Origin: Thiovibrio frasassiensis
GTDB taxonomy: Bacteria > Desulfobacterota > Desulfobulbia > Desulfobulbales > Desulfurivibrionaceae
NCBI RefSeq assembly: GCF_029607905.1
Contig: NZ_JAPHEH010000001.1
Span: forward strand, 62,001 to 126,000
DNA length: 64,000 bases
Reading direction: 5' to 3'
Shown here: positions 1-64,000 of the stretch, one piece after another
Layout of the letters: every line of letters starts with the position of its first letter
How positions within the stretch are numbered: the first letter of the stretch is position 1
The notes under the pieces: model-generated
The model's database searches: none
Told to the model about the DNA's origin: nothing
Seen by the model: the letters and a program-made list of their open reading frames with translations, nothing else
Program-made: the position numbers and the translations under genes

Positions 1-2
1 AG

Positions 3-2366
3 ATTCCCCGTCTGGCCAGGAAATACGGGCTCAACGTAACCCTCGGCGCCTGGCTGACCAACGACCTGGAACGAAACGAGGTGGAAATCGCAACCGCCAT
101 CCGGGTCGCCCAGGAGAACTACCAGAACGTGGTCCGGATCATCATCGGCAACGAGGCGCTCCTCCGCGGCGACCTGACCCCGGAACAGCTCATCGCCTAT
201 CTCGACCGGGTGCAGGAGGCGGTGGAAATTCCGGTGAGCACCGCCGAACCGTGGCATATCTGGATGAAATATCCGGAGCTCGGAGAACACGTGGACTACA
301 TCGCCACCCACATGCTGCCCTACTGGGAAGGCATAGAAATGGCCCAGTCCATTGATTACATTGTTAAGCACATGAACATGCTGAAGCAAAAATTCCCGGC
401 CAAAGAGGTGATCATCGGCGAGGTGGGCTGGCCCAGCAACGGGAGAACGCGCCAGCTGGCAGTGGCTTCTCCGGCCAACGAAGCCATCTTTCTCCGCCGT
501 TTTCTGGCCAAGGCCGAACAGGAAAAATACACCTACTATGTCATGGAGGCCTTTGACCAGCCTTGGAAACAAGGGAGTGAAGGCTCGGTGGGTGCGTACT
601 GGGGCGTGTACGATGTCAACCGCGAACCCAAGTTCCCCTTTACCGAACCCATTGTCAAGATTCCGGAATGGCGGACCCTGGCAGGGATCTCGGCCATCAT
701 CGCCATCATCACCTTCGCCTTTCTCCTCATCGACAGCAAAACCCTGCGCACCAGGGGGCGAAGCTTTCTTGCCACCATCGCTTTCGGTGCCTCCACCGGA
801 GCGGTGTGGATTGTTTACACCTACACCAGACAGTACCTGAACCCGACCACCATCCTCATCGGCATCCTCATGGTGATCGGCATGATCGGGGTGGTGGTGG
901 TGCTCCTGGCCGAAGCCCACGAATGGGCCGAGGCAACCTGGCTCTCCCAGTGGCGGCGGCCATTTACCCCGCAGCATCTGGACGATGACCAACTGCCCAT
1001 GGTCTGCGTCCAGGTGCCGGCTTACAACGAACCGCCCGAGATGATGATCGAAACCCTAAACGCCTTGGCCAAGCTGGACTATCCCCGCTACGAGGTCCTG
1101 GTCATCGACAACAACACCAAGGATCCCGCAATCTGGCAACCGGTGGAGGAACACTGCCTCAAACTCGGGCCCAAGTTCCGCTTCTTTCATGTGGCTCCGC
1201 TGGCCGGATTCAAGGCCGGAGCGCTGAACTTCGCCCTGGAAAAAACCGCGCCGGAAGCAGAGCTTCTGGCGGTCATTGACAGCGATTACATTGTCACCCC
1301 GGACTGGCTCAAGGACATGGCCCCCCAGTTTGCCAAGCCCTCCCTGGCCATTGCCCAGGCACCCCAGGATTACCGGGACGATGAAGAAAACCTCTTCAAG
1401 GCCATGTGTTATGCGGAATACAAGGGATTTTTCTATATCGGCATGCTGACCCGCAATGAACGCAACGCCATCATCCAGCACGGCACCATGACCATGGTCC
1501 GCAAATCCGTACTGCAAGAGGTTGGAGGCTGGGCGGAGTGGTGCATCACCGAGGATGCGGAACTGGGTCTAAAAATCTTTGAACGCGGCTATGAGGCCAC
1601 CTACATTTCCAAAAGTTATGGCAAGGGGTTGATGCCGGACACCTTTGTCGATTTCAAGAAACAACGGTTCCGCTGGGCTTACGGGGCGGTGCAGATCCTG
1701 CGGCGGCATGCCAAAGCCCTGCTCTTCGGCAGGCAGACTGCCCTCACCAGGGGCCAGCGGTATCATTTTGTCGCCGGCTGGATACCCTGGCTGGCCGACA
1801 GCCTGAACATGTTCTTCACCGTGGCCGCCCTGGGCTGGTCCACGGGCATGGTCTATTTTCCGCTCCAGATTGACCCGCCTCTGGTGATCCTCTCGATCAT
1901 GCCGCTGACCCTCTTTGTTTTCAAGGTGGGCAAGATGATTTACCTCTACCGGACCCGGGTCGGCGCCACCGCCGGACAGACCCTGGCCTCGGCCCTGGCA
2001 GGACTTTCCCTGTCCCACACCATTTCCCAGGCGATCATCCTCGGTTTTTTCACCAAGGACATCCCATTTTTCCGAACCCCAAAACGGGCCAGGCGTCATG
2101 CCCTGTTCCAGGCCCTGCAATCGGCGAGGGAAGAAGGGCTGATCATGGCAGCCCTCTGGCTTGCCGCCACCTGCGTCGTGGTGTCGCAAGGGTCGGAAAC
2201 CGCGGATCTGCTGGTTTGGATCATGGTCCTGCTGGTCCAGTCGATCCCCTATCTGGCGGCGGTTATCATGTCCATGGTGAGCGGCTTTTCAAAAACCGAA
2301 GAAAAAATCATCAGCAGTATCACTGCGCCGCCTCCGGTCGTGGAGGAGGTAAAGAGCAACGCGTAA
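3..2366 (+). CDS. GH17/GT2 beta-glucan synthase, 5' end outside window
   Basis: The reading frame is already open at base 3, and the sequence before the GTG at 81 (KYGLNVTLGAWL) is typical GH17, so the gene begins upstream of the window. The N-terminal part is a glycoside hydrolase family 17 domain with both catalytic glutamates visible, in GNE and in GEVGWPS. Three membrane helices follow, then a family 2 glycosyltransferase domain with VPAYNEP, DSDYI, TEDAEL and QRFRW motifs, then further C-terminal helices. This order matches membrane proteins that make and branch beta-1,3/1,6-glucans (NdvB/NdvC-like). The sugar product cannot be told from sequence. A strong inverted repeat follows the stop codon. 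Confidence 0.85.
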   Translation: MPRLARKYGLNVTLGAWLTNDLERNEVEIATAIRVAQENYQNVVRIIIGNEALLRGDLTPEQLIAYLDRVQEAVEIPVSTAEPWHIWMKYPELGEHVDYIATHMLPYWEGIEMAQSIDYIVKHMNMLKQKFPAKEVIIGEVGWPSNGRTRQLAVASPANEAIFLRRFLAKAEQEKYTYYVMEAFDQPWKQGSEGSVGAYWGVYDVNREPKFPFTEPIVKIPEWRTLAGISAIIAIITFAFLLIDSKTLRTRGRSFLATIAFGASTGAVWIVYTYTRQYLNPTTILIGILMVIGMIGVVVVLLAEAHEWAEATWLSQWRRPFTPQHLDDDQLPMVCVQVPAYNEPPEMMIETLNALAKLDYPRYEVLVIDNNTKDPAIWQPVEEHCLKLGPKFRFFHVAPLAGFKAGALNFALEKTAPEAELLAVIDSDYIVTPDWLKDMAPQFAKPSLAIAQAPQDYRDDEENLFKAMCYAEYKGFFYIGMLTRNERNAIIQHGTMTMVRKSVLQEVGGWAEWCITEDAELGLKIFERGYEATYISKSYGKGLMPDTFVDFKKQRFRWAYGAVQILRRHAKALLFGRQTALTRGQRYHFVAGWIPWLADSLNMFFTVAALGWSTGMVYFPLQIDPPLVILSIMPLTLFVFKVGKMIYLYRTRVGATAGQTLASALAGLSLSHTISQAIILGFFTKDIPFFRTPKRARRHALFQALQSAREEGLIMAALWLAATCVVVSQGSETADLLVWIMVLLVQSIPYLAAVIMSMVSGFSKTEEKIISSITAPPPVVEEVKSNA

Positions 2367-2432
2367 AGACAGAATACGATCCGTGCTCTCTCTGGAAATT
2401 TCCCCGGGGGGTACCAAACCACGACCAACCTG

Positions 2433-2482
2433 CAGAGGCAAGGGGAATGTATTTTTAGAGAAATCCATTCCCCTTGCCTCTG
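2433..2482. repeat. 17-bp perfect inverted repeat after the glucan synthase gene
   Basis: Bases 2433-2449 (CAGAGGCAAGGGGAATG) are exactly complementary to 2466-2482, with a 16-base loop. There is no T-run directly after either arm, so it is not a classical intrinsic terminator. It could still end or protect the upstream transcript, or be one copy of a dispersed palindromic repeat. Confidence 0.7.
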
Positions 2483-2618
2483 TCAAAAAAATCGGCTATA
2501 GAGGCGGATATTCTGTTTTTTATCCCATGAGGAAAAAATCGGCGTTCTGGTCCGGAAAAAAATAATACCCGCCCCCCCAGTGCAGCGAGCAGCCGGATCC
2601 TTCAGCCTTCTTCCCACC

Positions 2619-3422
2619 ATGCAAATCTCTCCCCAAAAAGCCGCCGCCCCCCGCTCAGAGTTGCCGCCCAGAAAGAGGGGGGTTTTCCGTTGGCTCCGCA
2701 CGCTTTGCCGTCTGGCTCTTCGGGTGTTTGTTCTCTGCCTCGCAGGAACCATGGCGATCACCATCCTCTTTCGCTGGGTACCGCTGCCTTGCAGTTCTCT
2801 CATGATCCAGCGACAGGTTGCTTCCCTGTGGGAGAAAGAGAAGGAATACCGCTTCCGCTACCAGTGGGTTGCCCTGGAGAAGATGTCTCCCTATGCGCCG
2901 CTGGCGGCAATCGCCTCCGAAGACCAGAAATTTTTCAGCCACATGGGTTTTGACTTTGAAGCCATCGAAAAGGCCTGGGAACACAACCAGCGCCGGAAAC
3001 GGGTGCATGGGGCAAGCACCATCTCCCAACAGGTTGCCAAGAATCTCTTTCTCTGGCCGGGACGAAGCTTCATCCGCAAGGGACTGGAGGTTTATTTCAC
3101 CCTGCTGCTCGAGGGTCTCTGGCCCAAACACCGCATCCTCGAGGTCTACCTCAACGTGGCGGAGTTCGGCCCCGGCATCTTCGGGGTTGAAGCTGCCAGC
3201 AAGGTTTACTTCCACAAATCCGCCGCCAAACTGAATAGTGCGGAAGCCGCTATTCTGGCGGCAATCCTCCCCAGTCCCCTTCGCTCAAGTGCAGCCCGGC
3301 CATCCGGCTACATCAGCGAACGGGCTTGGCATATCCAACAGCAGATGCGTCTCATGGGCGGCACGGAATCACTGCGCAAACCCCTCGGCCAAAAGGCAAA
3401 AAAAAGAGCCGTAAAGAAATAG
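2619..3422 (+). CDS. mtgA: Monofunctional biosynthetic peptidoglycan transglycosylase
   Basis: A GT51 transglycosylase that polymerises lipid II into glycan strands at the outer face of the inner membrane. A basic N-terminal stretch is followed by one membrane anchor (VFVLCLAGTMAITILF). Then come the GT51 motifs: EDQKFFSHMGFD with the catalytic Glu, GASTISQQVAKN, and LEVYLNVAEFG. There is no transpeptidase domain, so it is the MtgA type. I chose the ATG at 2619 (267 aa). An in-frame GTG at 2580 would add 13 residues, and neither start has a clear ribosome-binding site. Confidence 0.9.
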   Translation: MQISPQKAAAPRSELPPRKRGVFRWLRTLCRLALRVFVLCLAGTMAITILFRWVPLPCSSLMIQRQVASLWEKEKEYRFRYQWVALEKMSPYAPLAAIASEDQKFFSHMGFDFEAIEKAWEHNQRRKRVHGASTISQQVAKNLFLWPGRSFIRKGLEVYFTLLLEGLWPKHRILEVYLNVAEFGPGIFGVEAASKVYFHKSAAKLNSAEAAILAAILPSPLRSSAARPSGYISERAWHIQQQMRLMGGTESLRKPLGQKAKKRAVKK

Positions 3423-3533
3423 CCATACGCAGCGGACTGATTCCTTACGACTCCTGAGAGCAAAAGCAACCGCACAAACGTTGCGGCTTCGCTATTGTCC
3501 CACGGGATGACGTTCTTCACTTCTGAACAATCG

Positions 3534-4403
3534 TCAACCTTTCTCCTGTTTATCAAGATTGATCCGCACCTCCTTCCTGCTAAAAGGGCAGCGGAAGGCA
3601 AGACAATAGGCAACCAACTCCATACCGGTGCTGTTTTTATTCCCTTGGCCATACTTTGGATCGCCGAGAACGGGGTGCCCGATCAGGGCAAAATGTCGAC
3701 GGATCTGATGCAGGCGTCCGGTCTCGAGAGTGACTTCGACGATGGAAGTATTGCTGCCTGGATCATAGGCAGTGAGGATGTATCGGGTGATGGCTGGCTT
3801 GCGGTCCAAAGGCAGGTCAATCACCCCGGAATCCGAACCGAGACGGCCAAGCACGGTTACCCGGTACTGCTTGTCAATACCGTTGACCTGCAACAACCCG
3901 GATAGTTTTGCCGCCGCCGCCTTGGTGTGGGCCAGAATCATCAAACCGGCCGCCTCCCGATCGAGCCGGTGCACGGGCAAGACCGGACGCTTCAAGCGAA
4001 AATGGACCTCGACCTGACGGACCAGCGAGCAATGATCTCCGTAATCCGTTCCCTGCGCAAGCAGACCGGCGGGCTTGAACCAGACACTGTACTGGCGGGC
4101 ATCGTGGAGACATTGAGCCACCGGAGGTTTTAGCGAAAGCAGGCGAGCATCGTAAAACAAATCAAGAATATCGCCAGGACTCAATTGCGCGGTTGCCTTC
4201 CGCAAATGTTTCCGCCCGCCCCTCTTGCCCGTCAGCCAGACCGCCCCCTTACACATGGCATCTTTCACCCGGCTCTTGGCAAGCCCGGCCCGGGCCGCGA
4301 TCAGGTCGCAGGCCGGACCCACATCCTCGGACCCCGAGGTAATCCGCATGGTAAAGGGGGCCGGAAACTGCGGTGTCTCCGCTCTGTTATCTGAAATGTT
4401 CAT
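3534..4403 (-). CDS. RluA-family pseudouridine synthase
   Basis: Converts uridine to pseudouridine in rRNA or tRNA. An N-terminal S4-like RNA-binding segment (AGLAKSRVKDAMCKGAV) precedes the catalytic domain, which carries the family signature VHRLDREAAGL with the catalytic Asp, and ends with GRLHQIRRHFA and GDPKYG. The ATG at 4403 overlaps the last 17 bases of thiL, which suggests translational coupling. Starting further upstream would add residues that look like read-through of thiL in another frame. The target base cannot be assigned, since RluA, RluC, RluD and TruC share these motifs. Confidence 0.85.
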   Translation of the reverse strand: MNISDNRAETPQFPAPFTMRITSGSEDVGPACDLIAARAGLAKSRVKDAMCKGAVWLTGKRGGRKHLRKATAQLSPGDILDLFYDARLLSLKPPVAQCLHDARQYSVWFKPAGLLAQGTDYGDHCSLVRQVEVHFRLKRPVLPVHRLDREAAGLMILAHTKAAAAKLSGLLQVNGIDKQYRVTVLGRLGSDSGVIDLPLDRKPAITRYILTAYDPGSNTSIVEVTLETGRLHQIRRHFALIGHPVLGDPKYGQGNKNSTGMELVAYCLAFRCPFSRKEVRINLDKQEKG

Positions 4404-5391
4404 AGCCACGGTAGCTGATCTCCCTGCGTTGGCCCGCCTCTTCAAGAAAAACTCCCCGCCCTTCGACAATCCGACCCACCGCAAAAAGTTCTCGGCCGGT
4501 TTTTTCCATGATCAGATTGCAGAGCGGTTCCATCTCTTGCTCGCCAACAGTGAAGAGCAACTGATAATCCTCTCCTCCGGACAGCGCCCAATCAAGGGGA
4601 GAGTGGCCGCAGGTTTCCCCTGCTTTGCAGAGCACAGGGGAAAGGGGAATCCTTTCCGCCGCCACCACTGCTCCGACCCCGCTCTCTGCGCAGATATGGG
4701 CCAAATCGGTGGCCAGGCCGTCGGAGAGATCCTGCATGGCATGGACCAACCCGCTGGCGGCCAGCACCCTGCCTAAGGCGACCTGAGGAACAGGATCCAG
4801 ATGCGCACCAACCAAGGTCTGCCAGCCGGGATCATGAGCCAGCCCCATCCGGCACAAGGCAAGACCAGCCGCCGCCTCGCCCAAAAGGCCACTGACCAGA
4901 ACCACATCTCCGATGCGCGCACCTTTTCGGGTAAGCAGTTCCGTCTCAGCCATTTCCCCGAGCAGCGTAACGGAGAACATGGACTCATGCCCGCTCTGCA
5001 CCGTGTCCCCGCCGATCAGGACCACACCATGCTCGGAGAGCACGGCAAGAAAACCGGCCATAAAATCAGACAACCATTGGTTCTCGGTCTCGGGGGGCAG
5101 GGCCAGGGAAAGCAGGGCGAAACGCGGAAAGCCTCCCATGGCGGCAATATCACTGATATTGACGGAGGCCGCCTTCCGGCCGAGGGCAACGGGTGGATGC
5201 CAGGCGGTATCAAAATGCACCCCCGCCACCATGGTATCGGTGGTGACCAGACTGACTCGTCCCTGGGATGTTCGGTACACCGCACAGTCATCGCCGATCC
5301 CGACCACAAGATCGTCGGAGTTTCCCGTCGCCTGGCGAATGCGGGCAATGATCTCTCTTTCTCCTCCGGGCCTGGCCATGTGGGTCACCAT
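4387..5391 (-). CDS. thiL: Thiamine-monophosphate kinase
   Basis: Phosphorylates thiamine monophosphate to thiamine diphosphate, the last step of cofactor synthesis. The N-terminus GEREIIARI followed by VGIGDDCAV is the ATP/Mg2+ site of the ThiL/PurM superfamily. Further motifs are TTDTMVAGVHF, INISDIAAMGG-type (here VNISDIAAMGG), IGGDT and DLSDGLATDL. Length (334 aa) is normal for the family. The start is ATG at 5391; a second ATG four codons later is also possible. It is the upstream partner of the overlapping pseudouridine synthase gene. No TPP riboswitch is visible in front of it. Confidence 0.93.
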   Translation of the reverse strand: MVTHMARPGGEREIIARIRQATGNSDDLVVGIGDDCAVYRTSQGRVSLVTTDTMVAGVHFDTAWHPPVALGRKAASVNISDIAAMGGFPRFALLSLALPPETENQWLSDFMAGFLAVLSEHGVVLIGGDTVQSGHESMFSVTLLGEMAETELLTRKGARIGDVVLVSGLLGEAAAGLALCRMGLAHDPGWQTLVGAHLDPVPQVALGRVLAASGLVHAMQDLSDGLATDLAHICAESGVGAVVAAERIPLSPVLCKAGETCGHSPLDWALSGGEDYQLLFTVGEQEMEPLCNLIMEKTGRELFAVGRIVEGRGVFLEEAGQRREISYRGYEHFR

Positions 5392-5455
5392 TTTTTCATC
5401 AAGTTTTTCTGAAGCTATCCCGATATGTTAGACAAAGAACCCTGAGGAAACGATC

Positions 5456-5632
5456 ATGCAAGTCATCTGCTGCGTTTGTCACAAAACAAAAAAGCACAAC
5501 AGCTGGGCAGCCAAGCGGAGTGCCAATTCCGGTGACCAGCGCTCACACGGCTATTGTCCGGGGTGTTATCAGCAGATGATGGAGAGAATTGAAAACTTCT
5601 TTGTCATGAACAGCTGCCGCAAAAGCGCCTGA
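5456..5632 (+). CDS. Small cysteine-rich zinc-ribbon protein (58 aa)
   Basis: A 58-codon gene with a good ribosome-binding site (TGAGGAAACGATC before the ATG). The product has CCVCHK near the N-terminus (Cys5, 6, 8) and YCPGCYQQM in the middle (Cys34, Cys37), plus Cys54. Two Cys-x2-Cys knuckles about 25 residues apart are the layout of a treble-clef or zinc-ribbon fold. It lies between divergent thiL and a convergent hypothetical gene. I do not recognise a named family; a regulatory or nucleic-acid-binding adaptor is a guess. Confidence 0.6.
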   Translation: MQVICCVCHKTKKHNSWAAKRSANSGDQRSHGYCPGCYQQMMERIENFFVMNSCRKSA

Positions 5633-5644
5633 ACAACCGGGCTC

Positions 5645-6016
5645 CTACTTGATTACCTTCAGGATGGGCCGCTTCTTTTTTTCCGGACTTATCTGTCCAC
5701 TGCCGTTCTTCTGAAGCAACTCGCCGCCACCGCCAAAATCAATGGCCTTGATGAACCGCTGCTCGCCGCCCATGGTGAATATATCCTGCCCGGTGAATTG
5801 CGGGGTCCGCAGAGTCCAGACCACCTTCTGCGGAGGAAGGGTCAACAACTGCAAACCTACCTGCCACCACTCCTCCTTCTTGGCATAGTCCCTCACAATC
5901 CCCGTAACCAGAGCATACATGATCTGTTCGGCCACGATCAGAACAATGTCTCCGACTTGGGTCGTCTCCTTGAAGACAAATATATTTTTCAAGTCAGTTA
6001 CAATTTTCTCGATCAT
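5645..6016 (-). CDS. Hypothetical protein
   Basis: 123 residues. The first half is predicted to be mixed alpha/beta and mostly soluble (VGDIVLIVAEQIMYALVTGIVRD), and the C-terminus is lysine-rich (PEKKKRPILKVIK). No signal peptide, membrane segment or catalytic motif is visible. The ATG at 6016 lacks an obvious ribosome-binding site. It is convergent with the small zinc-ribbon gene and divergent from the ECF sigma operon. I do not recognise a family; the regular codon use suggests it is a real gene. Confidence 0.6.
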   Translation of the reverse strand: MIEKIVTDLKNIFVFKETTQVGDIVLIVAEQIMYALVTGIVRDYAKKEEWWQVGLQLLTLPPQKVVWTLRTPQFTGQDIFTMGGEQRFIKAIDFGGGGELLQKNGSGQISPEKKKRPILKVIK

Positions 6017-6238
6017 GGGATAGTCTCATTAAAAGGGAATAAAGGCACAACCACTCCAGGGAAAGCAAGATACCCAATCACGGAAAATCTTTCAAGCACA
6101 GGTCCACAGCAACATACCACGGATCAACTCGCTTTCCTGTTGTTCTTTTGCCTCCTTTTTTGTTTAATCCAGGAAGATGCTTCCGGCAAGCGCCTCCCCT
6201 TTTGACACAGGCGGAGAAGATGCATTCCCATTTTGCCG

Positions 6239-6267
6239 GGAACTTTTTAGCCCCTCGGTTGTCTTAA
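6239..6267 (+). promoter_or_regulatory. ECF-type promoter of the sigma/anti-sigma operon
   Basis: GGAACT at 6239-6244 and GTCTTAA at 6261-6267, separated by 16 bases. This fits the RpoE-like (GGAACTT / GTC or TCTGA) promoter class. It lies about 45 bases before the sigma factor start, so the sigma factor probably drives its own operon. A 15-bp palindrome (TTGGCCCTGGGCCAA, 6283-6297) sits between promoter and start codon and could be an operator or a leader hairpin. Confidence 0.65.
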
Positions 6268-6315
6268 CGCTATACAGAAAAATTGGCCCTGGGCCAATAG
6301 GACAAGCGGATCACG

Positions 6316-6876
6316 ATGCCATACCAAGAAGTAGCCGAACTTGTCCGTGCCTTCCGCCAGGGGGAGCAGCAGGCCTTTAACCGGCTGGTGACCCTCTATC
6401 AGAAGAAGATATATAATCTGGCTCTGGGCTATGTAAAACAGGAAGATGAGGCCAAGGATCTCGCGCAGGACATCTTCGTCACGGTCTTCCGCCAGATAGA
6501 CAAACTGAAAGACGAAAGCAAGTTCGGGGCCTGGCTCTACCAACTGGCCCTGAACCACTGCCGGAACCGTTACCAGAAACTGCGCCGCCGGGGTTTTTTC
6601 AGCAATCAGTCCCTTGATGATCCGGACACCGGCTTGCACTTAAGCTCCGGCACCACTCCGGAAAAAGAGTACGAACAGCAAAACACCGTCCGTCTGGTCC
6701 GGGAAGCCATTGCCTCCCTCGCGCCTGCGGAAAAAGAAGTCATTCTTCTCCGTGATCTGCAGGAGCTTTCGTACGAAGAAATCAGTGAGATTCTTGCTCT
6801 GCCCATGGGCACGGTCAAGTCCAAACTAAACCGGGCCCGCCTGGCCTTAAAAAAACGTCTCAAACATCATCTGTAA
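6316..6876 (+). CDS. ECF-family RNA polymerase sigma factor (RpoE-like)
   Basis: 186 aa with only sigma regions 2 and 4, as in group 4 (ECF) factors. Region 2 is seen in AFNRLVTLYQKKIYNLALGY and DEAKDLAQDIFVTVF, region 4 in EKEVILLRDLQELSYEEISEIL and GTVKSKLNRARLAL. The family directs RNA polymerase to stress promoters and is held by a membrane anti-sigma factor. The next gene, 11 bases downstream, encodes exactly such a partner. The ECF-type promoter at 6239 suggests autoregulation, and two more copies of that motif in the window (7721, 31311) are candidate targets. Confidence 0.9.
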   Translation: MPYQEVAELVRAFRQGEQQAFNRLVTLYQKKIYNLALGYVKQEDEAKDLAQDIFVTVFRQIDKLKDESKFGAWLYQLALNHCRNRYQKLRRRGFFSNQSLDDPDTGLHLSSGTTPEKEYEQQNTVRLVREAIASLAPAEKEVILLRDLQELSYEEISEILALPMGTVKSKLNRARLALKKRLKHHL

Positions 6877-6887
6877 TCGGTCCGCCT

Positions 6888-7697
6888 ATGCAATGCACTG
6901 AAGTCCAGCCGCTGTTCACCGAGTTTGCGGACAATACCCTTGCCCGCGAAGAGCTGCGCGCCCTGACCGACCATCTTCTCGGCTGCCCGGTCTGCGCCGT
7001 GGAATGGCAGGAGTTTCAGCAAACCCTCCGCCTCGTGCATAGCCTCGAACCACTGGTTCCCCCAGGCGATCTGCTGCCGGGCATCCACGCAAAGCTGGCA
7101 AAAAAAGGTATCTTCTATCGGGCCTGGACTTTTATCGATGCTCTGAATTTTTCCCTATCAATCCCCGCCGCCGCTGCCATATTCACCATTGCCATGCTCG
7201 GAGGATTCATGCTCACCTCCTCGCCCTTGCAGCAAACAAACATCTTCCCATCGCCTTTAGCCCGGACCTCCTCCTTACCGCAAGGAGAGATTCTCGCCAC
7301 CAGACGACCAGCGCTTGCCCCGAATCTCATGTTTGCCGTCTCTCATAATGAAGCGCGCCTGAGCGGAGATCTGGAGCCGCTTGCCCGGACACCCCTGACG
7401 ACCCACCCGGCTCCCGACAATCATGCCCGCCGCCTGTTATCCCCGGACCTGCATGTACTCATCAAGGATATCGATCGCGACAGCCGGATCACACTCTGCC
7501 GAGAGATGTTGCACCGGAACTGGCAGCTCCATCGCGTCAGTGCCAGCCTGTTCCTCGTCCATCTCCCCCAGTCCGAACTGAGAGATTTCCATAACCTCAT
7601 CGGCCACCACCATTTCGTCCTGGTCCCTGCCGCAGCGGGGGAAACACGATTCGGGAACGAGAAGCAGATATTGACCGCTGCCATCCGCTTTCAATAA
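6888..7697 (+). CDS. Zinc-finger anti-sigma factor
   Basis: 269 aa. The N-terminus contains the ZAS signature H-x3-C-x2-C (His29, Cys33, Cys36 in DHLLGCPVC), which binds zinc and clamps the sigma factor. One membrane helix follows near residues 88-112 (SIPAAAAIFTIAMLGGFML), and the rest would be periplasmic. This is the usual single-pass anti-sigma arrangement, where an envelope signal leads to proteolysis and sigma release. It directly follows the sigma gene and no doubt shares its transcript. The periplasmic domain matches no family I know, so the inducing signal is unknown. Confidence 0.85.
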   Translation: MQCTEVQPLFTEFADNTLAREELRALTDHLLGCPVCAVEWQEFQQTLRLVHSLEPLVPPGDLLPGIHAKLAKKGIFYRAWTFIDALNFSLSIPAAAAIFTIAMLGGFMLTSSPLQQTNIFPSPLARTSSLPQGEILATRRPALAPNLMFAVSHNEARLSGDLEPLARTPLTTHPAPDNHARRLLSPDLHVLIKDIDRDSRITLCREMLHRNWQLHRVSASLFLVHLPQSELRDFHNLIGHHHFVLVPAAAGETRFGNEKQILTAAIRFQ

Positions 7698-7720
7698 AAA
7701 CAATGGCTGCATTTTTTTCA

Positions 7721-7749
7721 GGAACTTTTACAAAGCAGACCGTGTCTTT
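7721..7749 (+). promoter_or_regulatory. Second ECF-type promoter, in front of a putative small RNA
   Basis: GGAACT at 7721-7726 and GTCTTTC at 7743-7749, spaced by 16 bases as at 6239. It starts 24 bases after the anti-sigma stop codon. The only thing it can drive before the terminator at 7819 is a short transcript of about 105 bases. Confidence 0.6.
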
Positions 7750-7754
7750 CTTTT

Positions 7755-7860
7755 TATGATGCGCATCCTCCAAGCATCTCTTCTTCCTTTCCCTTCTTCC
7801 CCAGAAGGGCGTGTCCCTGGGACCGCAGAGCCCCCCTCGCTCCTGCGGTCCCGTTTTTTT
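7755..7860 (+). ncRNA. Putative ECF-sigma-dependent small RNA 1
   Basis: Predicted from a promoter at 7721-7749 and an intrinsic terminator ending near 7860; the start (about 7755) is estimated from the -10 element. There is no convincing reading frame. After a short lead the RNA has a C/U-rich stretch (7775-7790, CATCTCTTCTTCC-type), then a 7-bp hairpin (7791-7797 with 7803-7809) whose loop is TCCCC, then the terminator hairpin. C-rich loops and CCTCC (7777-7781) are complementary to Shine-Dalgarno sequences, the usual seed of repressor RNAs. Inference only; no homologue search was possible. Confidence 0.5.
7819..7860 (+). terminator. Intrinsic terminator
   Basis: GGGACCGCAG (7819-7828) pairs perfectly with CTGCGGTCCC (7843-7852) around a 14-base loop and is followed by GTTTTTTT. 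It ends the sigma/anti-sigma transcript and the predicted small RNA, and separates both from htrA. Confidence 0.85.
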
Positions 7861-8021
7861 TCTCAATACGGTCGCACACCCCGGGCTTGACATCCAGAAA
7901 AAGAGATATACACAATAACACAGACGTACAAGAATGACTGATTACTCAGAGGCATGGCAACTTGTCCAACTCCACCCCTATGCAACATGCTTATCTTGTC
8001 CAACACCTCAAGGAGCACACT

Positions 8022-9473
8022 ATGATTTCCCCTGTACCGACCTTCCCGCGCCGCCATCCAGCCCCAATTTTATTGGCCTTCCTGCTCATGGGACTCCTTC
8101 TCGCGACACTGCCAGGCTTAACCTGGGCAGTGAGCAACGCCCCGGCCACCTTTGCCGATCTGGCGGACAAACTCAGCCCCACCGTGGTCAATATCTATAC
8201 CACCCAAACGGTTAAGGCCTCCCGCTCCCCCCATGACATGTTCAACGGGCAGGATATCCCCGAGCCCTTCCGCCGTTTTTTCGGCCTTCCCTCTCCCAAT
8301 GAACAGGATCAGCCCCAGCGGGAACAGAAACGGACCAGCCTCGGTTCCGGGGTGATCATCTCCAAGGATGGCTATATTGTTACCAACAACCATGTCGTAG
8401 AAAACGCCGACAGCATCAATGTGCGGTTGACCAACTTCGAGGAATACGACGCCAAGATCATCGGCCGCGACCCGAAAACAGACCTTGCCCTGCTCAAGAT
8501 CGCGCCCAAAAATGGCTTGCCGGCAATCGCCTTCGGCGATTCGGACAAATTGCGGGTGGGTGACTGGGTCATGGCCATCGGCAACCCCTTCGGCTTTGAG
8601 CAGACCGTTACCGCCGGAATTGTCAGCGGCAAGGGACGTTCCCTGGGCAGCGGCCCCTATGAAAATTTCATTCAGACAGATGCCTCCATCAATCCGGGCA
8701 ATTCCGGCGGTCCCCTTTACAATCTCATGGGCGAGATGGTCGGAATCAACACCGCCATCTATAGCCGCAGTGGCGGCAACATCGGCATCGGCTTCGCCAT
8801 CCCGGCCAACATGGCAAAAAATGTAATCAACCAACTCAAAGAACATGGTACTGTGGTGCGCGGCTGGCTCGGGGTGATGATCCAGCCCGTGACCCCGGAA
8901 CTCGCCGCCCAGTTCAAACTTGAGCGGCCGATCGGCGCCCTGGTGGGCGAGGTTTCCCCGGGAAGTCCGGCGGAGAAGGCCGGCATTAAAGCCGGCGATG
9001 TCATTGTCGAATTCAACGGCAAGGAAATCAGCCAGATGAGCATGCTGCCGAATCTGGTGGCGGAAACTCCGGTGGGAGGCAAAGCGGATATCACTCTGTA
9101 CCGGAAGGGCATACTGAAAAAAATCCCCGTAATCATTGCCAAGCTCAACGAAGAACAGCTTGCCGCAAGCGAACAAGCCGACAGCCTCAACAAGAGCCTG
9201 GGGCTGGAGGTGCAGGACCTCACCCCGGAGATTGCCGCGGCCCTGGGCATCACCGACAAGCACGGGGTCCTGGTAACCGGGGTTGAACCCTACTCGCCTG
9301 CGGCTTACGCAGGTCTGCGCAAGGGAGACCTGATCCTTGAGGTCAACCAAAAACCTGTCCGGGATGTGAAGGACCTCCTCAATGAACTCAAGGGAAAAAA
9401 GGCAAAATCAACGGTTTCATTTTTTATCAAGCGTGATGGCCGCACCAGATTTTTGGGTCTCAGACTCAAATAA
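8022..9473 (+). CDS. htrA: Periplasmic serine protease/chaperone, Do (DegP/HtrA) family
   Basis: Degrades or refolds damaged envelope proteins. The ATG at 8022 has a strong ribosome-binding site (AAGGAGCACACT) and opens a signal peptide ending near TWA. The catalytic triad is His124 (NNHVV), Asp154 (TDLALLK) and Ser228 (GNSGGP). Two PDZ domains follow, at about 275-365 and 385-480. Length (483 aa) is typical. It lies just downstream of the ECF sigma operon, which suits an envelope-stress role, but a terminator separates them and no ECF motif lies directly before it. A TTGACA at 7887 has no clear -10 partner. Confidence 0.93.
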   Translation: MISPVPTFPRRHPAPILLAFLLMGLLLATLPGLTWAVSNAPATFADLADKLSPTVVNIYTTQTVKASRSPHDMFNGQDIPEPFRRFFGLPSPNEQDQPQREQKRTSLGSGVIISKDGYIVTNNHVVENADSINVRLTNFEEYDAKIIGRDPKTDLALLKIAPKNGLPAIAFGDSDKLRVGDWVMAIGNPFGFEQTVTAGIVSGKGRSLGSGPYENFIQTDASINPGNSGGPLYNLMGEMVGINTAIYSRSGGNIGIGFAIPANMAKNVINQLKEHGTVVRGWLGVMIQPVTPELAAQFKLERPIGALVGEVSPGSPAEKAGIKAGDVIVEFNGKEISQMSMLPNLVAETPVGGKADITLYRKGILKKIPVIIAKLNEEQLAASEQADSLNKSLGLEVQDLTPEIAAALGITDKHGVLVTGVEPYSPAAYAGLRKGDLILEVNQKPVRDVKDLLNELKGKKAKSTVSFFIKRDGRTRFLGLRLK

Positions 9474-9503
9474 ATCCTCCCATAGACAGGAAAAGGAACG
9501 AAC

Positions 9504-10262
9504 ATGAAAAGATTAAATGGTTTCGGAAAGCGTCTGGGTTGCTTTGCCGCCCTGCTGAGCATGCTCAGCCTAGCCAGCGGCTGCACCTACCAGGACCGGG
9601 TCGCCCCGCTCAACTTGCCGGATGCCAAAAATGGCGGCATCGTGGTGGGCGATGGCCTCAAGATTTCCGCCCTGGCTTTCAGCAGCGATGAAGCGGCCAA
9701 GCAGGCCTTCGGCTTTGGCGCGCGCAATGCCGGCCTGCTGCCCGTGCAGCTTACCCTGCAAAACGACAGCCCGGAGAAGGTGAAACTCAACCCCGAGCAG
9801 ACCTTCCTGATCGATAACAACAACCGGGCCTGGCCGATTCTCTCGCTGGAAAAAACCTATCAGCGGACTTCAGGGCATGTCGATCTTGGAGAAACAGCCA
9901 AAGGCGCGGCAAAACCGTCGTTGCTCATGGGCGCGGCCGGAGCACTGGCCGGACTGGCCGTAGGGGTGGTTACCGGCAAGAACGTCGGCGAGGCAATGGG
10001 AACCGGCGCCGTGCTTGGTGCGGCCGGAGGTGCGATTATCGGGGGAGCCAAGAGTTACAGCGAGAGCGGAGAAAAAATCAAGGATGACCTTGCCTCCAAA
10101 AGCCTCAGGAACCAGACGATCCTGCCGAACCAGATCGCTTACGGGGTTCTGTTCTTTCCGGGAATGCCGGGGGAAGAAGCGGATGGAGTAAAAGAGTTGC
10201 GGCTTTCGCTGACCATCGGCAATACGCCGCAGGTGGTCACCCTCTTTCCGGCAACCAAATAA
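9504..10262 (+). CDS. Lipoprotein with glycine-zipper segment
   Basis: 252 aa. The signal peptide ends in a lipobox (LASGC), so the protein is probably lipid-anchored at Cys27. The middle of the protein looks like a small beta domain that may bind a partner (KVKLNPEQTFLIDNNNRAW). A glycine/alanine-rich hydrophobic segment (residues about 136-180, with repeated GxxxG and GAxGG) resembles glycine zippers of outer-membrane lipoproteins such as the SlyB/OmpA-like groups. It follows htrA by 30 bases and may be co-transcribed with it, which suggests an envelope role. The exact function is unknown. Confidence 0.75.
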   Translation: MKRLNGFGKRLGCFAALLSMLSLASGCTYQDRVAPLNLPDAKNGGIVVGDGLKISALAFSSDEAAKQAFGFGARNAGLLPVQLTLQNDSPEKVKLNPEQTFLIDNNNRAWPILSLEKTYQRTSGHVDLGETAKGAAKPSLLMGAAGALAGLAVGVVTGKNVGEAMGTGAVLGAAGGAIIGGAKSYSESGEKIKDDLASKSLRNQTILPNQIAYGVLFFPGMPGEEADGVKELRLSLTIGNTPQVVTLFPATK

Positions 10263-10271
10263 CTGCGGCAG

Positions 10272-10299
10272 GGGCTGGGCCGCTTGCTCGGCTCAGCCC
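10272..10299. terminator. Hairpin between convergent lipoprotein and trpF genes
   Basis: GGGCTGGGCCG (10272-10282) pairs with CGGCTCAGCCC (10289-10299) with one G-T pair and a 6-base loop. It covers the trpF stop codon. No T-run follows on either strand, so termination is plausible but not certain. Confidence 0.45.
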
Positions 10300-10940
10300 T
10301 GTCGGTACGCACCGTCCGCCGCCGCCACCTGGGCAATGGCCGCCCGAACCTTGACAAGATCCTTACGACCGGGCGAGATCTCCACCCCGGAATTGAGATC
10401 CACCGCAAAGGGATGCGCCTGCCTGATCGCCTCACCCACATTCTCGGGGGTGAGGCCGCCGGCCAGGATTATTGGGCGAGGCGGGGACAATTTTTCAAGC
10501 AGATGCCAGTCAAAGGTGTCCCCGGTGCCTCCGGCGATCTTCTCGTGAAAGGTGTCGAACAAGAAGCCGGAAACCACTCCGGCATAAGGCGCCAGATCTT
10601 CCGTACTCAGCGTGGGCCGCACCCGAAAAACCTTGATCACCCGACAGTTGATTTCCGCGCAGTAGGCAGGGGATTCTTCCCCATGCAGTTGCACCATGGT
10701 CAGGCCGCAGGAGCGGACGATCTCGTTCACCGTTGCCACGTCCTGATCGAGAAAAACTCCAACCGCATCAACAAAGGGCGGCAGGCTGGCAACAATGTCC
10801 CGCGCCCGTTCCGGCTCAACGTACCGGGGGCTTTGCTCGACAAAGATCATCCCGATTGCGTCCACCCCGGCCTCGACAACCGCAGCGACCTCGGCCACCT
10901 CCCGCATCCCGCATACCTTGATCCGCGTTCTGGCGTTCAT
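10293..10940 (-). CDS. trpF: Phosphoribosylanthranilate isomerase
   Basis: Third step from anthranilate in tryptophan synthesis: an Amadori rearrangement of phosphoribosylanthranilate. The (beta/alpha)8 barrel begins RIKVCGM (catalytic Cys) and shows GMIFVEQSPRYV, VGVFLDQ, VQLHGEES, LAGGLTPENV and VDLNSGVE (catalytic Asp and phosphate site). 215 aa is normal. The start at 10940 overlaps the trpC stop as ATGA, so translation is coupled. It is the last gene of the trp cluster here, and no trpB or trpA follows. Confidence 0.93.
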   Translation of the reverse strand: MNARTRIKVCGMREVAEVAAVVEAGVDAIGMIFVEQSPRYVEPERARDIVASLPPFVDAVGVFLDQDVATVNEIVRSCGLTMVQLHGEESPAYCAEINCRVIKVFRVRPTLSTEDLAPYAGVVSGFLFDTFHEKIAGGTGDTFDWHLLEKLSPPRPIILAGGLTPENVGEAIRQAHPFAVDLNSGVEISPGRKDLVKVRAAIAQVAAADGAYRQG

Positions 10941-11719
10941 ACCCTTTTCCCATCCTGATCGCAAACCAACGTCCGCAACGCCTCGGCTGGGTCCGCGGCC
11001 CGCATCAGGGTTTCCCCGACCAACGCGGCCCTGACGCCATGCTCGGCAAGCCGCTCCATATCGTGATGATCCCGAATGCCCGATTCACTCACCAGAGGAA
11101 TCCCGGCCGGAATCATCTTCTGCAAGCGGAAGGTGGTGTTCAGATCCATGGAAAAATCGCGAAGATCACGGTTATTGACCCCGATCAACCGGCTGCCGGC
11201 GGCCACGGCTTTTTCGACCTCCGCCTCGTCATGCACCTCCACCAGGGCATCCATGCCAAGCTCGGAGGCCAGCGCCAGATACTCTTCTATCTGACTGGTC
11301 TCGAGAATGGCGGCGATCAGAAGAATCGCATCGGCGCCGTAAGCCCGCGCCTCCCGGATCTGCAGGGGATCGATGATGAAATCCTTGCGCAGCACCGGTA
11401 AAGAAACAGCCGCCCGCACTGCGGGGATATAGCTAAGCGAACCCTGGAAGAAGTCCACGTCGGTGAGCACCGACATCGCCTGAGCGCCGCCGGCCAGATA
11501 GCTGCGACCAATGGCCACCGGATCGAAATCGGCCCGGATAACTCCCTTGGAGGGGGAGGCCTTTTTGGCCTCGGCGATGACGGCTACGCCGGGAAAATCG
11601 GTCAAGGCCCGGATAAAGCCGCGGGGCGGCGGGATTTCCATTTCAGGCACGGTTATGCCACACGCCTTGAGGGCAGCGACTTCTTCTTTTTTCCGGGCGA
11701 CAATGGTATCGAGAATCAT
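10937..11719 (-). CDS. trpC: Indole-3-glycerol phosphate synthase
   Basis: Closes the indole ring from carboxyphenylamino-deoxyribulose phosphate. Barrel motifs are AEAKKASPSKG (catalytic Glu and Lys), MSVLTDVDFFQGS, VLRKDFIIDP, ALVEVHDEAE, GVNNRDL and VSESGI. I placed the start at the ATG at 11719 (260 aa, N-terminus MILDTIVARKKEEV), as expected for the family. It is separated from trpD by about 100 bases that hold a hairpin at 11791, unlike the overlapping junctions elsewhere in the operon. Confidence 0.93.
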   Translation of the reverse strand: MILDTIVARKKEEVAALKACGITVPEMEIPPPRGFIRALTDFPGVAVIAEAKKASPSKGVIRADFDPVAIGRSYLAGGAQAMSVLTDVDFFQGSLSYIPAVRAAVSLPVLRKDFIIDPLQIREARAYGADAILLIAAILETSQIEEYLALASELGMDALVEVHDEAEVEKAVAAGSRLIGVNNRDLRDFSMDLNTTFRLQKMIPAGIPLVSESGIRDHHDMERLAEHGVRAALVGETLMRAADPAEALRTLVCDQDGKRV

Positions 11720-11790
11720 GATAAACTCGCAAAAACTGAAAACACGGCACAGGTCCGTGACATTGATTAAAAAACGACCAAGCAATAACT

Positions 11791-11820
11791 GTTGTAATCG
11801 CGGCTTGTTGCGATTTCAAC
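11791..11820. repeat. Intercistronic hairpin between trpD and trpC
   Basis: GTTGTAATCGC (11791-11801) pairs with GCGATTTCAAC (11810-11820) with one mismatch and an 8-base loop. It starts two bases after the trpD stop. On the minus strand a T-run (six T) occurs only some 15 bases later, so it may weaken transcription into trpC-trpF or stabilise the upstream message. Confidence 0.5.
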
Positions 11821-11822
11821 AA

Positions 11823-12854
11823 TCATGGGTTTTTCACCGCTTGGGAAAAGGCAACCAACGCCTCGACCTTATTCAGCGCAGCCCCGCTGGCCACTACTTC
11901 ACGGGCCAGGGCGACCCCACCGGCCAAATCATCGCAACGTTCGGCAGCCATTAGGGCGGCGCCGGCATTGAGCAGGACCATGTCCAGACAGGGTCCTGAT
12001 TTACCGCTCAGCACACTCCGCAGCTGCGCCGCAGCCTCGGGCGCGGTGGTCCCGCCTTTGATTTCCGCCAGGCTGGCCGTGGCCATGCCCAGCTCCGAGG
12101 GATGGATGGTGTAGGTTGTCAATTCGCCGTTGTTCCAGTCGGACACCCTGGTAGCGCCGGTGATGGTGATCTCATCCAGATTGCCCTCGCCGCACACCAC
12201 CAGGGCCCGGCGGGTGCCAAGCCTGCCCAGCACCCGGGCCAGGGTTTCGGTGAGGGAGGGAGTAAACACCCCCATGAGCTGGACATTGGCATTGGCTGGG
12301 TTGGTCAAGGGGCCGAGAATATTGAAGATGGTCCTGATCCCGATCTCGCGGCGCGGGCCGATGGCGTGCTTCATCGCCCCATGCAGGGCAGGAGCAAACA
12401 TAAAACCGATGCCGATCTCACGAATGGATTGCCCGATCTGTTCGGCGCTTAAACCCAGATCCACACCCAAGGCTTCAAGCACGTCGGCACTGCCGCAATG
12501 GCTGGAAACGGAACGGTTGCCGTGCTTGGCCACCGGCACCCCGGCGGCGGCCACGACAAAGGCGCTGGTGGTGGAAACATTGAAGGTGCCGGAGGCGTCG
12601 CCCCCGGTGCCGCAGGTATCCACGAGAATCCCGCCCTCGCCAACCCCATGCACCTTGGTGGCCTTGGCCCGCATCACCCTGGCCGCGCCGGTGATCTCGT
12701 CCACGGTTTCGCCCTTGATCCTCAGCGCGGTGATAAAGGCGCCGATCTGGGCCGGGGTCGCTTCCCCGTCCATGATGGTCTCCATCACCCCGACCATCTC
12801 CGCTTCGCTCAGATCGGTTCCAGCCACCACTTTGGCAATGGCCTCTTTCATCAT
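11823..12854 (-). CDS. trpD: Anthranilate phosphoribosyltransferase
   Basis: Transfers phosphoribose from PRPP to anthranilate. Family motifs are visible in order: GAFITALRIKGET, VDTCGTGGD (PRPP site), NVSTTSAFV, KHGNRSVSS, GIGFMFAPALH and NILGPLTNPA. 343 aa is the usual length. The start ATG at 12854 overlaps the trpG stop (ATGA) and has a strong ribosome-binding site (AAGGAGATGGTCGC); a second ATG follows at once. It is encoded apart from trpG rather than fused to it. Confidence 0.95.
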   Translation of the reverse strand: MMKEAIAKVVAGTDLSEAEMVGVMETIMDGEATPAQIGAFITALRIKGETVDEITGAARVMRAKATKVHGVGEGGILVDTCGTGGDASGTFNVSTTSAFVVAAAGVPVAKHGNRSVSSHCGSADVLEALGVDLGLSAEQIGQSIREIGIGFMFAPALHGAMKHAIGPRREIGIRTIFNILGPLTNPANANVQLMGVFTPSLTETLARVLGRLGTRRALVVCGEGNLDEITITGATRVSDWNNGELTTYTIHPSELGMATASLAEIKGGTTAPEAAAQLRSVLSGKSGPCLDMVLLNAGAALMAAERCDDLAGGVALAREVVASGAALNKVEALVAFSQAVKNP

Positions 12855-13459
12855 GCGACCATCTCCTTACGCTGCCTGGCGAGAATTTCCGGGTAGGCCG
12901 GATCAAGGAAGTTTTTCAGCAACTGCACCCCGGCCGGGGTCATGATGGATTCGGGATGGAATTGCACCCCTTCCACCGGCAGAGTCCGATGCCTGAGCCC
13001 CATGAGCTCGCCCTGATCGGAACGCGCCGAGACCATCAGACATTCGGGCAGGTCGGATTCCCGGACCACCAGGGAATGGTAGCGCATGGCCTCGAAAGGA
13101 TTGGGCAACCCGGTGAACACCCCAAACCCGTCATGGGTGATGGGGCTTGTCTTGCCGTGCATCAGTCGGCCGGCCCGGACGGTTTGCCCGCCAAAGGCCT
13201 CGCCCAGGGACTGATGCCCCAGACAGACCCCCAGCACCGGAATCTTTTCACTGAAAAAGCGAATCGCCTCAATGGAGATCCCCGCCTGGGCCGGAGAACA
13301 GGGGCCGGGCGAGATCAGCAGCCGGTCGGGGGCAAGCGAGGCGATGAAGGGTATATCCACCTCGTCGTTGCGGAAGATTTTCATCTCGGCGCCCATCCCC
13401 CCGAGGGTCTGGACGATGTTGTAGGTAAAGGAGTCGTAATTATCGATGATAACGATCAT
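12851..13459 (-). CDS. trpG: Anthranilate synthase component II (glutamine amidotransferase)
   Basis: Supplies ammonia to TrpE. The class I amidotransferase triad is visible: the Cys in GVCLGHQ, and the His and Glu in VQFHPES. The N-terminus MIVIIDNYDSFTYN fixes the start at the ATG at 13459 (202 aa). It begins 32 bases after trpE and overlaps trpD by four bases. The same subunit may also serve PabB, but no pabB is present here. Confidence 0.94.
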   Translation of the reverse strand: MIVIIDNYDSFTYNIVQTLGGMGAEMKIFRNDEVDIPFIASLAPDRLLISPGPCSPAQAGISIEAIRFFSEKIPVLGVCLGHQSLGEAFGGQTVRAGRLMHGKTSPITHDGFGVFTGLPNPFEAMRYHSLVVRESDLPECLMVSARSDQGELMGLRHRTLPVEGVQFHPESIMTPAGVQLLKNFLDPAYPEILARQRKEMVA

Positions 13460-13491
13460 ATGCTTTCTCGCGCTCCGCCGGGCAAACCGGT

Positions 13492-14991
13492 TTAAAACTC
13501 TTTTTCCGCCAGTTCCACAGCCCGCCGCAGTCCCATGGATTTGTTGATGGTTTCCTGATACTCCAAGGCGGACACCGAATCGGCGACAATCCCCGCACCG
13601 GCCTGCACCCAAAGATCATCGCCCTGCATGACAAAAGTCCGGATGGTGATGCAAAAATCCATATTCCCGGAAAAGCCGAAATAGCCGACGGAACCGGCAT
13701 AGGGCCCGCGCCGCTCGGGCTCAAGCTCTTCGATGATCTCCATGGCCCGGATCTTGGGAGCGCCGCTCACCGTGCCCGCGGGAAAGCAGGCGCGCAGGAC
13801 GTCGAACTGATCCTTGCCGGGGGCCAGGGTTCCATGCACTCCGGAAACCAGATGCATGACATGGCTGTACCGCTCGACCACCAGCAGGTCGCGCACCTCC
13901 ACCGAGCCATACTGGGCGACCCGCCCCACATCGTTGCGGCCCAGATCGACGAGCATCAGATGTTCGGCCCGCTCCTTGGGATCCGCCAGCAGCTCCTGCT
14001 CAAGGGCCGCGTCCTCTTCCTCGGTTTTGCCGCGCTTTCTCGTCCCGGCAATGGGCCTGAGCTCGATATCTCCCTGCTCCAGGCGCACCAGGATCTCCGG
14101 AGAGGAGCCGATCTGGACCAGATCCCCGAGCTTGAGATAAAAAAGATAGGGGCTGGGATTGATATGGCGCAGGGCACGGTAGAGCTTGAAGGGAGAGAGT
14201 TCTGTTTTGGTATGAAACCGCTGAGACAGAACAACCTGGATGACATCGCCGGCCTGGACATACTCCTTGGCCGCCTCCACCATTTCCGCAAAAGCCTCTT
14301 CACTCATATTGGAGGTGAAGGCATGGGTCTTGGCCTTTACCCCGGCACCGCCGAGATACTCCGTCGGCATGGGGGCCTGGAGACGAACGATGACCTCCTC
14401 GATCTCAGCCTGCGCTTTCGCGTACAAGGCCGGGAGATCCTGCGCTCCTGCAGTCTGCACCAGATTGACCACGGTGAGCAGCTGCCTGAGGTTGTCGTAG
14501 ATCAAAACAGTCCGGGGTACCATGAAGGCGCTGTCGGGAAACTGAGCCAAGGGCGGATTGCGCTCGGGCAAACGCTCCATGAAGCGGACCATGTCGTAGC
14601 CCAGAAAACCCACGGCCCCGCCAAAAAAACGGGGGAGCAGCTCCGAGTCACACCCCATCTCGGCATTGCAGGCATCAAAGGATTTCAGCAAGGCTTGCAG
14701 GGCCTGAAGCGGATCTCCCTCCTGCTGCTCGCTCTTTCCTTCCCGGGTGATGGTAATCTGGGTCCCGCGACTTGACATGGTGACGATGGGGTCAAAACCG
14801 ATAAAGGAATATCGCCCCCATTTCTCTCCGCCCTCAAGGCTTTCAAAGAGAAAGGCGTGGGATTCTCCGCCCGCCACCTTGGCAAAAATGGTCAGCGGCG
14901 TATCGAGGTCGGCGACGATTTCCCGATAGATCGGCACCAGACCGGCATCGGCGGCCAGGTGTTCAAACTCCTGCAAGGAAGGTCGGAACAT
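13492..14991 (-). CDS. trpE: Anthranilate synthase component I
   Basis: Makes anthranilate from chorismate using ammonia from TrpG. 499 aa with the chorismate-binding C-terminal domain: VLSQRF, INPSPYLFYL, IAGTRKRGKTEEED, EHLMLVDLGRND, CFPAGTVSGAPK, YAGSVGYFG and VQAGAGIVADS. The N-terminal region contains LESLEGGEKWGRYS-type sequence (FESLEGG), equivalent to the LLES region involved in tryptophan feedback. It is the first gene of the trp cluster. Its start codon lies 19 bases after an intrinsic terminator in the leader. Confidence 0.95.
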   Translation of the reverse strand: MFRPSLQEFEHLAADAGLVPIYREIVADLDTPLTIFAKVAGGESHAFLFESLEGGEKWGRYSFIGFDPIVTMSSRGTQITITREGKSEQQEGDPLQALQALLKSFDACNAEMGCDSELLPRFFGGAVGFLGYDMVRFMERLPERNPPLAQFPDSAFMVPRTVLIYDNLRQLLTVVNLVQTAGAQDLPALYAKAQAEIEEVIVRLQAPMPTEYLGGAGVKAKTHAFTSNMSEEAFAEMVEAAKEYVQAGDVIQVVLSQRFHTKTELSPFKLYRALRHINPSPYLFYLKLGDLVQIGSSPEILVRLEQGDIELRPIAGTRKRGKTEEEDAALEQELLADPKERAEHLMLVDLGRNDVGRVAQYGSVEVRDLLVVERYSHVMHLVSGVHGTLAPGKDQFDVLRACFPAGTVSGAPKIRAMEIIEELEPERRGPYAGSVGYFGFSGNMDFCITIRTFVMQGDDLWVQAGAGIVADSVSALEYQETINKSMGLRRAVELAEKEF

Positions 14992-15009
14992 GATGGATCC
15001 TCAACTCAT

Positions 15010-15048
15010 AAAAAAAGCCATGGAACATTAGCGTCCCATGGCTTTTTT
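15010..15048 (-). terminator. Terminator in the trp leader (possible attenuator)
   Basis: Arms 15011-15023 and 15036-15048 are complementary (core GCCATGG/CCATGGC plus an A/T run) around a 12-base loop. On the minus strand the hairpin ends in seven Ts, only 19 bases before the trpE ATG. Because there is no room for a promoter between it and trpE, any trp transcript must pass through it. Confidence 0.75.
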
Positions 15049-15078
15049 GTTTTTCTTTATCACAGCGAAACACTCTCC

Positions 15079-15107
15079 ATAATAACAGGCTTGATCCCTG
15101 CGCACAA
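15079..15107 (-). promoter_or_regulatory. Candidate sigma-70 promoter of the trp operon
   Basis: Minus-strand TTGTGC (15102-15107), 17 bases, TATTAT (15079-15084). The -10 box has five of six consensus bases, the -35 only three. The transcript would start near 15071 and give a leader of about 80 bases that contains the terminator at 15010-15048. Confidence 0.45.
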
Positions 15108-15212
15108 CGGAAGAGGCACAACCAGCCTGGTCGGAAGGGCCTTGCACAAATCCTTCTCCCGCTTGGCAGAAGAAACGAGGCAGGACTCCAGCCACGACCG
15201 GCTCTCTCGTTA

Positions 15213-15485
15213 TTAGACCGCCGCGAGCAAGGCATTTACCCGTTTGGTCAAACGGGAAACCTTACGGGAAGCATTTTTTTTGTGGATAGAGCCTTTCACT
15301 GCTGTTTTTTCGATAATAGGGATCGCCAACTTCAGTGCTTCCTGGGCTTGCTCTCCGGATTTCAGCTCAACGGCCTCAAGGACCTTCTTCACAACACCCT
15401 TCATCTTGGTCTTGTTGGAGCGATTGCGCAGCCGGTGCAACTGGTTCTGACGATTCCTTTTCTCGGCGGATTTATGATTAGCCAA
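15213..15485 (-). CDS. rpsT: 30S ribosomal protein S20
   Basis: 90-residue basic protein with the S20 N-terminus ANHKSAEKRNRQN and the helical, lysine-rich body ending in RVNALLAAV. It binds 16S rRNA early in 30S assembly. The start codon is TTG (15485 reading leftwards), nine bases after AGGAG. A UUG start is also used by Escherichia coli rpsT, where it is linked to autoregulation. A promoter about 130 bases upstream gives a long leader. It precedes the trp operon on the same strand. Confidence 0.96.
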   Translation of the reverse strand: MANHKSAEKRNRQNQLHRLRNRSNKTKMKGVVKKVLEAVELKSGEQAQEALKLAIPIIEKTAVKGSIHKKNASRKVSRLTKRVNALLAAV

Positions 15486-15870
15486 TTCTCAACTCCTGTT
15501 TGCTGTATTGTTGATTGATCAAGACGCTCTACCCTTGCCGTTTCACGGCTGGCAGGTTTTCCGTTCGGTTGCCGTTTCCCGACAACGCCACAGAAAGATG
15601 CTGGAAAATTTCATGAATTTAAATCAATTCCCCGACCTTGTCAAGCAACAACTGGACAGCCTGTTTCAAATATTCCAGATGGGTGCGCGGAGAGTCCTTC
15701 GCAAGAAACAACTTTTCTTTTCACAAGACAATGACCGATCTCCCCAATTTTTTTAAAAAAATTCATACATGCCCCTTGCCTGGGACCCTGCTTTTCGTTT
15801 ACCTTAAAAACAACACAATATTTTCAACCTTCTCCACCCTAGAATTTTTATTGACGGAACCAGAACACCG
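15486..15870. other. Divergent intergenic region rpsT / cdaA
   Basis: 385 bases without a convincing gene. The left part holds the rpsT leader and promoter. Bases 15746-15763 form an 18-bp perfect AT palindrome (nine bases AATTTTTTT and its complement) that could be a bent-DNA or protein-binding site. No good -35/-10 pair for cdaA is evident. A plus-strand open frame of 82 codons at 15508 has no coding character. Confidence 0.6.
15616..15644 (-). promoter_or_regulatory. Sigma-70 promoter of rpsT
   Basis: Minus-strand TTGACA (15639-15644), 17 bases, TAAATT (15616-15621). The -35 box is perfect and the spacing ideal. It implies an rpsT leader of roughly 125 bases. Confidence 0.6.
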
Positions 15871-16662
15871 ATGCTGGAATTCGCACAATCACTCCGCTGG
15901 CAAGACTTCTTCGATATCCTGATTGTTTCCTTCATCATCTATCGTGTCATGCTGCTGATCCGCGGAACCCGTGCGGTGCAAATCCTCTCCGGCATCGTTG
16001 TCCTCGTCGTGCTCTATTTTGCCGCGAGAGAGTTAGAGTTTCTTACCCTATACTGGTTGCTGGGCACCTTTTTAAGCTCGATCTTCCTGATTATCATCAT
16101 CATCTTCCAACGGGATATCCGCCGGGCTCTCGCCCAGGTCGGGCAAACCACCTTTTCCAAACCGCAGGAAGACACGGTCCGCATCCTGCTCGAGATTGTC
16201 AGGGCGGCGCAACAAATGGCCCAACGCAAGATCGGCGGCCTCATCGTCATCGAACGGGAAACAGGACTCAATGAATACATCGAGTCCGCCCACAGCCTTG
16301 ACGCCATTGTCAGCCGGCAGCTTTTGGTCACCATTTTCCAAACCACCGCCCCCCTCCACGACGGCGCGGTGATCATCCATAACGGCCGGATCCGTTCGGC
16401 CGGGGCCTTGCTCCCCCTCACCAGAAATCCTTACATCAGCAAACAGCTTGGCACCCGCCACCGAGCAGCCATAGGTCTTTCAGAGGAAACCGACGCGGTG
16501 ATCATTGTTATCTCCGAGGAAACCCAAAAGATCTCCCTGGTCCAGCACGGAGCCATGACCTCCGATCTCGACGAAAACGCCCTCAGAAGCCGACTCGACG
16601 CAATCTTTGTTCCCAAGGAAAACACGACCCCTCTCTTATGGAAAAACTGGTTAAACAAATAA
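15871..16662 (+). CDS. cdaA: Diadenylate cyclase CdaA
   Basis: Makes cyclic di-AMP from two ATP at the inner membrane. Three membrane helices lie within the first ~95 residues, then a DisA_N catalytic domain with the key motifs DGAVIIHNGRI (DGA) and GTRHRAAIG (RHR). 263 aa is typical for CdaA. It is followed by the YbbR-domain gene, overlapping by 25 bases, and by glmM, the conserved cdaA-cdaR-glmM arrangement that links c-di-AMP to cell-wall precursor supply. No c-di-AMP phosphodiesterase or receptor is seen in the window. Confidence 0.93.
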   Translation: MLEFAQSLRWQDFFDILIVSFIIYRVMLLIRGTRAVQILSGIVVLVVLYFAARELEFLTLYWLLGTFLSSIFLIIIIIFQRDIRRALAQVGQTTFSKPQEDTVRILLEIVRAAQQMAQRKIGGLIVIERETGLNEYIESAHSLDAIVSRQLLVTIFQTTAPLHDGAVIIHNGRIRSAGALLPLTRNPYISKQLGTRHRAAIGLSEETDAVIIVISEETQKISLVQHGAMTSDLDENALRSRLDAIFVPKENTTPLLWKNWLNK

Positions 16663-17606
16663 TCCGGCGCATCCCCACCCCCAATTTTCTCAATTGGCCG
16701 AACAATTGGGGATTGAAGCTCATTTCCCTGATCTTCGCCCTCCTCCTCTGGTATTTCGTGGTGGGCGAGGACAAGGTTGATACCACGGTGTACATTCCGG
16801 TGGAGATTGTCAATCTGCCGCGGGAAATGGTTATCGCCAATCAGTTCAAAAAACAGCTGGAGGCCACAGTCAGCGGCCCACGCGGCTTGATCAGCGGCAT
16901 CAACCGCCAGCGGATTTCAAGAACCATCAACCTTGCCAAGGCGACCCCCGGCACCATTGTCATTCGCAACGAACCCGAGACGATCCAGTTTCCACGGGGC
17001 GTTACCGTTTCGCGCATCCAACCAACCCACATTACCCTGCTCATCGACGAGTTGGTCGAAAAGGAGTTGCCGGTCCAGGCCAGAACGACCGGCTCCCCCG
17101 CCAATGGTCACGAACTGGGCGGAGTGGTCTTGGAGCCCTCGATCATCAAGGTTTCCGGCCCCAAAGCCGTTCTCGGTCGCGAAAAACTGCTGATTGCTAA
17201 ACCCATCGACATCAGCGGGCTGAAAGCATCGAAAACCTTCCAGGTCCCGCTGGAACTCCGGCCGGCCCTCCTGGAACTCATGGGTGAGACCGTGGTCACC
17301 GCCAATGTGGTGATCAAAGAAAAAACCATGGAAAAGACCATCTCCGATATCACTGTCCACCTTGTCGGCACGGATACCGAGAGAAAAGTGACCTTCGAGC
17401 CACACACCATCAGCGTCCGCGCCCTACTGCCCTTGAGCAGTAAAGGGAATCAGGCCGAATTCATCGAGGCCAGTATCTCAACGGACGGGCTGCCGATCGG
17501 GGTCCACAGACTCCCGGTGAAAATCACGGCGCCGGAGCAGATAAAAATCATCGAAGCCGTCCCGCCCTCCGTCACCGTCAGGATTGGCAGGATCCCCGGC
17601 AAATGA
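16638..17606 (+). CDS. YbbR-domain protein (CdaR-like regulator of CdaA)
   Basis: 322 aa. One N-terminal membrane helix ([18 protein letters not shown]) with the conserved LWYFV start of YbbR proteins is followed by extracytoplasmic repeats of beta-rich YbbR domains, each containing a P-V-x-V/x-G pattern (for example [12 protein letters not shown] and [10 protein letters not shown]). In Firmicutes CdaR binds and tunes CdaA. The 25-base overlap with cdaA and the glmM gene downstream support the same role. Only the partner assignment is inferred. Confidence 0.85.
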
Positions 17607-17712
17607 TCCGGGCCACCATGCTGTTCTTGTCTTCCAACGACACCGCGCCAGAGGGACCATTGGCGGAAGCGTTATTTCCAGGTTCTTTTTTTTCGTCCGG
17701 CAGGAGAAAACC

Positions 17713-19071
17713 ATGAGAAAGTTGTTCGGCACCGATGGGGTCCGGGGGGTGGCGAACACCTATCCCATGACCACCGAAATCGCCATGCAGATCGGGCGGG
17801 CCCTCGCCCTTCTCGTTAAGGACATGCGCCGCGGCCACCGGATCGTCATCGGCAAGGACACCCGTCTTTCCTGCTACATGATCGAAAACGCCCTGGCCGC
17901 AGGAATCTGCTCCATGGGAGTGGACGTTCTCCTGGTCGGGCCGCTGCCCACGCCGGGCATTGCCTTCATCACCACCAGCATGCGGGCCGACGCCGGGGTG
18001 GTCATCTCCGCTTCCCATAACCCCTTCCAGGACAACGGCATCAAGATCTTCGCCCGCAACGGCTTCAAGCTCCATGACGACCTGGAGCTGGAGATCGAGG
18101 ACCTGATCTTCTCCCAGAAAATGTCGGCCCTGCACCCGGTGGCCGAGGAAGTCGGCCGCGCCACCAGGATTGATGACGCCAAGGGCCGCTACATCGTTTT
18201 CTTGAAAAACACCTTCCCCCGGGAATACACTCTGGACGCCTTTCACATCGTGCTCGACTGTGCCAACGGTGCCACCTACGGAGTTGCCCCCCATGTTTTT
18301 GAAGAGCTGGGCGCCACCGTCACCACCCTTTCGGCGGAACCGGACGGCACCAACATCAACCGCGATTGCGGCGCCCTGCACCCGGAACACATGGCCGCCA
18401 AGGTCCGGGAACTCGGAGCGGATATCGGCATCGCTCTGGACGGCGACGGCGACCGGCTCATCGTCTCCGACGAGCATGGCAACATCGTTGACGGCGACCA
18501 TATCATGGCCATCTGCGCCGCCGACCTGATGAGCCGCAAGAAACTGAAGAAAAAAACCTTGGTTGCCACGGTGATGAGCAACCTCGGGTTGGAGGTTGCC
18601 ATGCAGCGCATGGGCGGCACCATGATCCGCACCCAGGTCGGGGACCGGTACGTGGTGGAAGAGATGCGTAAATCCGGCTATAATTTCGGCGGCGAACAGT
18701 CGGGCCATCTGGTGTTCATGGAGCACAACACCACCGGCGACGGCATCCTCGCCGCATTGCAATTGCTGGCAGTAATGATCAAAAAACACAAACCCCTGTC
18801 GGAACTGGCCTCCGTCATGGAAAGCTTTCCCCAGGTGCTCAAGAATGTCCGCACCGCCGAAAAAATCAACACCAACACCATTGCCGGCTTCAATAAAAAG
18901 CTCAAGAGCCTGGAAAAAAAATTGGGCGCGGATGGGCGGATTCTCGTGCGTCCCTCCGGAACCGAACCGGTTATCCGGGTCATGGTGGAGGGCAAGGACG
19001 CCAAACTGATCAACGCCATGGCCGATGAACTCTGCGAGATGATCCGCAAGGCTGATACGGCCGAAGCCTAA
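17713..19071 (+). CDS. glmM: Phosphoglucosamine mutase
   Basis: Converts glucosamine-6-phosphate to glucosamine-1-phosphate on the way to UDP-GlcNAc. The start ATG at 17713 follows CAGGAGAAAACC and gives the family N-terminus [12 protein letters not shown]. The phosphoserine loop is [11 protein letters not shown] (Ser101), the metal site DGDGDR, the sugar loop GGEQSGH, and the phosphate loop [12 protein letters not shown]. 452 aa is normal. It is third in the cdaA operon, where c-di-AMP cyclase activity is known to be coupled to GlmM. Confidence 0.95.
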
Positions 19072-19097
19072 CCCCAGCGCCCTGCCGACCCAAACTA

Positions 19098-19835
19098 ATG
19101 AAGAGCCGACTCGACCAGCTTGTTCTGCAGCACGGACTCGCCCCCACCCTCACAAAGGCCCAGGCCCTCATTGCCGCGGGCCAGGTGCTGGTGAACGACC
19201 AACCGGCCGACAAGGCCGGCTCACTTTTTGCCGCAGACAGCCGGCTCCGGCTGAGGGGAAAACCCTGCCCCTATGTGAGTCGGGGGGGGCTCAAACTGGC
19301 AGCGGGGCTAAAGCATTTCCACCTCGCCCCCGCCGGCTTGATCTGTGCCGATGTCGGCGCCTCCACCGGCGGCTTCACCGATTGTCTCTTGCAGCACGGA
19401 GCCGCCAAGGTCTATGCGATTGATGTGGGCTATGGCCAGTTGGCCTGGAAACTGCGGCAGGATCCGCGGGTAGTGGTCATGGAACGAACCAACGCCAGAA
19501 ACCTGCACCCCGGCGACCTTGCAGAGCCCCTCGATCTGGCGGTAATCGACGCTTCCTTTATCTCGCTTAAAACGCTTCTGCCGCCGCTGCTTGTCCTTTT
19601 CTGCAAAACCATCCGAGTTCTGGCCCTGATCAAACCGCAGTTCGAAGTCGGGAGAGGCCAGCTCGGCACCGGCGGAGTTGTCCGCGACAGCGACCTGCAC
19701 GACCAGGTGATTGCAGAAATCGAAAATTTTGCCGGAGAGCTCGGTCTCGTCCCGCAAGGCGTCTGTCCCTCCCCGATCCTTGGCCCCAAGGGCAACCGGG
19801 AATTTTTGATCTACCTTGTTTCCGAAACAGAGTAA
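19098..19835 (+). CDS. tlyA: TlyA-family rRNA (cytidine-2'-O)-methyltransferase
   Basis: 245 aa. An N-terminal S4 RNA-binding domain (SRLDQLVLQHGLAPTLTKAQALI) is joined to an FtsJ/RrmJ-type methyltransferase with the SAM motif DVGASTGGFTDCLLQ and the catalytic-region lysines (SRGGLKL, ALIKPQFEVGRG). TlyA proteins methylate 16S and/or 23S rRNA; older annotations call them haemolysins. It follows glmM by 26 bases and overlaps the convergent HD-GYP gene by 25 bases at its 3' end. Confidence 0.9.
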   Translation: MKSRLDQLVLQHGLAPTLTKAQALIAAGQVLVNDQPADKAGSLFAADSRLRLRGKPCPYVSRGGLKLAAGLKHFHLAPAGLICADVGASTGGFTDCLLQHGAAKVYAIDVGYGQLAWKLRQDPRVVVMERTNARNLHPGDLAEPLDLAVIDASFISLKTLLPPLLVLFCKTIRVLALIKPQFEVGRGQLGTGGVVRDSDLHDQVIAEIENFAGELGLVPQGVCPSPILGPKGNREFLIYLVSETE

Positions 19836-21580
19836 TGCTTGCCGCGCCAGAAAAAATCATCCCGCTGCCGGGCGGAAAGGTCCTGGGCAAAGCGAACGAT
19901 CAAACCGGAATCAACGACCAGATCACAGAGATCCCCGTCCAGATCCCCCCGCGCAACCATGCCTTCCAGAATATTCATGGCTTCGGAAAGCATCTTCCCT
20001 TGCTTGTAGGGCCGATCGGCGGCGGTCAGCGCTTCCAGGACATCCGCCAGGGCCAGCATCCTTGCGGGCAGGGGAATGGCGCCATTTTCAAGCCCACGGG
20101 GATAACCGGTGCCGTTCAGCTTTTCATGATGCATGCCGGCATAAAGCGGGACATTCTTCAATTTTTTCGGAAAGGGCAACCCCTCCAGCATTCTGATGCT
20201 CATTTCCACGTGATGGTTCATCACCTTGCGTTCCGCCGCGGTCAAGGTGCCTTTTTGCACGCAGAGATTCTCCACCTCATCGGGTCCGAGCAGGGGAAGC
20301 TCCATTCCGCTCAGGGCATAGGTTATCCCCGCGAGGCGCCGCACCTTCTCGATACTCTCCTCCGACAAGCCTTCACCCCCCAGATTGATCGTATCGAGAA
20401 AATTGATGATCTCCTGCCACTCTCCCTCTTTTTGCACCGGCGGCGCAGGACTCCCTGCCCTCCTTGGGCAGGGTTCATTTTCCAGGCGAGCGAACTCATC
20501 ATGCAAGCGAGAGATTTCCACCCGGTGGCGAATAAGTTCTATCCGGTCAAAGATGGCCTCAAGCTTCGTCGCCTTGTCCATGAGATGCTCCGGGGTGGTG
20601 ATCTTCCCCACGTCATGGAGCCAGGCCGCCATCCTGATTTCGGCAAGCTCGTCAGCGCTGAAACTGATCGGAGCAAACTTGCCGGTGGTGGCCCGATTAA
20701 CCTCCAAAGCAATCTCCTCGGTAAGATTGGCGACCCGGTAAACATGCCCTGCCGTATACGGGGATTTTTCGTCAATGGCATCACCGATTGTCCGGACAAA
20801 CGCATCGAGCAGATTTTCCAGCCCCCGCACCAGCCGCATCTTGGTCAGGGCAATGGCCGCCTGCGAGGCCAGGCTCATGACCATCCCCACCTCGTGCTCG
20901 GGAAAGGAAACAACCGCGCCGGTTTCCCGATCCTTGGCATTGAGAAGCTGCAAGACCCCAATCACCTCATCCTCATGATCCCGCAGGGGGATCACCAGCA
21001 TCGAGCAGGAACGGTACCCTGTGGAGGCGTCAAAATCACGGGTTCCCTGAAAATCAAACCCTTCCGCGGCATAGACATCGGAAATATTGACCGGTGCCCC
21101 AGTAAGTGCGCAGTGCGCCGAAACGTTCCGATGATTCTCCCGGTTCCCTTTAAGGCGTAGCGGCACAGAAGGCCAAGTGATGGCTTCGCCGCTTCCCCCC
21201 ATAAAGACCTTGAGCGAATCATTCTGGACAATGGCAAAATCAAGGGCCTGCCGCGCACCCTCCTTGATATACAGGGTTCCGCCGTCGGCGTTGGTGAAGT
21301 GTCTGGCCTCGCGGACGATCCTCTCCAAAAGCCGGTCAATGTTCTTTTCCGAAGAAAGCCCCAAGCCGATTTTTACCAGCTGATAGAGATGATTTCCCTG
21401 GCCCTCGCTGAACTCCCGAACCTCTTGGGTAACCCGGTCGGCGAGCCCGGCAACAACCGCAGGCGGCACCTCGGCCATTACCTGCCCGAGGTACTCTTCC
21501 ACCCCCCGCACGACCTTCTGCATGAGCAGGTCTACTGCCGGCTGCCTACGCGATTGAGCCTTATCCGGAAGAGTATCCAC
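19811..21580 (-). CDS. GAF and HD-GYP domain protein (cyclic-di-GMP phosphodiesterase-like)
   Basis: 589 aa. A GAF sensor domain occupies roughly residues 85-245 (FTNADGGTLYI, SMLVIPLRDHEDEVIGVLQL). The C-terminal HD-GYP domain has LHDVGKITTPEHLMD, VMNHHVEMSI and HHEKLNGTGYPRGL. HD-GYP enzymes hydrolyse cyclic di-GMP. The usual HHExxDGxGYP reads HHEKLNGTGYP here, so the Asp is replaced by Asn. Between the HD and GYP parts there is an insertion rich in charged residues. Cytoplasmic, no membrane segment. It is divergent from the next gene across an AT-rich 155-bp region. Confidence 0.85.
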   Translation of the reverse strand: MDTLPDKAQSRRQPAVDLLMQKVVRGVEEYLGQVMAEVPPAVVAGLADRVTQEVREFSEGQGNHLYQLVKIGLGLSSEKNIDRLLERIVREARHFTNADGGTLYIKEGARQALDFAIVQNDSLKVFMGGSGEAITWPSVPLRLKGNRENHRNVSAHCALTGAPVNISDVYAAEGFDFQGTRDFDASTGYRSCSMLVIPLRDHEDEVIGVLQLLNAKDRETGAVVSFPEHEVGMVMSLASQAAIALTKMRLVRGLENLLDAFVRTIGDAIDEKSPYTAGHVYRVANLTEEIALEVNRATTGKFAPISFSADELAEIRMAAWLHDVGKITTPEHLMDKATKLEAIFDRIELIRHRVEISRLHDEFARLENEPCPRRAGSPAPPVQKEGEWQEIINFLDTINLGGEGLSEESIEKVRRLAGITYALSGMELPLLGPDEVENLCVQKGTLTAAERKVMNHHVEMSIRMLEGLPFPKKLKNVPLYAGMHHEKLNGTGYPRGLENGAIPLPARMLALADVLEALTAADRPYKQGKMLSEAMNILEGMVARGDLDGDLCDLVVDSGLIVRFAQDLSARQRDDFFWRGKHYSVSETR

Positions 21581-21734
21581 GACATTTCCCCTTGCCCAAG
21601 GCGGTAATCCTCAGCTTCCTGCCCAACCGATTGTGGCAGGACAACCATTTTTACATTATATTAAAAATTTATACTTATTTTCCCCGGCAGCATAGCACCC
21701 AGGAGACACCCCCGAAAAAATAGGACCGTTGATC

Positions 21735-22394
21735 ATGTTCCATGTTAACAAATTACTGACCACCGTGGTCTTTTTTATCCTCGCCATTTCCACAGCAAGT
21801 TCCACTCCGCGAGAACAGGTGCTTGACGATTACAAAAACGGCCTGGCACCTGGCTGGGAAACAAAATCCTTTGCCGGACAAACCCATTATACGGCAGAAC
21901 ATGATGACAAGCAATTTTACATAAAAGCGACGAGCAAAGGTGCCGCCTCCGGCCTTTTCCACAAAATTGCCTATGACTCCAAGGAACAGCCGATCCTCCG
22001 CTGGAGCTGGAAGATCGAGCGCACCCTCACCAAGGGGGACGAACGCCGCAAGGGAGGGGACGATTATGCGGCCCGAGTCTATGTGGTGTTTCCCTCCTTT
22101 CTATTCTGGAACACCAAGGCGCTCAACTACATCTGGGCCAACAAACTGCCCCGGGGCGAGGCCCTGCCCAACGCCTTTACCGCCAACGCCATGATGATCG
22201 CGGTGGAGAGCGGTAACGGACGCGCAGGTCAGTGGCTGAACGAAGAACGCAACATTTATGAAGATTTCAAAAAGTATTTCAAAAGCGAACCGCCAAAGGT
22301 TGGCGCCATCGCCATCATGACCGACACCGACAACACCGGTGAGAGCGTTACCGCCTGGTACGGTCCCATCTTCATCGGCAGAGACAACCCCTAG
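21735..22394 (+). CDS. Secreted DUF3047-family protein
   Basis: 219 aa with an N-terminal signal peptide (VNKLLTTVVFFILAISTASS). The mature part contains LRWSWKIERT, GDDYAARVYVVFP and MTDTDNTGE, which are the recognisable conserved blocks of DUF3047 proteins, a periplasmic beta-sandwich family common in Deltaproteobacteria. The function of the family is not known. I used the ATG at 21735; a TTG two codons earlier is possible. Confidence 0.75.
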   Translation: MFHVNKLLTTVVFFILAISTASSTPREQVLDDYKNGLAPGWETKSFAGQTHYTAEHDDKQFYIKATSKGAASGLFHKIAYDSKEQPILRWSWKIERTLTKGDERRKGGDDYAARVYVVFPSFLFWNTKALNYIWANKLPRGEALPNAFTANAMMIAVESGNGRAGQWLNEERNIYEDFKKYFKSEPPKVGAIAIMTDTDNTGESVTAWYGPIFIGRDNP

Positions 22395-22579
22395 CCGCTC
22401 CCTCCGCGCCCTGCGGCCCCCCCGCCTGATTTCCTCCAGGCAAAAGGCCCGGGAGGCGGTTGACTTGCCCGAACGAAGATGCTACTTTGAGTGCGGTGCA
22501 ACCCTCAGAGCTGCCCAGCATTTCATGCATTGTAGTAACCATACTATTGTCCACCGTCTTGCTCAGGAGTCTATACGTT

Positions 22580-23047
22580 ATGACAAAAATACGTTTCCTT
22601 TTCCGGTTGTCCCTGCTTTCCATCCTGATCGGCGCCACCAGCTGCCTGCTTGCTTCCACCGCCATGGCAGAAGAATACGTCAGTGTCGTAAAAGACGGGG
22701 TCAATATCCGCTCCGGCCCCGATACCACGAAAGAAATCCTCTGGACGGTATTCAAGGGTTTTCCGCTGCAGGTCACCGATCAGCAGGGAAACTGGTCCAA
22801 GGTGGTGGATTACGAAGGAGACACGGGCTGGATTGCCTCCTCTCTGCTGGCAAAGGAAAAAACCCTCATTGTCAAGGTGGAGACCGCCAATCTGCGCGTT
22901 GGCGCAGGAATAGACTACGAGCTCGTAGCCTCAGCCAAACACGGCGTGGTCTTCAAGCCCCTGGAGACCGAAGGCGACTGGGTTAAGGTCAAGCATGCAG
23001 ACGGGACCACCGGCTGGGTTGCGAGCAGACTACTCTGGCCAAACTGA
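22580..23047 (+). CDS. Secreted protein with two bacterial SH3 domains
   Basis: 155 aa. The ATG at 22580 has CAGGAG ten bases upstream and opens a signal peptide ending at TAMAEE. Two SH3b repeats follow (VKDGVNIRSGPDTTKEIL... and VETANLRVGAGIDYELV...), each with the N(I/L)R-x-G-P/A signature and a closing GWIASSLL / GWVASRLLW. Such proteins usually bind peptidoglycan or protein partners in the periplasm. A short gap separates it from the response regulator downstream. Confidence 0.8.
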   Translation: MTKIRFLFRLSLLSILIGATSCLLASTAMAEEYVSVVKDGVNIRSGPDTTKEILWTVFKGFPLQVTDQQGNWSKVVDYEGDTGWIASSLLAKEKTLIVKVETANLRVGAGIDYELVASAKHGVVFKPLETEGDWVKVKHADGTTGWVASRLLWPN

Positions 23048-23067
23048 GTTTCAAGACCTAAAAGACC

Positions 23068-24495
23068 ATGGGAATGAAAGCTCCCCCGCCATATCCGCTT
23101 CACCCGGTTCTCCTGGTTGACGACGAACCCCATACCCTTGCCAGCTTTGATATCGCCCTTCGCTCCCACGGCATAAACAACACCATCCGTTGCCAGGAGA
23201 GCCGTGAGGTTGCGGCCATTCTTGAGCATCAGCCCGTGGAAATCATCCTTCTCGATCTGATGATGCCCCATGTTTCCGGCCATGACATCCTCAAGGATGT
23301 CAGCCAACGCTTCCCGGACCTGCCGGTCATCATCGTCACCGGGGTCAACGAGGTGGAAACCGCGGTCCACTGCATGCAGCAGGGGGCTTTTGACTACGTG
23401 CTCAAGCCGGTGGAAATCGAACGCCTCCTGCCCAGCATCAGACGGGCCCTTGAAGTCAGACAGCTTCGCAGGGAAAACTCCCGGCTCGCCAGCAGTTTTT
23501 TCCAAAAAGATCCCGCCCATCCGGAGGTGTTTTCCAAAATCATCACGGGCAACGAGACGATGAAAGCCCTGTTCCGATACTGCGAAGCCATTGCCGAAGG
23601 ACGGCAGCCGGTGCTGATCACCGGAGAGACCGGGGTGGGCAAGGAGAGCATCGCCAGGGCCGTCCATGATCTGAGCGGCAGGCCGGGGGAATATGTGGCG
23701 GTCAATGTGGCCGGCCTGGACGAGCAGATCTTTGCCGACACCCTCTTTGGCCATGCCCGAGGGGCCTTCACCGGGGCGGACCGCAGCCGCTCCGGCCTGG
23801 TGGAAAAAGCAGCCGGCGGCTCCCTCTTCCTGGACGAAATCGGCGATCTCAGCGAACCCTCGCAGGTCAAGCTCCTGCGTTTTCTCGAGGAACGCGAATA
23901 CTACCCCTTGGGCTCCGACCAGGTCCACCGTTCGGATGCCCGGGTCCTCGTCGCTACCCATCACGACCTGGAACAGCAACACAAAAAAGGATTGTTCCGA
24001 ACCGACCTGTTTTACCGGCTGCGCACCCACCGCATCCAGGTTCCGCCGCTGCGGGAGCGCAAGGACGATCTCCCCGCCCTGCTGGACTTTTTTCTTGCCC
24101 AAGCAGCGGCGGAATTCAAAAAACAAATTCCCCGCTACCCGGACACGCTCATCCCCCTGCTTGCCGGCTATGATTTCCCAGGCAACGTCCGAGAACTGCG
24201 GGCCCTGGCCTTTGATGCGGTAAGCCACCAGCGGGGGGCCACGCTCTCCACGGCTTTCTTCCTCAAAGAACTCGGCACTGCCAGCCCGCCGGAAAGCATT
24301 CACCCTTCCCAAACCATGGGGGGGCCGCAAAAATCATGGGCCGCCGGGTTGGACACACTGCCCACCCTGAAGGAGGCGGATCAGACACTCATCGCCGAAG
24401 CGCTCAGGCGAAGCAGCAACAACCAACGGGGTGCCGCGCTCCTCTTGGGCATAACGCCGCAGGCCTTGAATCAGCGGCTCAAGCGCCGACCATAA
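23068..24495 (+). CDS. Sigma-54-dependent response regulator (NtrC family)
   Basis: 475 aa with three domains. The receiver domain (1-125) has the acidic pocket VDDEP and phosphoacceptor Asp in LLDLMMP. The AAA+ domain has Walker A GETGVGKE, the sigma-54 contact GAFTGAD, Walker B GSLFLDEIGD and arginine finger region FRTDLFYRL. A Fis-type DNA-binding helix-turn-helix closes the protein (NNQRGAALLLGITPQALNQRL). It activates sigma-54 promoters after phosphorylation. The hybrid kinase directly downstream is the obvious partner, and a near-consensus sigma-54 site lies at 26022. Confidence 0.93.
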   Translation: MGMKAPPPYPLHPVLLVDDEPHTLASFDIALRSHGINNTIRCQESREVAAILEHQPVEIILLDLMMPHVSGHDILKDVSQRFPDLPVIIVTGVNEVETAVHCMQQGAFDYVLKPVEIERLLPSIRRALEVRQLRRENSRLASSFFQKDPAHPEVFSKIITGNETMKALFRYCEAIAEGRQPVLITGETGVGKESIARAVHDLSGRPGEYVAVNVAGLDEQIFADTLFGHARGAFTGADRSRSGLVEKAAGGSLFLDEIGDLSEPSQVKLLRFLEEREYYPLGSDQVHRSDARVLVATHHDLEQQHKKGLFRTDLFYRLRTHRIQVPPLRERKDDLPALLDFFLAQAAAEFKKQIPRYPDTLIPLLAGYDFPGNVRELRALAFDAVSHQRGATLSTAFFLKELGTASPPESIHPSQTMGGPQKSWAAGLDTLPTLKEADQTLIAEALRRSSNNQRGAALLLGITPQALNQRLKRRP

Positions 24496-24525
24496 CGACA
24501 ACCCAAACGAGTCCCTCCCCAGACC

Positions 24526-25839
24526 ATGGCAAGCAAAGGAAAGATACTTGTTGTTGACGATGAGCCCATGGTCCTCAAACTGCTCACCATGCAGGTCGAG
24601 CGCCACGGCTATACGGCAACCGGCGCGACCAACAGCTCGGACGCCCTCGCCCTTCTTGCAAAAAGCCCTTTTCATCTCCTGATCACCGATATCATGATGC
24701 CGGACATGGATGGCCTTGTCCTTATGCAGCGGGCCTTGGCTCTCCAGCCCGACCTTGAATGCATCGTGGTTTCCGGGCAGGCGGATCTTGCCATTGCCGT
24801 GGAAGCCATGAAGATGGGGGCGATCAACTATATCCAAAAGCCAATCACCATGATGGAGCTGGAAGTTTCCTTGGCCAAGGGGATGGAACGGTTGGCGCTG
24901 CTGAAAAACCTCAAAAAGAGCCAAGAGGAACTCAGTCGGCACCGGGAGCATCTCGAACTATTGGTTGCCAAGCGGACAGCGGAACTCGCCCGCATCAACA
25001 AACAGCTCGAGGCGGATATCAAGGCACGGAAAAAAGCGGAAAAAGAGGCGGAACGCCGGCGACAACAGCTCATCGAAGCCGACAAGATGGTCTCCCTTGG
25101 AATCCTGGTCGCCGGGGTAGCCCATGAAATCAACAACCCGAACAATTTCATCACCATGAACGCCCCCATCCTCCACCGCGCCTGGGACGATTTCCTCCCC
25201 ATCCTGGAAGAGCATTACCAGGAACACGGCGATTTTCCCGTAGCCGGCATCCCCTTTTCCGAGATGCGCGAGCATATCCCCGAGCTTTTTTCCGGCATTC
25301 TCGACGGCTCGGAACGCATCCGCAAAATCGTCTTTAATCTGCGGGATTACGCACGGCAAGGCGTCTCCGACATGGACCAGGACATTGACCTGAATACCGC
25401 CCTCCGCGCCGCCTTGGTCCTGCTTGCCAACCCGCTCAAAAAAGCGACCGATCATCTCACCGTCCACTACGGCGATGGATTGCCGCCGGTGCGGGGCAAT
25501 TTTCAGCGGGCCGAACAGGTCATCATCAACCTGTTACAAAACGCCTACCAATCCCTCGCTTCCCCGGACAAGCATCTGACAGTCTGCACCGGCCAGGATC
25601 CTAAATCCGACACGATTTTCGTGGAAATTGCAGACCAAGGGGCCGGGATTTCCCAAAAAAATCTCAAACGCATCCTGGACCCGTTTTTTACCACCAAGCG
25701 CGATGGCGGCGGCAGTGGGCTCGGCCTTTCTATTTCGGCGGGAATCATGGAAGAACATGGGGGACGGCTTGAATTCCACTCACAGTCCGGCAAGGGCACC
25801 ATTGCCAGAGCGGTCTTCCCCATACCCTCCCGCTCCTAA
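24526..25839 (+). CDS. Receiver-histidine kinase hybrid
   Basis: 437 aa. An N-terminal receiver domain (KILVVDDEPMVLKLL, phosphoacceptor in ITDIMMPDMDG) is followed by a coiled coil (about residues 125-190) and a histidine kinase core: H-box GVAHEINNPNNF, N-box VIINLLQNAYQS, G1 DQGAGIS, G2 GGGSGLGLSISAGI. There are no membrane helices, so it is a cytoplasmic kinase that may itself be controlled by phosphorylation. It starts 30 bases after the sigma-54 activator gene, making a likely phosphorelay pair. Confidence 0.9.
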   Translation: MASKGKILVVDDEPMVLKLLTMQVERHGYTATGATNSSDALALLAKSPFHLLITDIMMPDMDGLVLMQRALALQPDLECIVVSGQADLAIAVEAMKMGAINYIQKPITMMELEVSLAKGMERLALLKNLKKSQEELSRHREHLELLVAKRTAELARINKQLEADIKARKKAEKEAERRRQQLIEADKMVSLGILVAGVAHEINNPNNFITMNAPILHRAWDDFLPILEEHYQEHGDFPVAGIPFSEMREHIPELFSGILDGSERIRKIVFNLRDYARQGVSDMDQDIDLNTALRAALVLLANPLKKATDHLTVHYGDGLPPVRGNFQRAEQVIINLLQNAYQSLASPDKHLTVCTGQDPKSDTIFVEIADQGAGISQKNLKRILDPFFTTKRDGGGSGLGLSISAGIMEEHGGRLEFHSQSGKGTIARAVFPIPSRS

Positions 25840-26021
25840 CCCCCACGACATCAACTTTTATTGATTTATATCAATATATATTTGTTTTCGCAGCACCATC
25901 CCGTTTGCCGTCTATTTCCCCACACACAATAAAGATATCTTGACACACACTTTCTCCACGCCCGCCATCATAAAAAAATATTTATTGCAATACCAATTAG
26001 TTACACACTTTTTTATCTGCC

Positions 26022-26037
26022 TGGCACATTTCTTCCA
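26022..26037 (+). promoter_or_regulatory. Near-consensus sigma-54 promoter
   Basis: TGGCACATTTCTTCCA fits TGGCACR-N4-TTGCW except that the -12 GC reads CC. It lies 64 bases before the cheW-like gene and just after a gene pair for a sigma-54 activator and kinase. The mismatch is at a highly conserved position, so this is tentative. Confidence 0.3.
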
Positions 26038-26101
26038 TAGACAGAGAGTAACCCCGGTAAAAATCACGGGTTCACAGTCCACCTGAGCAGGAGGGGAGAC
26101 C

Positions 26102-26440
26102 ATGGGAATATCAGCAATGAAATCCACGCTGGCAACGCTCATTCCTGACCCGGGAGTATACGGGCACGACTCGTTACGGATCACCGAGATCCTCGGCATG
26201 ATGACGGCAACCGCCCTTCCCATTGCCGACGCCACGGTTATGGGCATCATCAATTTCCGAGGCAGAACTGTGCCGGTCATTGATTTACGGGTGAACCCCC
26301 TCCGCGGCCTCAACGGCTTTGCCGAACAAATCTGCATCCTTTCGGCGGAAAGCATGCATCAGACTCAGCCGCTCATCTTCGGCGCCCTGGTGGATTCGGA
26401 AGCGGACGCATATGATTTGATTGTCGGCAGCACCCACTGA
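26102..26440 (+). CDS. Short CheW-like protein
   Basis: 112 aa. It has the first three-quarters of a CheW domain: LRITEILGMMTATALP, VMGIINFRGRTVPVIDLR and IFGALVDSEADAYDLI. Full CheW proteins are about 150-170 aa; here the fold stops after the VD motif, so the last strand and helix are missing. A strong ribosome-binding site (AGGAGGGGAGACC) precedes the ATG. It is followed by cheD and a receiver protein, so it probably joins a chemoreceptor array, but its shortness makes normal receptor-kinase bridging doubtful. Confidence 0.75.
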   Translation: MGISAMKSTLATLIPDPGVYGHDSLRITEILGMMTATALPIADATVMGIINFRGRTVPVIDLRVNPLRGLNGFAEQICILSAESMHQTQPLIFGALVDSEADAYDLIVGSTH

Positions 26441-26514
26441 TTACAGATAATGGCCCGCACGGGCCTTACACAAGTAGCCATTTGGATCGGTCCCCCCCCC
26501 TCGCCGGTCCAAGA

Positions 26515-26550
26515 CTTCCTGCCAAGTCTCTTCGGAGGCTTGGCAGGAAG
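26515..26550. repeat. 12-bp perfect inverted repeat between cheW-like and cheD genes
   Basis: CTTCCTGCCAAG (26515-26526) and CTTGGCAGGAAG (26539-26550) form a perfect hairpin with a 12-base loop, followed by TTGGCTTTT. It could attenuate transcription into cheD. The T content after it is weak. Confidence 0.6.
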
Positions 26551-26589
26551 TTGGCTTTTAGAAGGACAAAAATACCGGGAGCATTTTCT

Positions 26590-27210
26590 ATGGCGCAGGG
26601 CGAAACACCAAGGCTTGCCGCCAGCCCACCTCCTTCCCCCACAAGGGTGGCCCCATCCATGTTGCCGATCTCTTTTATGCAGTCTTACCCCGACCTACCA
26701 ATCATCACCCTCTCCCCCGGACAGCTGCTGATCTCCGCACAGGCAAGCATAGTCTCCACCATCCTCGGCTCATGTATCTCCCTCTGCCTGCACAGCGAAA
26801 AAATGCGGATCGGTGCCATCTGCCACGGCATACTGCCCCGGCAGAGCAAACTCCCCATACCCGGACATTTCCCTTATTTGGATACAGCGGTTCCCCATAT
26901 GCTCGAAACCATGCGCAGCCGTTTCGGTCTCACGCCATCAGAGCTGACAGTCAAGCTTTTCGGCGGAGCCAGCGTGCTTCAACCCCGAACAACCGCAGCG
27001 CATGGGCCTGCCATAGGCCAACAAAACATTGCCGCCACCCTTGAAGCCCTGACCCGTTTCGGCCTCGCCCCCCACGTGCAGAAAACCGGAGGAACAGAGG
27101 GTTACAAAATATTTTTCAATACCGCTACCGGTGAGGTTTTTGTGAGACGCCTCCCCCACAACAGTGCAAAAAGCTGCGCACAGATGAAGGAGAGACAGGC
27201 GACCCAATGA
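26590..27210 (+). CDS. cheD: Chemoreceptor glutamine deamidase CheD
   Basis: Deamidates glutamines of chemoreceptors. Family motifs are GSCISLCLH, which carries the catalytic Cys, ICHGILP with the catalytic His, and KLFGGASVL. I chose the ATG at 26590 because CGGGAG lies nine bases upstream; this gives an N-terminal tail of about 30 residues before the conserved ITLSPGQLLIS start. ATGs at 26659 and 26677 are alternatives. It overlaps the next gene by four bases. Confidence 0.85.
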   Translation: MAQGETPRLAASPPPSPTRVAPSMLPISFMQSYPDLPIITLSPGQLLISAQASIVSTILGSCISLCLHSEKMRIGAICHGILPRQSKLPIPGHFPYLDTAVPHMLETMRSRFGLTPSELTVKLFGGASVLQPRTTAAHGPAIGQQNIAATLEALTRFGLAPHVQKTGGTEGYKIFFNTATGEVFVRRLPHNSAKSCAQMKERQATQ

Positions 27211-27632
27211 CGTTCCCGGTGTTGCCGATCCAAGCCATGACTGGTTTACAGATCCTGATAGCAGAAGACGAGAAACACACCCGACTCGCCCTGCATCTCG
27301 TGTTGCGCCAGGCTGGTTTCAATGTAATCCTGACGAGCAATGGCCGGGACGCCTATGAAAAAATCCGGCAACAGCCAACCAACCACCCGATCAGTCTGAT
27401 CATCACCGACTTCAAGATGCCCGAACTGGACGGCCTTGCCCTGATCGACAAACTTAAGGGAGCAGGCATTTCGATCCCGATTATGGTCATCACCGGGTAC
27501 GGCAACAAAGAACTCCTGCGGCAATTGCATAAACGCGGCTGCGCATCCTACATCGACAAACCGTTTATCCCCAGAGAAGTCCTGAGCCGGATCGCCAGTG
27601 TCCTGCCACAAGCACAGACCCTCGTAGCCTGA
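27207..27632 (+). CDS. CheY-like single-domain response regulator
   Basis: 141 aa made of one receiver domain: acidic pair in IAEDEKHTR, phosphoacceptor Asp in LIITDFKMPELDG, Thr in MVITGYG and Lys in YIDKPF. The start overlaps the cheD stop as ATGA, which implies coupled translation; an internal ATG at 27237 would remove ten residues. Given cheW and cheD upstream it probably carries chemotaxis-type signals, though it might also receive phosphate from the nearby hybrid kinase. Confidence 0.88.
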   Translation: MTFPVLPIQAMTGLQILIAEDEKHTRLALHLVLRQAGFNVILTSNGRDAYEKIRQQPTNHPISLIITDFKMPELDGLALIDKLKGAGISIPIMVITGYGNKELLRQLHKRGCASYIDKPFIPREVLSRIASVLPQAQTLVA

Positions 27633-27863
27633 ATAGTAGGTCCCGGTTTTGCGCCCACGGGCAGCCTCTGATTGCCACCCTTTCTGCTTTCTCTCCCCTG
27701 CCGCATCACCGGTTCTCCTCTGCACCTCTTAGAGAAAAGCTATTGACCGGTCTTGGCGAACACACTAAAAGAATAGATATCTCGCTAATATCGATGGTCT
27801 CATGAAAAAATCATCGTAGCGTCAAAATTGGATCAAGATCAATCACGACACACAGGCTCCCAT

Positions 27864-29546
27864 ATGGTTTCCATAGCCACCATCGGCCCGAAAGGCTCCC
27901 ACGCCTGGCAAGCTGCCCGCCAGTATAACCCGGACGCGACCATCAGGCTTTTCCCCAACCTAGTCGCGGTCTTCAAGGCCTTTTCCGAACACGAGACCGA
28001 CCTGGCCCTGGCCCCGGTTTATAACACCCACGAAGGTCAGGTCAAAGAATACAGCCGTTTGGTTAAGGGCATGGACAAAGGATTCTGGCAGGACAACATC
28101 GTCCTGCCCATCCATCTTTCCCTGGGCACCCTCACCGCCACGGAACCGATCACCATGCTCCTCGGCAAAAGTGGGGTGCTGCGGCAATGTGAAGATTACA
28201 TTACCAGCACCTACCCCGATGCGACCCTGACCTCGGTACATGATCTGGATGCGGCGGTACGTGAGATCAAGGAGCAGGGGCTTGTCAGCCATGGGGTTAT
28301 CGAGGCCGAAGAGGCGTTGCGCGCCTACGGCCTGACCATCCGCGCCAGAGAAATCGCGCCCCATAACCGGACCCGCTATGCAGTGCTGGGTCCGGCCCCG
28401 GCCCCCCGCACCGGCTACGACGCCACAACCATGATCACCACGCCGATCAAAGATCGGGTCGGCATCTTGGTGGAGCTTCTCAGCGAGTTCACCAAGCGCA
28501 GTATCAACCTGATCGACATGCAGACGGAAACCGACCCACTGAGCCAGGAACTGCAATTCTACATTGAGTTCGAAGGGCATCTTTCCGATGAGAGGGTCCG
28601 CATAGCCATTGAGCGCATCGAACACCAAATCATCCAGGAGCCAGGATCGGTGCGGGTGCTTGGCAGCTTCCCCAGGGTGGACATGCGGGTCAAGCGTATC
28701 AAGACCTTTGGTTTTATCGGCAGCGGCGACATGAGCCTCTGGTTTGCCGAACGCTTAAAAAGCGAAGGCTACGAAACCATGATCACCGGCAGGAGCAGCG
28801 TTCTGCGGCCTGAAGAGATGATTCCCCAGGTGGAGGTGGTGGTGATCTGCGTTCCCATCAGCGCCACCCCGGCGGCCATTATCGAATACGCACCGTTGCT
28901 TGCGGAAAACCAGGCCCTGATCCTGCTGGCGGGCGAGGCGGAAAACGTGCTGCAAACCGCCCTGAGCCACAGCAAAGAAGGGGTCGAGGTCCTGCTGGTC
29001 CATAATCTCTGGGGGCCGCAGGCCGCGACTATGAAGGACAAGAACGCTTCGGTGGTCCGCACCGTGCGGAGCGGGGTTTTGAGCAGCGAGTTCGAGGCCT
29101 TTCTTTACAAGCACGGGGCCAAGATCTCTCTCGACGCTCCGGGCCAGCACGACCTGATGATGGGGGTCAGCCAGAAGCTGCCCACCTCCATCTCGGTGGC
29201 TCTGGCCATGGCCCTCAAGGAGAACAATATCCCCCCGGAGGATATCGGCAGCCACGCCACCCTGACCTCGCTCTACTCCATCCTTTCCATGGCCAGGGTG
29301 CACAGCCAGAATCCCCGCACCTACGGGGAGATCATGTCTACCAGCGGGCAAGGGGGCCGCATAGTGACCAGCTTTGCCGAAAACCTCAAAAGGATCACGG
29401 AGCTGGCTGAATCCGGCGACATCGAAGCACTGTGTGGGGTGATCGAGGAGAACCGGCGCTATTTGGGGGAGGGGTTCCTCAAGGACCGCATGCAGCAAGC
29501 CCTGGCTGTGGACGCCACTCTGGGCCGGGTGCTCAACCGCGACTGA
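27864..29546 (+). CDS. Fused prephenate dehydratase-ACT-prephenate dehydrogenase
   Basis: 560 aa that join both branches after prephenate. Residues 1-180 are a prephenate dehydratase-type domain (IGPKGSHAWQAA, NRTRYAVLG with the TR(F/Y) motif). Residues 192-270 are an ACT domain (IKDRVGILVELLSEFTKRSI). Residues 280-545 are a TyrA-type dehydrogenase (FGFIGSGDMSLWF nucleotide fold, VHNLWGPQ with the catalytic-type His, GQHDLMMGVSQKLP). The ACT domain lacks the usual GALV and ESRP phenylalanine-binding motifs. I used the ATG at 27864. The dehydratase motifs are diverged, so activity of that half needs proof. Confidence 0.8.
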   Translation: MVSIATIGPKGSHAWQAARQYNPDATIRLFPNLVAVFKAFSEHETDLALAPVYNTHEGQVKEYSRLVKGMDKGFWQDNIVLPIHLSLGTLTATEPITMLLGKSGVLRQCEDYITSTYPDATLTSVHDLDAAVREIKEQGLVSHGVIEAEEALRAYGLTIRAREIAPHNRTRYAVLGPAPAPRTGYDATTMITTPIKDRVGILVELLSEFTKRSINLIDMQTETDPLSQELQFYIEFEGHLSDERVRIAIERIEHQIIQEPGSVRVLGSFPRVDMRVKRIKTFGFIGSGDMSLWFAERLKSEGYETMITGRSSVLRPEEMIPQVEVVVICVPISATPAAIIEYAPLLAENQALILLAGEAENVLQTALSHSKEGVEVLLVHNLWGPQAATMKDKNASVVRTVRSGVLSSEFEAFLYKHGAKISLDAPGQHDLMMGVSQKLPTSISVALAMALKENNIPPEDIGSHATLTSLYSILSMARVHSQNPRTYGEIMSTSGQGGRIVTSFAENLKRITELAESGDIEALCGVIEENRRYLGEGFLKDRMQQALAVDATLGRVLNRD

Positions 29547-29587
29547 TAACAAAATCATGATCTGCGACAATTTTGCACAAACAACTC

Positions 29588-29615
29588 TTGACGCTGTATC
29601 TTTTTTTTCTATATG
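29588..29615 (+). promoter_or_regulatory. Candidate sigma-70 promoter of the first chemoreceptor gene
   Basis: TTGACG (29588-29593), 16 bases, TATATG (29610-29615), about 65 bases before the start codon. It is preceded by a T-rich spacer. Confidence 0.35.
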
Positions 29616-29680
29616 GTGTAGGGTGTCAAATCAATTTCCACAATAGTTTCACTGATTAACCTGCTAGGCGGAGGAAATAG

Positions 29681-31291
29681 ATGTCTAAAAAACAGGTCAC
29701 AATAGGCAAAAAAATCGGCGGCGGCTTCGGGGTAGTACTCTTCCTGACCGCCCTTCTCATGGGCGTCTACCAATTCGCCCTCACCTCGGCCACCTCCACC
29801 TTCACCGAGCTTATTGAGGTCGACATGGCCATAGCCGTGCGTGCCAACTCCGCCCTGAGCCAACTCAACAAGTGTCGCCGTTTTGAAAAGGACTTCCTCC
29901 TTACCGGCAACGAGGGCAAGGCCAAGGAGCAAAAAGAGAGTTACTTCAATCTCACGGACGAGCTGGACACCATCGAGGCCATGGCCAAAAAGGCAAACAA
30001 ACCGAAGATGATCCAAAACATCGGGGAGGTTCGCACCCAGATTGAGATCTACCAGGAAAACTTTGAGCTTATTGTCACGGCTCCTGAATATGAGCGGATG
30101 AGCATCGAGCCGAAACTTCGGACGGCCGCCAAGGCAGCGGAACCGGTCTTGGAAGAACTCTACAAAAATATTCAGGACGAGGCAAACGAGGGGACGGTTA
30201 GCGCCAAGGCGCGGGCCAAGCTCCTGGGCTTGCTCGCTCTGGGTCTGGGCGGTCTCGCTCTAGTCAGCGGCACGGTCCTGGCCTTTTTTCTCGGCCGGGG
30301 GATTTCCACAACCCTCAAGCAGGTAAGCCTCTCCCTCAATGAAGGCGCCGAGCAGGTTGCCGCCGCGGCGGGTGAGGTTTCCTCCTCCAGCCAAACCCTG
30401 GCGGAAGGCGCATCCCAGCAGGCAGCTGCGGTGGAAGAGACCTCCGCCTCCCTGGAAGAGGTCGGGGCCATGATCAAGCAGGATGCCGACAATGCGCGAC
30501 AGGCCGACGAGCTGATGAAGGAGGCCAACGAGGTAATCCTGAGCGCGGACGAATCCATGAAAAAGCTCACCACCTCCATGCATGAGATTTCCGCCGCCAG
30601 CAGCCAAACCCAGAAGATTGTGAAGACCATCGACGAGATCGCCTTCCAGACCAACCTTCTCGCCCTGAATGCCGCCGTCGAGGCTGCGAGGGCCGGCGAG
30701 GCCGGGGCAGGATTCGCAGTGGTGGCCGACGAGGTTCGCAACCTGGCCATGCGGGCTGCGGAAGCGGCCAAGAACACCTCGAATCTTATCGAAGGCACGG
30801 TGCAGAAAATTAACACCGGCAATGCCCTGGTCAGTGAGACCAGTGAATCGTTTTATGTCGCAGCCCAGTCCACCACCCGCATCGGCACCATCATCACCGA
30901 GATGGCTGGAGCGGCAAGCCAGCAGGCAAACGCCATCATCCAGGTCACCAAAGCCATCCACGAGATCGACAACGTGACCCAGAGCAATGCGGCGGCCGCG
31001 GAAGAATCAGCCTCCGCCTCCGAAGAGTTGAACGCCCAGGCAGAAATGATGAAGGGCTCGGTAGGGCAGCTTCTTAACATGGTGGGCGGCGCGGAAGGCC
31101 AGGCAAAAGAGCAGCCAGACGCAAGAAGACTGAAGCGCCCACCCACGGCGACACTGAGCCGTGGCGGAAAAATAGCACCTCCGGCCAGAAAAGCCCTCCC
31201 CCCCGCGGCAAAGAAACAGACCAGCCCACCAGCAAAGGGGACAACGCCCGAGGATATCATCCCCATGGGCGATGATTTTGAGGATTTTTAA
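29681..31291 (+). CDS. Methyl-accepting chemotaxis protein
   Basis: 536 aa. Two membrane helices (about 15-33 and 190-207) flank a periplasmic four-helix sensor of the helical-bundle type ([29 protein letters not shown]). A HAMP-like linker leads to the signalling hairpin, whose tip contains [23 protein letters not shown]-type sequence. The C-terminus is a proline/lysine-rich tail ending in GDDFEDF, close to the tail of the second receptor (DDDEFENF). The shared acidic-aromatic terminus may be a docking tether for CheR, CheB or CheD. Confidence 0.9.
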
Positions 31292-31310
31292 TCCTCTCCA
31301 AAAAAAGAAG

Positions 31311-31338
31311 GGAACTTTTACAGCGAAGAGAGGTCTTC
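31311..31338 (+). promoter_or_regulatory. Third ECF-type promoter, in front of a second putative small RNA
   Basis: GGAACT (31311-31316) and GTCTTC (31333-31338) separated by 16 bases. The stretch GGAACTTTTACA is identical to that at 7721. It starts 20 bases after the chemoreceptor stop codon. Confidence 0.6.
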
Positions 31339-31344
31339 ATACCA

Positions 31345-31477
31345 TAGGCAACGTGAAAGACTAAAACCCCCCTCCCTTGGGTTTCTTCACTTTGTTTGTT
31401 TTCTCCCTCTCCTCCTCGCCGCCACAAGCGGCATCTAGAGGCCATTTCCATCCTTTCGGAAATGGCCTCTTTTTTTT
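31345..31477 (+). ncRNA. Putative ECF-sigma-dependent small RNA 2
   Basis: Predicted from the promoter at 31311-31338 and the strong terminator ending at 31477; the 5' end is estimated. Within about 133 bases there is a hairpin AAACCC/GGGTTT (31364-31369 with 31379-31384) with the loop CCCTCCCTT, then a C/U-rich single-stranded part (TTCTCCCTCTCCTCCTCGCC, 31401-31420), a 5-bp hairpin (31418-31432) and the terminator. CTCCT and CCTCC are complementary to ribosome-binding sites. No credible reading frame is present. The region between the two chemoreceptor genes holds nothing else I can name. Confidence 0.5.
31438..31477 (+). terminator. Intrinsic terminator
   Basis: GAGGCCATTTCC (31438-31449) pairs perfectly with GGAAATGGCCTC (31458-31469) around an 8-base loop and is followed by eight Ts. 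It ends the first chemoreceptor transcript and the predicted small RNA 2. Confidence 0.92.
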
Positions 31478-31608
31478 ACCACGCCTCTTTTTCTCTTGGT
31501 AATCTTTTCCAATTTAACCTATTCTAATATATCTGAAACGCCGACAATACGGCCTCTCCGCCGAACAATACGCAATCACGGTTTTTAATTTTTTTAAGGA
31601 GAAAGAGC

Positions 31609-33342
31609 ATGGACCTCAAGCAGTGGTCATTGCGCGGAAAAATTGTTCTGGTGGGCGTATTGCTGCCAACCCTGCTCATTGTCGGGCTGTTCCGTCTCTA
31701 CTCGGGAGAATCAAAGGAAAAAACCTTGTCCGCGTTTGCGGACAAGGCAAGAGCCATTTGTCTGACCGCAGAATCCACCCGCGACGAGATGGAGAAAAAA
31801 TGGCAGATGGGGCTGTTCACCGCCGAGCGTCTTCGGGAGCTGGCGGCAGCAGGGGAAAAGGAAAAAGTCCTGGCCATGGTTCCGGTCGTTTCCGCCTGGA
31901 ATGCGGCAATGAACAAGGCAAAGGAAGGCGGCTATACCTTCAAGGTACCGAAACACTCACCCAGGAACCCCAAGAATGAACCGGACGAGCTGGAGGCCAA
32001 GGCCCTCCGCCTGATGGATGAACAGCACCTGAACGAATATTACGAGATCGACCCGACAATCAATGCGGTCCGCTATTTTCGTGCGGTACGCCTCACGGAA
32101 ACCTGCCTGCTTTGCCACGGTGATCCGAAAAATTCCCAGGAACTTTGGGGAACCAGCAACGGAACCGATCCCACCGGCGGCCCCATGGAAAACTGGAAAA
32201 CCGGCGAAATCCATGGCGCCTTCGAGGTGATTCAATCCTTGACCGAGGCGGACAAGCAATTGAGCGCCTCCATCTCCAAGGCCACCTACCTGGTTGCGGC
32301 AGGACTTGCCGTTATGGCGGTGCTGTTCGCCACCCTGGTGATCCGCATTGTTTCGAATTCAGTGATCAAGCCGGTCACCCGGATCATCAATGATCTGACC
32401 CGGGGTTCGGACAATCTACTGGAGGCCGCCAACCAGGTTTCTTCCGCCAGCCATGAACTTGCCGACGGCGCTACCCGCCAGGCTGCGAGCCTTGAAGAAA
32501 CATCCGCCTCACTGGAAGAGATGTCTTCCATGACCAAGCAAAACGCCGAGAACGTGAACCAAACCAGCTTGATGGCGGAAAATGCCAGAAGCTCGGCCGA
32601 GGTCGCCCAGAACAGCATGGAGCGGATGAGCGAGGCCATCGCCAGCATCAAAAAATCCGCGGACCAGACTGCGGTGATTATGAAAACCATTGACGAGATT
32701 GCCTTCCAGACCAACCTGCTGGCCTTAAACGCCGCAGTCGAAGCGGCGCGGGCCGGAGAGGCGGGCGCAGGCTTCGCCGTGGTCGCCGAGGAAGTTCGCT
32801 CCCTAGCCCTGCGCAGCGCGGAAGCAGCCAAGAACACCGCGCAACTCATTGAAGAATCCCAGAAAAATGCGGACAACGGTGTAAAATCAGCGGCGGAAGT
32901 GCAGGAAATTTTGATCAAGATCGTCGACGGGGTCAAGAAAGTCAGCCAGCTGGCGAGGGAGATCTCCGTAGCCAGCGAAGAGCAGGCCCAGGGCGTCAAT
33001 CAAATCAATCTGGCTGTTTCCGACGTGGACAAGGTAACCCAGGGCAACGCCGCCATTTCCGAAGAGGCAGCCTCGGCAAGCGAGGAACTTTCCGGCCAGG
33101 CCAAGGAGCTGAGCGAACTGGTTCACTCCCTGGCCGAGGTGGTGGGCGCCAAGCAAACCAGTGCTCCGCCAACGCATACAGGCAGTGGAAGAAAAGCTGC
33201 CCCGCAAGGGCAGAAACGCGGAGCGAGACCCGTTCCGGCAAGGCCGGTGAAAAAACTTGCTGCCCCTACACCACCAAAGCCCAAGGGCGCCAAACCGCAG
33301 GATGTCATTCCCTTTGACGACGATGAGTTTGAAAACTTTTAA
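31609..33342 (+). CDS. Chemotaxis receptor with periplasmic c-type haem sensor domain
   Basis: 577 aa. Helices at about 11-28 and 228-248 bracket a periplasmic DUF3365 (Tll0287-like) domain that contains CLLCH (Cys166, Cys169, His170), the attachment site of a c-type haem. Cytoplasmic signalling motifs follow, including [19 protein letters not shown] and a tail ending in DDDEFENF. Haem-c receptors of this kind are known from Geobacter (GSU0582/GSU0935 type) and sense redox potential or small ligands. The next genes encode a bacteriohemerythrin and a ferredoxin, so the cluster fits redox or oxygen taxis. Confidence 0.9.
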
Positions 33343-33365
33343 TAATTTTACCGAGGAGAAACACC

Positions 33366-33773
33366 ATGGCATTATTGACTTGGCAGGAGAAATATTCCGT
33401 TGGCATCAAGCAAATCGATGACCAGCACAAGCAGCTGATCGACATGATCAACGAACTCAACGACGCCATGCTCACGGGCAAGGGGAAAGACGCCCTGATG
33501 CCGGTACTGAACAAGCTGGCCAGCTACTGCGTAACCCATTTTGCCGTCGAAGAAAAGCTGTTTGACACCCACGCCTACCCGGAAACCGCGGACCACAAGG
33601 AGAAGCACAGCAAGATGTTGGCGAAGGTTAAGGCGCTCATCGGCGAGGTGCAAAGCGGAAAAAGCACGGTCAGCATCGAGGTGATGAACTTCCTGAAAAA
33701 CTGGCTGGACAAGCACATCATGGAAACGGACAAGAAATACGGCCCCTACCTGAACAGCAAGGGCGTTCAGTAA
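33366..33773 (+). CDS. Bacteriohemerythrin
   Basis: 135 aa hemerythrin-like four-helix protein that binds O2 at a di-iron site. The N-terminus WQEKYSVGIKQIDDQHKQL carries the first His, followed by HFAVEEKLFD, YPETADHKEKH and WLDKHIMETDKKY, giving the full set of His and acidic ligands. It starts 23 bases after the haem receptor gene and has its own ribosome-binding site (CCGAGGAGAAACACC). Cytoplasmic single-domain forms are thought to buffer or deliver oxygen; location beside a haem receptor suggests a link with aerotaxis. Confidence 0.93.
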   Translation: MALLTWQEKYSVGIKQIDDQHKQLIDMINELNDAMLTGKGKDALMPVLNKLASYCVTHFAVEEKLFDTHAYPETADHKEKHSKMLAKVKALIGEVQSGKSTVSIEVMNFLKNWLDKHIMETDKKYGPYLNSKGVQ

Positions 33774-33787
33774 GCGAATTTCCGCAC

Positions 33788-33826
33788 AGTAGCGAGGGAG
33801 AGAGGACACACTTCTCTCTCGCTACT
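33788..33826. repeat. Hairpin between hemerythrin and ferredoxin genes
   Basis: AGTAGCGAG (33788-33796) plus the following GAGAGAG pair with CTCTCTCGCTACT (33814-33826). There is a small bulge and no T-run. Possible partial terminator. Confidence 0.45.
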
Positions 33827-33852
33827 CCCTCCGCAACCCCTCGGGCTTCCCC

Positions 33853-34050
33853 ATGAATTGCCGGGTAAACATAGACACCTACCGCTGCAATAGCTGCGAA
33901 ACCTGCGTGGTTATCTGCCCCGAGGTTTTCCGGATGAACACGGTCCTGGAAAAAGCAGAATCCATCTCCGACACCGTGGAATGCAGCGAGCTACTTGAAC
34001 GGGCCGTTGCCATGTGTCCGGAAAAATGCATCGAAATCGAACAAGAATGA
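33853..34050 (+). CDS. Small single-cluster ferredoxin
   Basis: 65 aa. The Fe-S ligands lie in CNSCETCVVICPEVF near the N-terminus and a distant C-terminal Cys in MCPEKCIEIE, the pattern of monocluster 4Fe-4S ferredoxins like those of Desulfovibrio and Thermotoga. The ATG at 33853 has no strong ribosome-binding site nearby. An electron carrier in the cytoplasm; the redox partner is unknown. A bidirectional terminator follows. Confidence 0.88.
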   Translation: MNCRVNIDTYRCNSCETCVVICPEVFRMNTVLEKAESISDTVECSELLERAVAMCPEKCIEIEQE

Positions 34051-34160
34051 GCCCCGCAATGCTGTCGTGTTCCCGCTTATCCTGTCGTTTTCCCACCCCC
34101 CCAGAACGGTAGTTTTCCCGGCGGCACAATTTGTCTCAACCAAAACAGCTAACAGAGCAC

Positions 34161-34201
34161 CAATAGAAAAGGCCATCTTTCCGGGATGGCCTTTTCTATT
34201 G
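34161..34201. terminator. Bidirectional intrinsic terminator
   Basis: A 17-bp perfect stem (34161-34177 with 34185-34201; CAATAGAAAAGGCCATC) around a 7-base loop, with A/T runs in both arms. It serves the plus-strand ferredoxin gene and the minus-strand Hsp20 gene. Confidence 0.88.
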
Positions 34202-34227
34202 CCTCAAACAAGCGCGCTGTTTCGCGT

Positions 34228-34629
34228 TCAGCTTCCCCGCACTTCAATCCTGCGTGGCTTGGCTGGCGCCAACTTAGGCAAAACCAGGGTCAGCACCCCA
34301 TCGGCCATGGTGGCCTGGATCTTTTCCTGATCAATGGTTTCGGCCACCGTGAACTTACGCAGGTAGCTGCCGGGCTGAAACTCCTGGAGAAGTACGGTTT
34401 CTCCCTCGCAGACGACTGGGGCCATGACCCCGCGGATGGTCAGGGTTTCATTTTCCAGCTCGATTTCGACCCCTTCTTTGGCCACCCCCGGCATCTCGGC
34501 AAGGACATTGACCGCTTCCGCTGTTTCAAAGATATCCACCGCGGGCACATACTGCTTTTCCGGCTTGGTGGGTTCACCTGCCTGCTGCACTTCCTGTTTC
34601 TGCTGAATCTGCATTTCTTTTTCCGTCAT
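34228..34629 (-). CDS. Hsp20/alpha-crystallin family small heat-shock protein
   Basis: 133 aa. The alpha-crystallin domain starts at VPAVDIFETAEAVNVLAEMPGV and ends with ADGVLTLVLPKLA, followed by a basic tail. Holdase chaperone that keeps unfolding proteins soluble. It is the downstream member of a tandem pair of Hsp20 genes with a 48-base gap. Its N-terminus is glutamine-rich (QIQQKQEVQQ), unlike the upstream copy. The I-x-I C-terminal motif is not obvious (RRIEVRGS carries only I-E-V). Confidence 0.9.
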   Translation of the reverse strand: MTEKEMQIQQKQEVQQAGEPTKPEKQYVPAVDIFETAEAVNVLAEMPGVAKEGVEIELENETLTIRGVMAPVVCEGETVLLQEFQPGSYLRKFTVAETIDQEKIQATMADGVLTLVLPKLAPAKPRRIEVRGS

Positions 34630-34677
34630 ATGCGTACTCCTTTAAGAAAGCCGGCATAAAGCTGCCTCAAGACTGTC

Positions 34678-35130
34678 TCAACCCACATTGACCTTGATCT
34701 GCTTCGGCTTCACCGCCTCTGCCTTGGGCAGGGTAATAGTGATAATCCCGTCCGCAGCCTTTGCCTCTACCTTGTCCACCTGCACCTTGGTGGGCAGGGT
34801 AATGGCCCGGCTGAATCTGCCGCACTCAATCTCACGCCGGTGGTAGGAACATTTCTCCTCCGCCTTGCAGGTTTGCCGCTCTCCCCGAATGGTGAGGGTA
34901 TCGCCCTCGATGGAAATTTCCACCTCGCTGGCCGCCACCCCCGGGATCTCGGCCCGGACATAGAGATGAGCGGGGTCTTCCGAAACATTCAAGGCAGGAA
35001 AAACCGCGCCCCGGCCGCTTGCCTCAGGCCCACCACCCTGAAAAAGCGCGTCCAGCTCCCTGCGCATCCTTTCAAAATCGGCCCAGGGATTTCTGAACAA
35101 TTTCTGATCGGCAAATCGTACTATCGCCAT
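34678..35130 (-). CDS. Hsp20/alpha-crystallin family small heat-shock protein
   Basis: 150 aa. Start ATG at 35130 with a near-perfect ribosome-binding site (AAAGGAGGTGCGT). The N-terminal arm FRNPWADFERMRRELDALF is typical of bacterial Hsp20. The alpha-crystallin domain runs from FPALNVSEDPAHLYVRAEIPGV to ADGIITITLPKAEA, and the tail has the anchoring KQIKVN (I-x-V) motif. It heads a two-gene small-heat-shock operon. A sigma-70-type promoter lies about 65 bases upstream; no CIRCE or sigma-32 site is visible. Confidence 0.93.
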   Translation of the reverse strand: MAIVRFADQKLFRNPWADFERMRRELDALFQGGGPEASGRGAVFPALNVSEDPAHLYVRAEIPGVAASEVEISIEGDTLTIRGERQTCKAEEKCSYHRREIECGRFSRAITLPTKVQVDKVEAKAADGIITITLPKAEAVKPKQIKVNVG

Positions 35131-35194
35131 ACGCACCTCCTTTGAGAATGATATATAACAATCCGATTTTACAGAGCTTATCAGCTTTACATAC

Positions 35195-35222
35195 AAAATA
35201 AGAATTGTTGTCCGCATGTCAA
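35195..35222 (-). promoter_or_regulatory. Candidate sigma-70 promoter of the Hsp20 operon
   Basis: Minus-strand TTGACA (35217-35222), 16 bases, TATTTT (35195-35200). The perfect -35 and AT-rich surroundings support it. The intergenic region 35131-35566 holds this promoter and an AT-rich stretch before adk; no other element is clear. Confidence 0.5.
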
Positions 35223-35566
35223 GATCGGACAATTTTTTTCGCAGAAACACAGCAAAGAAACTCGTTCAACACAGTATACCATGGATGAAATCATCTTTGC
35301 GAAACAGCGATGATTGTTGGCCTCGCAAAAAAGCGATTCCAACGGGTATTCGAGGAAACTCCTTTGCAATAGTATGAACCTGTGCCTTTTTTACATTTTT
35401 GCAAGTGCATCTTGATTCCGCTACCCTCAAGAACAAAAATCGGGTATAGTTGCGACCCGGATTCTACTTGCCCAAACCAATTACGTTCCGGCAAGTTCCC
35501 ACCCCTTATTGCGGCCACATGCCGTCTGTTGCGGGCATACATTCACAAGAAAACAGGAGAAACACC

Positions 35567-36214
35567 ATGAAACTTATTCTTTTGGGCGCACCCGGCGCCG
35601 GCAAAGGCACCGTAGCCAAACTGCTTACCGCCATCGACGGCTCAGTGCAGATTTCCACCGGCGACATTCTCCGCGGCGCGGTCCAGGCCGGAACCCCCCT
35701 GGGCAAGGAAGCGGAAGGCTACATGAATCGCGGCGATCTAGTTCCCGATTCGCTGATCATGGGGATCATGGAAAATCGCCTCCAGGAGCCCGATTGCGCC
35801 AAGGGCTTTTTACTGGACGGCTTCCCCCGCACCATTCCCCAGGCCGAGGCCCTGACCGAACTCCTGAAAAAACTTAATATCACCCTGGACATGGTTGCCT
35901 CCATCGACGTGCCCCGCGATGTGATCTTCGACCGGCTCTGCACGAGAAGAACCTGCACCAACCCTTCCTGCCAGGCGATCTACAACACCAAGAGCAACCC
36001 GACCAAGGTCGAAGGCATCTGCGACAAGTGCGGCAGCCCGGCGATCCAGCGCGAGGACGAAACCCAGGAGGCTATTGCCCACCGTCTGGACACCTACAAC
36101 GAGAAAACCGCACCTCTGGCAGGTTTTTACGAAAAATCAGGCTTGCTGAAATCCATCGTCGGCACCTCCAGCGATGTGGTGGTTGACGCCATCAAGAAAC
36201 AGCTTGGCCTCTAA
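35567..36214 (+). CDS. adk: Adenylate kinase
   Basis: Interconverts ATP + AMP and 2 ADP. N-terminus [15 protein letters not shown] is the P-loop; [10 protein letters not shown] and [15 protein letters not shown] bind AMP. The LID is of the zinc type: CTRRTC...SC and ICDKCG give four cysteines (RTCTNPSCQ and GICDKCGSP). 215 aa is the long form. Start at 35567 after ACAGGAGAAACACC. It overlaps the start of trmFO. Confidence 0.96.
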
Positions 36215-37538
36215 TACCCCGGAGATTACCATCATCGGCGGCGGCCTCGCGGGATGCGAGGCCGCCTGGCAGATCGCCCGGCGCGGATGCACGGTAACGC
36301 TGCACGAGATGAAGCCGATCCACTTCAGCCCGGCGCACGAGTCGCCGCTGCTGGCGGAACTGGTCTGCAGCAACTCCCTGCGCTCCGCCGATGTCTCTTC
36401 CGCTGTTGGCCTGCTCAAGGAAGAGATGCGGCGGTTGGGCTCCCTGGTCATGGCGGCGGCCGACCATACCCAGGTTCCGGCAGGCCGGGCCCTGGCGGTT
36501 GACCGCGCCCTCTTTGCCCAATTTATCACCGAAAAAATCGAAAACCATCCGGCCATCACCGTGGTCCGGGAAGAAGTCAGCGAACTTCCCCCCCCGGGGG
36601 AATGGCCGATGATCATGGCCTCCGGCCCGCTCACCTCTGCACCGCTTGCCGCATCTCTGGCCCAACTCACCGGGGAAGAGCATCTGGCCTTTTACGACGC
36701 CATCGCCCCCATCGTTGCCGCCGACTCCCTGGACATGGCCATCGTTTACCGGGCCTCCCGCTATGACGACGGCCCGGGCGACTATCTGAACTGCCCCATG
36801 AACCGCGACGAATACGCCGCCTTTATCGAGGCCATGCGCAGCGCCGACAAGGTGCCGCTCAAGGAGTTCGAGGAACAAAAATACTTCGAGGGATGTCTTC
36901 CCATCGAGATCATGATGGAGCGCGGCGAGAACACCCTGCGCTTCGGCCCCATGAAACCGGTGGGTCTGCCCGACCCGAGAACCGGCCGCGACCCGTACGC
37001 CGTGGTCCAGCTCCGCATGGAGAAAAAAGACGGTCTGCTCTACAATATGGTGGGCTTTCAAACCAAGCTGACCTACGGTGCGCAACAGACGGTGTTCCGC
37101 CTGATTCCCGGCATGGCCCAGGCGGAGTTCGCCCGGCTCGGCAGCATCCACCGCAACACCTTTGTCTGCGGCCCCAAAGTACTGCTCCCCAGCCTGCAGG
37201 TGAAAAACCGGCCCGACCTCTTGCTGGCCGGACAGATCACCGGGGTGGAGGGGTATGTGGAATCCACGGCCATGGGCTTGCTGGCCGGGATCAACGCGGT
37301 GCGCTTGGCTTTTGGCCAAACGGCGCTGACCTTGCCCAACGACACTGCCATGGGCGCCCTGGTCGGCCACCTGACCCAGACCGAACCCAAGCATTTCCAG
37401 CCCTCGAACATCAACTTCGGCCTGTTCCCTGCCTGGGAAACAAAACTTCCCAAAAAACTGCGAGGTCAACACCGTGCTGAAACAGCCCTGGCTTCCCTCA
37501 AACAGTTCTGCGACGCGGAAAATCTGGAATCGGCTTAA
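36174..37538 (+). CDS. trmFO: Folate-dependent tRNA (uracil-5-)-methyltransferase TrmFO
   Basis: Methylates U54 of tRNA using methylenetetrahydrofolate and FADH2. The FAD fold [21 protein letters not shown] opens the protein, followed by family blocks [44 protein letters not shown] and [19 protein letters not shown]. The ATG at 36174 overlaps adk by 41 bases; a TTG at 36204 would give a start closer to the FAD fold and only an 11-base overlap, and may be the real one. It is followed by an overlapping gene for a large secreted protein. Confidence 0.93.
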
Positions 37539-40500
37539 GCAGGCGCGATTTCTTCTCTGCCTCTTCCTGCTCAACTTTCTCTTGATCCTCTCCGTGGCCC
37601 AAGCCGCCTTCGGTGCGCCGCTCCCCAGCCAAGAACTTGAGATCGCCTTCGACCTTACGGGCCGCAGGCTCACTGGCAAATCCACCATTACGATCCCAGC
37701 CCACACCACAGCCACCATTTCCCTCTCCGGCCTGGAAATCACCGCGCTGCAACTGAACACCACCCCTCTTCAACCCACGGAGCAGCTGACTTTTCTTCCC
37801 ACTGCCCACGACCAGCAAGTGACCATCCACTATGGCAAAACCGTGACGGACCCGCGGATGGACGGGCTCATTGATTCCAACGGCATCGCCCTCACCGGAA
37901 TCTGGCACCCGCAGCTCGACACCGATTGTCTCTTTGCGCTCACCGCCACTATCCCCAAAGCGTTTGCCGCCATCTCCGAAGCCGAGGAAATCACCAGCAC
38001 CGTCAGCAAGAACATCCGCACCGTCAGCTTCCGTTTCGGTCACCCCCTGTCCACCCTCAACTTTGTCGCCGGCCCCTATGTGGTGGAGCAGGAGTCCATC
38101 GGGCCCGGCCAGACCCTGTACTCCTATTTCTTCAAAGAAGACCGGCAGCTGGCCGCGGAATACCGCAAAAAAACCCTTGGCTACCTCAAACGCTACCAGG
38201 AACTGATCGGCCCCTACCCCTACAAACGGTTCAGCATTGTGGAAAACCGGCTCCCCACCGGCTACGCCATGCCCACTTTCACCCTGCTCGGCCAGGCCGT
38301 GATCCGTCTGCCCTTCATCACCGAGACCTCCCTGGGCCACGAGGTGCTGCACAGCTGGTTCGGCAATAGTGTCGGCGTGGACCCCAGCCAGGGCAACTGG
38401 TGCGAAGGGCTGACCACCTATCTGGCGGATCAGGCCTTTGCCGCAGACCGCCATGCCGAGGGGGCGTTCAGAAAACAACAGCTCATCAACTACCAGAGCT
38501 ATGTGCCCCCGGACAACACCTTGACGCTGAATGATTTCAGCGGGGGTGGCAGCCACCTGCTCGCCGGCAACAAGGCGGCGCGCGCCGTGGGCTACGACAA
38601 AGCGAGCATGTTCTTCCACATGCTGCTCCGGGAGATCGGCGATGCGCCCTTTTATGCCGGGCTTCGTGATTTCCATGCGCGGTTTAAAAATCAACAGGCG
38701 AGCTGGCAGGATCTGGCGGCGAGTTTTTCCAAAAGCTCCCACCAGAATCTTGAACCGTTCTTCAGCCAATGGCTCACCCGGGCCGATCTTCCCCGGTTGG
38801 AAATCGCCGTGGACAGCCTCACGGAAAAAGAGGGGCAAATGGAACTCGGGCTCACCGTCAAGCAACTTCAGGAAAAACCCTACCGATTGCGATTGCCCCT
38901 GGATATTGTCACTGCGCAGGGCAAGCAACGGCGCGAAGTGACCCTCAGCGGAAGCGATACCAAGCTGACCGTCAGCCTGGCGGATTATCCCAGCCAAATA
39001 ATTGGAGATCCGGAGTACGACCTGATGCGAGCCCTGGCCCCTGAAGAACAGCATCCCACCTGGTCGCGCTTCCTCGGCGCCCGGGAGAAACTGGCCATTA
39101 TTGCAAAAAACGAAGACCAGCGGACATATGCGCCGCTCTTCGAACTCCTTGCCGAGTTCGGCTGTCCAATTAAGGGTGCCGACGTGGTAACCGACAAGGA
39201 TCTGGCTGGCAAGTCGGTGCTTTTCCTCGGCGCAGACAGCCGATTGGCCCGCTCCCTCTTTGCCCGCCCAAGCCAGCCCGCCACCGGCTTTACTCTGGAG
39301 GCGCAGGAGAATCCTCTCTCCCCCGGTCAAGTGGCGGTGGTGGTCTCTTCTGCCAGTACTGCGGAAACCGCCGCAGCCACGCCCAAGCTCCCCCATTACG
39401 GCAAATACACCACCCTCCATTTCAATCTCGGCCGGATTGAGCGCAAAACCATCGCCGAGAGCGACCAGGGGCTGCAGGTACCAATCGATCCCCCGCCCAT
39501 GGGAATCGCCGTACCCCAGGCCCTTTCCTTTACCGCGATCATGGAACAGCTCGGGGAAAAACGGCTGGTCTATGTGGGGGAAAGCCATACCCGTTACGCG
39601 GACCACCTCCTGCAACTGCGGGTGATCCGGGCGCTCTTCGCCCAAAACCCAAAACTCGCCATCGGCATGGAAATGTTCAGCCGCGAGGCGCAGCCGGTTC
39701 TGGATCGGTATCTGGCCGGGGAACTCAACGAACGGGAATTCCTGAAGCAATCGGGGTATTTTTCCAAATGGGGCTACGATTACCGGTTGTACCGGGAGAT
39801 CATCAACTTTGCCCGGCGCCATAAGCTGCCCATCGTGGCCCTCAACCAGGAAAAGGGGATCGTCTCCAAGGTCTTCAAGGAGGGCGCAGCCTCCCTGAGC
39901 GAAGAGGAACTCGCCAAGATCCCAACGGACCGCGACCTGACCATCCCCGGCTACCGGGAGCGGATCGCCGAGGCCTTTGCCATGCACAGCAAAAACGACA
40001 ACGGACCTGAGCAGTTCAACGGCTTTTTCCAGGCCCAGGCCCTGTGGGATGAGACCATGGCCGAGTCGGTGAGCGCCTTCCTCACCGCCCATCCGAAGCA
40101 CCGAATGGTGGTCCTGGCCGGCCAGGGCCATACCGATAAGAGCACGGCCATCCCGCCCCGGGTCGCCCGCCGGATACCGAGCATCCGCCAAGCGGTCATC
40201 GTGAACAGTGAGGCTGAGGAGCTTGATCAGGCCGAGGCAGACTATCTGATCTTTTCCAAGCCCATGGAGCTGCCCCCGGCCGCGGTTCTCGGGGTGATGC
40301 TTGCCGAGACCTCCGAGGGGCCGCTGGTGCAAGGATTATCCGAAAAAAGCAAGGCAGGGGCGGCAGGGATTATGGAAAAAGATGTCATCCTGGCCCTGGA
40401 TGACGAACCGGTGACAACCGTCGATGATCTGAAGATCATCCTGCTTAGCAAGGAAATCGGCAAACAGGTGATGGTAAAGATCAAGCGGAAATCAGGGTTC

Positions 40501-40545
40501 TTGTTCAAGCCGGAGTCGATTCTTTCCATTCCGGTGGGGTTGTAA
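37474..40545 (+). CDS. Secreted fusion: M1-like peptidase, ChaN-like domain and PDZ domain
   Basis: 1023 aa with a signal segment (residues 24-48, [21 protein letters not shown]). Residues about 50-520 resemble M1 metallopeptidases, with zinc motif HEVLHSWFG (His289, Glu290, His293) and Glu311 in [10 protein letters not shown]; the spacing to this Glu is one residue shorter than usual. Residues about 680-900 are a ChaN/DUF399 domain ([34 protein letters not shown]), a haem-binding iron-uptake family. A PDZ domain closes the protein. Start is a GTG inside the trmFO end. A periplasmic or outer-membrane role in haem or protein turnover is inferred. Confidence 0.8.
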
Positions 40546-40577
40546 CAGGGTTCAAATCGGCCGAAACCCCAAAAGTT

Positions 40578-40683
40578 CCCTCCCCCCTGGCGGGGGAGGG
40601 TTAGGGAGAGGGGGACGCAGCCATAAAATCGGCAGGCCCAGCTTCACCCACCCCCGCCCCCCCCCTCCCGTCAAGGGAGGGGG
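40578..40683. repeat. Paired GC-rich palindromes (dispersed-repeat type)
   Basis: Two hairpins: CCCTCCCCC/GGGGGAGGG (40578-40586 with 40592-40600) and CCCCCTCCC/GGGAGGGGG (40661-40669 with 40675-40683). The outer sequences (ccctcccccctggcgggg... and ...cccgtcaagggaggggg) resemble each other in inverted order, as in extragenic palindromic repeats found many times per genome. It may also end transcription of the gene to the left. Confidence 0.6.
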
Positions 40684-40775
40684 ATTCAATTTGAAAGAGG
40701 CAAGAGCCTCACCCATCTTTTCTTTTGGCCTTACCCCTGCTCCGGGCTATAATGGGCAAAACTCAAGGACTGCTC

Positions 40776-41591
40776 ATGACCACGCCTGAAGAGAACTACA
40801 CCACAACCGACAAAGAGATCCCAGCGCACGCCGCGGTGGAATTTCTCCAGGATGTCAGGCAGCTTGTCGCCTTCCAGCAGGCAATCGGCATCGAGGGCTA
40901 CCCCACCACCCCGGAGCTTACGCAGTTTATTGCGGGGCCAAAACCAGCGGCGCCCCCATCCCCACGCCAACCCGCAGCTCCCACCAGGCCGAAAACAAGC
41001 CCAACCCCATCAGCCCCGCAGCAACCCCAGGTCGCCGTCGGACCGGATACGAATCTGACCGAACTCCATGCGGAAACCGCCGCCTGCCAACGCTGCCAGC
41101 GACACCAGAGCCGAAAGCAGGCGATTACCGGTCCGACCACCACCGGGGTCAAGCTCCTGATCATCAGCGATACGCCCTCTGTTGCGGACGACCTCTCCGG
41201 CCTGCCCATGAGCGGGGAACCGGGGCAACTCCTCGATAAGATGCTCGGGGCCATCGGCCTGAACCGGGCAGACGTTCACCTGAGCCTGCTCACCAGATGC
41301 CATGGGCCAGAGCCGCCCAAAAAAGATGAGGTGGACGCCTGCCTGCCCTTCCTGCTCAAGGAAATCATGCTCGTTAAACCAAAGATCATCTGCGCCATGG
41401 GGGTGCTCACCGCCCAGAAGCTGCTCCACACCAGCAAACCCCTCAGCCAGCTGCGCGGCAGGTTCCATGAGTTCCAAGGCATCCCGCTGATACCCACCTT
41501 CTCGCCGGAATTTCTTTTGAAAAACCCGGAGATGAAAAAGGCGACCTGGCTGGATCTGCAGATGATTCAGAAGAAGATTCAGACCGTTTAG
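40776..41591 (+). CDS. Uracil-DNA glycosylase superfamily protein (diverged family 4 type)
   Basis: 271 aa from the ATG at 40776 (AAGGA seven bases upstream). A proline-rich linker (55-90) joins an N-terminal helix region to a UDG fold. The four Fe-S cysteines of family 4/5 UDGs are kept: Cys104, Cys107, Cys175 and Cys189. Two active-site motifs are changed: the first (GEAPG in the family) reads SDTPS, and the last (HPS/HPA) reads FSPEF, with His replaced by Ser. It is either a UDG relative with another DNA substrate or an inactive homologue. Confidence 0.75.
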   Translation: MTTPEENYTTTDKEIPAHAAVEFLQDVRQLVAFQQAIGIEGYPTTPELTQFIAGPKPAAPPSPRQPAAPTRPKTSPTPSAPQQPQVAVGPDTNLTELHAETAACQRCQRHQSRKQAITGPTTTGVKLLIISDTPSVADDLSGLPMSGEPGQLLDKMLGAIGLNRADVHLSLLTRCHGPEPPKKDEVDACLPFLLKEIMLVKPKIICAMGVLTAQKLLHTSKPLSQLRGRFHEFQGIPLIPTFSPEFLLKNPEMKKATWLDLQMIQKKIQTV

Positions 41592-41667
41592 GCCCGCATC
41601 CCAGGACGAGTGTTCTTACAAACACAATCAATTCTACGCTCTATCCTGACAATTTGGAGGAACCATA

Positions 41668-42549
41668 TTGGACACTCAACTATCGCAACTAGCCTGCACT
41701 TGGTATTCATCGATTACCGCAAGCACTACTTGGGAGACCACGAAAAACCTCGCGAATTCGACATTTATTACTTCGCTCATCGGAGCGCTCGCTGGCGCGT
41801 TTGCTGGTGCCGTGGCCGCGCAACGAACGGCAGAACGCGGCAAACATCGCGAAGAACTACTACGAGAGATCAGAAATACGAACGCCGCAATAGCTATCGC
41901 CTTCGGGATCGTCACCTCACTTCTTGCTCTCAAGAAACAGCACGTCAAAGACCTGAAGTCACGGTTCGAAGTTCAAAAAGCTGAGCTACTGGAGTACAAA
42001 CGAAAACGCCAAACTGGGGAGATCCAACGCGACACACCGTTTGCCCTTCAAGCAGACCTCCAGACACTTCAGGCACTACCACTGCCCACAGATACTCTGC
42101 GCGTAGTGGTTTTCGAAAAACTATCACTGGTTGGCAGACCACTGAATTTGGTGATAACGCTCATTCAAGTAATTCACAGCCTCAATGAGTCCCTGACAAA
42201 GAGAAACTCATTAATTGAAGGCTATAAATCTGCCTTCCCAAAAGACAACCAAGATTTTCCACCGCTGTACTTCGGCCTCCCCTATGGCGATGGTCACGTG
42301 AACCTCGACTACCCTGCGACCATTGATGCCATTTACAGCCAAACGGATGACGGTATATTCTTCAGCAAACTGCTTTGCAAAGACCTACATGAACATGGGA
42401 AGCAGTTATCTGAAGGATTCAAGAAAAGGTTCAAAAAGGATGCTCCCCGCGTCACCGAGGTTGACTTCTCCGCAGCTATAGCTTCCAAGCTAATGCCAAA
42501 CGAATCGAACTATACCGACTGGGTTGCAGCCTTCGTAAAAAAGGATTAA
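41668..42549 (+). CDS. AT-rich accessory gene, membrane-anchored hypothetical protein
   Basis: 293 aa starting at TTG 41668, seven bases after GGAGG. A glycine/alanine-rich membrane helix (FITSLIGALAGAFAGAVAAQ) is followed by a long helical stretch (HREELLREIRNTNAAIAIAFGIVTSLLALKK, with coiled-coil spacing) and a mostly helical C-terminal half. By eye the gene is clearly richer in A and T than its neighbours and uses different codons, which points to recent transfer. I do not recognise a named domain; single genes of this kind are scattered among unrelated bacteria, as in defence or prophage-derived cargo. Confidence 0.7.
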   Translation: MDTQLSQLACTWYSSITASTTWETTKNLANSTFITSLIGALAGAFAGAVAAQRTAERGKHREELLREIRNTNAAIAIAFGIVTSLLALKKQHVKDLKSRFEVQKAELLEYKRKRQTGEIQRDTPFALQADLQTLQALPLPTDTLRVVVFEKLSLVGRPLNLVITLIQVIHSLNESLTKRNSLIEGYKSAFPKDNQDFPPLYFGLPYGDGHVNLDYPATIDAIYSQTDDGIFFSKLLCKDLHEHGKQLSEGFKKRFKKDAPRVTEVDFSAAIASKLMPNESNYTDWVAAFVKKD

Positions 42550-42621
42550 TGGCCTTGGCTATCCCGCTGTTGTACAATGCCAATCTCATGACCTTAACGG
42601 TGAGAAATGAGGCTTTCCCCC

Positions 42622-43524
42622 TTACAACCCCTCCGGCGTGAAACTCACCACCTGATCGATCTGCTCCGCACCAGCAAATAACATGACCAGCCGCTCCACC
42701 CCCAGAGCAATCCCCGCAGCAGGGGGCATCAACTCAAGTCCATCCAGAAATCGCTCCGGCATGGGGCCTGGATCGCGGCCCAGCAACCGGATCGTCTCCT
42801 GCTCCGTCAGAAACCGGGCCCGTTGTTCCACGGGATCGACCAGCTCGGAAAAGCCGTTGGCCAGTTCCAAACCCGCCACGTAGAGCTCGAAACGTTCGGC
42901 CACTGATGGGTCTGTCGGGGAGAGCCGGGCCAAGGCGCCCAGCACCGCCGGGTAATCATAGAGAAAGGTGGGCGTAGTCATACCCAGATGCGGCTCCACA
43001 TACTCCACCAGCAGCTCGTCAAATTGATCCTTACGAAGAGCCTCCTCCACCGTGCAGGGCGCGTAGCGGCGAAAACCCTCGGCCACTGTAAGCCGCTCCC
43101 ATTCCGGGCCAAGGTCGATCCTGCAGCCCTGCCATTCCAGCACCCCGCCCTTGCCAATGGCTAAAGCCAGATGACGCAGCAGCGCCTCGCAATCCGTCAT
43201 CTGGTCGCGGTAGTTACTGCCCGCTGCGTACCACTCCAACATGGTGAACTCGGGCAGGTGGCGGTCGCCGCGCTCCCCCTTGCGGAAACATTTGCAGAGC
43301 TGAAAAATCCTGGGGATGCCCGCAGCCAGCAGCCGTTTCATGCAGAGCTCCGGCGAGGTTTGCAGAAACCAACCCTCGCTGGTGATGGGCTCGATATAGG
43401 CTTCCGGGGCAGGAGCAGGGATACGGATGGGGGTATCGACCTCGAGATAGCCTCGGTCGATGAAGAAGGTGCGCAGGGCCTGAATAAGAACGGCCCGCAG
43501 ATGCAGGCCGTGAAGGGGAATCAT
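42622..43524 (-). CDS. epmA: Elongation factor P (R)-beta-lysine ligase EpmA
   Basis: 300 aa, a class II lysyl-tRNA-synthetase-like catalytic domain without the tRNA anticodon domain. Motifs: IQALRTFFIDRGYLEVDTP (motif 1), CFRKGERGDRHLPEFTMLEWY (motif 2) and GIALGVERLVMLF (motif 3). EpmA (PoxA/GenX) attaches beta-lysine to EF-P. The efp gene lies just upstream on the same strand and keeps the target lysine. The lysine 2,3-aminomutase EpmB that makes beta-lysine is not in the window. Confidence 0.93.
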   Translation of the reverse strand: MIPLHGLHLRAVLIQALRTFFIDRGYLEVDTPIRIPAPAPEAYIEPITSEGWFLQTSPELCMKRLLAAGIPRIFQLCKCFRKGERGDRHLPEFTMLEWYAAGSNYRDQMTDCEALLRHLALAIGKGGVLEWQGCRIDLGPEWERLTVAEGFRRYAPCTVEEALRKDQFDELLVEYVEPHLGMTTPTFLYDYPAVLGALARLSPTDPSVAERFELYVAGLELANGFSELVDPVEQRARFLTEQETIRLLGRDPGPMPERFLDGLELMPPAAGIALGVERLVMLFAGAEQIDQVVSFTPEGL

Positions 43525-43614
43525 AATAATCTTAGAGGCGGTAACGGGGCATCTGCCCGCTGGTTATTCATAATCATTCACCAGAAACGAAAACATGAAT
43601 TCCCCCACTGGAAT

Positions 43615-43757
43615 GTAAACGTTCAGCAGCGCCGCTTCGCTGCTGCCGCAGATGCGAGGAAGAGGGCTGCGAAGTGTGCTATCGCACACGAGCAGACCGA
43701 GACAGGTAAGCGAGCCTGCGAGACTCCGAAGCAGATGCGGCGCTACTGGACGTTTAC
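43615..43757. mobile_element. 143-bp element with 21-bp terminal inverted repeats (MITE-like)
   Basis: Ends 43615-43635 and 43737-43757 are inverted copies with 19 of 21 matches (GTAAACGT-CAG-AGCGCCGC). Internal palindromic pieces include GCTTCG/CGAAGC just inside the ends and GTGTGC...GCACAC near the centre. No coding capacity. It lies between epmA and efp. The layout fits a miniature inverted-repeat element or a structured extragenic repeat. Confidence 0.6.
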
Positions 43758-43760
43758 AGA

Positions 43761-44324
43761 TTACTCCTTGACCCGGGTGACGTACACCCCGGTCCGGGTG
43801 TCGATCTGCAACTTGTCCCCTTCTTCGATAAAGGGCGGCACTTGGACCACATAACCGGTTTCCAGGGTCACCGGCTTGGAGTCGCTGCCGCTGGTATCGC
43901 CCTTAACCCACGGGTCCGACTGGGTGACTAGGAGATTGACGAAGTTGGGCAGGGTGACGCCGATGGGGCGGCCGTTGTACTGCAGCACATCCACATCCAT
44001 ATTGTCGGTGAGAAAATTGACGGCATCGCCCAGCTGCGCCTTGGACATCTCCAGCTGCTCAAAGGAGACATTGTCCATGAAGAAATATTCATCCCCCTGC
44101 TTGTAGAGGTATTGCATGGTCCGCTCCTCAAGCGCGGCCTTTTCCAGCTTATCGTTGGAGCGGAAGGTCTTTTCAAAGGCGTTGCCGGTGATCATGTTCC
44201 GCAACCGGGCGCGGTACAGGGCCTGGCCCTTGCCGGGCTTGGAAAAGGAAAAATCCGTCATGATATACGGTTCGCCGTCGATCTGAACCTTTAACCCTTT
44301 GCGAAAATCTGAGGCGGAATACAT
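43761..44324 (-). CDS. efp: Elongation factor P
   Basis: 187 aa. Rescues ribosomes stalled at polyproline. Domain I carries the loop SKPGKGQA, whose Lys32 corresponds to the lysine modified by beta-lysine in organisms that have EpmA; the neighbouring epmA gene supports that modification. Domains II and III are complete (TMQYLYKQGDEYFFMDN, PPFIEEGDKLQIDTRTGVY). Start ATG at 44324 after AGGGAGAAAATAAGT. Confidence 0.96.
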   Translation of the reverse strand: MYSASDFRKGLKVQIDGEPYIMTDFSFSKPGKGQALYRARLRNMITGNAFEKTFRSNDKLEKAALEERTMQYLYKQGDEYFFMDNVSFEQLEMSKAQLGDAVNFLTDNMDVDVLQYNGRPIGVTLPNFVNLLVTQSDPWVKGDTSGSDSKPVTLETGYVVQVPPFIEEGDKLQIDTRTGVYVTRVKE

Positions 44325-44439
44325 ACTTATTTTCTCCCTGTGGCAGTCTCGTCAAATAAAACACTATGCGGCCCCTTACTAACCGGATTCCCGCATTTTT
44401 GCAAGGGTGAAGTTACAAGATTTGATGCGTGAACAACCC

Positions 44440-44805
44440 CTAAGCCAGCATCACTTCTTTCTTGCCGATGGCCTCTGCCTTGATCCGGTCCAAAAGCTCA
44501 CCCAGCACCGGTTTCACATTCTCCCGAATGTCGCCGGCCACGATGATGAACAGCAGGTCGTCCCCGGGCTGAAAGTTGCCGCTTTTGGCCTCGATCACGA
44601 TGTCGAAGATACCGGGCTTTTTCAGAAATTCCTGACGGATCGCCTCGACCTTGGCCAGATCGGGGGTGACTTCAAGGGAGGTCACCCCTTCCCTGGTCTT
44701 GCGCGACCAGGCCCGGACCACGCCGTTATGAACCAACACCATGCCGACGTTCTCGGCAAAGGCGGGATTCTTCTTCATCTCGGCAATCGTTTTTGAAATA
44801 TCCAT
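44440..44805 (-). CDS. MoaE-like protein (molybdopterin synthase large subunit family)
   Basis: 121 aa. Conserved-looking blocks are VGMVLVHNGVVRAWSRK, TSLEVTPDLAKVEAIRQEFLK and GDDLLFIIVAGDIRENVKP. The layout and length recall MoaE, which transfers sulfur to precursor Z in molybdopterin synthesis, in the short version I associate with sulfate reducers. The classical MoaE lysines are not all evident and no moaD is near. It may therefore have a related but different role. A good ribosome-binding site (AGAGGTGACCAG) precedes the start. Confidence 0.6.
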   Translation of the reverse strand: MDISKTIAEMKKNPAFAENVGMVLVHNGVVRAWSRKTREGVTSLEVTPDLAKVEAIRQEFLKKPGIFDIVIEAKSGNFQPGDDLLFIIVAGDIRENVKPVLGELLDRIKAEAIGKKEVMLA

Positions 44806-44881
44806 CTGGTCACCTCTTTTCTGTTGATCTATGCGATACGGTTATTTTGATTGTGATGATCTTACCACAAGATTCCGGTTT

Positions 44882-47518
44882 TTACCCCAGGCTCTTGCTC
44901 ACCACCTCGTACACATCCCGGGACAACGAGGGGATGGCAGCAATCCGTTCCAGTTGGGTCCGCATCAACCCTTGCCGCCCCGCATCATAGCGCGCTCCCC
45001 GCCCGAGTCGTGCGGCCAGACGGGCGGCAACCTGCGGGTTGAGGGGATCCAGGGCCAGGATCTGCTCGGCCAAAAATGCATACCCCCTGCCGGACACCTC
45101 ATGAAAACAAACCGGGTTCCCCGCGGCAAACGAGCCCAGCAGGGCACGGACCTTGTTGGGATTCTTGAGCTGAAAGGCCGGATGGTCCATGAGCGCTTGC
45201 ACCGCAGCCAGGGTTTCCGGCAGCGGGGCTGTGGCCTGCACGGCAAACCACTTGTCCAGCACCAGGGAATCCCCCTGCCATTGCTGGTAAAAATCAGCGA
45301 TGGCCTGCTGCCGCTCCGGCCGTCCGGAATGGGCCAGTCCGGCAAAAGCGGCCATCTGGTCGGTCATGTTGTCCGTGCCGCGAAACTGGGCAAGGGCGAG
45401 CTGGGTCGCCGCATCGTCCTCAGTGCTCATCAGATAGGCAAGGCAGAGATTGCGCAGCGCCCGCTGCCCTGCCAGCTCCGGCTCGTAGCGGTACGGGCCG
45501 GCGGATCGATTGGCCGCATACCCCTGCTCCCACTGGGGCCGCAGGGAGCGGGCCAGGGTCTGCCGGGCAAAGGTCCGGGCCGCGTGGATTGCCTCCACAT
45601 CCACCACTGCCATCTGCTCGGCCAGATACTCCTCCGAAGGCAGGGTGAGCAGCAGGGCCAGGAACCCCTTATCCCCTCCCTCTTCGGCAAGCAAGCGGCC
45701 GCAGGCCGCGACAAACCTTTCGTCAAGCTGCAGGGGACGACTCTTGCGAAAATCCTCCACCAACCCCAGAAGCAGACGGCTGGCCAGACATTGCCCAGCC
45801 TCCCAGCGGTTGAAGGGGTCCCGATCATAGCGGAAAAGAAAGAGCAGTTCTTCCTCGTCACAGCCATACTCAACCTTAAGCGGCGCGGAGAAATTACGCA
45901 GAATCGAGAGGCGCGGTTGTTCCGGTACCCCGCTGAAGCGGATGGTCTCCTGGGTCTCGCGCAGCTCGAAGAGGTTGCGGCCTGCCTCCGGTTGCCGCTC
46001 CGGGCAGGTCAGTGGCATCTCTTTCCCCTGGCCATCGAGCAAGCCAAGGGCGACCGGAATATGGAGGGGCTCCTTTTCCGGCTGGCCCGGGGTGGCAGGA
46101 GTCGCTTGCGCCAAGCGCAGGGTATAGGTCCGGGCCTCTGGGTCATACTCGCCCTGCACCGTCAACCGCGGGGTGCCGGCCTGGGTGTACCACCGCTTGA
46201 ACTGAGCCAGATCGCGGCCCGAAACCTCAGCCATGGCCTGGACGAAATCATCGGTGGTGGCGGCCCGGCCGTCGTGGTGCGTGAGATAGAGGGCAAGCCC
46301 CTGCCGGAACAGCTCGACACCCAGCAGGGTATGCAGCATCCGGATGATCTCGGCCCCTTTCTCATAAATGGTGACGGTGTAGAAGTTGTTGATCTCCATG
46401 TAGGAATCGGGCCGCACCGGATGGGCCATGGGTCCGTTGTCCTCGGGAAACTGCACGTTGCGCAGGAGCCGGACATCGTGAATGCGCTTAACCGGGGCGG
46501 AGACCTGATCGGCGGTGAACTGCTGGTCGCGGAACACGGTGAGCCCTTCCTTGAGGCTCAATTGAAACCAGTCCCGGCAGGTAACCCGGTTGCCGGTCCA
46601 GTTGTGGAAATACTCATGACCGATCACCGCCTCGATCCCCTCGTAATCCGCGTCCGTTGCGGTATCGGGCCGGGCCAGCACATACTTGGAGTTGAAGAGG
46701 TTGAGCCCCTTGTTCTCCATGGCGCCCATGTTGAAATCGTCCACCGCCACGATCATGTACTGATCGAGATCGTACTCCAAGCCAAAGGTCTCTTCGTCCC
46801 ACGCCATGGCCTTTTTGAGCGAAGCCATGGCATGCGCGCATTTGTCCTGATTATGCGCTTGCACATAGATCTCCAGGGCAACCGAGCGACCGGAGCGGGT
46901 AACGAAGGTGTCAGCGATCTTGACCAGATTGCCGGCAACCATGGCAAAGAGATAGGAGGGTTTGGGAAAGGGATCCTGCCAGCGCGCGTAATGGCGGCCT
47001 TCGGGCAACACCCCGGTCTCGACCAGGTTGCCGTTGGCCAGGAGCACCGGGTAGCGCTCTTGCTCGGCGCTGATGGTGACCTCGTAGCGGGCCAGGACAT
47101 CGGGCCGGTCGAGAAAATAGGTGATCTTGCGGAACCCCTCGGCCTCGCACTGGGTACAGAAATTGGAGCTGGAACGGTACAACCCGTCCAGCGAGGTGTT
47201 CTTCTGGGGATAGAGTTCGGTTTCAACCGCAAGCAGAAACCGCTCCCCCACCGTTGGAATGGTAAGGGATTCTTCCTCGAGCCGGTACTGATCCGGGGTA
47301 AGGGGTACACCGTCGAGGGCTACGGACTTGAGGACCAGATCCTCCCCCTGGAGAACAAGGGGGGCGTCCGGGGCAGTCCCGATGTTGCGGCGGCAGACCA
47401 GGCGGGAACAGACCCGGGCCCGCTCCTCGAACAGGTCCACCGCCAGGGCCACCTCTTCAATCAGGTACGCAGGCGGCCGGTAATCCTTGAGCAGGATCGT
47501 TTTGGCTTGGCTATCCAT
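44882..47518 (-). CDS. pepN: Aminopeptidase N (M1 family, PepN type)
   Basis: 878 aa. Removes N-terminal residues from peptides. The substrate-binding motif GAMEN and zinc site HEYFHNWTGN...LKEGL are intact, and the ketopeptide N-terminal and ARM-type C-terminal domains make up the expected full length. There is no signal peptide, so it is cytoplasmic as in Escherichia coli. The start ATG at 47518 has no strong ribosome-binding site. It is separated from the lytic transglycosylase gene by 20 bases. Confidence 0.94.
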   Translation of the reverse strand: MDSQAKTILLKDYRPPAYLIEEVALAVDLFEERARVCSRLVCRRNIGTAPDAPLVLQGEDLVLKSVALDGVPLTPDQYRLEEESLTIPTVGERFLLAVETELYPQKNTSLDGLYRSSSNFCTQCEAEGFRKITYFLDRPDVLARYEVTISAEQERYPVLLANGNLVETGVLPEGRHYARWQDPFPKPSYLFAMVAGNLVKIADTFVTRSGRSVALEIYVQAHNQDKCAHAMASLKKAMAWDEETFGLEYDLDQYMIVAVDDFNMGAMENKGLNLFNSKYVLARPDTATDADYEGIEAVIGHEYFHNWTGNRVTCRDWFQLSLKEGLTVFRDQQFTADQVSAPVKRIHDVRLLRNVQFPEDNGPMAHPVRPDSYMEINNFYTVTIYEKGAEIIRMLHTLLGVELFRQGLALYLTHHDGRAATTDDFVQAMAEVSGRDLAQFKRWYTQAGTPRLTVQGEYDPEARTYTLRLAQATPATPGQPEKEPLHIPVALGLLDGQGKEMPLTCPERQPEAGRNLFELRETQETIRFSGVPEQPRLSILRNFSAPLKVEYGCDEEELLFLFRYDRDPFNRWEAGQCLASRLLLGLVEDFRKSRPLQLDERFVAACGRLLAEEGGDKGFLALLLTLPSEEYLAEQMAVVDVEAIHAARTFARQTLARSLRPQWEQGYAANRSAGPYRYEPELAGQRALRNLCLAYLMSTEDDAATQLALAQFRGTDNMTDQMAAFAGLAHSGRPERQQAIADFYQQWQGDSLVLDKWFAVQATAPLPETLAAVQALMDHPAFQLKNPNKVRALLGSFAAGNPVCFHEVSGRGYAFLAEQILALDPLNPQVAARLAARLGRGARYDAGRQGLMRTQLERIAAIPSLSRDVYEVVSKSLG

Positions 47519-47538
47519 AAGATCGGTCCGGGAATCAC

Positions 47539-49614
47539 TCAGCTCTTCGCCTCTACCCTGGGCACCACCAAGCGCACCCCCGGTTTCAGCTGGGAAAAGT
47601 CAACGGATTCATTATATTTTTTAATCAACCAGAAGGGCAGTTCAAATTCGTTCTGGCACAAGGACCAGATGGTATCCCCCTGCTTCACCCGATAGTTTCG
47701 GGTGCCTTCCACCAAGCGGTAGGCGGCAAAGAAATCCTCCACCATCTCCTTATGAAACTCATAGCGCTGGGCCTCAAAACGCTGCTTACTTCCCTTGCCG
47801 AGGGGGATCTTGACCCGCTGGTTCACGGCCAGGGACTGCTCGTAGCGCAAGTTGTTCAGCCGGCGCAGATCCCAGGCCCGCACCCCGAGCCAACGGGCAT
47901 AATGGCCCAGGGTTTCCTCGGCCTCCACCCGGATGGTGCCATAGCTCTTGCCCTGCTTCTTGGAGACCTCCACCCCGAGATTGCCCAGAACCGTGGCCGG
48001 GTTCAGCGACGGACACTGCGCGCCCTTGGCCTTTGCCACCACCGGCTCGGCAACTTTCGCCGGTCCTTGGGCGACAGGGGCTTCCGGGGCGGCGGCTGCC
48101 TTAAGCGGTTGCCCCGGAGGCGGCGAAACCGGAGCACCCTGCAATTTGACCACTGGCAAAGCGGGAGGCTCTTTCCCACCCTGCACCGCCATCTTTTCGC
48201 CGGAGGTCACCGGAATCACAACGGAGACACGCTCACTGTCCGCTTTTTTCTTGATCGAAGCGACCAAATGCACCACCCGCTCATTCGGACTGGGGATGCG
48301 CAGATTCTGCCCGGGGCAAATCACCGCCTGTTCATCGAGTCCATTGCCCCGCAACAGATCGGTGGCGTTGATCCCATACTCCTTGGCAATGGAAAAGGCG
48401 GTATCTCCCTGACGCACTTGATACATCGTGGTTTGCGCCTGATCCTCCTTGAGAATCCCCTGGGGAATATTATCCGCCAGACGCACTGCCTTGCCCTGCT
48501 GCGGCACCCGCACCTCATATCCCTTGGGAATCAGTTTCTGCCCGCGGTACACCGGTTCGCGCAGGGCGGGATTCAACCCCTTGAAGGTTTCCAGATCAAC
48601 CTTCAAATGCTTGACCAGATCGCTCACCAACGCATAGTTGGGCAGGACCACACCCTTGCTGTTGACCGGCGGCTCGATGGGAAGCGAGCCGAAATAGAGT
48701 TTATAATTCTTGGCAACCTCCCGGGCGGCAAGAAATTCCGAATAAAAATTTCGCGAAGCAAACTTGAACAACCCGCTTTCATGCTCCTGGAAGATCTTTT
48801 CATAATCTCCCTTGGCCGCCTTGGCCCGCATCATCCCATTGATCCCGTGATTATAGGCGGTCACCGCCAACGGCCAGGTGCCGAGCTTCTCGTAATTATG
48901 GCGGAGCATTCTTGCCGCTGCGTGCGTAGCCTTGAGAGGGTCGCGCCGCTCATCGATGGCGTAATCCACGTCCAGGTTAAATTGCTTGCCGGAGGATTCG
49001 GTGAACTGCCAGATCCCGGCCGCGCCGAACTTGCTGTATGCCTTGTAGTTGAAGGATGACTCCACGTGGGGCAGATAGGCGAGATCCTCGGGCACCCCGT
49101 AGCTCGCCATAATCTCTTTTATCTCGGCCAGATAGGAGCCGGAACGGATCAAGCCTTCCCGGAAATTATCCTTCTGCCCGGACTGGAAACGGATATTGTC
49201 CTGGGCCAGCCGGAAATCCTCCGGTGTGGCCTGGGGGCCAAACAGCCCGGCGACCCGTTTTTCCTCCCTGGACTGGGGGGAAGCGCCCGAGGCCAGGGTA
49301 TTGAGGATTTCCAGGTACCGCTCCTTGGCCCGCTCTATCCTCTGGCGGTCCCGTTCCCGCGCGCCGTTTTCCCAGACCCCCTCGATATCCAGCACCTCAT
49401 AGATAATACCGAGATTCCGCTTGTCGTGGAGCACCCCCTGGCTGGAGGGATACTTGCCGTAGATGTCCCGCCAAAAAGCGACATTGGGCGTGATGCAGTC
49501 GTAGAGGGGGAAGGGATCGTGCGCGGCCCGGGCCGGGGAGACACCCCCGGTGAACACGCAGAAAAGCAGCGTTGCAGCTACCAAGAAACGAAGATGTACC
49601 ATAACAGCGCTCAT
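47539..49614 (-). CDS. LysM-containing membrane-bound lytic transglycosylase (MltD-like)
   Basis: 691 aa with an N-terminal signal peptide (VAATLLFCVFTGGVSPARAA). The SLT domain (about 170-320) has the catalytic Glu in LPHVESSFN, then AAGIWQFTESSGKQF and AVTAYNHGINGM. At least three LysM modules follow: about 395-445 (YQVRQGDTAFSIAKEYGI), one near 565-610 (VEAEETLGHYARWLG) and a last one near 645-690 (YRVKQGDTIWSLCQNE). A proline/alanine-rich linker lies before the second. It cleaves peptidoglycan with formation of 1,6-anhydro ends. The start may be the second ATG at 49602. Confidence 0.9.
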   Translation of the reverse strand: MSAVMVHLRFLVAATLLFCVFTGGVSPARAAHDPFPLYDCITPNVAFWRDIYGKYPSSQGVLHDKRNLGIIYEVLDIEGVWENGARERDRQRIERAKERYLEILNTLASGASPQSREEKRVAGLFGPQATPEDFRLAQDNIRFQSGQKDNFREGLIRSGSYLAEIKEIMASYGVPEDLAYLPHVESSFNYKAYSKFGAAGIWQFTESSGKQFNLDVDYAIDERRDPLKATHAAARMLRHNYEKLGTWPLAVTAYNHGINGMMRAKAAKGDYEKIFQEHESGLFKFASRNFYSEFLAAREVAKNYKLYFGSLPIEPPVNSKGVVLPNYALVSDLVKHLKVDLETFKGLNPALREPVYRGQKLIPKGYEVRVPQQGKAVRLADNIPQGILKEDQAQTTMYQVRQGDTAFSIAKEYGINATDLLRGNGLDEQAVICPGQNLRIPSPNERVVHLVASIKKKADSERVSVVIPVTSGEKMAVQGGKEPPALPVVKLQGAPVSPPPGQPLKAAAAPEAPVAQGPAKVAEPVVAKAKGAQCPSLNPATVLGNLGVEVSKKQGKSYGTIRVEAEETLGHYARWLGVRAWDLRRLNNLRYEQSLAVNQRVKIPLGKGSKQRFEAQRYEFHKEMVEDFFAAYRLVEGTRNYRVKQGDTIWSLCQNEFELPFWLIKKYNESVDFSQLKPGVRLVVPRVEAKS

Positions 49615-49658
49615 GAATTTTGTATTGTTGCACAGTAGTCGCAGCGGATAAGCATTTG

Positions 49659-49664
49659 ATTATA
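49659..49664 (-). promoter_or_regulatory. Consensus -10 element upstream of the lytic transglycosylase gene
   Basis: Minus-strand TATAAT about 45 bases before the start codon. No convincing -35 hexamer lies at 16-18 bases, so this is only a candidate. Confidence 0.3.
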
Positions 49665-49770
49665 CTCTTCCCTGCCGGAATTCGCCGCTAAAATCACCGC
49701 CTCTGGCAACATGGTCAGGCAAACCGGTCGAGCGCAAACCCGCCGCCTGGCACCATCGCAAAGGATCGGA

Positions 49771-51252
49771 TCAACCGATCAAAGTACTGAACTTTTCCTC
49801 AAGATAGGCAAGAAACGGCTGGGCGGATAGGGGTGCGCCCGTTACCCGCACAAGGAGCGCTTCGGGCAGGTAGACGCTGCCGTGGCCATGGATCTCCCGA
49901 ACCAGCCACTCCCGAACCTTGCTCAGATTGCCGTCGGCAAGGGTCTGCTGAAAGCCGGGATCATACTGCTTATAGGCCTCCCAGATCTGGGCAGCGGCAA
50001 GATTGCCGATGGTATAGGTGGGGAAATAACCGAAGCTGCCATGGGACCAATGGATATCCTGCAAGACCCCCTCTGCGTCCGAAGGGACCTCAACGCCGAG
50101 ATAGTCCCGATATTTCTCCCGCCAGATCCCAGGCAGGTCAGCAACCTGCACACTCCCCTCGATCAATCCCTTTTCGATCTCGAAACGGATCAGGACGTGG
50201 AGGTTGTAGGTGACCTCGTCGGCATCCACCCGAATCAGCCCCGGGGTCACCGCGTTGATGCCCCGGACAAACTCCGTAAGCCCCAAAAGGGAAAACTGGG
50301 CAGGAAACGCCTGCTGCAGCTCCGGGAAAAATCGCTGCCAGAAAGGGTTGCCCCGACCCACGACATTCTCCCAGAAGCGGGACTGCGATTCGTGGATGCC
50401 CAAGGAAACCCCATCATCAAGATGCGTGTGGGCCAGCCGCTCGTCTATGCCCTGCTCATAAAGAGCGTGGCCGCCTTCGTGCAAGGCGCCGAAGATGAAA
50501 TCCAGGCTCTCGGGCGCATAGCGGTTGGTGATGCGCCGGTCGTGGTGCCCCAGGGTGGTGGTGAACGGATGGGCTGAACGGGCCAGACAGCCCCGACTGA
50601 AGTCAAACCCCATGGCCACCAGGAGATGTTCGGCAAACTGCTCCTGACCGGCCAGGGAAAACGGCTCGTTAAAAGACAAGGGGGTCAGGCGGCCGGCAAA
50701 CTTTTTGACCATAGCGACCAGGGGCGCCTGCAACTCACCGAACATCCTGGTCACCTGGGCGGTGGTAAGGCCCTCCTCGTAAAGATCGAGCAGCGCGTCA
50801 TAGGGGTGGACCGCATAGCCCAGATATTCGGCCTGCTGCCGGGACAAGGCCACCAGCCGTTCCAGCAGGGGTTGAAAGATGGTGAAGTCGGACTGTTCCC
50901 GGGCCTCAAGCCAACGCATCTGGGCCTGGGAGGTGAGGCGGGAAAACTCGGCGACAAACTCCTCGGGCAGCCGGGTATTCTGCTCGTAGCTCCGCCGCAT
51001 GACCCGCAGCAGGGCGCACTCCTCCACGGACAGGTTCCCTTTTTGCGCCTCGACCTCCGCCAGCAATCCGCCCAGCTCCGGGGCAACCTCCCGCCGATGC
51101 ACCAAAGCGCTTAAGGTGGCGAACTGGCTGGCCCGATCTTCTCCGGCAAGGCGCGGCATGCGGACCTCCTGATCCCACTGCATGAGGGCCAGGGCATGGT
51201 GCAGGTCAACCAGCTCGGCGGAATATTTTCGTAACTGGGCGAGGGGCTTCAT
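49771..51252 (-). CDS. Carboxypeptidase Taq (M32 metallopeptidase)
   Basis: 493 aa. Zinc site HEGGHALYEQGI and the family markers MQWDQEVRMP, SLGIHESQSRFWEN and GYFPTYTIGNLAAAQIW identify M32. Cytoplasmic; trims C-terminal residues from peptides. I chose the ATG at 51252 (AAAGGGAGTACGTT upstream) instead of a codon nine positions earlier. It follows the TauE/SafE gene on the same strand with 33 bases between. Confidence 0.93.
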   Translation of the reverse strand: MKPLAQLRKYSAELVDLHHALALMQWDQEVRMPRLAGEDRASQFATLSALVHRREVAPELGGLLAEVEAQKGNLSVEECALLRVMRRSYEQNTRLPEEFVAEFSRLTSQAQMRWLEAREQSDFTIFQPLLERLVALSRQQAEYLGYAVHPYDALLDLYEEGLTTAQVTRMFGELQAPLVAMVKKFAGRLTPLSFNEPFSLAGQEQFAEHLLVAMGFDFSRGCLARSAHPFTTTLGHHDRRITNRYAPESLDFIFGALHEGGHALYEQGIDERLAHTHLDDGVSLGIHESQSRFWENVVGRGNPFWQRFFPELQQAFPAQFSLLGLTEFVRGINAVTPGLIRVDADEVTYNLHVLIRFEIEKGLIEGSVQVADLPGIWREKYRDYLGVEVPSDAEGVLQDIHWSHGSFGYFPTYTIGNLAAAQIWEAYKQYDPGFQQTLADGNLSKVREWLVREIHGHGSVYLPEALLVRVTGAPLSAQPFLAYLEEKFSTLIG

Positions 51253-51285
51253 AACGTACTCCCTTTGAGTATGGCGCAATGACGG

Positions 51286-52032
51286 CTAGCCGGCAATTGC
51301 CTTGAGCAGCAGGGCAATCCCGCTGCCCAGGAGAATGAGGCTTACCAAGCGGACAAAAGCCACATGACTGATCCGCAGATGCACCCGGCCGCCAAGCCAG
51401 AGGGCGAGGGCAGCAATGGGGACAATCCCCGCAAAGACTGCCAGAATGCGCAGGGTATAAAAACCGCTTACGGAAAAGCCCACGATCCTGCAGAGACCAT
51501 CGATCACGAAAACCGTGGCGATGGTGGTGCGGAACTCGGTTTTATCCAGCCGACGCAGGGTCAGGTAGATCACATAAAACGGCCCCCCGGTCCCGAAGAG
51601 GGCGCCCACCGTACCCCCAAACAGGCCGGCAGGCCCGGCCAGCCAACGCCCTCCATGCAGAGGCGGAAACGGCAGCAGGGCATACACCGCATAGAGAAGA
51701 ACAAAGATGGAAAGGGCGAGGAGCAGATTGGCCGGGGCCAGGACCGTGTGCAGATAGAGACCGGTGGTAACGCCCAACACGGTAAAGGGCAGAAGCGGCA
51801 ATAAATCAGGCCAGCGGATGAGCCGCCGGTTGGGCAACCCCTGACTGACCGAGGCCAGCCAGTCCAGCAGCCCAATCAGGGGGACCACCTGGGAAACAGG
51901 AAAAAAAATGACCAACAGGGGCACGGAAATGAGGGCCGAGCCGAAGCCGGCGATGCCGCGGATGAAATAGGCGAAAAACAGCACGCCAACGGCGAAGAGA
52001 ATTTCGGGCTGCACCATCGGATTACCTATCAT
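51286..52032 (-). CDS. TauE/SafE-family permease
   Basis: 248 aa, about eight hydrophobic helices in two repeated halves. The first half has IRGIAGFGSALISVPLL and the second GGTVGALFGTGGPFYVIYL, the two signature loops of the family. Members export sulfite, sulfoacetate or other organosulfur anions across the inner membrane. Substrate cannot be told, though a sulfite role would suit the siroheme reductase gene 500 bases upstream. The ATG at 52032 or the one at 52017 could be the start; the latter is better placed after AGGTAA. Confidence 0.85.
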   Translation of the reverse strand: MIGNPMVQPEILFAVGVLFFAYFIRGIAGFGSALISVPLLVIFFPVSQVVPLIGLLDWLASVSQGLPNRRLIRWPDLLPLLPFTVLGVTTGLYLHTVLAPANLLLALSIFVLLYAVYALLPFPPLHGGRWLAGPAGLFGGTVGALFGTGGPFYVIYLTLRRLDKTEFRTTIATVFVIDGLCRIVGFSVSGFYTLRILAVFAGIVPIAALALWLGGRVHLRISHVAFVRLVSLILLGSGIALLLKAIAG

Positions 52033-52120
52033 GCCTGGTTAAGGCCATTTTTGTGCCCGCTTAAAAAGCGTGGCCCACCAGAGAACTTCAGAAAAAGACA
52101 ACGTAAAATCTGTATGTTCA

Positions 52121-52492
52121 TTTCTTTGCTTGCCCAAAGAAACGAACCAAAGAAAAGGCCCCCTGTGTCCCTTGTCCCGCCGGTGGCGGGATGCCCTGTG
52201 CTCCTCAAAGCTGCCGGGATGTTGCAAACTCGGCTTCGCCTCAAACAGTGCAACCTCCATTTTCGGCAGCTTTTCCGGTGCTCGGCTGCGTGCCAATGGG
52301 AAATTCCCTTCCCCCCATTTGTCCTGCCGAGCCTCGCAGACGGGGGCGGAGAAAGACGCGGGAATTGTTTGAGGGCGAAGCCCGAGTTTTTCCGCGTTCC
52401 GCCCTCGTCGAGAAGTGAGGGAAGCCCGCAGGGCCAGGACTGGTTGGGGTGCCTTTTTCTTGTTTCTTCTTTTGGGCACGCAAAAGAAGAAA
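52121..52492. repeat. Long inverted-repeat element with purine/pyrimidine arms
   Basis: The left end (TTTCTTTGCTTGCCCAAAGAAACG...AAAGAAAAGGC, 52121-52159) and right end (GCCTTTTTCTTGTTTC...GGGCACGCAAAAGAAG, from about 52451) are imperfect inverted copies of some 40 bases. The interior has many short palindromes. Open frames of more than 150 codons exist on both strands but show no protein character. Elements with the same TTTGGGCA-GCAAA-type ends occur in several proteobacterial genomes. It explains the 530-base gap between the permease and reductase genes. Confidence 0.6.
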
Positions 52493-52565
52493 AAGAAGAT
52501 CACCGGAAAATCTTCAAGCCCTTCTCCGGAAATCCCTAACGAAACAAAAAATTCCGGAACGAACT

Positions 52566-53189
52566 TTACACCACCTCTTTAAACGGAAACTCCGGATGAT
52601 CAATCAGCTTCACCATCCGTTGCTTGGTCTCGGTATGCGCATCATGGAACTCCACCAACTCCGCCACCGCAGCCACCACCCCCTGCTCGTCCAGATCCCG
52701 CAGAACCCTGCGGCCGACCTTGGGGCTTGGCCCGCCCTTGCCGCCGACAAAGAGATCAAACCCCTTGCGGGTGGCCATGATGCCGATATCCGTGGTGAGC
52801 ACCCCGGAACAGGCCAGGGTGCACCCGGAGATGGCGATCTTGAATTTCTGCTTGGTTTTTTCCCGCCCCTGAAACTTCGCCAGGATCAAGGCGGAGATCC
52901 TCTCCGGATCGCCAACGCCCATGGAGCAATCGCGCACCCCGATGCAGACCCTAGGGATCGGGAACTTGCCCGGCCCCTTGAACTGGGCGCCCAGCGCCGC
53001 CAACTCCTCGCGGATCGCGGGCAGATCCTCTTCCTTAATCCCCATGAGCCGCAGATTCTGGGCGGTGCTCAGGTAGAGTTCCAGCTGATATTTTTGGGCC
53101 AGCGCATTGGCCTTATCCATTATGGCCAGGGGCAGACGGCCCGCCGGCAGCAGAATGGTCAAGCGTGTTGTCGTAATGGTATTTGTCAT
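52566..53189 (-). CDS. Small siroheme nitrite/sulfite reductase-like protein
   Basis: 207 aa, one ferredoxin-like half domain plus one siroheme/4Fe-4S domain. The cluster-siroheme ligands are Cys82, Cys88, Cys123 and Cys127 (C-x5-C in VCIGVRDC and C-x3-C in GCTLAC). Full-size sulfite reductases are two to three times longer. The size and pattern match the low-molecular-weight assimilatory-type sulfite reductase described from Desulfovibrio vulgaris. Electron donor and physiological substrate are open. Start ATG at 53189 after GAGGCGAGAG. Confidence 0.85.
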   Translation of the reverse strand: MTNTITTTRLTILLPAGRLPLAIMDKANALAQKYQLELYLSTAQNLRLMGIKEEDLPAIREELAALGAQFKGPGKFPIPRVCIGVRDCSMGVGDPERISALILAKFQGREKTKQKFKIAISGCTLACSGVLTTDIGIMATRKGFDLFVGGKGGPSPKVGRRVLRDLDEQGVVAAVAELVEFHDAHTETKQRMVKLIDHPEFPFKEVV

Positions 53190-53381
53190 CTCTCGCCTCG
53201 CTGTTACAGAAGATCTCGTCGTTCAAAACTAAAAAGAACCACTCCTACTCCGCAGTTTCATAAAACATTTTTACCCGAATGCAAGACTTCTCTTATCTTT
53301 CCCCTTTCCCTTTATGGATTTTTCCGTTATTTAACTAAAATTCATCCAATAATATTCGGAACAGGCGCGGGAGAAAGAGAA

Positions 53382-53801
53382 ATGGGCAGTCACAGCAGAC
53401 CTCACAACGACACGGCAGGTGGCGCAATCGACCGCAAACGCGAGCGGGAGCGGCGCTATATGATGCAGATGCTCTACAAGAACGCCGATGAACTCTCCAC
53501 CAAGATGGTGCAGCGCCTCCTGGACAAAAAGATCCTCGAGATCACCGACGAGACTGCGATCCGGAAGATCTTCCACGAACTGTTTGAAAAGCTCTCCAAC
53601 ATGGAAGAGTTTGACATGCTGTACAAGATCTCCCCGCTGCGGCAGCTGGTGGTGGACCCGAACTTCCTCAGCCTCTATGTGACCCAGTACATCTGCGAGG
53701 ATCTGGTGGAAAACGACAAGGTGCAGGACGTCTATGGCGACGATCTGGAGATTTACGAGGTCGTTGAATCCGTACTCAAGGTCCTCCGCCCCAAGGATTG
53801 A
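53382..53801 (+). CDS. Conserved-looking hypothetical protein (139 aa)
   Basis: The ATG at 53382 follows GGGAGAAAGAGAA. The protein is acidic and mostly helical: RERERRYMMQMLYKNADELSTK, ITDETAIRKIFHELFEKL, FDMLYKISPLRQLVVDPNF and DLEIYEVVESVLKVLRPKD. No cysteines beyond one, no membrane part and no known motif are visible. It resembles small cytosolic adaptor proteins of four-helix type. The codon use fits the neighbours. A hairpin at its stop codon separates it from the convergent speA gene. Confidence 0.7.
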   Translation: MGSHSRPHNDTAGGAIDRKRERERRYMMQMLYKNADELSTKMVQRLLDKKILEITDETAIRKIFHELFEKLSNMEEFDMLYKISPLRQLVVDPNFLSLYVTQYICEDLVENDKVQDVYGDDLEIYEVVESVLKVLRPKD

Positions 53802-53836
53802 GGTAATCGCAGCCTTCGAAACATCGCGATTACCTC
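53800..53836. terminator. Hairpin between convergent genes
   Basis: GAGGTAATCGC (53800-53810) pairs perfectly with GCGATTACCTC (53826-53836) around 15 bases, starting in the stop codon of the hypothetical gene. Followed by GGTTGTTCCTT on the plus strand. Likely terminator, though the T-run is poor. Confidence 0.6.
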
Positions 53837-53914
53837 GGTTGTTCCTTCGCCACTTCCTTGTTCTGTCGTGGGCCTCTGAGGATTCTTGCTTATTCCAAAT
53901 CGGTTATTTTTTGC

Positions 53915-55858
53915 TCAGCTCTTCTTTCGGACCTTCTTCAGGTCCAGATAGGTATAGCCCTTCAACCCCTTCTCATACTCGCCCAAAAGCCGCATGGCCT
54001 CATTGGGCCGCAGCCTGTCTTCCTTGATGGCGCTGTCCACCTGACTCTTCATCTTCCGCTTCAGATCGGTACCGGTGTACTGGACCAGACCCAGCACCTT
54101 TTCCATGGTGGTACCCTCAATGGTCTCCTCGATGTAATACCCGGCATCCTCATCCTCATCGAGGAAGACATGGGCTTCGTTGACCCGGCCGAAAAGGTTG
54201 TGCAGGTCGCCCATGATGTCCTGATAGGCGCCGGTAAGAAAAATTCCGAGATAATAGGGCTTGCCGTTGAGATCATGGAGCGGCAGGGTATCGACCCCTT
54301 CCTCGTAAAGATTAATGAATTTTGAGACCGTGCCGTCCGAATCGCAGGTGATATCGGCCAGCGTCCCCCTCCGTTTGGGTTCTTCGTTCAGCCGGTGCAG
54401 GGGCATGATCGGAAAAAGCTGGCCGTACCCCCAATGATCGAGCAGGGACTGAAACACACTGAAATTACAGAGATACTGGTCGGAAAATTTGCTCTCCAGC
54501 TCGACAATCTCATCGGGCTTGTACTCGGCATTCACGAAATGCTCCAGCACCCTGGCGCCGGTGAGCCAGAAAAGCTTCTCCACCTCCGCCTTCACTTCCA
54601 GATCGATGAGACCCAGCTCAAAATGGACCTGGGTCTCCTCTTTGTTGTGCTGGGCATCGTGGTAAGCCTCCAGCGGATTGCTGGGATTGACATGGGTGTA
54701 ATTGTACCATGCCTCTTCCACCAGTTTGTGGCTGATCTCCGGCTTGGCGGGCTCCCGAGCATGCTCCATCTTCTTGATGTCGCCGAAGGTCTCAACCACC
54801 AATACGGAATGATGCGCCACCACGGCCCGGCCCGATTCGCTAATGATCACCGGATGCGCGACCCCCTGGGAATCGCAGACATCCATGATGTTGTAAACGA
54901 TGTCCCGGGCGTATTCGTTCAGGGAATAGTTGATGGAGGAATGGAAGGTGGTGCGGCTGCCGTCGTAATCCACGCCCAAGCCCCCACCCACATCAATGTA
55001 TTCCAGGGCATGGCCGATCTGCTTGATCTTGGCATAGAACATGGCCCCTTCCCGCACCGCCTTCTTGATCGTCAGAATATCCGGGATCTGGGAGCCGCTG
55101 TGGAAATGCACGAGCTTGAGGCAATCGGCAAGATCGGCCTCTTTGAGCAGATCGGAAACCTGGAGAATCTCCTGGGTAGAGAGACCGAACTTGGCGTCCT
55201 CGCCGGTGGATTTTTCCCACTTGCCCTTGCCGCCGCTCATCAAGCGAACCCTAAGGCCGATCATCGGCTCCACTTTCAGTTCCTTGGCGTAGCGGATAAT
55301 GTTGGTGACTTCCTCGACCTTCTCCACCACCAGGACGATCTTCTTGCCCAGCTTACGGCCGAGCAGCGCGGTCTTGATATAGAGGGCATCCTTGTAGCCG
55401 TTGCAGATGATCAGGCTTTCCCGGTCTTCGTGGAAAGCGAGGGCCGCGTAGAGCTCCGGCTTGGAGCCGACCTCAAGGCCATGGTGGAAGGGCTTGCCCG
55501 CATCGATGATCTCCTCGACCACCTCGCGCAGCTGATTGACCTTAATGGGATAGACGCCGCGATAGATGGATTTATATTCCAGCTCGACAATCGCGTCGTT
55601 GAAAGCCTTGTTGATCCGCTCCACCCGGTTGCGCAACAGATCATGAAACCGGATGAGCATGGGAAAGTGGAGGCCCTGCTCAACCGCCTCCTTGATCACG
55701 TCAACAATGGCAATGGTGCCGCCCTGCTCCTTAAGGGGCGCGACGGTCACCTGCCCTTTGGTGTTGATGTCAAAATAACGCAATCCCCAACGGGCAATAC
55801 CATACAGCTCCCGGGCCTTGTCGATACTCCAGGCCGTTGCTTCCGCTGTCTGCTGCAT
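53915..55858 (-). CDS. speA: Biosynthetic arginine decarboxylase
   Basis: 647 aa PLP enzyme making agmatine for polyamine synthesis. The PLP lysine lies in YPIKVNQ, followed by GLEVGSKPEL, LVHFHSGSQIPD, IDVGGGLGVDYDGS and CDSDGT-type sequence (ITCDSDGTV), all diagnostic for the SpeA group of alanine-racemase-fold decarboxylases. The start ATG at 55858 follows GGAGGATATCAG. No speB or other polyamine gene is next to it. Confidence 0.95.
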   Translation of the reverse strand: MQQTAEATAWSIDKARELYGIARWGLRYFDINTKGQVTVAPLKEQGGTIAIVDVIKEAVEQGLHFPMLIRFHDLLRNRVERINKAFNDAIVELEYKSIYRGVYPIKVNQLREVVEEIIDAGKPFHHGLEVGSKPELYAALAFHEDRESLIICNGYKDALYIKTALLGRKLGKKIVLVVEKVEEVTNIIRYAKELKVEPMIGLRVRLMSGGKGKWEKSTGEDAKFGLSTQEILQVSDLLKEADLADCLKLVHFHSGSQIPDILTIKKAVREGAMFYAKIKQIGHALEYIDVGGGLGVDYDGSRTTFHSSINYSLNEYARDIVYNIMDVCDSQGVAHPVIISESGRAVVAHHSVLVVETFGDIKKMEHAREPAKPEISHKLVEEAWYNYTHVNPSNPLEAYHDAQHNKEETQVHFELGLIDLEVKAEVEKLFWLTGARVLEHFVNAEYKPDEIVELESKFSDQYLCNFSVFQSLLDHWGYGQLFPIMPLHRLNEEPKRRGTLADITCDSDGTVSKFINLYEEGVDTLPLHDLNGKPYYLGIFLTGAYQDIMGDLHNLFGRVNEAHVFLDEDEDAGYYIEETIEGTTMEKVLGLVQYTGTDLKRKMKSQVDSAIKEDRLRPNEAMRLLGEYEKGLKGYTYLDLKKVRKKS

Positions 55859-56053
55859 CTGATATCCTCCATGGGAAATTGTTACTGAAATCAAGAGGGA
55901 CAAAATACACAATTATCGCAGAAACTCAATAGGTTTTTGCCTGATTATCCTCCGGCCGCACCGCTCCTGTCCACGGAAAAAATTCACTGGACACCGCCCC
56001 GCTCTCTCTGCCAACATAAATGTATGCTTTTTGGGCTCGCAGAATCGCTCTCC

Positions 56054-56158
56054 ATGCCGTACATTTCCCCAAGCAACCTCGACCGTTACCGGAAGTTGCA
56101 CTCCTCCATGGGCAGCAGCGATGCCCCTGAAGCAACCGTCGGAGAGAGCAGAGCATGA
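56054..56158 (+). CDS. Possible 34-codon upstream reading frame
   Basis: ATG at 56054 to a stop that overlaps the start of the ferritin-like gene as ATGA. The product (MPYISPSNLDRYRKL...) is polar. There is no ribosome-binding site, so the only support is the overlap, which may be chance. The rest of the 296-base gap to speA holds no clear element. Confidence 0.2.
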   Translation: MPYISPSNLDRYRKLHSSMGSSDAPEATVGESRA

Positions 56159-56649
56159 CAACCGCACACCTACTCAAACCATACCAAGACAAAATCATCG
56201 ACCTGATGCTCAAGCAGGAAACCCTGCTGGCCTCGCTCTACCAGATCTTTGCCCAAAAATTTCCCGAGTATGGAAAGTTATGGCACAAGCTGGCCAGGGA
56301 AGAGCAGAAACATGCCGGCTGGATCCAACAGCTCCATGTCGCCAGCGAAAAGAAGGTGGTGCATTTCCGCCAAGGCCGCGTCAAACCCTCTCAGCTGGAA
56401 ATCTTTGTGCAGAGCATTGAGAAAAAAATCAAGCAGGCGGAAACGGATGGCTTTAACGCCCGTCAGGCGCTGGTCTGCACCATTGACCTGGAGCGAAGCC
56501 TGATCGAAAAAGAGGTCTTCTTGCATTTTTTCGGGATAACGAAAAAGGCCCGCAATGTCATGACTTTTCTCTCCCAAGAGACCAAGGAACATCAGGAATT
56601 GGCGGAAAAGCTCTACGCCAAAACGCAAGGGGTTCGAGCGCACGATTGA
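56155..56649 (+). CDS. Ferritin-like (rubrerythrin-type) domain protein
   Basis: 164 aa, predicted all-helical. REEQKHAGWI and QETKEHQELA give two E-x-x-H motifs in helices about 100 residues apart, the pattern of diiron ferritin-like proteins. Further acidic residues in KQETLLASLYQIFAQKFPEY could be the first Glu ligand. There is no rubredoxin domain. Possible roles are peroxide or oxygen handling, or iron binding. No good ribosome-binding site is visible (GGAGAGAGCAGAGC is the best). Confidence 0.75.
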   Translation: MTTAHLLKPYQDKIIDLMLKQETLLASLYQIFAQKFPEYGKLWHKLAREEQKHAGWIQQLHVASEKKVVHFRQGRVKPSQLEIFVQSIEKKIKQAETDGFNARQALVCTIDLERSLIEKEVFLHFFGITKKARNVMTFLSQETKEHQELAEKLYAKTQGVRAHD

Positions 56650-56767
56650 CCCATGGTTGCCCGCCAAAAGAGATAGCCGAATATCCGGACATGGATTATA
56701 CGACTGTGAGTACGATCATCCGTAGAGCAACGGACAACACAAATATCTCACGACCTGACCGCAGACC

Positions 56768-58063
56768 ATGACCCCAAGCCGACACCCCGACAGAACCCCC
56801 AGCCTGGTCTTTGCCAATGCAGCCGGCGAGATCACGGATTATCCCGAGCTCGACATGGCAGGGCGCAGCGGCGGCCATTTTTCCCGGCCCAACCTTGAAG
56901 ACCTGATCCCCCTGCCCGAGGGCAGCGATCTCTTTGTCATGCCGGGGCGCAACCCGGTGGGCATCGACCCGGAAACCGGCGAGCCCCTTCTGGTCGCGGA
57001 AAACCCCCTGGATCCGCACGCCGGTCTTCAGGCGGTGGCCGCCTTCATGTCCCCGGCCCATACCGCCATCCACTGGGCCGGTTTTGAAAAGAGCAAAGCC
57101 GACCTGCCCCATCTCCCCCTCTATGCTTATACCGCGGTGGGCTGGCTCGACGGCCGCTTCTGGGTCAGCGCCTTCCGCAGCGACCCGGACCAGCGTCAGG
57201 AGATGAACCGTTTTCAGCCGGAAAAACTCATACACCGCACCGAACAATGGCTGCGGCAGAATGAACAGAACCGGCTCATCCAGCATCTGGGCAAATGCTG
57301 CCTCACCTACCGCTGCCCGGCGGCGATCAACTATTTCCTGCGTAAATTCGAGGCGCCGCTGCCCACCTCGCCGGTATGCAACGCCCAGTGCCTCGGCTGC
57401 ATCTCCCTCCAACCCTCGGGCTGCTGCCCCTCCACCCAGGACCGGATCAATTTTGTCCCCACCCCCAAGGAGATCGCCGAGATCGCCGTACCCCATCTCA
57501 AAACGGTCAAGGGCGGAGTGGCCAGCTTCGGCCAGGGCTGCGAGGGAGAACCCCTGCTCCAGGCCGACACCATCGAACAGGCCATCCTCCTGATCCGCAA
57601 ACAGACCGACAAGGGCACCGTCAACCTGAACAGCAACGCCTCCCTGCCCGCCGCCGTGGACCGGTTGGCCCATGCCGGGCTGGACAGCCTGCGGGTCAGC
57701 ATGAACAGCGCGCAGCCCGTGTACCACCAGCGCTATTACCGGCCCAAGGGCTTCACCTTCGATTCGGTCAAACAGTCGATCCGGATCATGAAACAGCACG
57801 GCCGCTTTGTCTCGCTCAACTATTTCATCCTTCCCGGTTTCACCGACGATCCGGCGGAGTTTGCCGCCCTCTGCGAGCTGATCAGCGAATACAGCCCCGA
57901 TTTTCTCCAGCTGCGCAACCTCAACATGGACCCGGACTGGTACTTTGACTCCCTGCAATTCGAGGAAGGTGGCCCGCCCATGGGCATCCGGGCCTGGCTG
58001 CGGGAGCTGAAAAAGCGCTTTCCCCGCTTGCGTTACGGCTATTTCAACCCGCCCCTGCGCTGA
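56768..58063 (+). CDS. Radical SAM protein
   Basis: 431 aa. The C-x3-C-x2-C cluster motif is CNAQCLGC (Cys204, 208, 211). The radical SAM barrel follows with GCEGEPLLQ, LNSNAS and LRVSMNS. About 200 residues precede the motif, including extra cysteines (GKCCLTYRC, Cys177, 178, 183), so the N-terminal half could bind another cluster. It is the first gene of a run of five closely spaced genes; the next starts seven bases after it. Substrate unknown. Confidence 0.85.
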   Translation: MTPSRHPDRTPSLVFANAAGEITDYPELDMAGRSGGHFSRPNLEDLIPLPEGSDLFVMPGRNPVGIDPETGEPLLVAENPLDPHAGLQAVAAFMSPAHTAIHWAGFEKSKADLPHLPLYAYTAVGWLDGRFWVSAFRSDPDQRQEMNRFQPEKLIHRTEQWLRQNEQNRLIQHLGKCCLTYRCPAAINYFLRKFEAPLPTSPVCNAQCLGCISLQPSGCCPSTQDRINFVPTPKEIAEIAVPHLKTVKGGVASFGQGCEGEPLLQADTIEQAILLIRKQTDKGTVNLNSNASLPAAVDRLAHAGLDSLRVSMNSAQPVYHQRYYRPKGFTFDSVKQSIRIMKQHGRFVSLNYFILPGFTDDPAEFAALCELISEYSPDFLQLRNLNMDPDWYFDSLQFEEGGPPMGIRAWLRELKKRFPRLRYGYFNPPLR

Positions 58064-58069
58064 AGCCAG

Positions 58070-59482
58070 ATGACCGACGCGATCACGATCCTTTTCTTCC
58101 TCTTCTGGGGCAACCTGCTCCCCCCCCTGGCCAGCCTGGCCCTGGGCGACCGCTTGGCCCGCCCTTTGGACCACGGGGCAACCTGGTTCGACAACAAGCC
58201 GTTGTTCGGGCCCCACAAAACCATCCGGGGGATCCTGGCCAGCCTTCTCGGCGGGACCTTGTTCTTCCCGCTTCTGGGGGTTTCCTGGCAGGTGGCGGCG
58301 GTGGCCGCCTCCCTGCTCATGACCGGCGATCTGCTCTCAAGCTTCATCAAGCGGCGACTGAATCTTACCAGCGGCGAATCGGTCTTCGTGCTGGACCAGA
58401 TCTTCGAGGCCGGGCTTCCCGCCCTTTATCTCGGCAATCACCTCGAAGCCCCTCTCTGGCAACCGATCCTGGCCCTGGCCATCTTTGTGCCGGTGGCCCA
58501 TGGTGGGGCCAGGTTTTGGAAATATGTCCTCTTTAAACCGCCCATGGAGAACTATCCCCGTTTTGTCCGCTCCACGGTGCGGCTGCGAGAATGGCGCTCC
58601 TGCCATCAGCCCCTGGCGCGCTGGCATGTCTTGTTCAACCTCTCCTCCCTGCTCTACAACCGGGTCCTGGTCTCCACGGTTTTCCGGCTTTTGGGCCGCT
58701 ATAATCAGGGGGTTGCCAACGCCCTCCAGCCGGAGCTGAGCGAACAAACCATCGTCTGTCCCACCCTGCCCGAACCCTTCGAGGGCTTCCGCATCCTGCT
58801 GCTCACCGACCTGCATCTCGACGGGTTATCGGGCCTGGTCGACCAGATTCTCTCCCGCCTTGCGGGACGGCGCTTCGACCTCTGCCTGATCGGCGGCGAC
58901 ATCCGCATGCACACTTACGGCCCCATCGCCCCGTGCCTCAGGGAGCTGCGCCGCCTTCTGCCGCATATCCGGGCAGAACACGGGATCTTCGGGGTGCTGG
59001 GCAACCATGACTGCATCGAGATGGTGCCGGATTTCGAGGAGGCGGGGATACTGATGCTGGTCAACGATGCGACCCGAATCGAACGGGAGGGCGAGTCCCT
59101 CTGGCTGGTGGGGATCGACGATCCCAACTACTACAAAACCCATGAACCGGCCAAGGCCTTCAGTACAGTGCCGCCCGGCGCCTGCGCCATTCTGCTCGCC
59201 CACTCGCCCGAGGCCTACCGGGAGGGGGCCCGCCAGCAAGCGGCTCTTTACCTTTGCGGCCACACCCACGGCGGCCAGATCTGCCTGCCTTCGGGAACAC
59301 CCATTTACACCAACAGCCGCGCTCCCCGCTTCACCGCCAAGGGTCGCTGGCAATACCAAACCATGCAAGGCTTCACCAGCCGGGGGGTGGGTGCTTCCGG
59401 CGCGCCGCTGCGCTTCAACTGCCCCGGCGAGATCGCCGTGCTTACCCTGCACAGCCAAATCTTCAAAAAGGATACCCCATGA
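58070..59482 (+). CDS. Fusion of CDP-archaeol-synthase-like (CarS) domain and metallophosphoesterase
   Basis: 470 aa. Residues 1-170 form a membrane domain with the CarS/CdsA-like motifs FGPHKTIRG, GDLLSSFIKRRL and LDQIFEAGLPA, which in archaea make CDP-activated lipids. Residues about 240-465 are a cytoplasm- or periplasm-facing metallophosphoesterase of the YkuE type: LLLTDLHLDG, IGGDI, LGNHDC, LLAHSP and CGHTHGGQI, with all metal ligands. The fusion suggests linked synthesis and hydrolysis of an activated lipid. The stop overlaps the next start as ATGA. Confidence 0.85.
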   Translation: MTDAITILFFLFWGNLLPPLASLALGDRLARPLDHGATWFDNKPLFGPHKTIRGILASLLGGTLFFPLLGVSWQVAAVAASLLMTGDLLSSFIKRRLNLTSGESVFVLDQIFEAGLPALYLGNHLEAPLWQPILALAIFVPVAHGGARFWKYVLFKPPMENYPRFVRSTVRLREWRSCHQPLARWHVLFNLSSLLYNRVLVSTVFRLLGRYNQGVANALQPELSEQTIVCPTLPEPFEGFRILLLTDLHLDGLSGLVDQILSRLAGRRFDLCLIGGDIRMHTYGPIAPCLRELRRLLPHIRAEHGIFGVLGNHDCIEMVPDFEEAGILMLVNDATRIEREGESLWLVGIDDPNYYKTHEPAKAFSTVPPGACAILLAHSPEAYREGARQQAALYLCGHTHGGQICLPSGTPIYTNSRAPRFTAKGRWQYQTMQGFTSRGVGASGAPLRFNCPGEIAVLTLHSQIFKKDTP

Positions 59483-60300
59483 GCCCTCTCTACGCCCGAC
59501 TCCGCTTCTTCCTGGCCGGTCTGTTCCTGATCATGATCTTCGGCACCGTGGGATTCATGCATACGGAAAACCTCTCCCTGAGTGATGCCTTCTATTTCAA
59601 CATCGTCACCATCACCACCGTGGGCTACGGCGATATCCACCCGGTTACCCAGACGGGCAAGATGCTTGCCGTCCTCCTCATCCTCATGGGCACGGGCACC
59701 TTTCTCGGCGTGGTCGCCAACGCCACGGAGGTTATGCTCAGCCGCCACGAGAGCCAGGCCCGTCACCGAAAACTGCATCTGATCATCGGCGTCTATTTCA
59801 GCGAGGTGGGCACCAGGCTCCTTTCCCTCTGCGCCCAGGCGGACCCGCAACGCGAACAATTCTGTGCCGGCCTCGCCATCACCATCAATTGGAGCGACCA
59901 GCAATTTTTGCAGGCCACCAAGAAGCTGCGGGAGTGTACCTTTGAGGTGCAGCTCGAACGCATCGATCTTCCGGAACTGCAGGGGTTTCTTGCCGGACAG
60001 AGGCGGACGCTGGTGAACATGCTGGAAAATCCCATTCTCCTTGAGCACGAAAACTTCACCGAACACCTGCAGGCGGTGTTCCATCTCAACGAAGAACTCG
60101 GCTTCCGCCCCAACTTCGACCACCTCCCCCAAGCGGACAGCAAACACCTGACCGGCGACATCAACCGGGCCTACGGTTCCTTGGTGGGCCAATGGCTCAG
60201 CTACATGCTCTACCTCAAGCAGCACTATCCGTACCTCTACTCCCTGTCGGTGCGCACCAACCCCTTCAACCCGGAAGCCTCCGCCACCTTCTACGAATAA
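59479..60300 (+). CDS. Two-helix potassium channel protein with unusual cytoplasmic domain
   Basis: 273 aa. Helices 10-25 and 62-82 flank a pore loop with the K+ selectivity filter TVGYGD (residues 47-52). The C-terminal 180 residues are not a TrkA/RCK domain: no Rossmann GxGxxG is seen, but a helical, acidic region (LHLIIGVYFSEVGTRLLSLC, LQGFLAGQRRTLVNML). The start overlaps the upstream stop by four bases (ATGA), so translation is coupled to the CarS fusion gene. Ion and regulator beyond K+ are unknown. Confidence 0.85.
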   Translation: MSPLYARLRFFLAGLFLIMIFGTVGFMHTENLSLSDAFYFNIVTITTVGYGDIHPVTQTGKMLAVLLILMGTGTFLGVVANATEVMLSRHESQARHRKLHLIIGVYFSEVGTRLLSLCAQADPQREQFCAGLAITINWSDQQFLQATKKLRECTFEVQLERIDLPELQGFLAGQRRTLVNMLENPILLEHENFTEHLQAVFHLNEELGFRPNFDHLPQADSKHLTGDINRAYGSLVGQWLSYMLYLKQHYPYLYSLSVRTNPFNPEASATFYE

Positions 60301-60318
60301 ACGGCCCAGGAGAAACCC

Positions 60319-60642
60319 ATGCCGGAAATCAGCATCGTCAATCGCGGGGTCAGCGTCAGCGTCAACCCTGCCTTCAGCCTGCTCAACAACTACCGGATGC
60401 AGAATATCCCCATCCAGACGCTCTGCGGCGGCAAGGCCATGTGCGGGCGCTGCCGGTTCCGGGTGATCGCGGGCGCTGCCCACTTGAGCCCGGTAAAGCC
60501 CGCGGAGATAGCCCGCCTCGGAGAGAGTTTGATCGCAGCGGGCTGGCGGCTTTCCTGCCAGAGCCATGCCCTGCGGGACGTGAGCATCGAACTGCCGGGC
60601 CTGGAAGAGGAGCTTGACGACCGCCCCCGATCCACAGCTTGA
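60319..60642 (+). CDS. 2Fe-2S ferredoxin
   Basis: 107 aa, plant-type 2Fe-2S ferredoxin with ligands in LCGGKAMCGRCRFRV (C-x5-C-x2-C) and a fourth Cys in WRLSCQS. The acidic C-terminal tail (LEEELDDR) may serve docking. It starts 18 bases after the channel gene (AGGAGAAACCC before the ATG) and continues the five-gene cluster. It could feed electrons to the radical SAM enzyme. Confidence 0.9.
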   Translation: MPEISIVNRGVSVSVNPAFSLLNNYRMQNIPIQTLCGGKAMCGRCRFRVIAGAAHLSPVKPAEIARLGESLIAAGWRLSCQSHALRDVSIELPGLEEELDDRPRSTA

Positions 60643-60736
60643 TTCCACTGCAAAAACAACAACTTGCCATTTCAAAAAAGAGTCGGTATCCTGACGGCAA
60701 AGTTTGCGTACCGCAACCATTCCAGGACATGACACC

Positions 60737-61771
60737 ATGCTCTCATGCTTTCGGCAAATACTGAGCCAACCCAGCATCGCCATTGATCTCGGCACGGCCA
60801 ACACCAGAGTGTACGCCGGCCAGGGAGAAGACTTCCGCGAAGAGCCGTCCCTGATCCAGCACATCCGCCAGGATCAGGAAGTTCAAGCTCCGGACGACTA
60901 CTTCTCCTACCTCAACCCCCAGTTCACATCCTCCCCGTTGCGCGGCGGGGTGATTGTTGATATCCACAGTGCTGTATCCCTGCTGAAACCCCTGCTGAAA
61001 CGCACGCGCACCGGCCTGCGGCACCCGGTTTCCCTGACCTGCGCCCCCACCGACACCACGGAGCTTGAACGGAAACTGCTCACCAAGGCGGTCCGGGAAG
61101 CAGGCGCCGCCCAGGTGGCCATTATTCCGGAGGTCTGGGCCGCGGCCATCGGCGCGGGAATCGACGTGACCCTCCCCTCCGCCCAGATACTCATCGACAT
61201 CGGCGAAGGCGTCACCGACATGGCCGTGATCCGCGACGGACAACTGGCCTTTGCCACCGCGACTCGCACGGCCTGCAGCGACCTGCAGAAAGCGATACGC
61301 TCCGCAATCATCTCCCGGCACAAGGTCTGCCCCGCCCACGCGGAGACCGAACGATTGACCCACGAAATTGCCGCCTTGCCGCAGGGCAACAACTTGCCCG
61401 GCCGGAATATCCCGGTGCTGGGGATGGATATCATCCGCCGCCGGGAGGTGAGCATCGCCGTATACAACCGGGAGATCCTCGACGCCATGGCTCCGGTGCT
61501 GGCAAAAATCCTCAAGATGATCGAAACAGGGCTCAAAAAACTTCCGGAAAACATCTCTTGCGAGGTCGTGGAGTCCGGCATCTGTCTCACCGGGGGCGGC
61601 AGCTGTATCCTGGGGATGGACAGGCTGATCGGGGAACACACCGGCCTTGAGGTGCGGATTGCGCCGGACCCGATGCACTCGGTGATCAACGGGGCGATCC
61701 AGACCCTGGAGTACTGGAAGGGAAAAGAAAACTGGTGGGAGAATATCGCCTGGCCCTGCATCCCGGCATAA
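60737..61771 (+). CDS. MreB/FtsA-like actin-superfamily protein
   Basis: 344 aa from the ATG at 60737. Actin-fold signatures are present: phosphate-1 IAIDLGTANTRVY, phosphate-2 ILIDIGEGVTDMAVI and adenosine motif ICLTGGGSCI. It is about the size of MreB, but the DIGGGTTE of MreB reads DIGEGVTD, and no mreCD genes follow. The C-terminal end is rich in Trp (WWENIAW). It may be an orphan filament or a membrane-associated ATPase linked to the channel and lipid genes upstream. Confidence 0.8.
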   Translation: MLSCFRQILSQPSIAIDLGTANTRVYAGQGEDFREEPSLIQHIRQDQEVQAPDDYFSYLNPQFTSSPLRGGVIVDIHSAVSLLKPLLKRTRTGLRHPVSLTCAPTDTTELERKLLTKAVREAGAAQVAIIPEVWAAAIGAGIDVTLPSAQILIDIGEGVTDMAVIRDGQLAFATATRTACSDLQKAIRSAIISRHKVCPAHAETERLTHEIAALPQGNNLPGRNIPVLGMDIIRRREVSIAVYNREILDAMAPVLAKILKMIETGLKKLPENISCEVVESGICLTGGGSCILGMDRLIGEHTGLEVRIAPDPMHSVINGAIQTLEYWKGKENWWENIAWPCIPA

Positions 61772-61831
61772 GGCGCGAAAATGGCGCCGGAAGCGCTGCA
61801 TCAATAAGCCGGAGGGCAGAACTACCAGGCG

Positions 61832-62014
61832 CTAGCGGATCTCAATGGCGCTGACCGGGCATGAGACCACGGCCTCTTCGCAATCGCAGGTATGGCACTG
61901 ATCCGGCCCGATCACCCACGATTTATCATCCCGCAATTCAAAAACCGCCGGGCACAACTCCGCGCACACCCCGCACCCGATACACAGATCCTGATCCACT
62001 GTTGGCGCTGCCAT
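61832..62014 (-). CDS. Small ferredoxin (4Fe-4S)
   Basis: 60 aa. First ligand set CIGCGVCAELCP; the C-terminal half has CHTCDCEEAVVSCPVSAI, which offers four cysteines including C-x2-C-x-C and a CP pair, so a second or modified cluster is possible. The ATG lies 30 bases downstream of the cupin stop codon and follows a good ribosome-binding site (AAGGAGAGAATC). Electron carrier, partner unknown. Confidence 0.88.
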   Translation of the reverse strand: MAAPTVDQDLCIGCGVCAELCPAVFELRDDKSWVIGPDQCHTCDCEEAVVSCPVSAIEIR

Positions 62015-62044
62015 GATTCTCTCCTTGTTATGGTGCGAGCCGAA

Positions 62045-62578
62045 CTATTTCCCCTGATCCCGGAACCCCTCGCGGATCACGCTAAACTTGCCAGAGACCG
62101 TATCGAGATCATAAATATTGAAGTTGGTCCGCATGTCGAGCCCCTCGTAATGCACGGCAAAATTAAGCGAGGCCGAGCCTTCCGGACCGCTGACGATGCG
62201 GTGAAACACATAACGGGGCCAGACCAGCATGGCGGGTTCGTCAAGGAGCACCTTGCCGCCTTGCAGGATCTGGTGGGGGGTGACGGTGAAGCTCTCCATC
62301 CCGTAGGCCTGCAGATAGATGTCCACCTCGCGCGTGCCGTAGAGAACGATGAGGTTGTCGGCCTGATGGGGATGCATGTACCAGGGCCTTACCACCTCGC
62401 CCACCGGCCCGGGGGAAACCGCGCTCTTGTCGTGCAGCACCCGGTCGATCGCATCGATCCGGGGCAGGCAGGACATGGGCACGTTGTCGAACAAAACCCC
62501 CGGGGTGCGGCGCAGCATCTTCAGGGGGATGATGCGGTAAAAATCCTCCACTTCCTTAAAAATCTCGCAATCAGCCAT
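62045..62578 (-). CDS. Cupin-fold protein
   Basis: 177 aa from the ATG at 62578 (AAAGGAGAAAGCCC upstream). A core with PWYMHPHQADNLIVLYGTREVDIY has the His-x-His metal-binding pattern of cupins, and VWPRYVFHRIVSGPEGSASL gives the later His and glycine-rich turn. Such small cupins bind a metal or a ligand; some are regulators, others isomerases or oxygenases. It lies upstream of the small ferredoxin on the same strand, 30 bases apart. The function is not clear. Confidence 0.75.
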   Translation of the reverse strand: MADCEIFKEVEDFYRIIPLKMLRRTPGVLFDNVPMSCLPRIDAIDRVLHDKSAVSPGPVGEVVRPWYMHPHQADNLIVLYGTREVDIYLQAYGMESFTVTPHQILQGGKVLLDEPAMLVWPRYVFHRIVSGPEGSASLNFAVHYEGLDMRTNFNIYDLDTVSGKFSVIREGFRDQGK

Positions 62579-62756
62579 GGGCTTTCTCCTTTGTAATCTT
62601 TTGCTCTCCCCGAAACTCCCGGATGCCCCACCAAAAAGCCGGGGATGGACTTTTTCAAGATCCCTGCTATATTGTGACAGTTTTTGCGGCTTACGGCAAG
62701 AGAACCTCACACCGGGGCCAACCATAACAATCACCGCTTTACCCGAGGAAAACAGC

Positions 62757-63119
62757 ATGGAGAAAAAAAGCGGCGCAGGTCTCACCCGGATTCGCAACGC
62801 CTTCGGCTGGTCCATGGCAGGACTCGCCGCCACCTTGAAGCACGAAAAGGCCTTTCAGCAGGAGCTTGGACTCTGCCTTGTCCTGGCGCCCTTCGGGCTC
62901 TGGCTTGGCGAGACCGGCGTCGAAAAAGGACTGCTGCTCGGCACCCTCTTTCTGGTGCTGATCGTCGAAATCCTCAACAGCGCCATCGAGGCGGTGGTGG
63001 ACCGTTTCGGCGGCGAACACCACGCCCTGTCCGGACGGGCCAAGGACATGGGCTCGGCCGCCGTATTTCTCGCCCTGGCCAACGTGGGGGTGGTCTGGAT
63101 TCTGGTCCTTTTTTTCTAG
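62757..63119 (+). CDS. dgkA: Diacylglycerol kinase
   Basis: 120 aa integral membrane kinase with three helices. The family signature EILNSAIEAVVDR is intact, followed by AKDMGSAAVFLAL. It converts diacylglycerol to phosphatidate, recycling lipid from the periplasmic side. The ATG at 62757 follows CCGAGGAAAACAGC. It is divergent from the cupin gene; an intergenic region of about 180 bases separates them. Confidence 0.93.
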   Translation: MEKKSGAGLTRIRNAFGWSMAGLAATLKHEKAFQQELGLCLVLAPFGLWLGETGVEKGLLLGTLFLVLIVEILNSAIEAVVDRFGGEHHALSGRAKDMGSAAVFLALANVGVVWILVLFF

Positions 63120-63158
63120 CCGCGGCAGAAGATCCTCCCTGGCAACACCCTCTGCCTC

Positions 63159-63187
63159 TTGACAACGCTCCGCCGGTCGGGAATAAT
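63159..63187 (+). promoter_or_regulatory. Sigma-70 promoter of the YcaO gene
   Basis: TTGACA (63159-63164), 17 bases, AATAAT (63182-63187), about 60 bases before the ATG. Perfect -35, five of six in the -10. Confidence 0.6.
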
Positions 63188-63246
63188 CCCCCTCTTCCGT
63201 TGCCGCATATTGTCTTGTTTTTACGATATTAGATACAGGTAGCCCC

Positions 63247-64000
63247 ATGAACAACGCGCCCATCCGCCCCGCCGACTGTTTCAAACAGTATACCCTGGAC
63301 CAGGACAAGGTCTGCTCCCCGATGGAGACGGTGAACCGCTTCAAGGCGCGGCTTGTCGAGGTACAACTGGACATCCTCAAAGAGGTGCGCCGCATCGACA
63401 ACGGCCGCTTGGATATCCCGGTTTATTTCAGCGTCTGCGGCAAGGATGCCCAGGCGGTGATCGGCAACAAGAAACAGATGGGCAAGGGCAGCTCGCCGGA
63501 GCAGTCCCAGGCCAGCGCCTGCATGGAACTGGCCGAACGCTTCAGCTTTTTTTCCTTCAAGCAGAATGAAGAAAATTTCATCACCGACACCTACGCCAAT
63601 CTCAAACAATCCGGCCAGCCGCTGCTCCCCCTGGTGCGCCTCCTGCTCTCGGTCCATGACGAGCATACCGACATCGCCACCCTGGAGCGGCTCATCGAGG
63701 ATATCCCCATCCAGTGGACCTGGGCTACCAATCTGGGCAGCGGCGAGGTGCTGCTGGTGCCCTTCAGCTGGTTTTACGCGATCAACGAGTTCAACGGACC
63801 CTCTGCGGGCAACACCTTTGAGGAGGCGATCCTTCAGGGGATCAGCGAACTGGTGGAGCGGCATGTCTGCTCCCTGGTCAACCACCACCACCTCGCCACC
63901 CCGGCCATCGACCCGGCCACCGTCACCGATCCGGTGGCCCGCGAGCTGCTCGACAAATTCAGCAAGAACAACATCGAGCTCTACCTCAACGACTTCACCC
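63247..64000 (+). CDS. YcaO-family protein, 3' end outside window
   Basis: The reading frame from the ATG at 63247 is open to the end of the window (251 codons). YcaO features are the glycine-rich ATP-binding start MGKGSSPEQSQASACMELAERF and the later ISELVERHVCS. Such proteins cyclodehydrate or thioamidate peptides or activate other enzymes using ATP. The N-terminal segment with VPVYFSVCGKDA-type sequence (PVYFSVCGK) resembles stand-alone YcaO proteins of anaerobes. No peptide precursor gene is visible upstream. The tail end and any partner lie beyond the window. Confidence 0.8.
   Translation, partial: MNNAPIRPADCFKQYTLDQDKVCSPMETVNRFKARLVEVQLDILKEVRRIDNGRLDIPVYFSVCGKDAQAVIGNKKQMGKGSSPEQSQASACMELAERFSFFSFKQNEENFITDTYANLKQSGQPLLPLVRLLLSVHDEHTDIATLERLIEDIPIQWTWATNLGSGEVLLVPFSWFYAINEFNGPSAGNTFEEAILQGISELVERHVCSLVNHHHLATPAIDPATVTDPVARELLDKFSKNNIELYLNDFT

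Follow-up and report, generated by a model that had tools for sequence, protein, structure and literature searches.

A conserved small RNA gene, probably sigma-driven, between an anti-sigma factor gene and htrA in Thiovibrio frasassiensis

In a 64,000-nucleotide stretch of Thiovibrio frasassiensis DNA (the window), positions 7752-7861 are best explained as a stand-alone small RNA gene, small RNA 1, which would be driven by the neighbouring ECF sigma factor, would act by anti-Shine-Dalgarno pairing and would have a second RNA, small RNA 2, as its partner; we consider this combined reading likely. At the level of comparative sequence, the gene, its structure, the conservation of its promoter and its occurrence without htrA in some relatives are established. 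Judged from these comparisons, small RNA 1 is a real, conserved RNA gene and very probably one that depends on the sigma factor.

Anatomy and covariation of small RNA 1

The window carries, in order, an ECF sigma factor gene, a zf-HC2 anti-sigma factor gene, a 324-base intergenic region and htrA (Table 1). Among equivalog models the sigma protein matched SigW and RpoE best, reaching the cut-off of neither, and the anti-sigma protein scored below the cut-off of the NCBIfam anti-sigma model. A lipoprotein-like gene at 9504-10262, 3' of htrA, showed a weak TagQ match below cut-off and a purine-rich ribosome-binding site; in the crude target scan described below, it came 21st among 63 genes.

Table 1. 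Coordinates of the sigma operon, the two small RNAs and neighbouring features in the window
Feature	Position	Strand	Basis
ECF-type promoter of sigma operon, GGAACTTTT-N-TGTCT	6239..6264	+	motif match
ECF sigma factor gene	6316..6876	+	ECF superfamily model above cut-off
Anti-sigma factor gene, N-terminal zf-HC2 domain	6888..7697	+	Pfam above cut-off
ECF-type promoter of small RNA 1	7721..7747	+	motif and conservation in relatives
Small RNA 1	7752..7861	+	5' end inferred; 3' end taken as the T-run
Hairpin 1, GATGC / GCATC	7758..7778	+	double changes at 5/5 pairs (28 rows), 3/5 (25 rows)
Single-stranded pyrimidine linker, putative seed	7779..7790	+	base composition over 28 members
Hairpin 2, CCCTTCT / AGAAGGG, TCCCC loop	7791..7809	+	double changes at 7/7 pairs (28 and 25 rows)
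Intrinsic terminator hairpin, C-rich loop, T-run	7819..7861	+	double changes at 10/12 pairs (28 rows), 7/12 (25 rows)
Sigma-70-like promoter of htrA, separate	7887..7916	+	consensus scanner; recognisable by eye in genus loci
htrA, Do-family serine endopeptidase	8022..9473	+	protein model search
ECF-type promoter of small RNA 2	31311..31336	+	relaxed scan; genus alignment; 4 homologues beyond genus
Small RNA 2, between two chemoreceptor genes	31341..31477	+	z = -7.06; genus alignment

A preliminary description of this DNA had proposed that an ECF promoter and a perfect 10-bp terminator with a T-run enclose a small RNA without a reading frame. Both signals were confirmed. The promoter (7721-7747) consists of GGAACTTTT at 7721-7729 and TGTCT at 7743-7747, and together with the terminator (7819-7861) it encloses about 105 bases. 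The terminator has a perfect 10-bp stem (7819-7828 / 7843-7852) with a 14-base C-rich loop, followed by a G and eight T (7854-7861); it was missed by the consensus terminator scanner, whose loop limit is 8. When 7752-7861 was folded alone, three hairpins were obtained at -40.3 kcal/mol (z = -5.86, 200 dinucleotide shuffles). The opposite strand folded well too (z = -4.59); the strand was assigned by the promoter, the T-run and the relatives. All of the 24 sequences that were folded singly gave three successive hairpins with the terminator last. The TCCCC loop (7798-7802), the C/U-rich linker (7779-7790) and the CCTCC motif that had been pointed out earlier were all present, the last of them within the hairpin-1 loop.

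The claim that no reading frame lies here did not hold literally. An ATG at 7759, in hairpin 1, opens a 43-codon plus-strand frame that reads through the terminator, and on the minus strand the RNA is overlapped by two ORFs, of 55 and 98 codons. A small protein or a dual-function RNA read from this ATG would fit the open frame in the window, the presence of an ATG in the first 25 bases of 24 of the 28 members, and the first residues MRI common to many genus members. Across these 28 members, however, the plus-strand frame was not conserved: indels in the linker shift it between close relatives, its length varies from 2 to 74 codons, no Shine-Dalgarno sequence precedes the ATG, and 4 of the 28 have no ATG there. 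We regard a protein product as highly improbable.

Covariation was counted in an alignment of 28 sequences, in which 22 of 24 pairs were doubly changed, with 102 cells compared with 18.9 +/- 3.7 after shuffling and 11-29 in slid-partner controls; 96.6% of cells pair. The sequences had been aligned to fit the structure, and hairpin 1 looks forced in three rows (L026, L074 and L075). Without these three (25 rows), 17 of 24 pairs remained (3 in hairpin 1, 7 in hairpin 2 and 7 in the terminator), with 72 cells compared with 11.6 after shuffling (highest of 500, 21); when L180 and L183 were removed as well, 14 of 24 pairs and 54 cells remained, compared with 9.2 after shuffling. Two sequences were excluded before the 28-row count, L006 because its 5' part is missing and L021 because of a poor fit, its hairpins 2 and 3 abutting; both had been included in an earlier alignment, and L073 stands in for L022, which comes from the same genome. 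Unfitted alignments gave less support, with 5 of 19 pairs doubly changed in 10 sequences (4 in the terminator, 1 in hairpin 2 and 0 in hairpin 1) and 1 of 25 pairs in 14 close sequences, and plain MAFFT alignment of 24 sequences recovered hairpin 2 and the terminator in part and nothing else of the structure. The remaking of hairpin 2 in distant members, with GGAACC/GGTTCC instead of CCTTC/GAAGG, was seen directly. The recount cut the numbers and left the conclusion unchanged; all three helices are backed by covariation. The position of the element, directly 3' of the anti-sigma gene, is what would be expected of a plain sigma-operon terminator accompanied by a promoter-like site that arose by chance, but hairpins 1 and 2 covary, and the promoter and the covarying hairpins are conserved jointly across families; we give this explanation almost no weight.

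Promoter conservation and occurrence among relatives

The promoters of small RNA 1 and of the sigma gene are near-identical. A genome search (2.84 Mb) with the strict pattern GGAACTTTT-N12-17-TGTC yielded 3 sites, compared with 1 for a reversed-pattern control, and the three lie 5' of the sigma gene, 5' of small RNA 1 and 5' of a TPR-protein gene. When relatives were read by eye, the motif stood 5' of the sigma gene in all 27 distinct loci with sequence there, a count that omits 3 loci cut by contig ends. Of 25 RNA-bearing loci, 24 have it 5' of the RNA, and the one that does not (L006) has lost its 5' part; it was present in none of the 5 RNA-lacking anti-sigma loci, in which the intergenic stretch was examined. 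In the named locus set, a second ECF promoter was detected by pattern in 22/24 RNA-bearing loci compared with 1/26 RNA-lacking loci, 3 of the latter (L153, L162 and L169) stopping less than 1,700 bases from the sigma start. The two pattern-negative RNA-bearing loci either have no 5' part (L149) or carry a GGAACCC variant (L190, taken as the same locus as L021). The relaxed pattern was not specific alone, with 8 sites in the T. frasassiensis genome compared with 18 in the control, and 97 compared with 98 for the reversed control in 17 genus genomes. Since relaxed motifs are noisy, we take the conserved position of the promoter, rather than the motif by itself, as the evidence.

A search for the anti-sigma gene was positive in 37 of 58 genomes, T. 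frasassiensis included, and 30 distinct loci were examined. Of these 30, which again include the T. frasassiensis locus, 25 carry the RNA in the same position, and they span several families of the order Desulfobulbales; the five without it were L005, L017, L023, L025 and L030, of which L005 meets a contig end 168 bases past the anti-sigma match. The small RNA claim, which had been tied to conservation of the sequence in relatives that keep the sigma operon, was borne out by this retention and by the covarying structure. Among 79 loci found by the sigma protein, which largely share assemblies with the anti-sigma set so that the counts are not independent, 50 were orthologues (57-94% identity), and 24 of these carry the RNA, among them L163, a Desulfurivibrio sp. 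locus. The other 29, unrelated ECF loci (33-43% identity), gave no credible RNA match, that of L222 (E 0.075) being on the opposite strand. One further locus, L168, with a match at E 0.043 in the expected place and a promoter absent by pattern, was left uncounted. Because the RNA is absent by model in 26 of the 50 orthologue loci, the sigma factor can manage without it.

Usually one model match was obtained per genome, with two in G035 (on two contigs) and two in G027 (weak). When a model search covered over 40 genomes, its filters were stricter, so that weak members may be missed; in a search of this kind through 242 genomes of the order, a broader model matched 29 at E <= 0.001, including G027 and G212, whose matches are probably due to chance. 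A phylum-wide model search of 395 genomes gave 7 matches, 4 of them in the same family, and nothing convincing beyond the family; the other 3 (E 1e-4 to 1e-3), with nothing matching sigma, anti-sigma or htrA in their vicinity, were treated as chance. Plasmid and phage collections gave no match.

Two relatives showed unusual arrangements. L074:1179-1620 carries two near-duplicate copies of the RNA in tandem, each with an ECF-like promoter; the pair lies next to an adenylate kinase gene, and the 2.8 kb examined gave no match to sigma, anti-sigma or htrA; the model reported one copy, and the other, whose hairpin 2 is imperfect, was seen by eye. At L021:3185-3823, 3' of the RNA where htrA is expected, a frame was found that by eye resembles a group II intron reverse transcriptase.

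A different role for the element would be that of a cis-acting leader or attenuator of htrA, with a sigma-dependent start near 7752 and a terminator that is conditionally read through. An htrA match comes next in 24 of 25 RNA-bearing loci; FoxJ of Fusobacterium was initially annotated as a 5' UTR (PMC11005410); and one RNA-lacking locus, L191, has an ECF-like promoter 3' of the sigma operon. This promoter, at about +1376 from the sigma start and the sole one of its kind among the RNA-lacking named loci, reflects either loss of the RNA or a following gene that the sigma factor controls directly. On the other hand, htrA has its own sigma-70-like promoter 3' of the terminator, no competing antiterminator was present in the minimum-energy folds (the folds that were inspected), and small RNA 2 is unconnected to htrA. 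The L021 locus has no htrA match within the stretch examined, and the L074 copies adjoin adenylate kinase. A trans-acting RNA is favoured over an htrA leader by the L074 copies and L021, which have no htrA match in the stretches examined, and by the separate htrA promoter; we consider the leader unlikely.

Small RNA 2 and other regulon candidates

The relaxed promoter scan of the T. frasassiensis genome led to position 31311 of the window, where small RNA 2 is composed of a hairpin with a CCCTCCC loop, a C/U linker (31400-31417), a small hairpin and a terminator; the genes flanking it carry MCPsignal. By DNA similarity it was present in 14 of 17 genus genomes, with an internal deletion in L092, and its promoter is conserved across the genus alignment of 14 loci. 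In G011 (L142) a contig stops 39 bases into the RNA, with the promoter still on it, which brings the RNA or a remnant of it to 15 of 17. Covariation within the genus was seen at 0 of 25 pairs, in helices that vary little there. A promoter-free covariance model recovered homologues in 4 family genomes beyond the genus (E <= 1e-4), and all four have an ECF promoter at the correct distance; no other independent evidence speaks as strongly for one sigma factor serving both RNAs. Weaker matches (L241, L245 and L248; E 0.003-0.016) were without a promoter. Two genomes, G008 and G014, kept small RNA 2, and small RNA 1 was not found in them. The small RNA 1 models did not report small RNA 2 in the T. 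frasassiensis genome, so homology of the two RNAs is unsupported.

In the relaxed scan of the genus, 18 of 19 stretches had a site and were read. Five with sites common to two or three genomes (L125-L129) were rejected as regulon members; they sit within long open frames. An ECF-like motif lies about 40 bases 5' of the same open frame in L131 (G004) and L132 (G002), a possible regulon member, and a further ECF-like site lies 5' of a frame in one genome (L130). In L062:1501-2245 (G000:C1:2433033 onward), the ECF motif is about 100 bases 5' of a gene for a TPR-repeat protein (Pfam), and the same arrangement was also read in G002, G004, G010 and G015. The candidates kept for the regulon are the sigma operon, small RNA 1, small RNA 2 and the TPR gene.

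Pairing character and comparison with known systems

Over the 28 members of small RNA 1, the linker is 93% C+U and 1% G, the hairpin-2 loop is 96% C+U with G absent, and the terminator loop carries CCC, CTCC or CCTC in 27. Most members have C-rich loops in hairpins 2 and 3, and less so in hairpin 1. The sequence CCTCCTT, the anti-Shine-Dalgarno core of 16S rRNA, lies within the RNA of 4 of the 28 (L031, L052, L073 and L075). The anti-Shine-Dalgarno character proposed in the preliminary description is backed by comparative data. The linker sequence varies within the genus, so no single fixed seed-target duplex is conserved. A target scan of 63 crudely called window genes placed doubtful gene calls on top and gave no discrimination; sigma ranked 36, htrA 52 and anti-sigma 59.

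Neither Hfq (PF17209; positive control, 5 of 14 known genomes) nor ProQ (PF04352; positive control, 1 of 14) was found in 38 genomes, T. frasassiensis included; as genome completeness is 60-100%, this absence rests on the number of genomes. Such an absence, together with repeated C-rich loops that could serve as protein sites, would fit a sponge RNA that titrates some other protein rather than a base-pairing regulator. The loops and linker are, however, complementary in type to Shine-Dalgarno sequences, and they resemble those of the experimentally tested base-pairing RNAs sX13, GsrN and FoxJ; a sponge seems to us quite improbable.

From the anatomy of the RNA and from tested analogues, we infer a base-pairing mode of action, with transcription, sigma dependence, pairing, repression and envelope targets as its steps. 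The zinc-finger anti-sigma factor would release the ECF (sigma-E-like) factor encoded just upstream, and the freed factor would transcribe its own operon and small RNA 1 from the near-identical promoters. Small RNA 1 would stop at its own terminator, with htrA retaining its separate promoter. The exposed C/U linker and the C-rich loops would then pair with purine-rich Shine-Dalgarno regions, and translation of envelope-protein mRNAs would be repressed, most likely without Hfq; small RNA 2, of the same design and with the same promoter type, would work as a partner. On the best reading, drawn by analogy, the two C-rich RNAs may form a non-coding arm of the envelope stress response that is probably Hfq-independent. 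A bolder version, which we hold to be doubtful, is that of a sigma factor with RNA as its output: beyond its own operon and one TPR protein, its regulon would consist of two independently evolved small RNAs. Under envelope stress these would mimic the 16S rRNA 3' end and so dampen translation wherever Shine-Dalgarno sites are strong, and they would do so in a lineage where neither Hfq nor ProQ is detectable.

Neither the window nor 14 related loci reached the gathering score of any Rfam 15 family. Sub-threshold matches were mainly to small RNAs with C/U motifs (sX13, ar14, CcsR1 and a betaproteobacterial toxic sRNA); an opposite-strand match to the ylbH leader was of similar size (30.7 bits), so composition alone can yield such scores. 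Small RNA 1 scored 20.2 bits with sX13 (RF02232; E 0.12, gathering score 50). The ar14 model (RF02344; gathering score 58.8) gave 37.9 bits for small RNA 2, 30.6 bits for L240 and 33.6 bits for L074, and was not listed for small RNA 1 in the window up to E 5. CcsR1 (RF02791; gathering score 65.3) gave 28.3 bits for L239 and 25.1 bits for L074. Both ar14 and CcsR1 have a CCUCC-type loop motif in common with the RNAs described here. In the open-licence literature, no sRNA work was found for Desulfobacterota, Desulfobulbaceae, Desulfobulbales or Desulfurivibrio.

The analogy with RybB and MicA, drawn in the preliminary description, stood as to logic, a sigma factor making RNAs, and failed as to machinery. 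The enterobacterial RNAs RybB, MicA and MicL act with Hfq, whereas Hfq was not found in the 38 relatives here. These RNAs are the non-coding arm of the sigma-E envelope stress response, which is the likeness. Small RNA 1, mostly structured and with C-rich loops, is closer to sX13, GsrN and FoxJ than to RybB or MicA.

The sX13 RNA of Xanthomonas has three stem-loops with C-rich loops, as small RNA 1 also has, and is active without Hfq; it differs in sitting at the polA locus (PMC3771888). GsrN of Caulobacter depends on sigma-T, an ECF-type (EcfG) sigma factor; it uses a C-rich loop to pair with the G-rich leader of an mRNA, and its homologues are typically near the sigma locus (PMC5869019). It shares a C-rich loop, a location near the sigma locus and, probably, ECF-type sigma control with small RNA 1, but belongs to a general stress system, raises katG expression and has its processing affected by Hfq (PMC5869019). 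Homology of GsrN to the present RNAs was compared through Rfam scans only.

FoxI and FoxJ are sigma-E-dependent small RNAs of Fusobacterium nucleatum whose promoters align with the rpoE promoter; the C-stretch seed lies in a loop in FoxJ and in a linear stretch in FoxI, and the bacterium is reportedly without Hfq and ProQ (PMC11005410). The likeness, by description and not by sequence, is that of two small RNAs with promoters like that of the sigma gene, with C-rich seeds (putative here) and with no Hfq or ProQ found. They differ in belonging to another phylum, in the position of foxJ 5' of ylmH and away from the sigma operon, and in functions that were experimentally tested, whereas here function is read from sequence.

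The present data add two RNA families without a gathering-score match in Rfam 15 and extend the logic of a sigma factor plus small RNAs to the Desulfobulbales, and the promoter pair, the covariance models and the mostly single-copy loci make the system directly testable. Taken with Fusobacterium, the analogy suggests that a non-coding arm of the sigma-E response may arise repeatedly and that Hfq would not be needed for it. In function, the nearest cases appear to be FoxI/FoxJ and GsrN.
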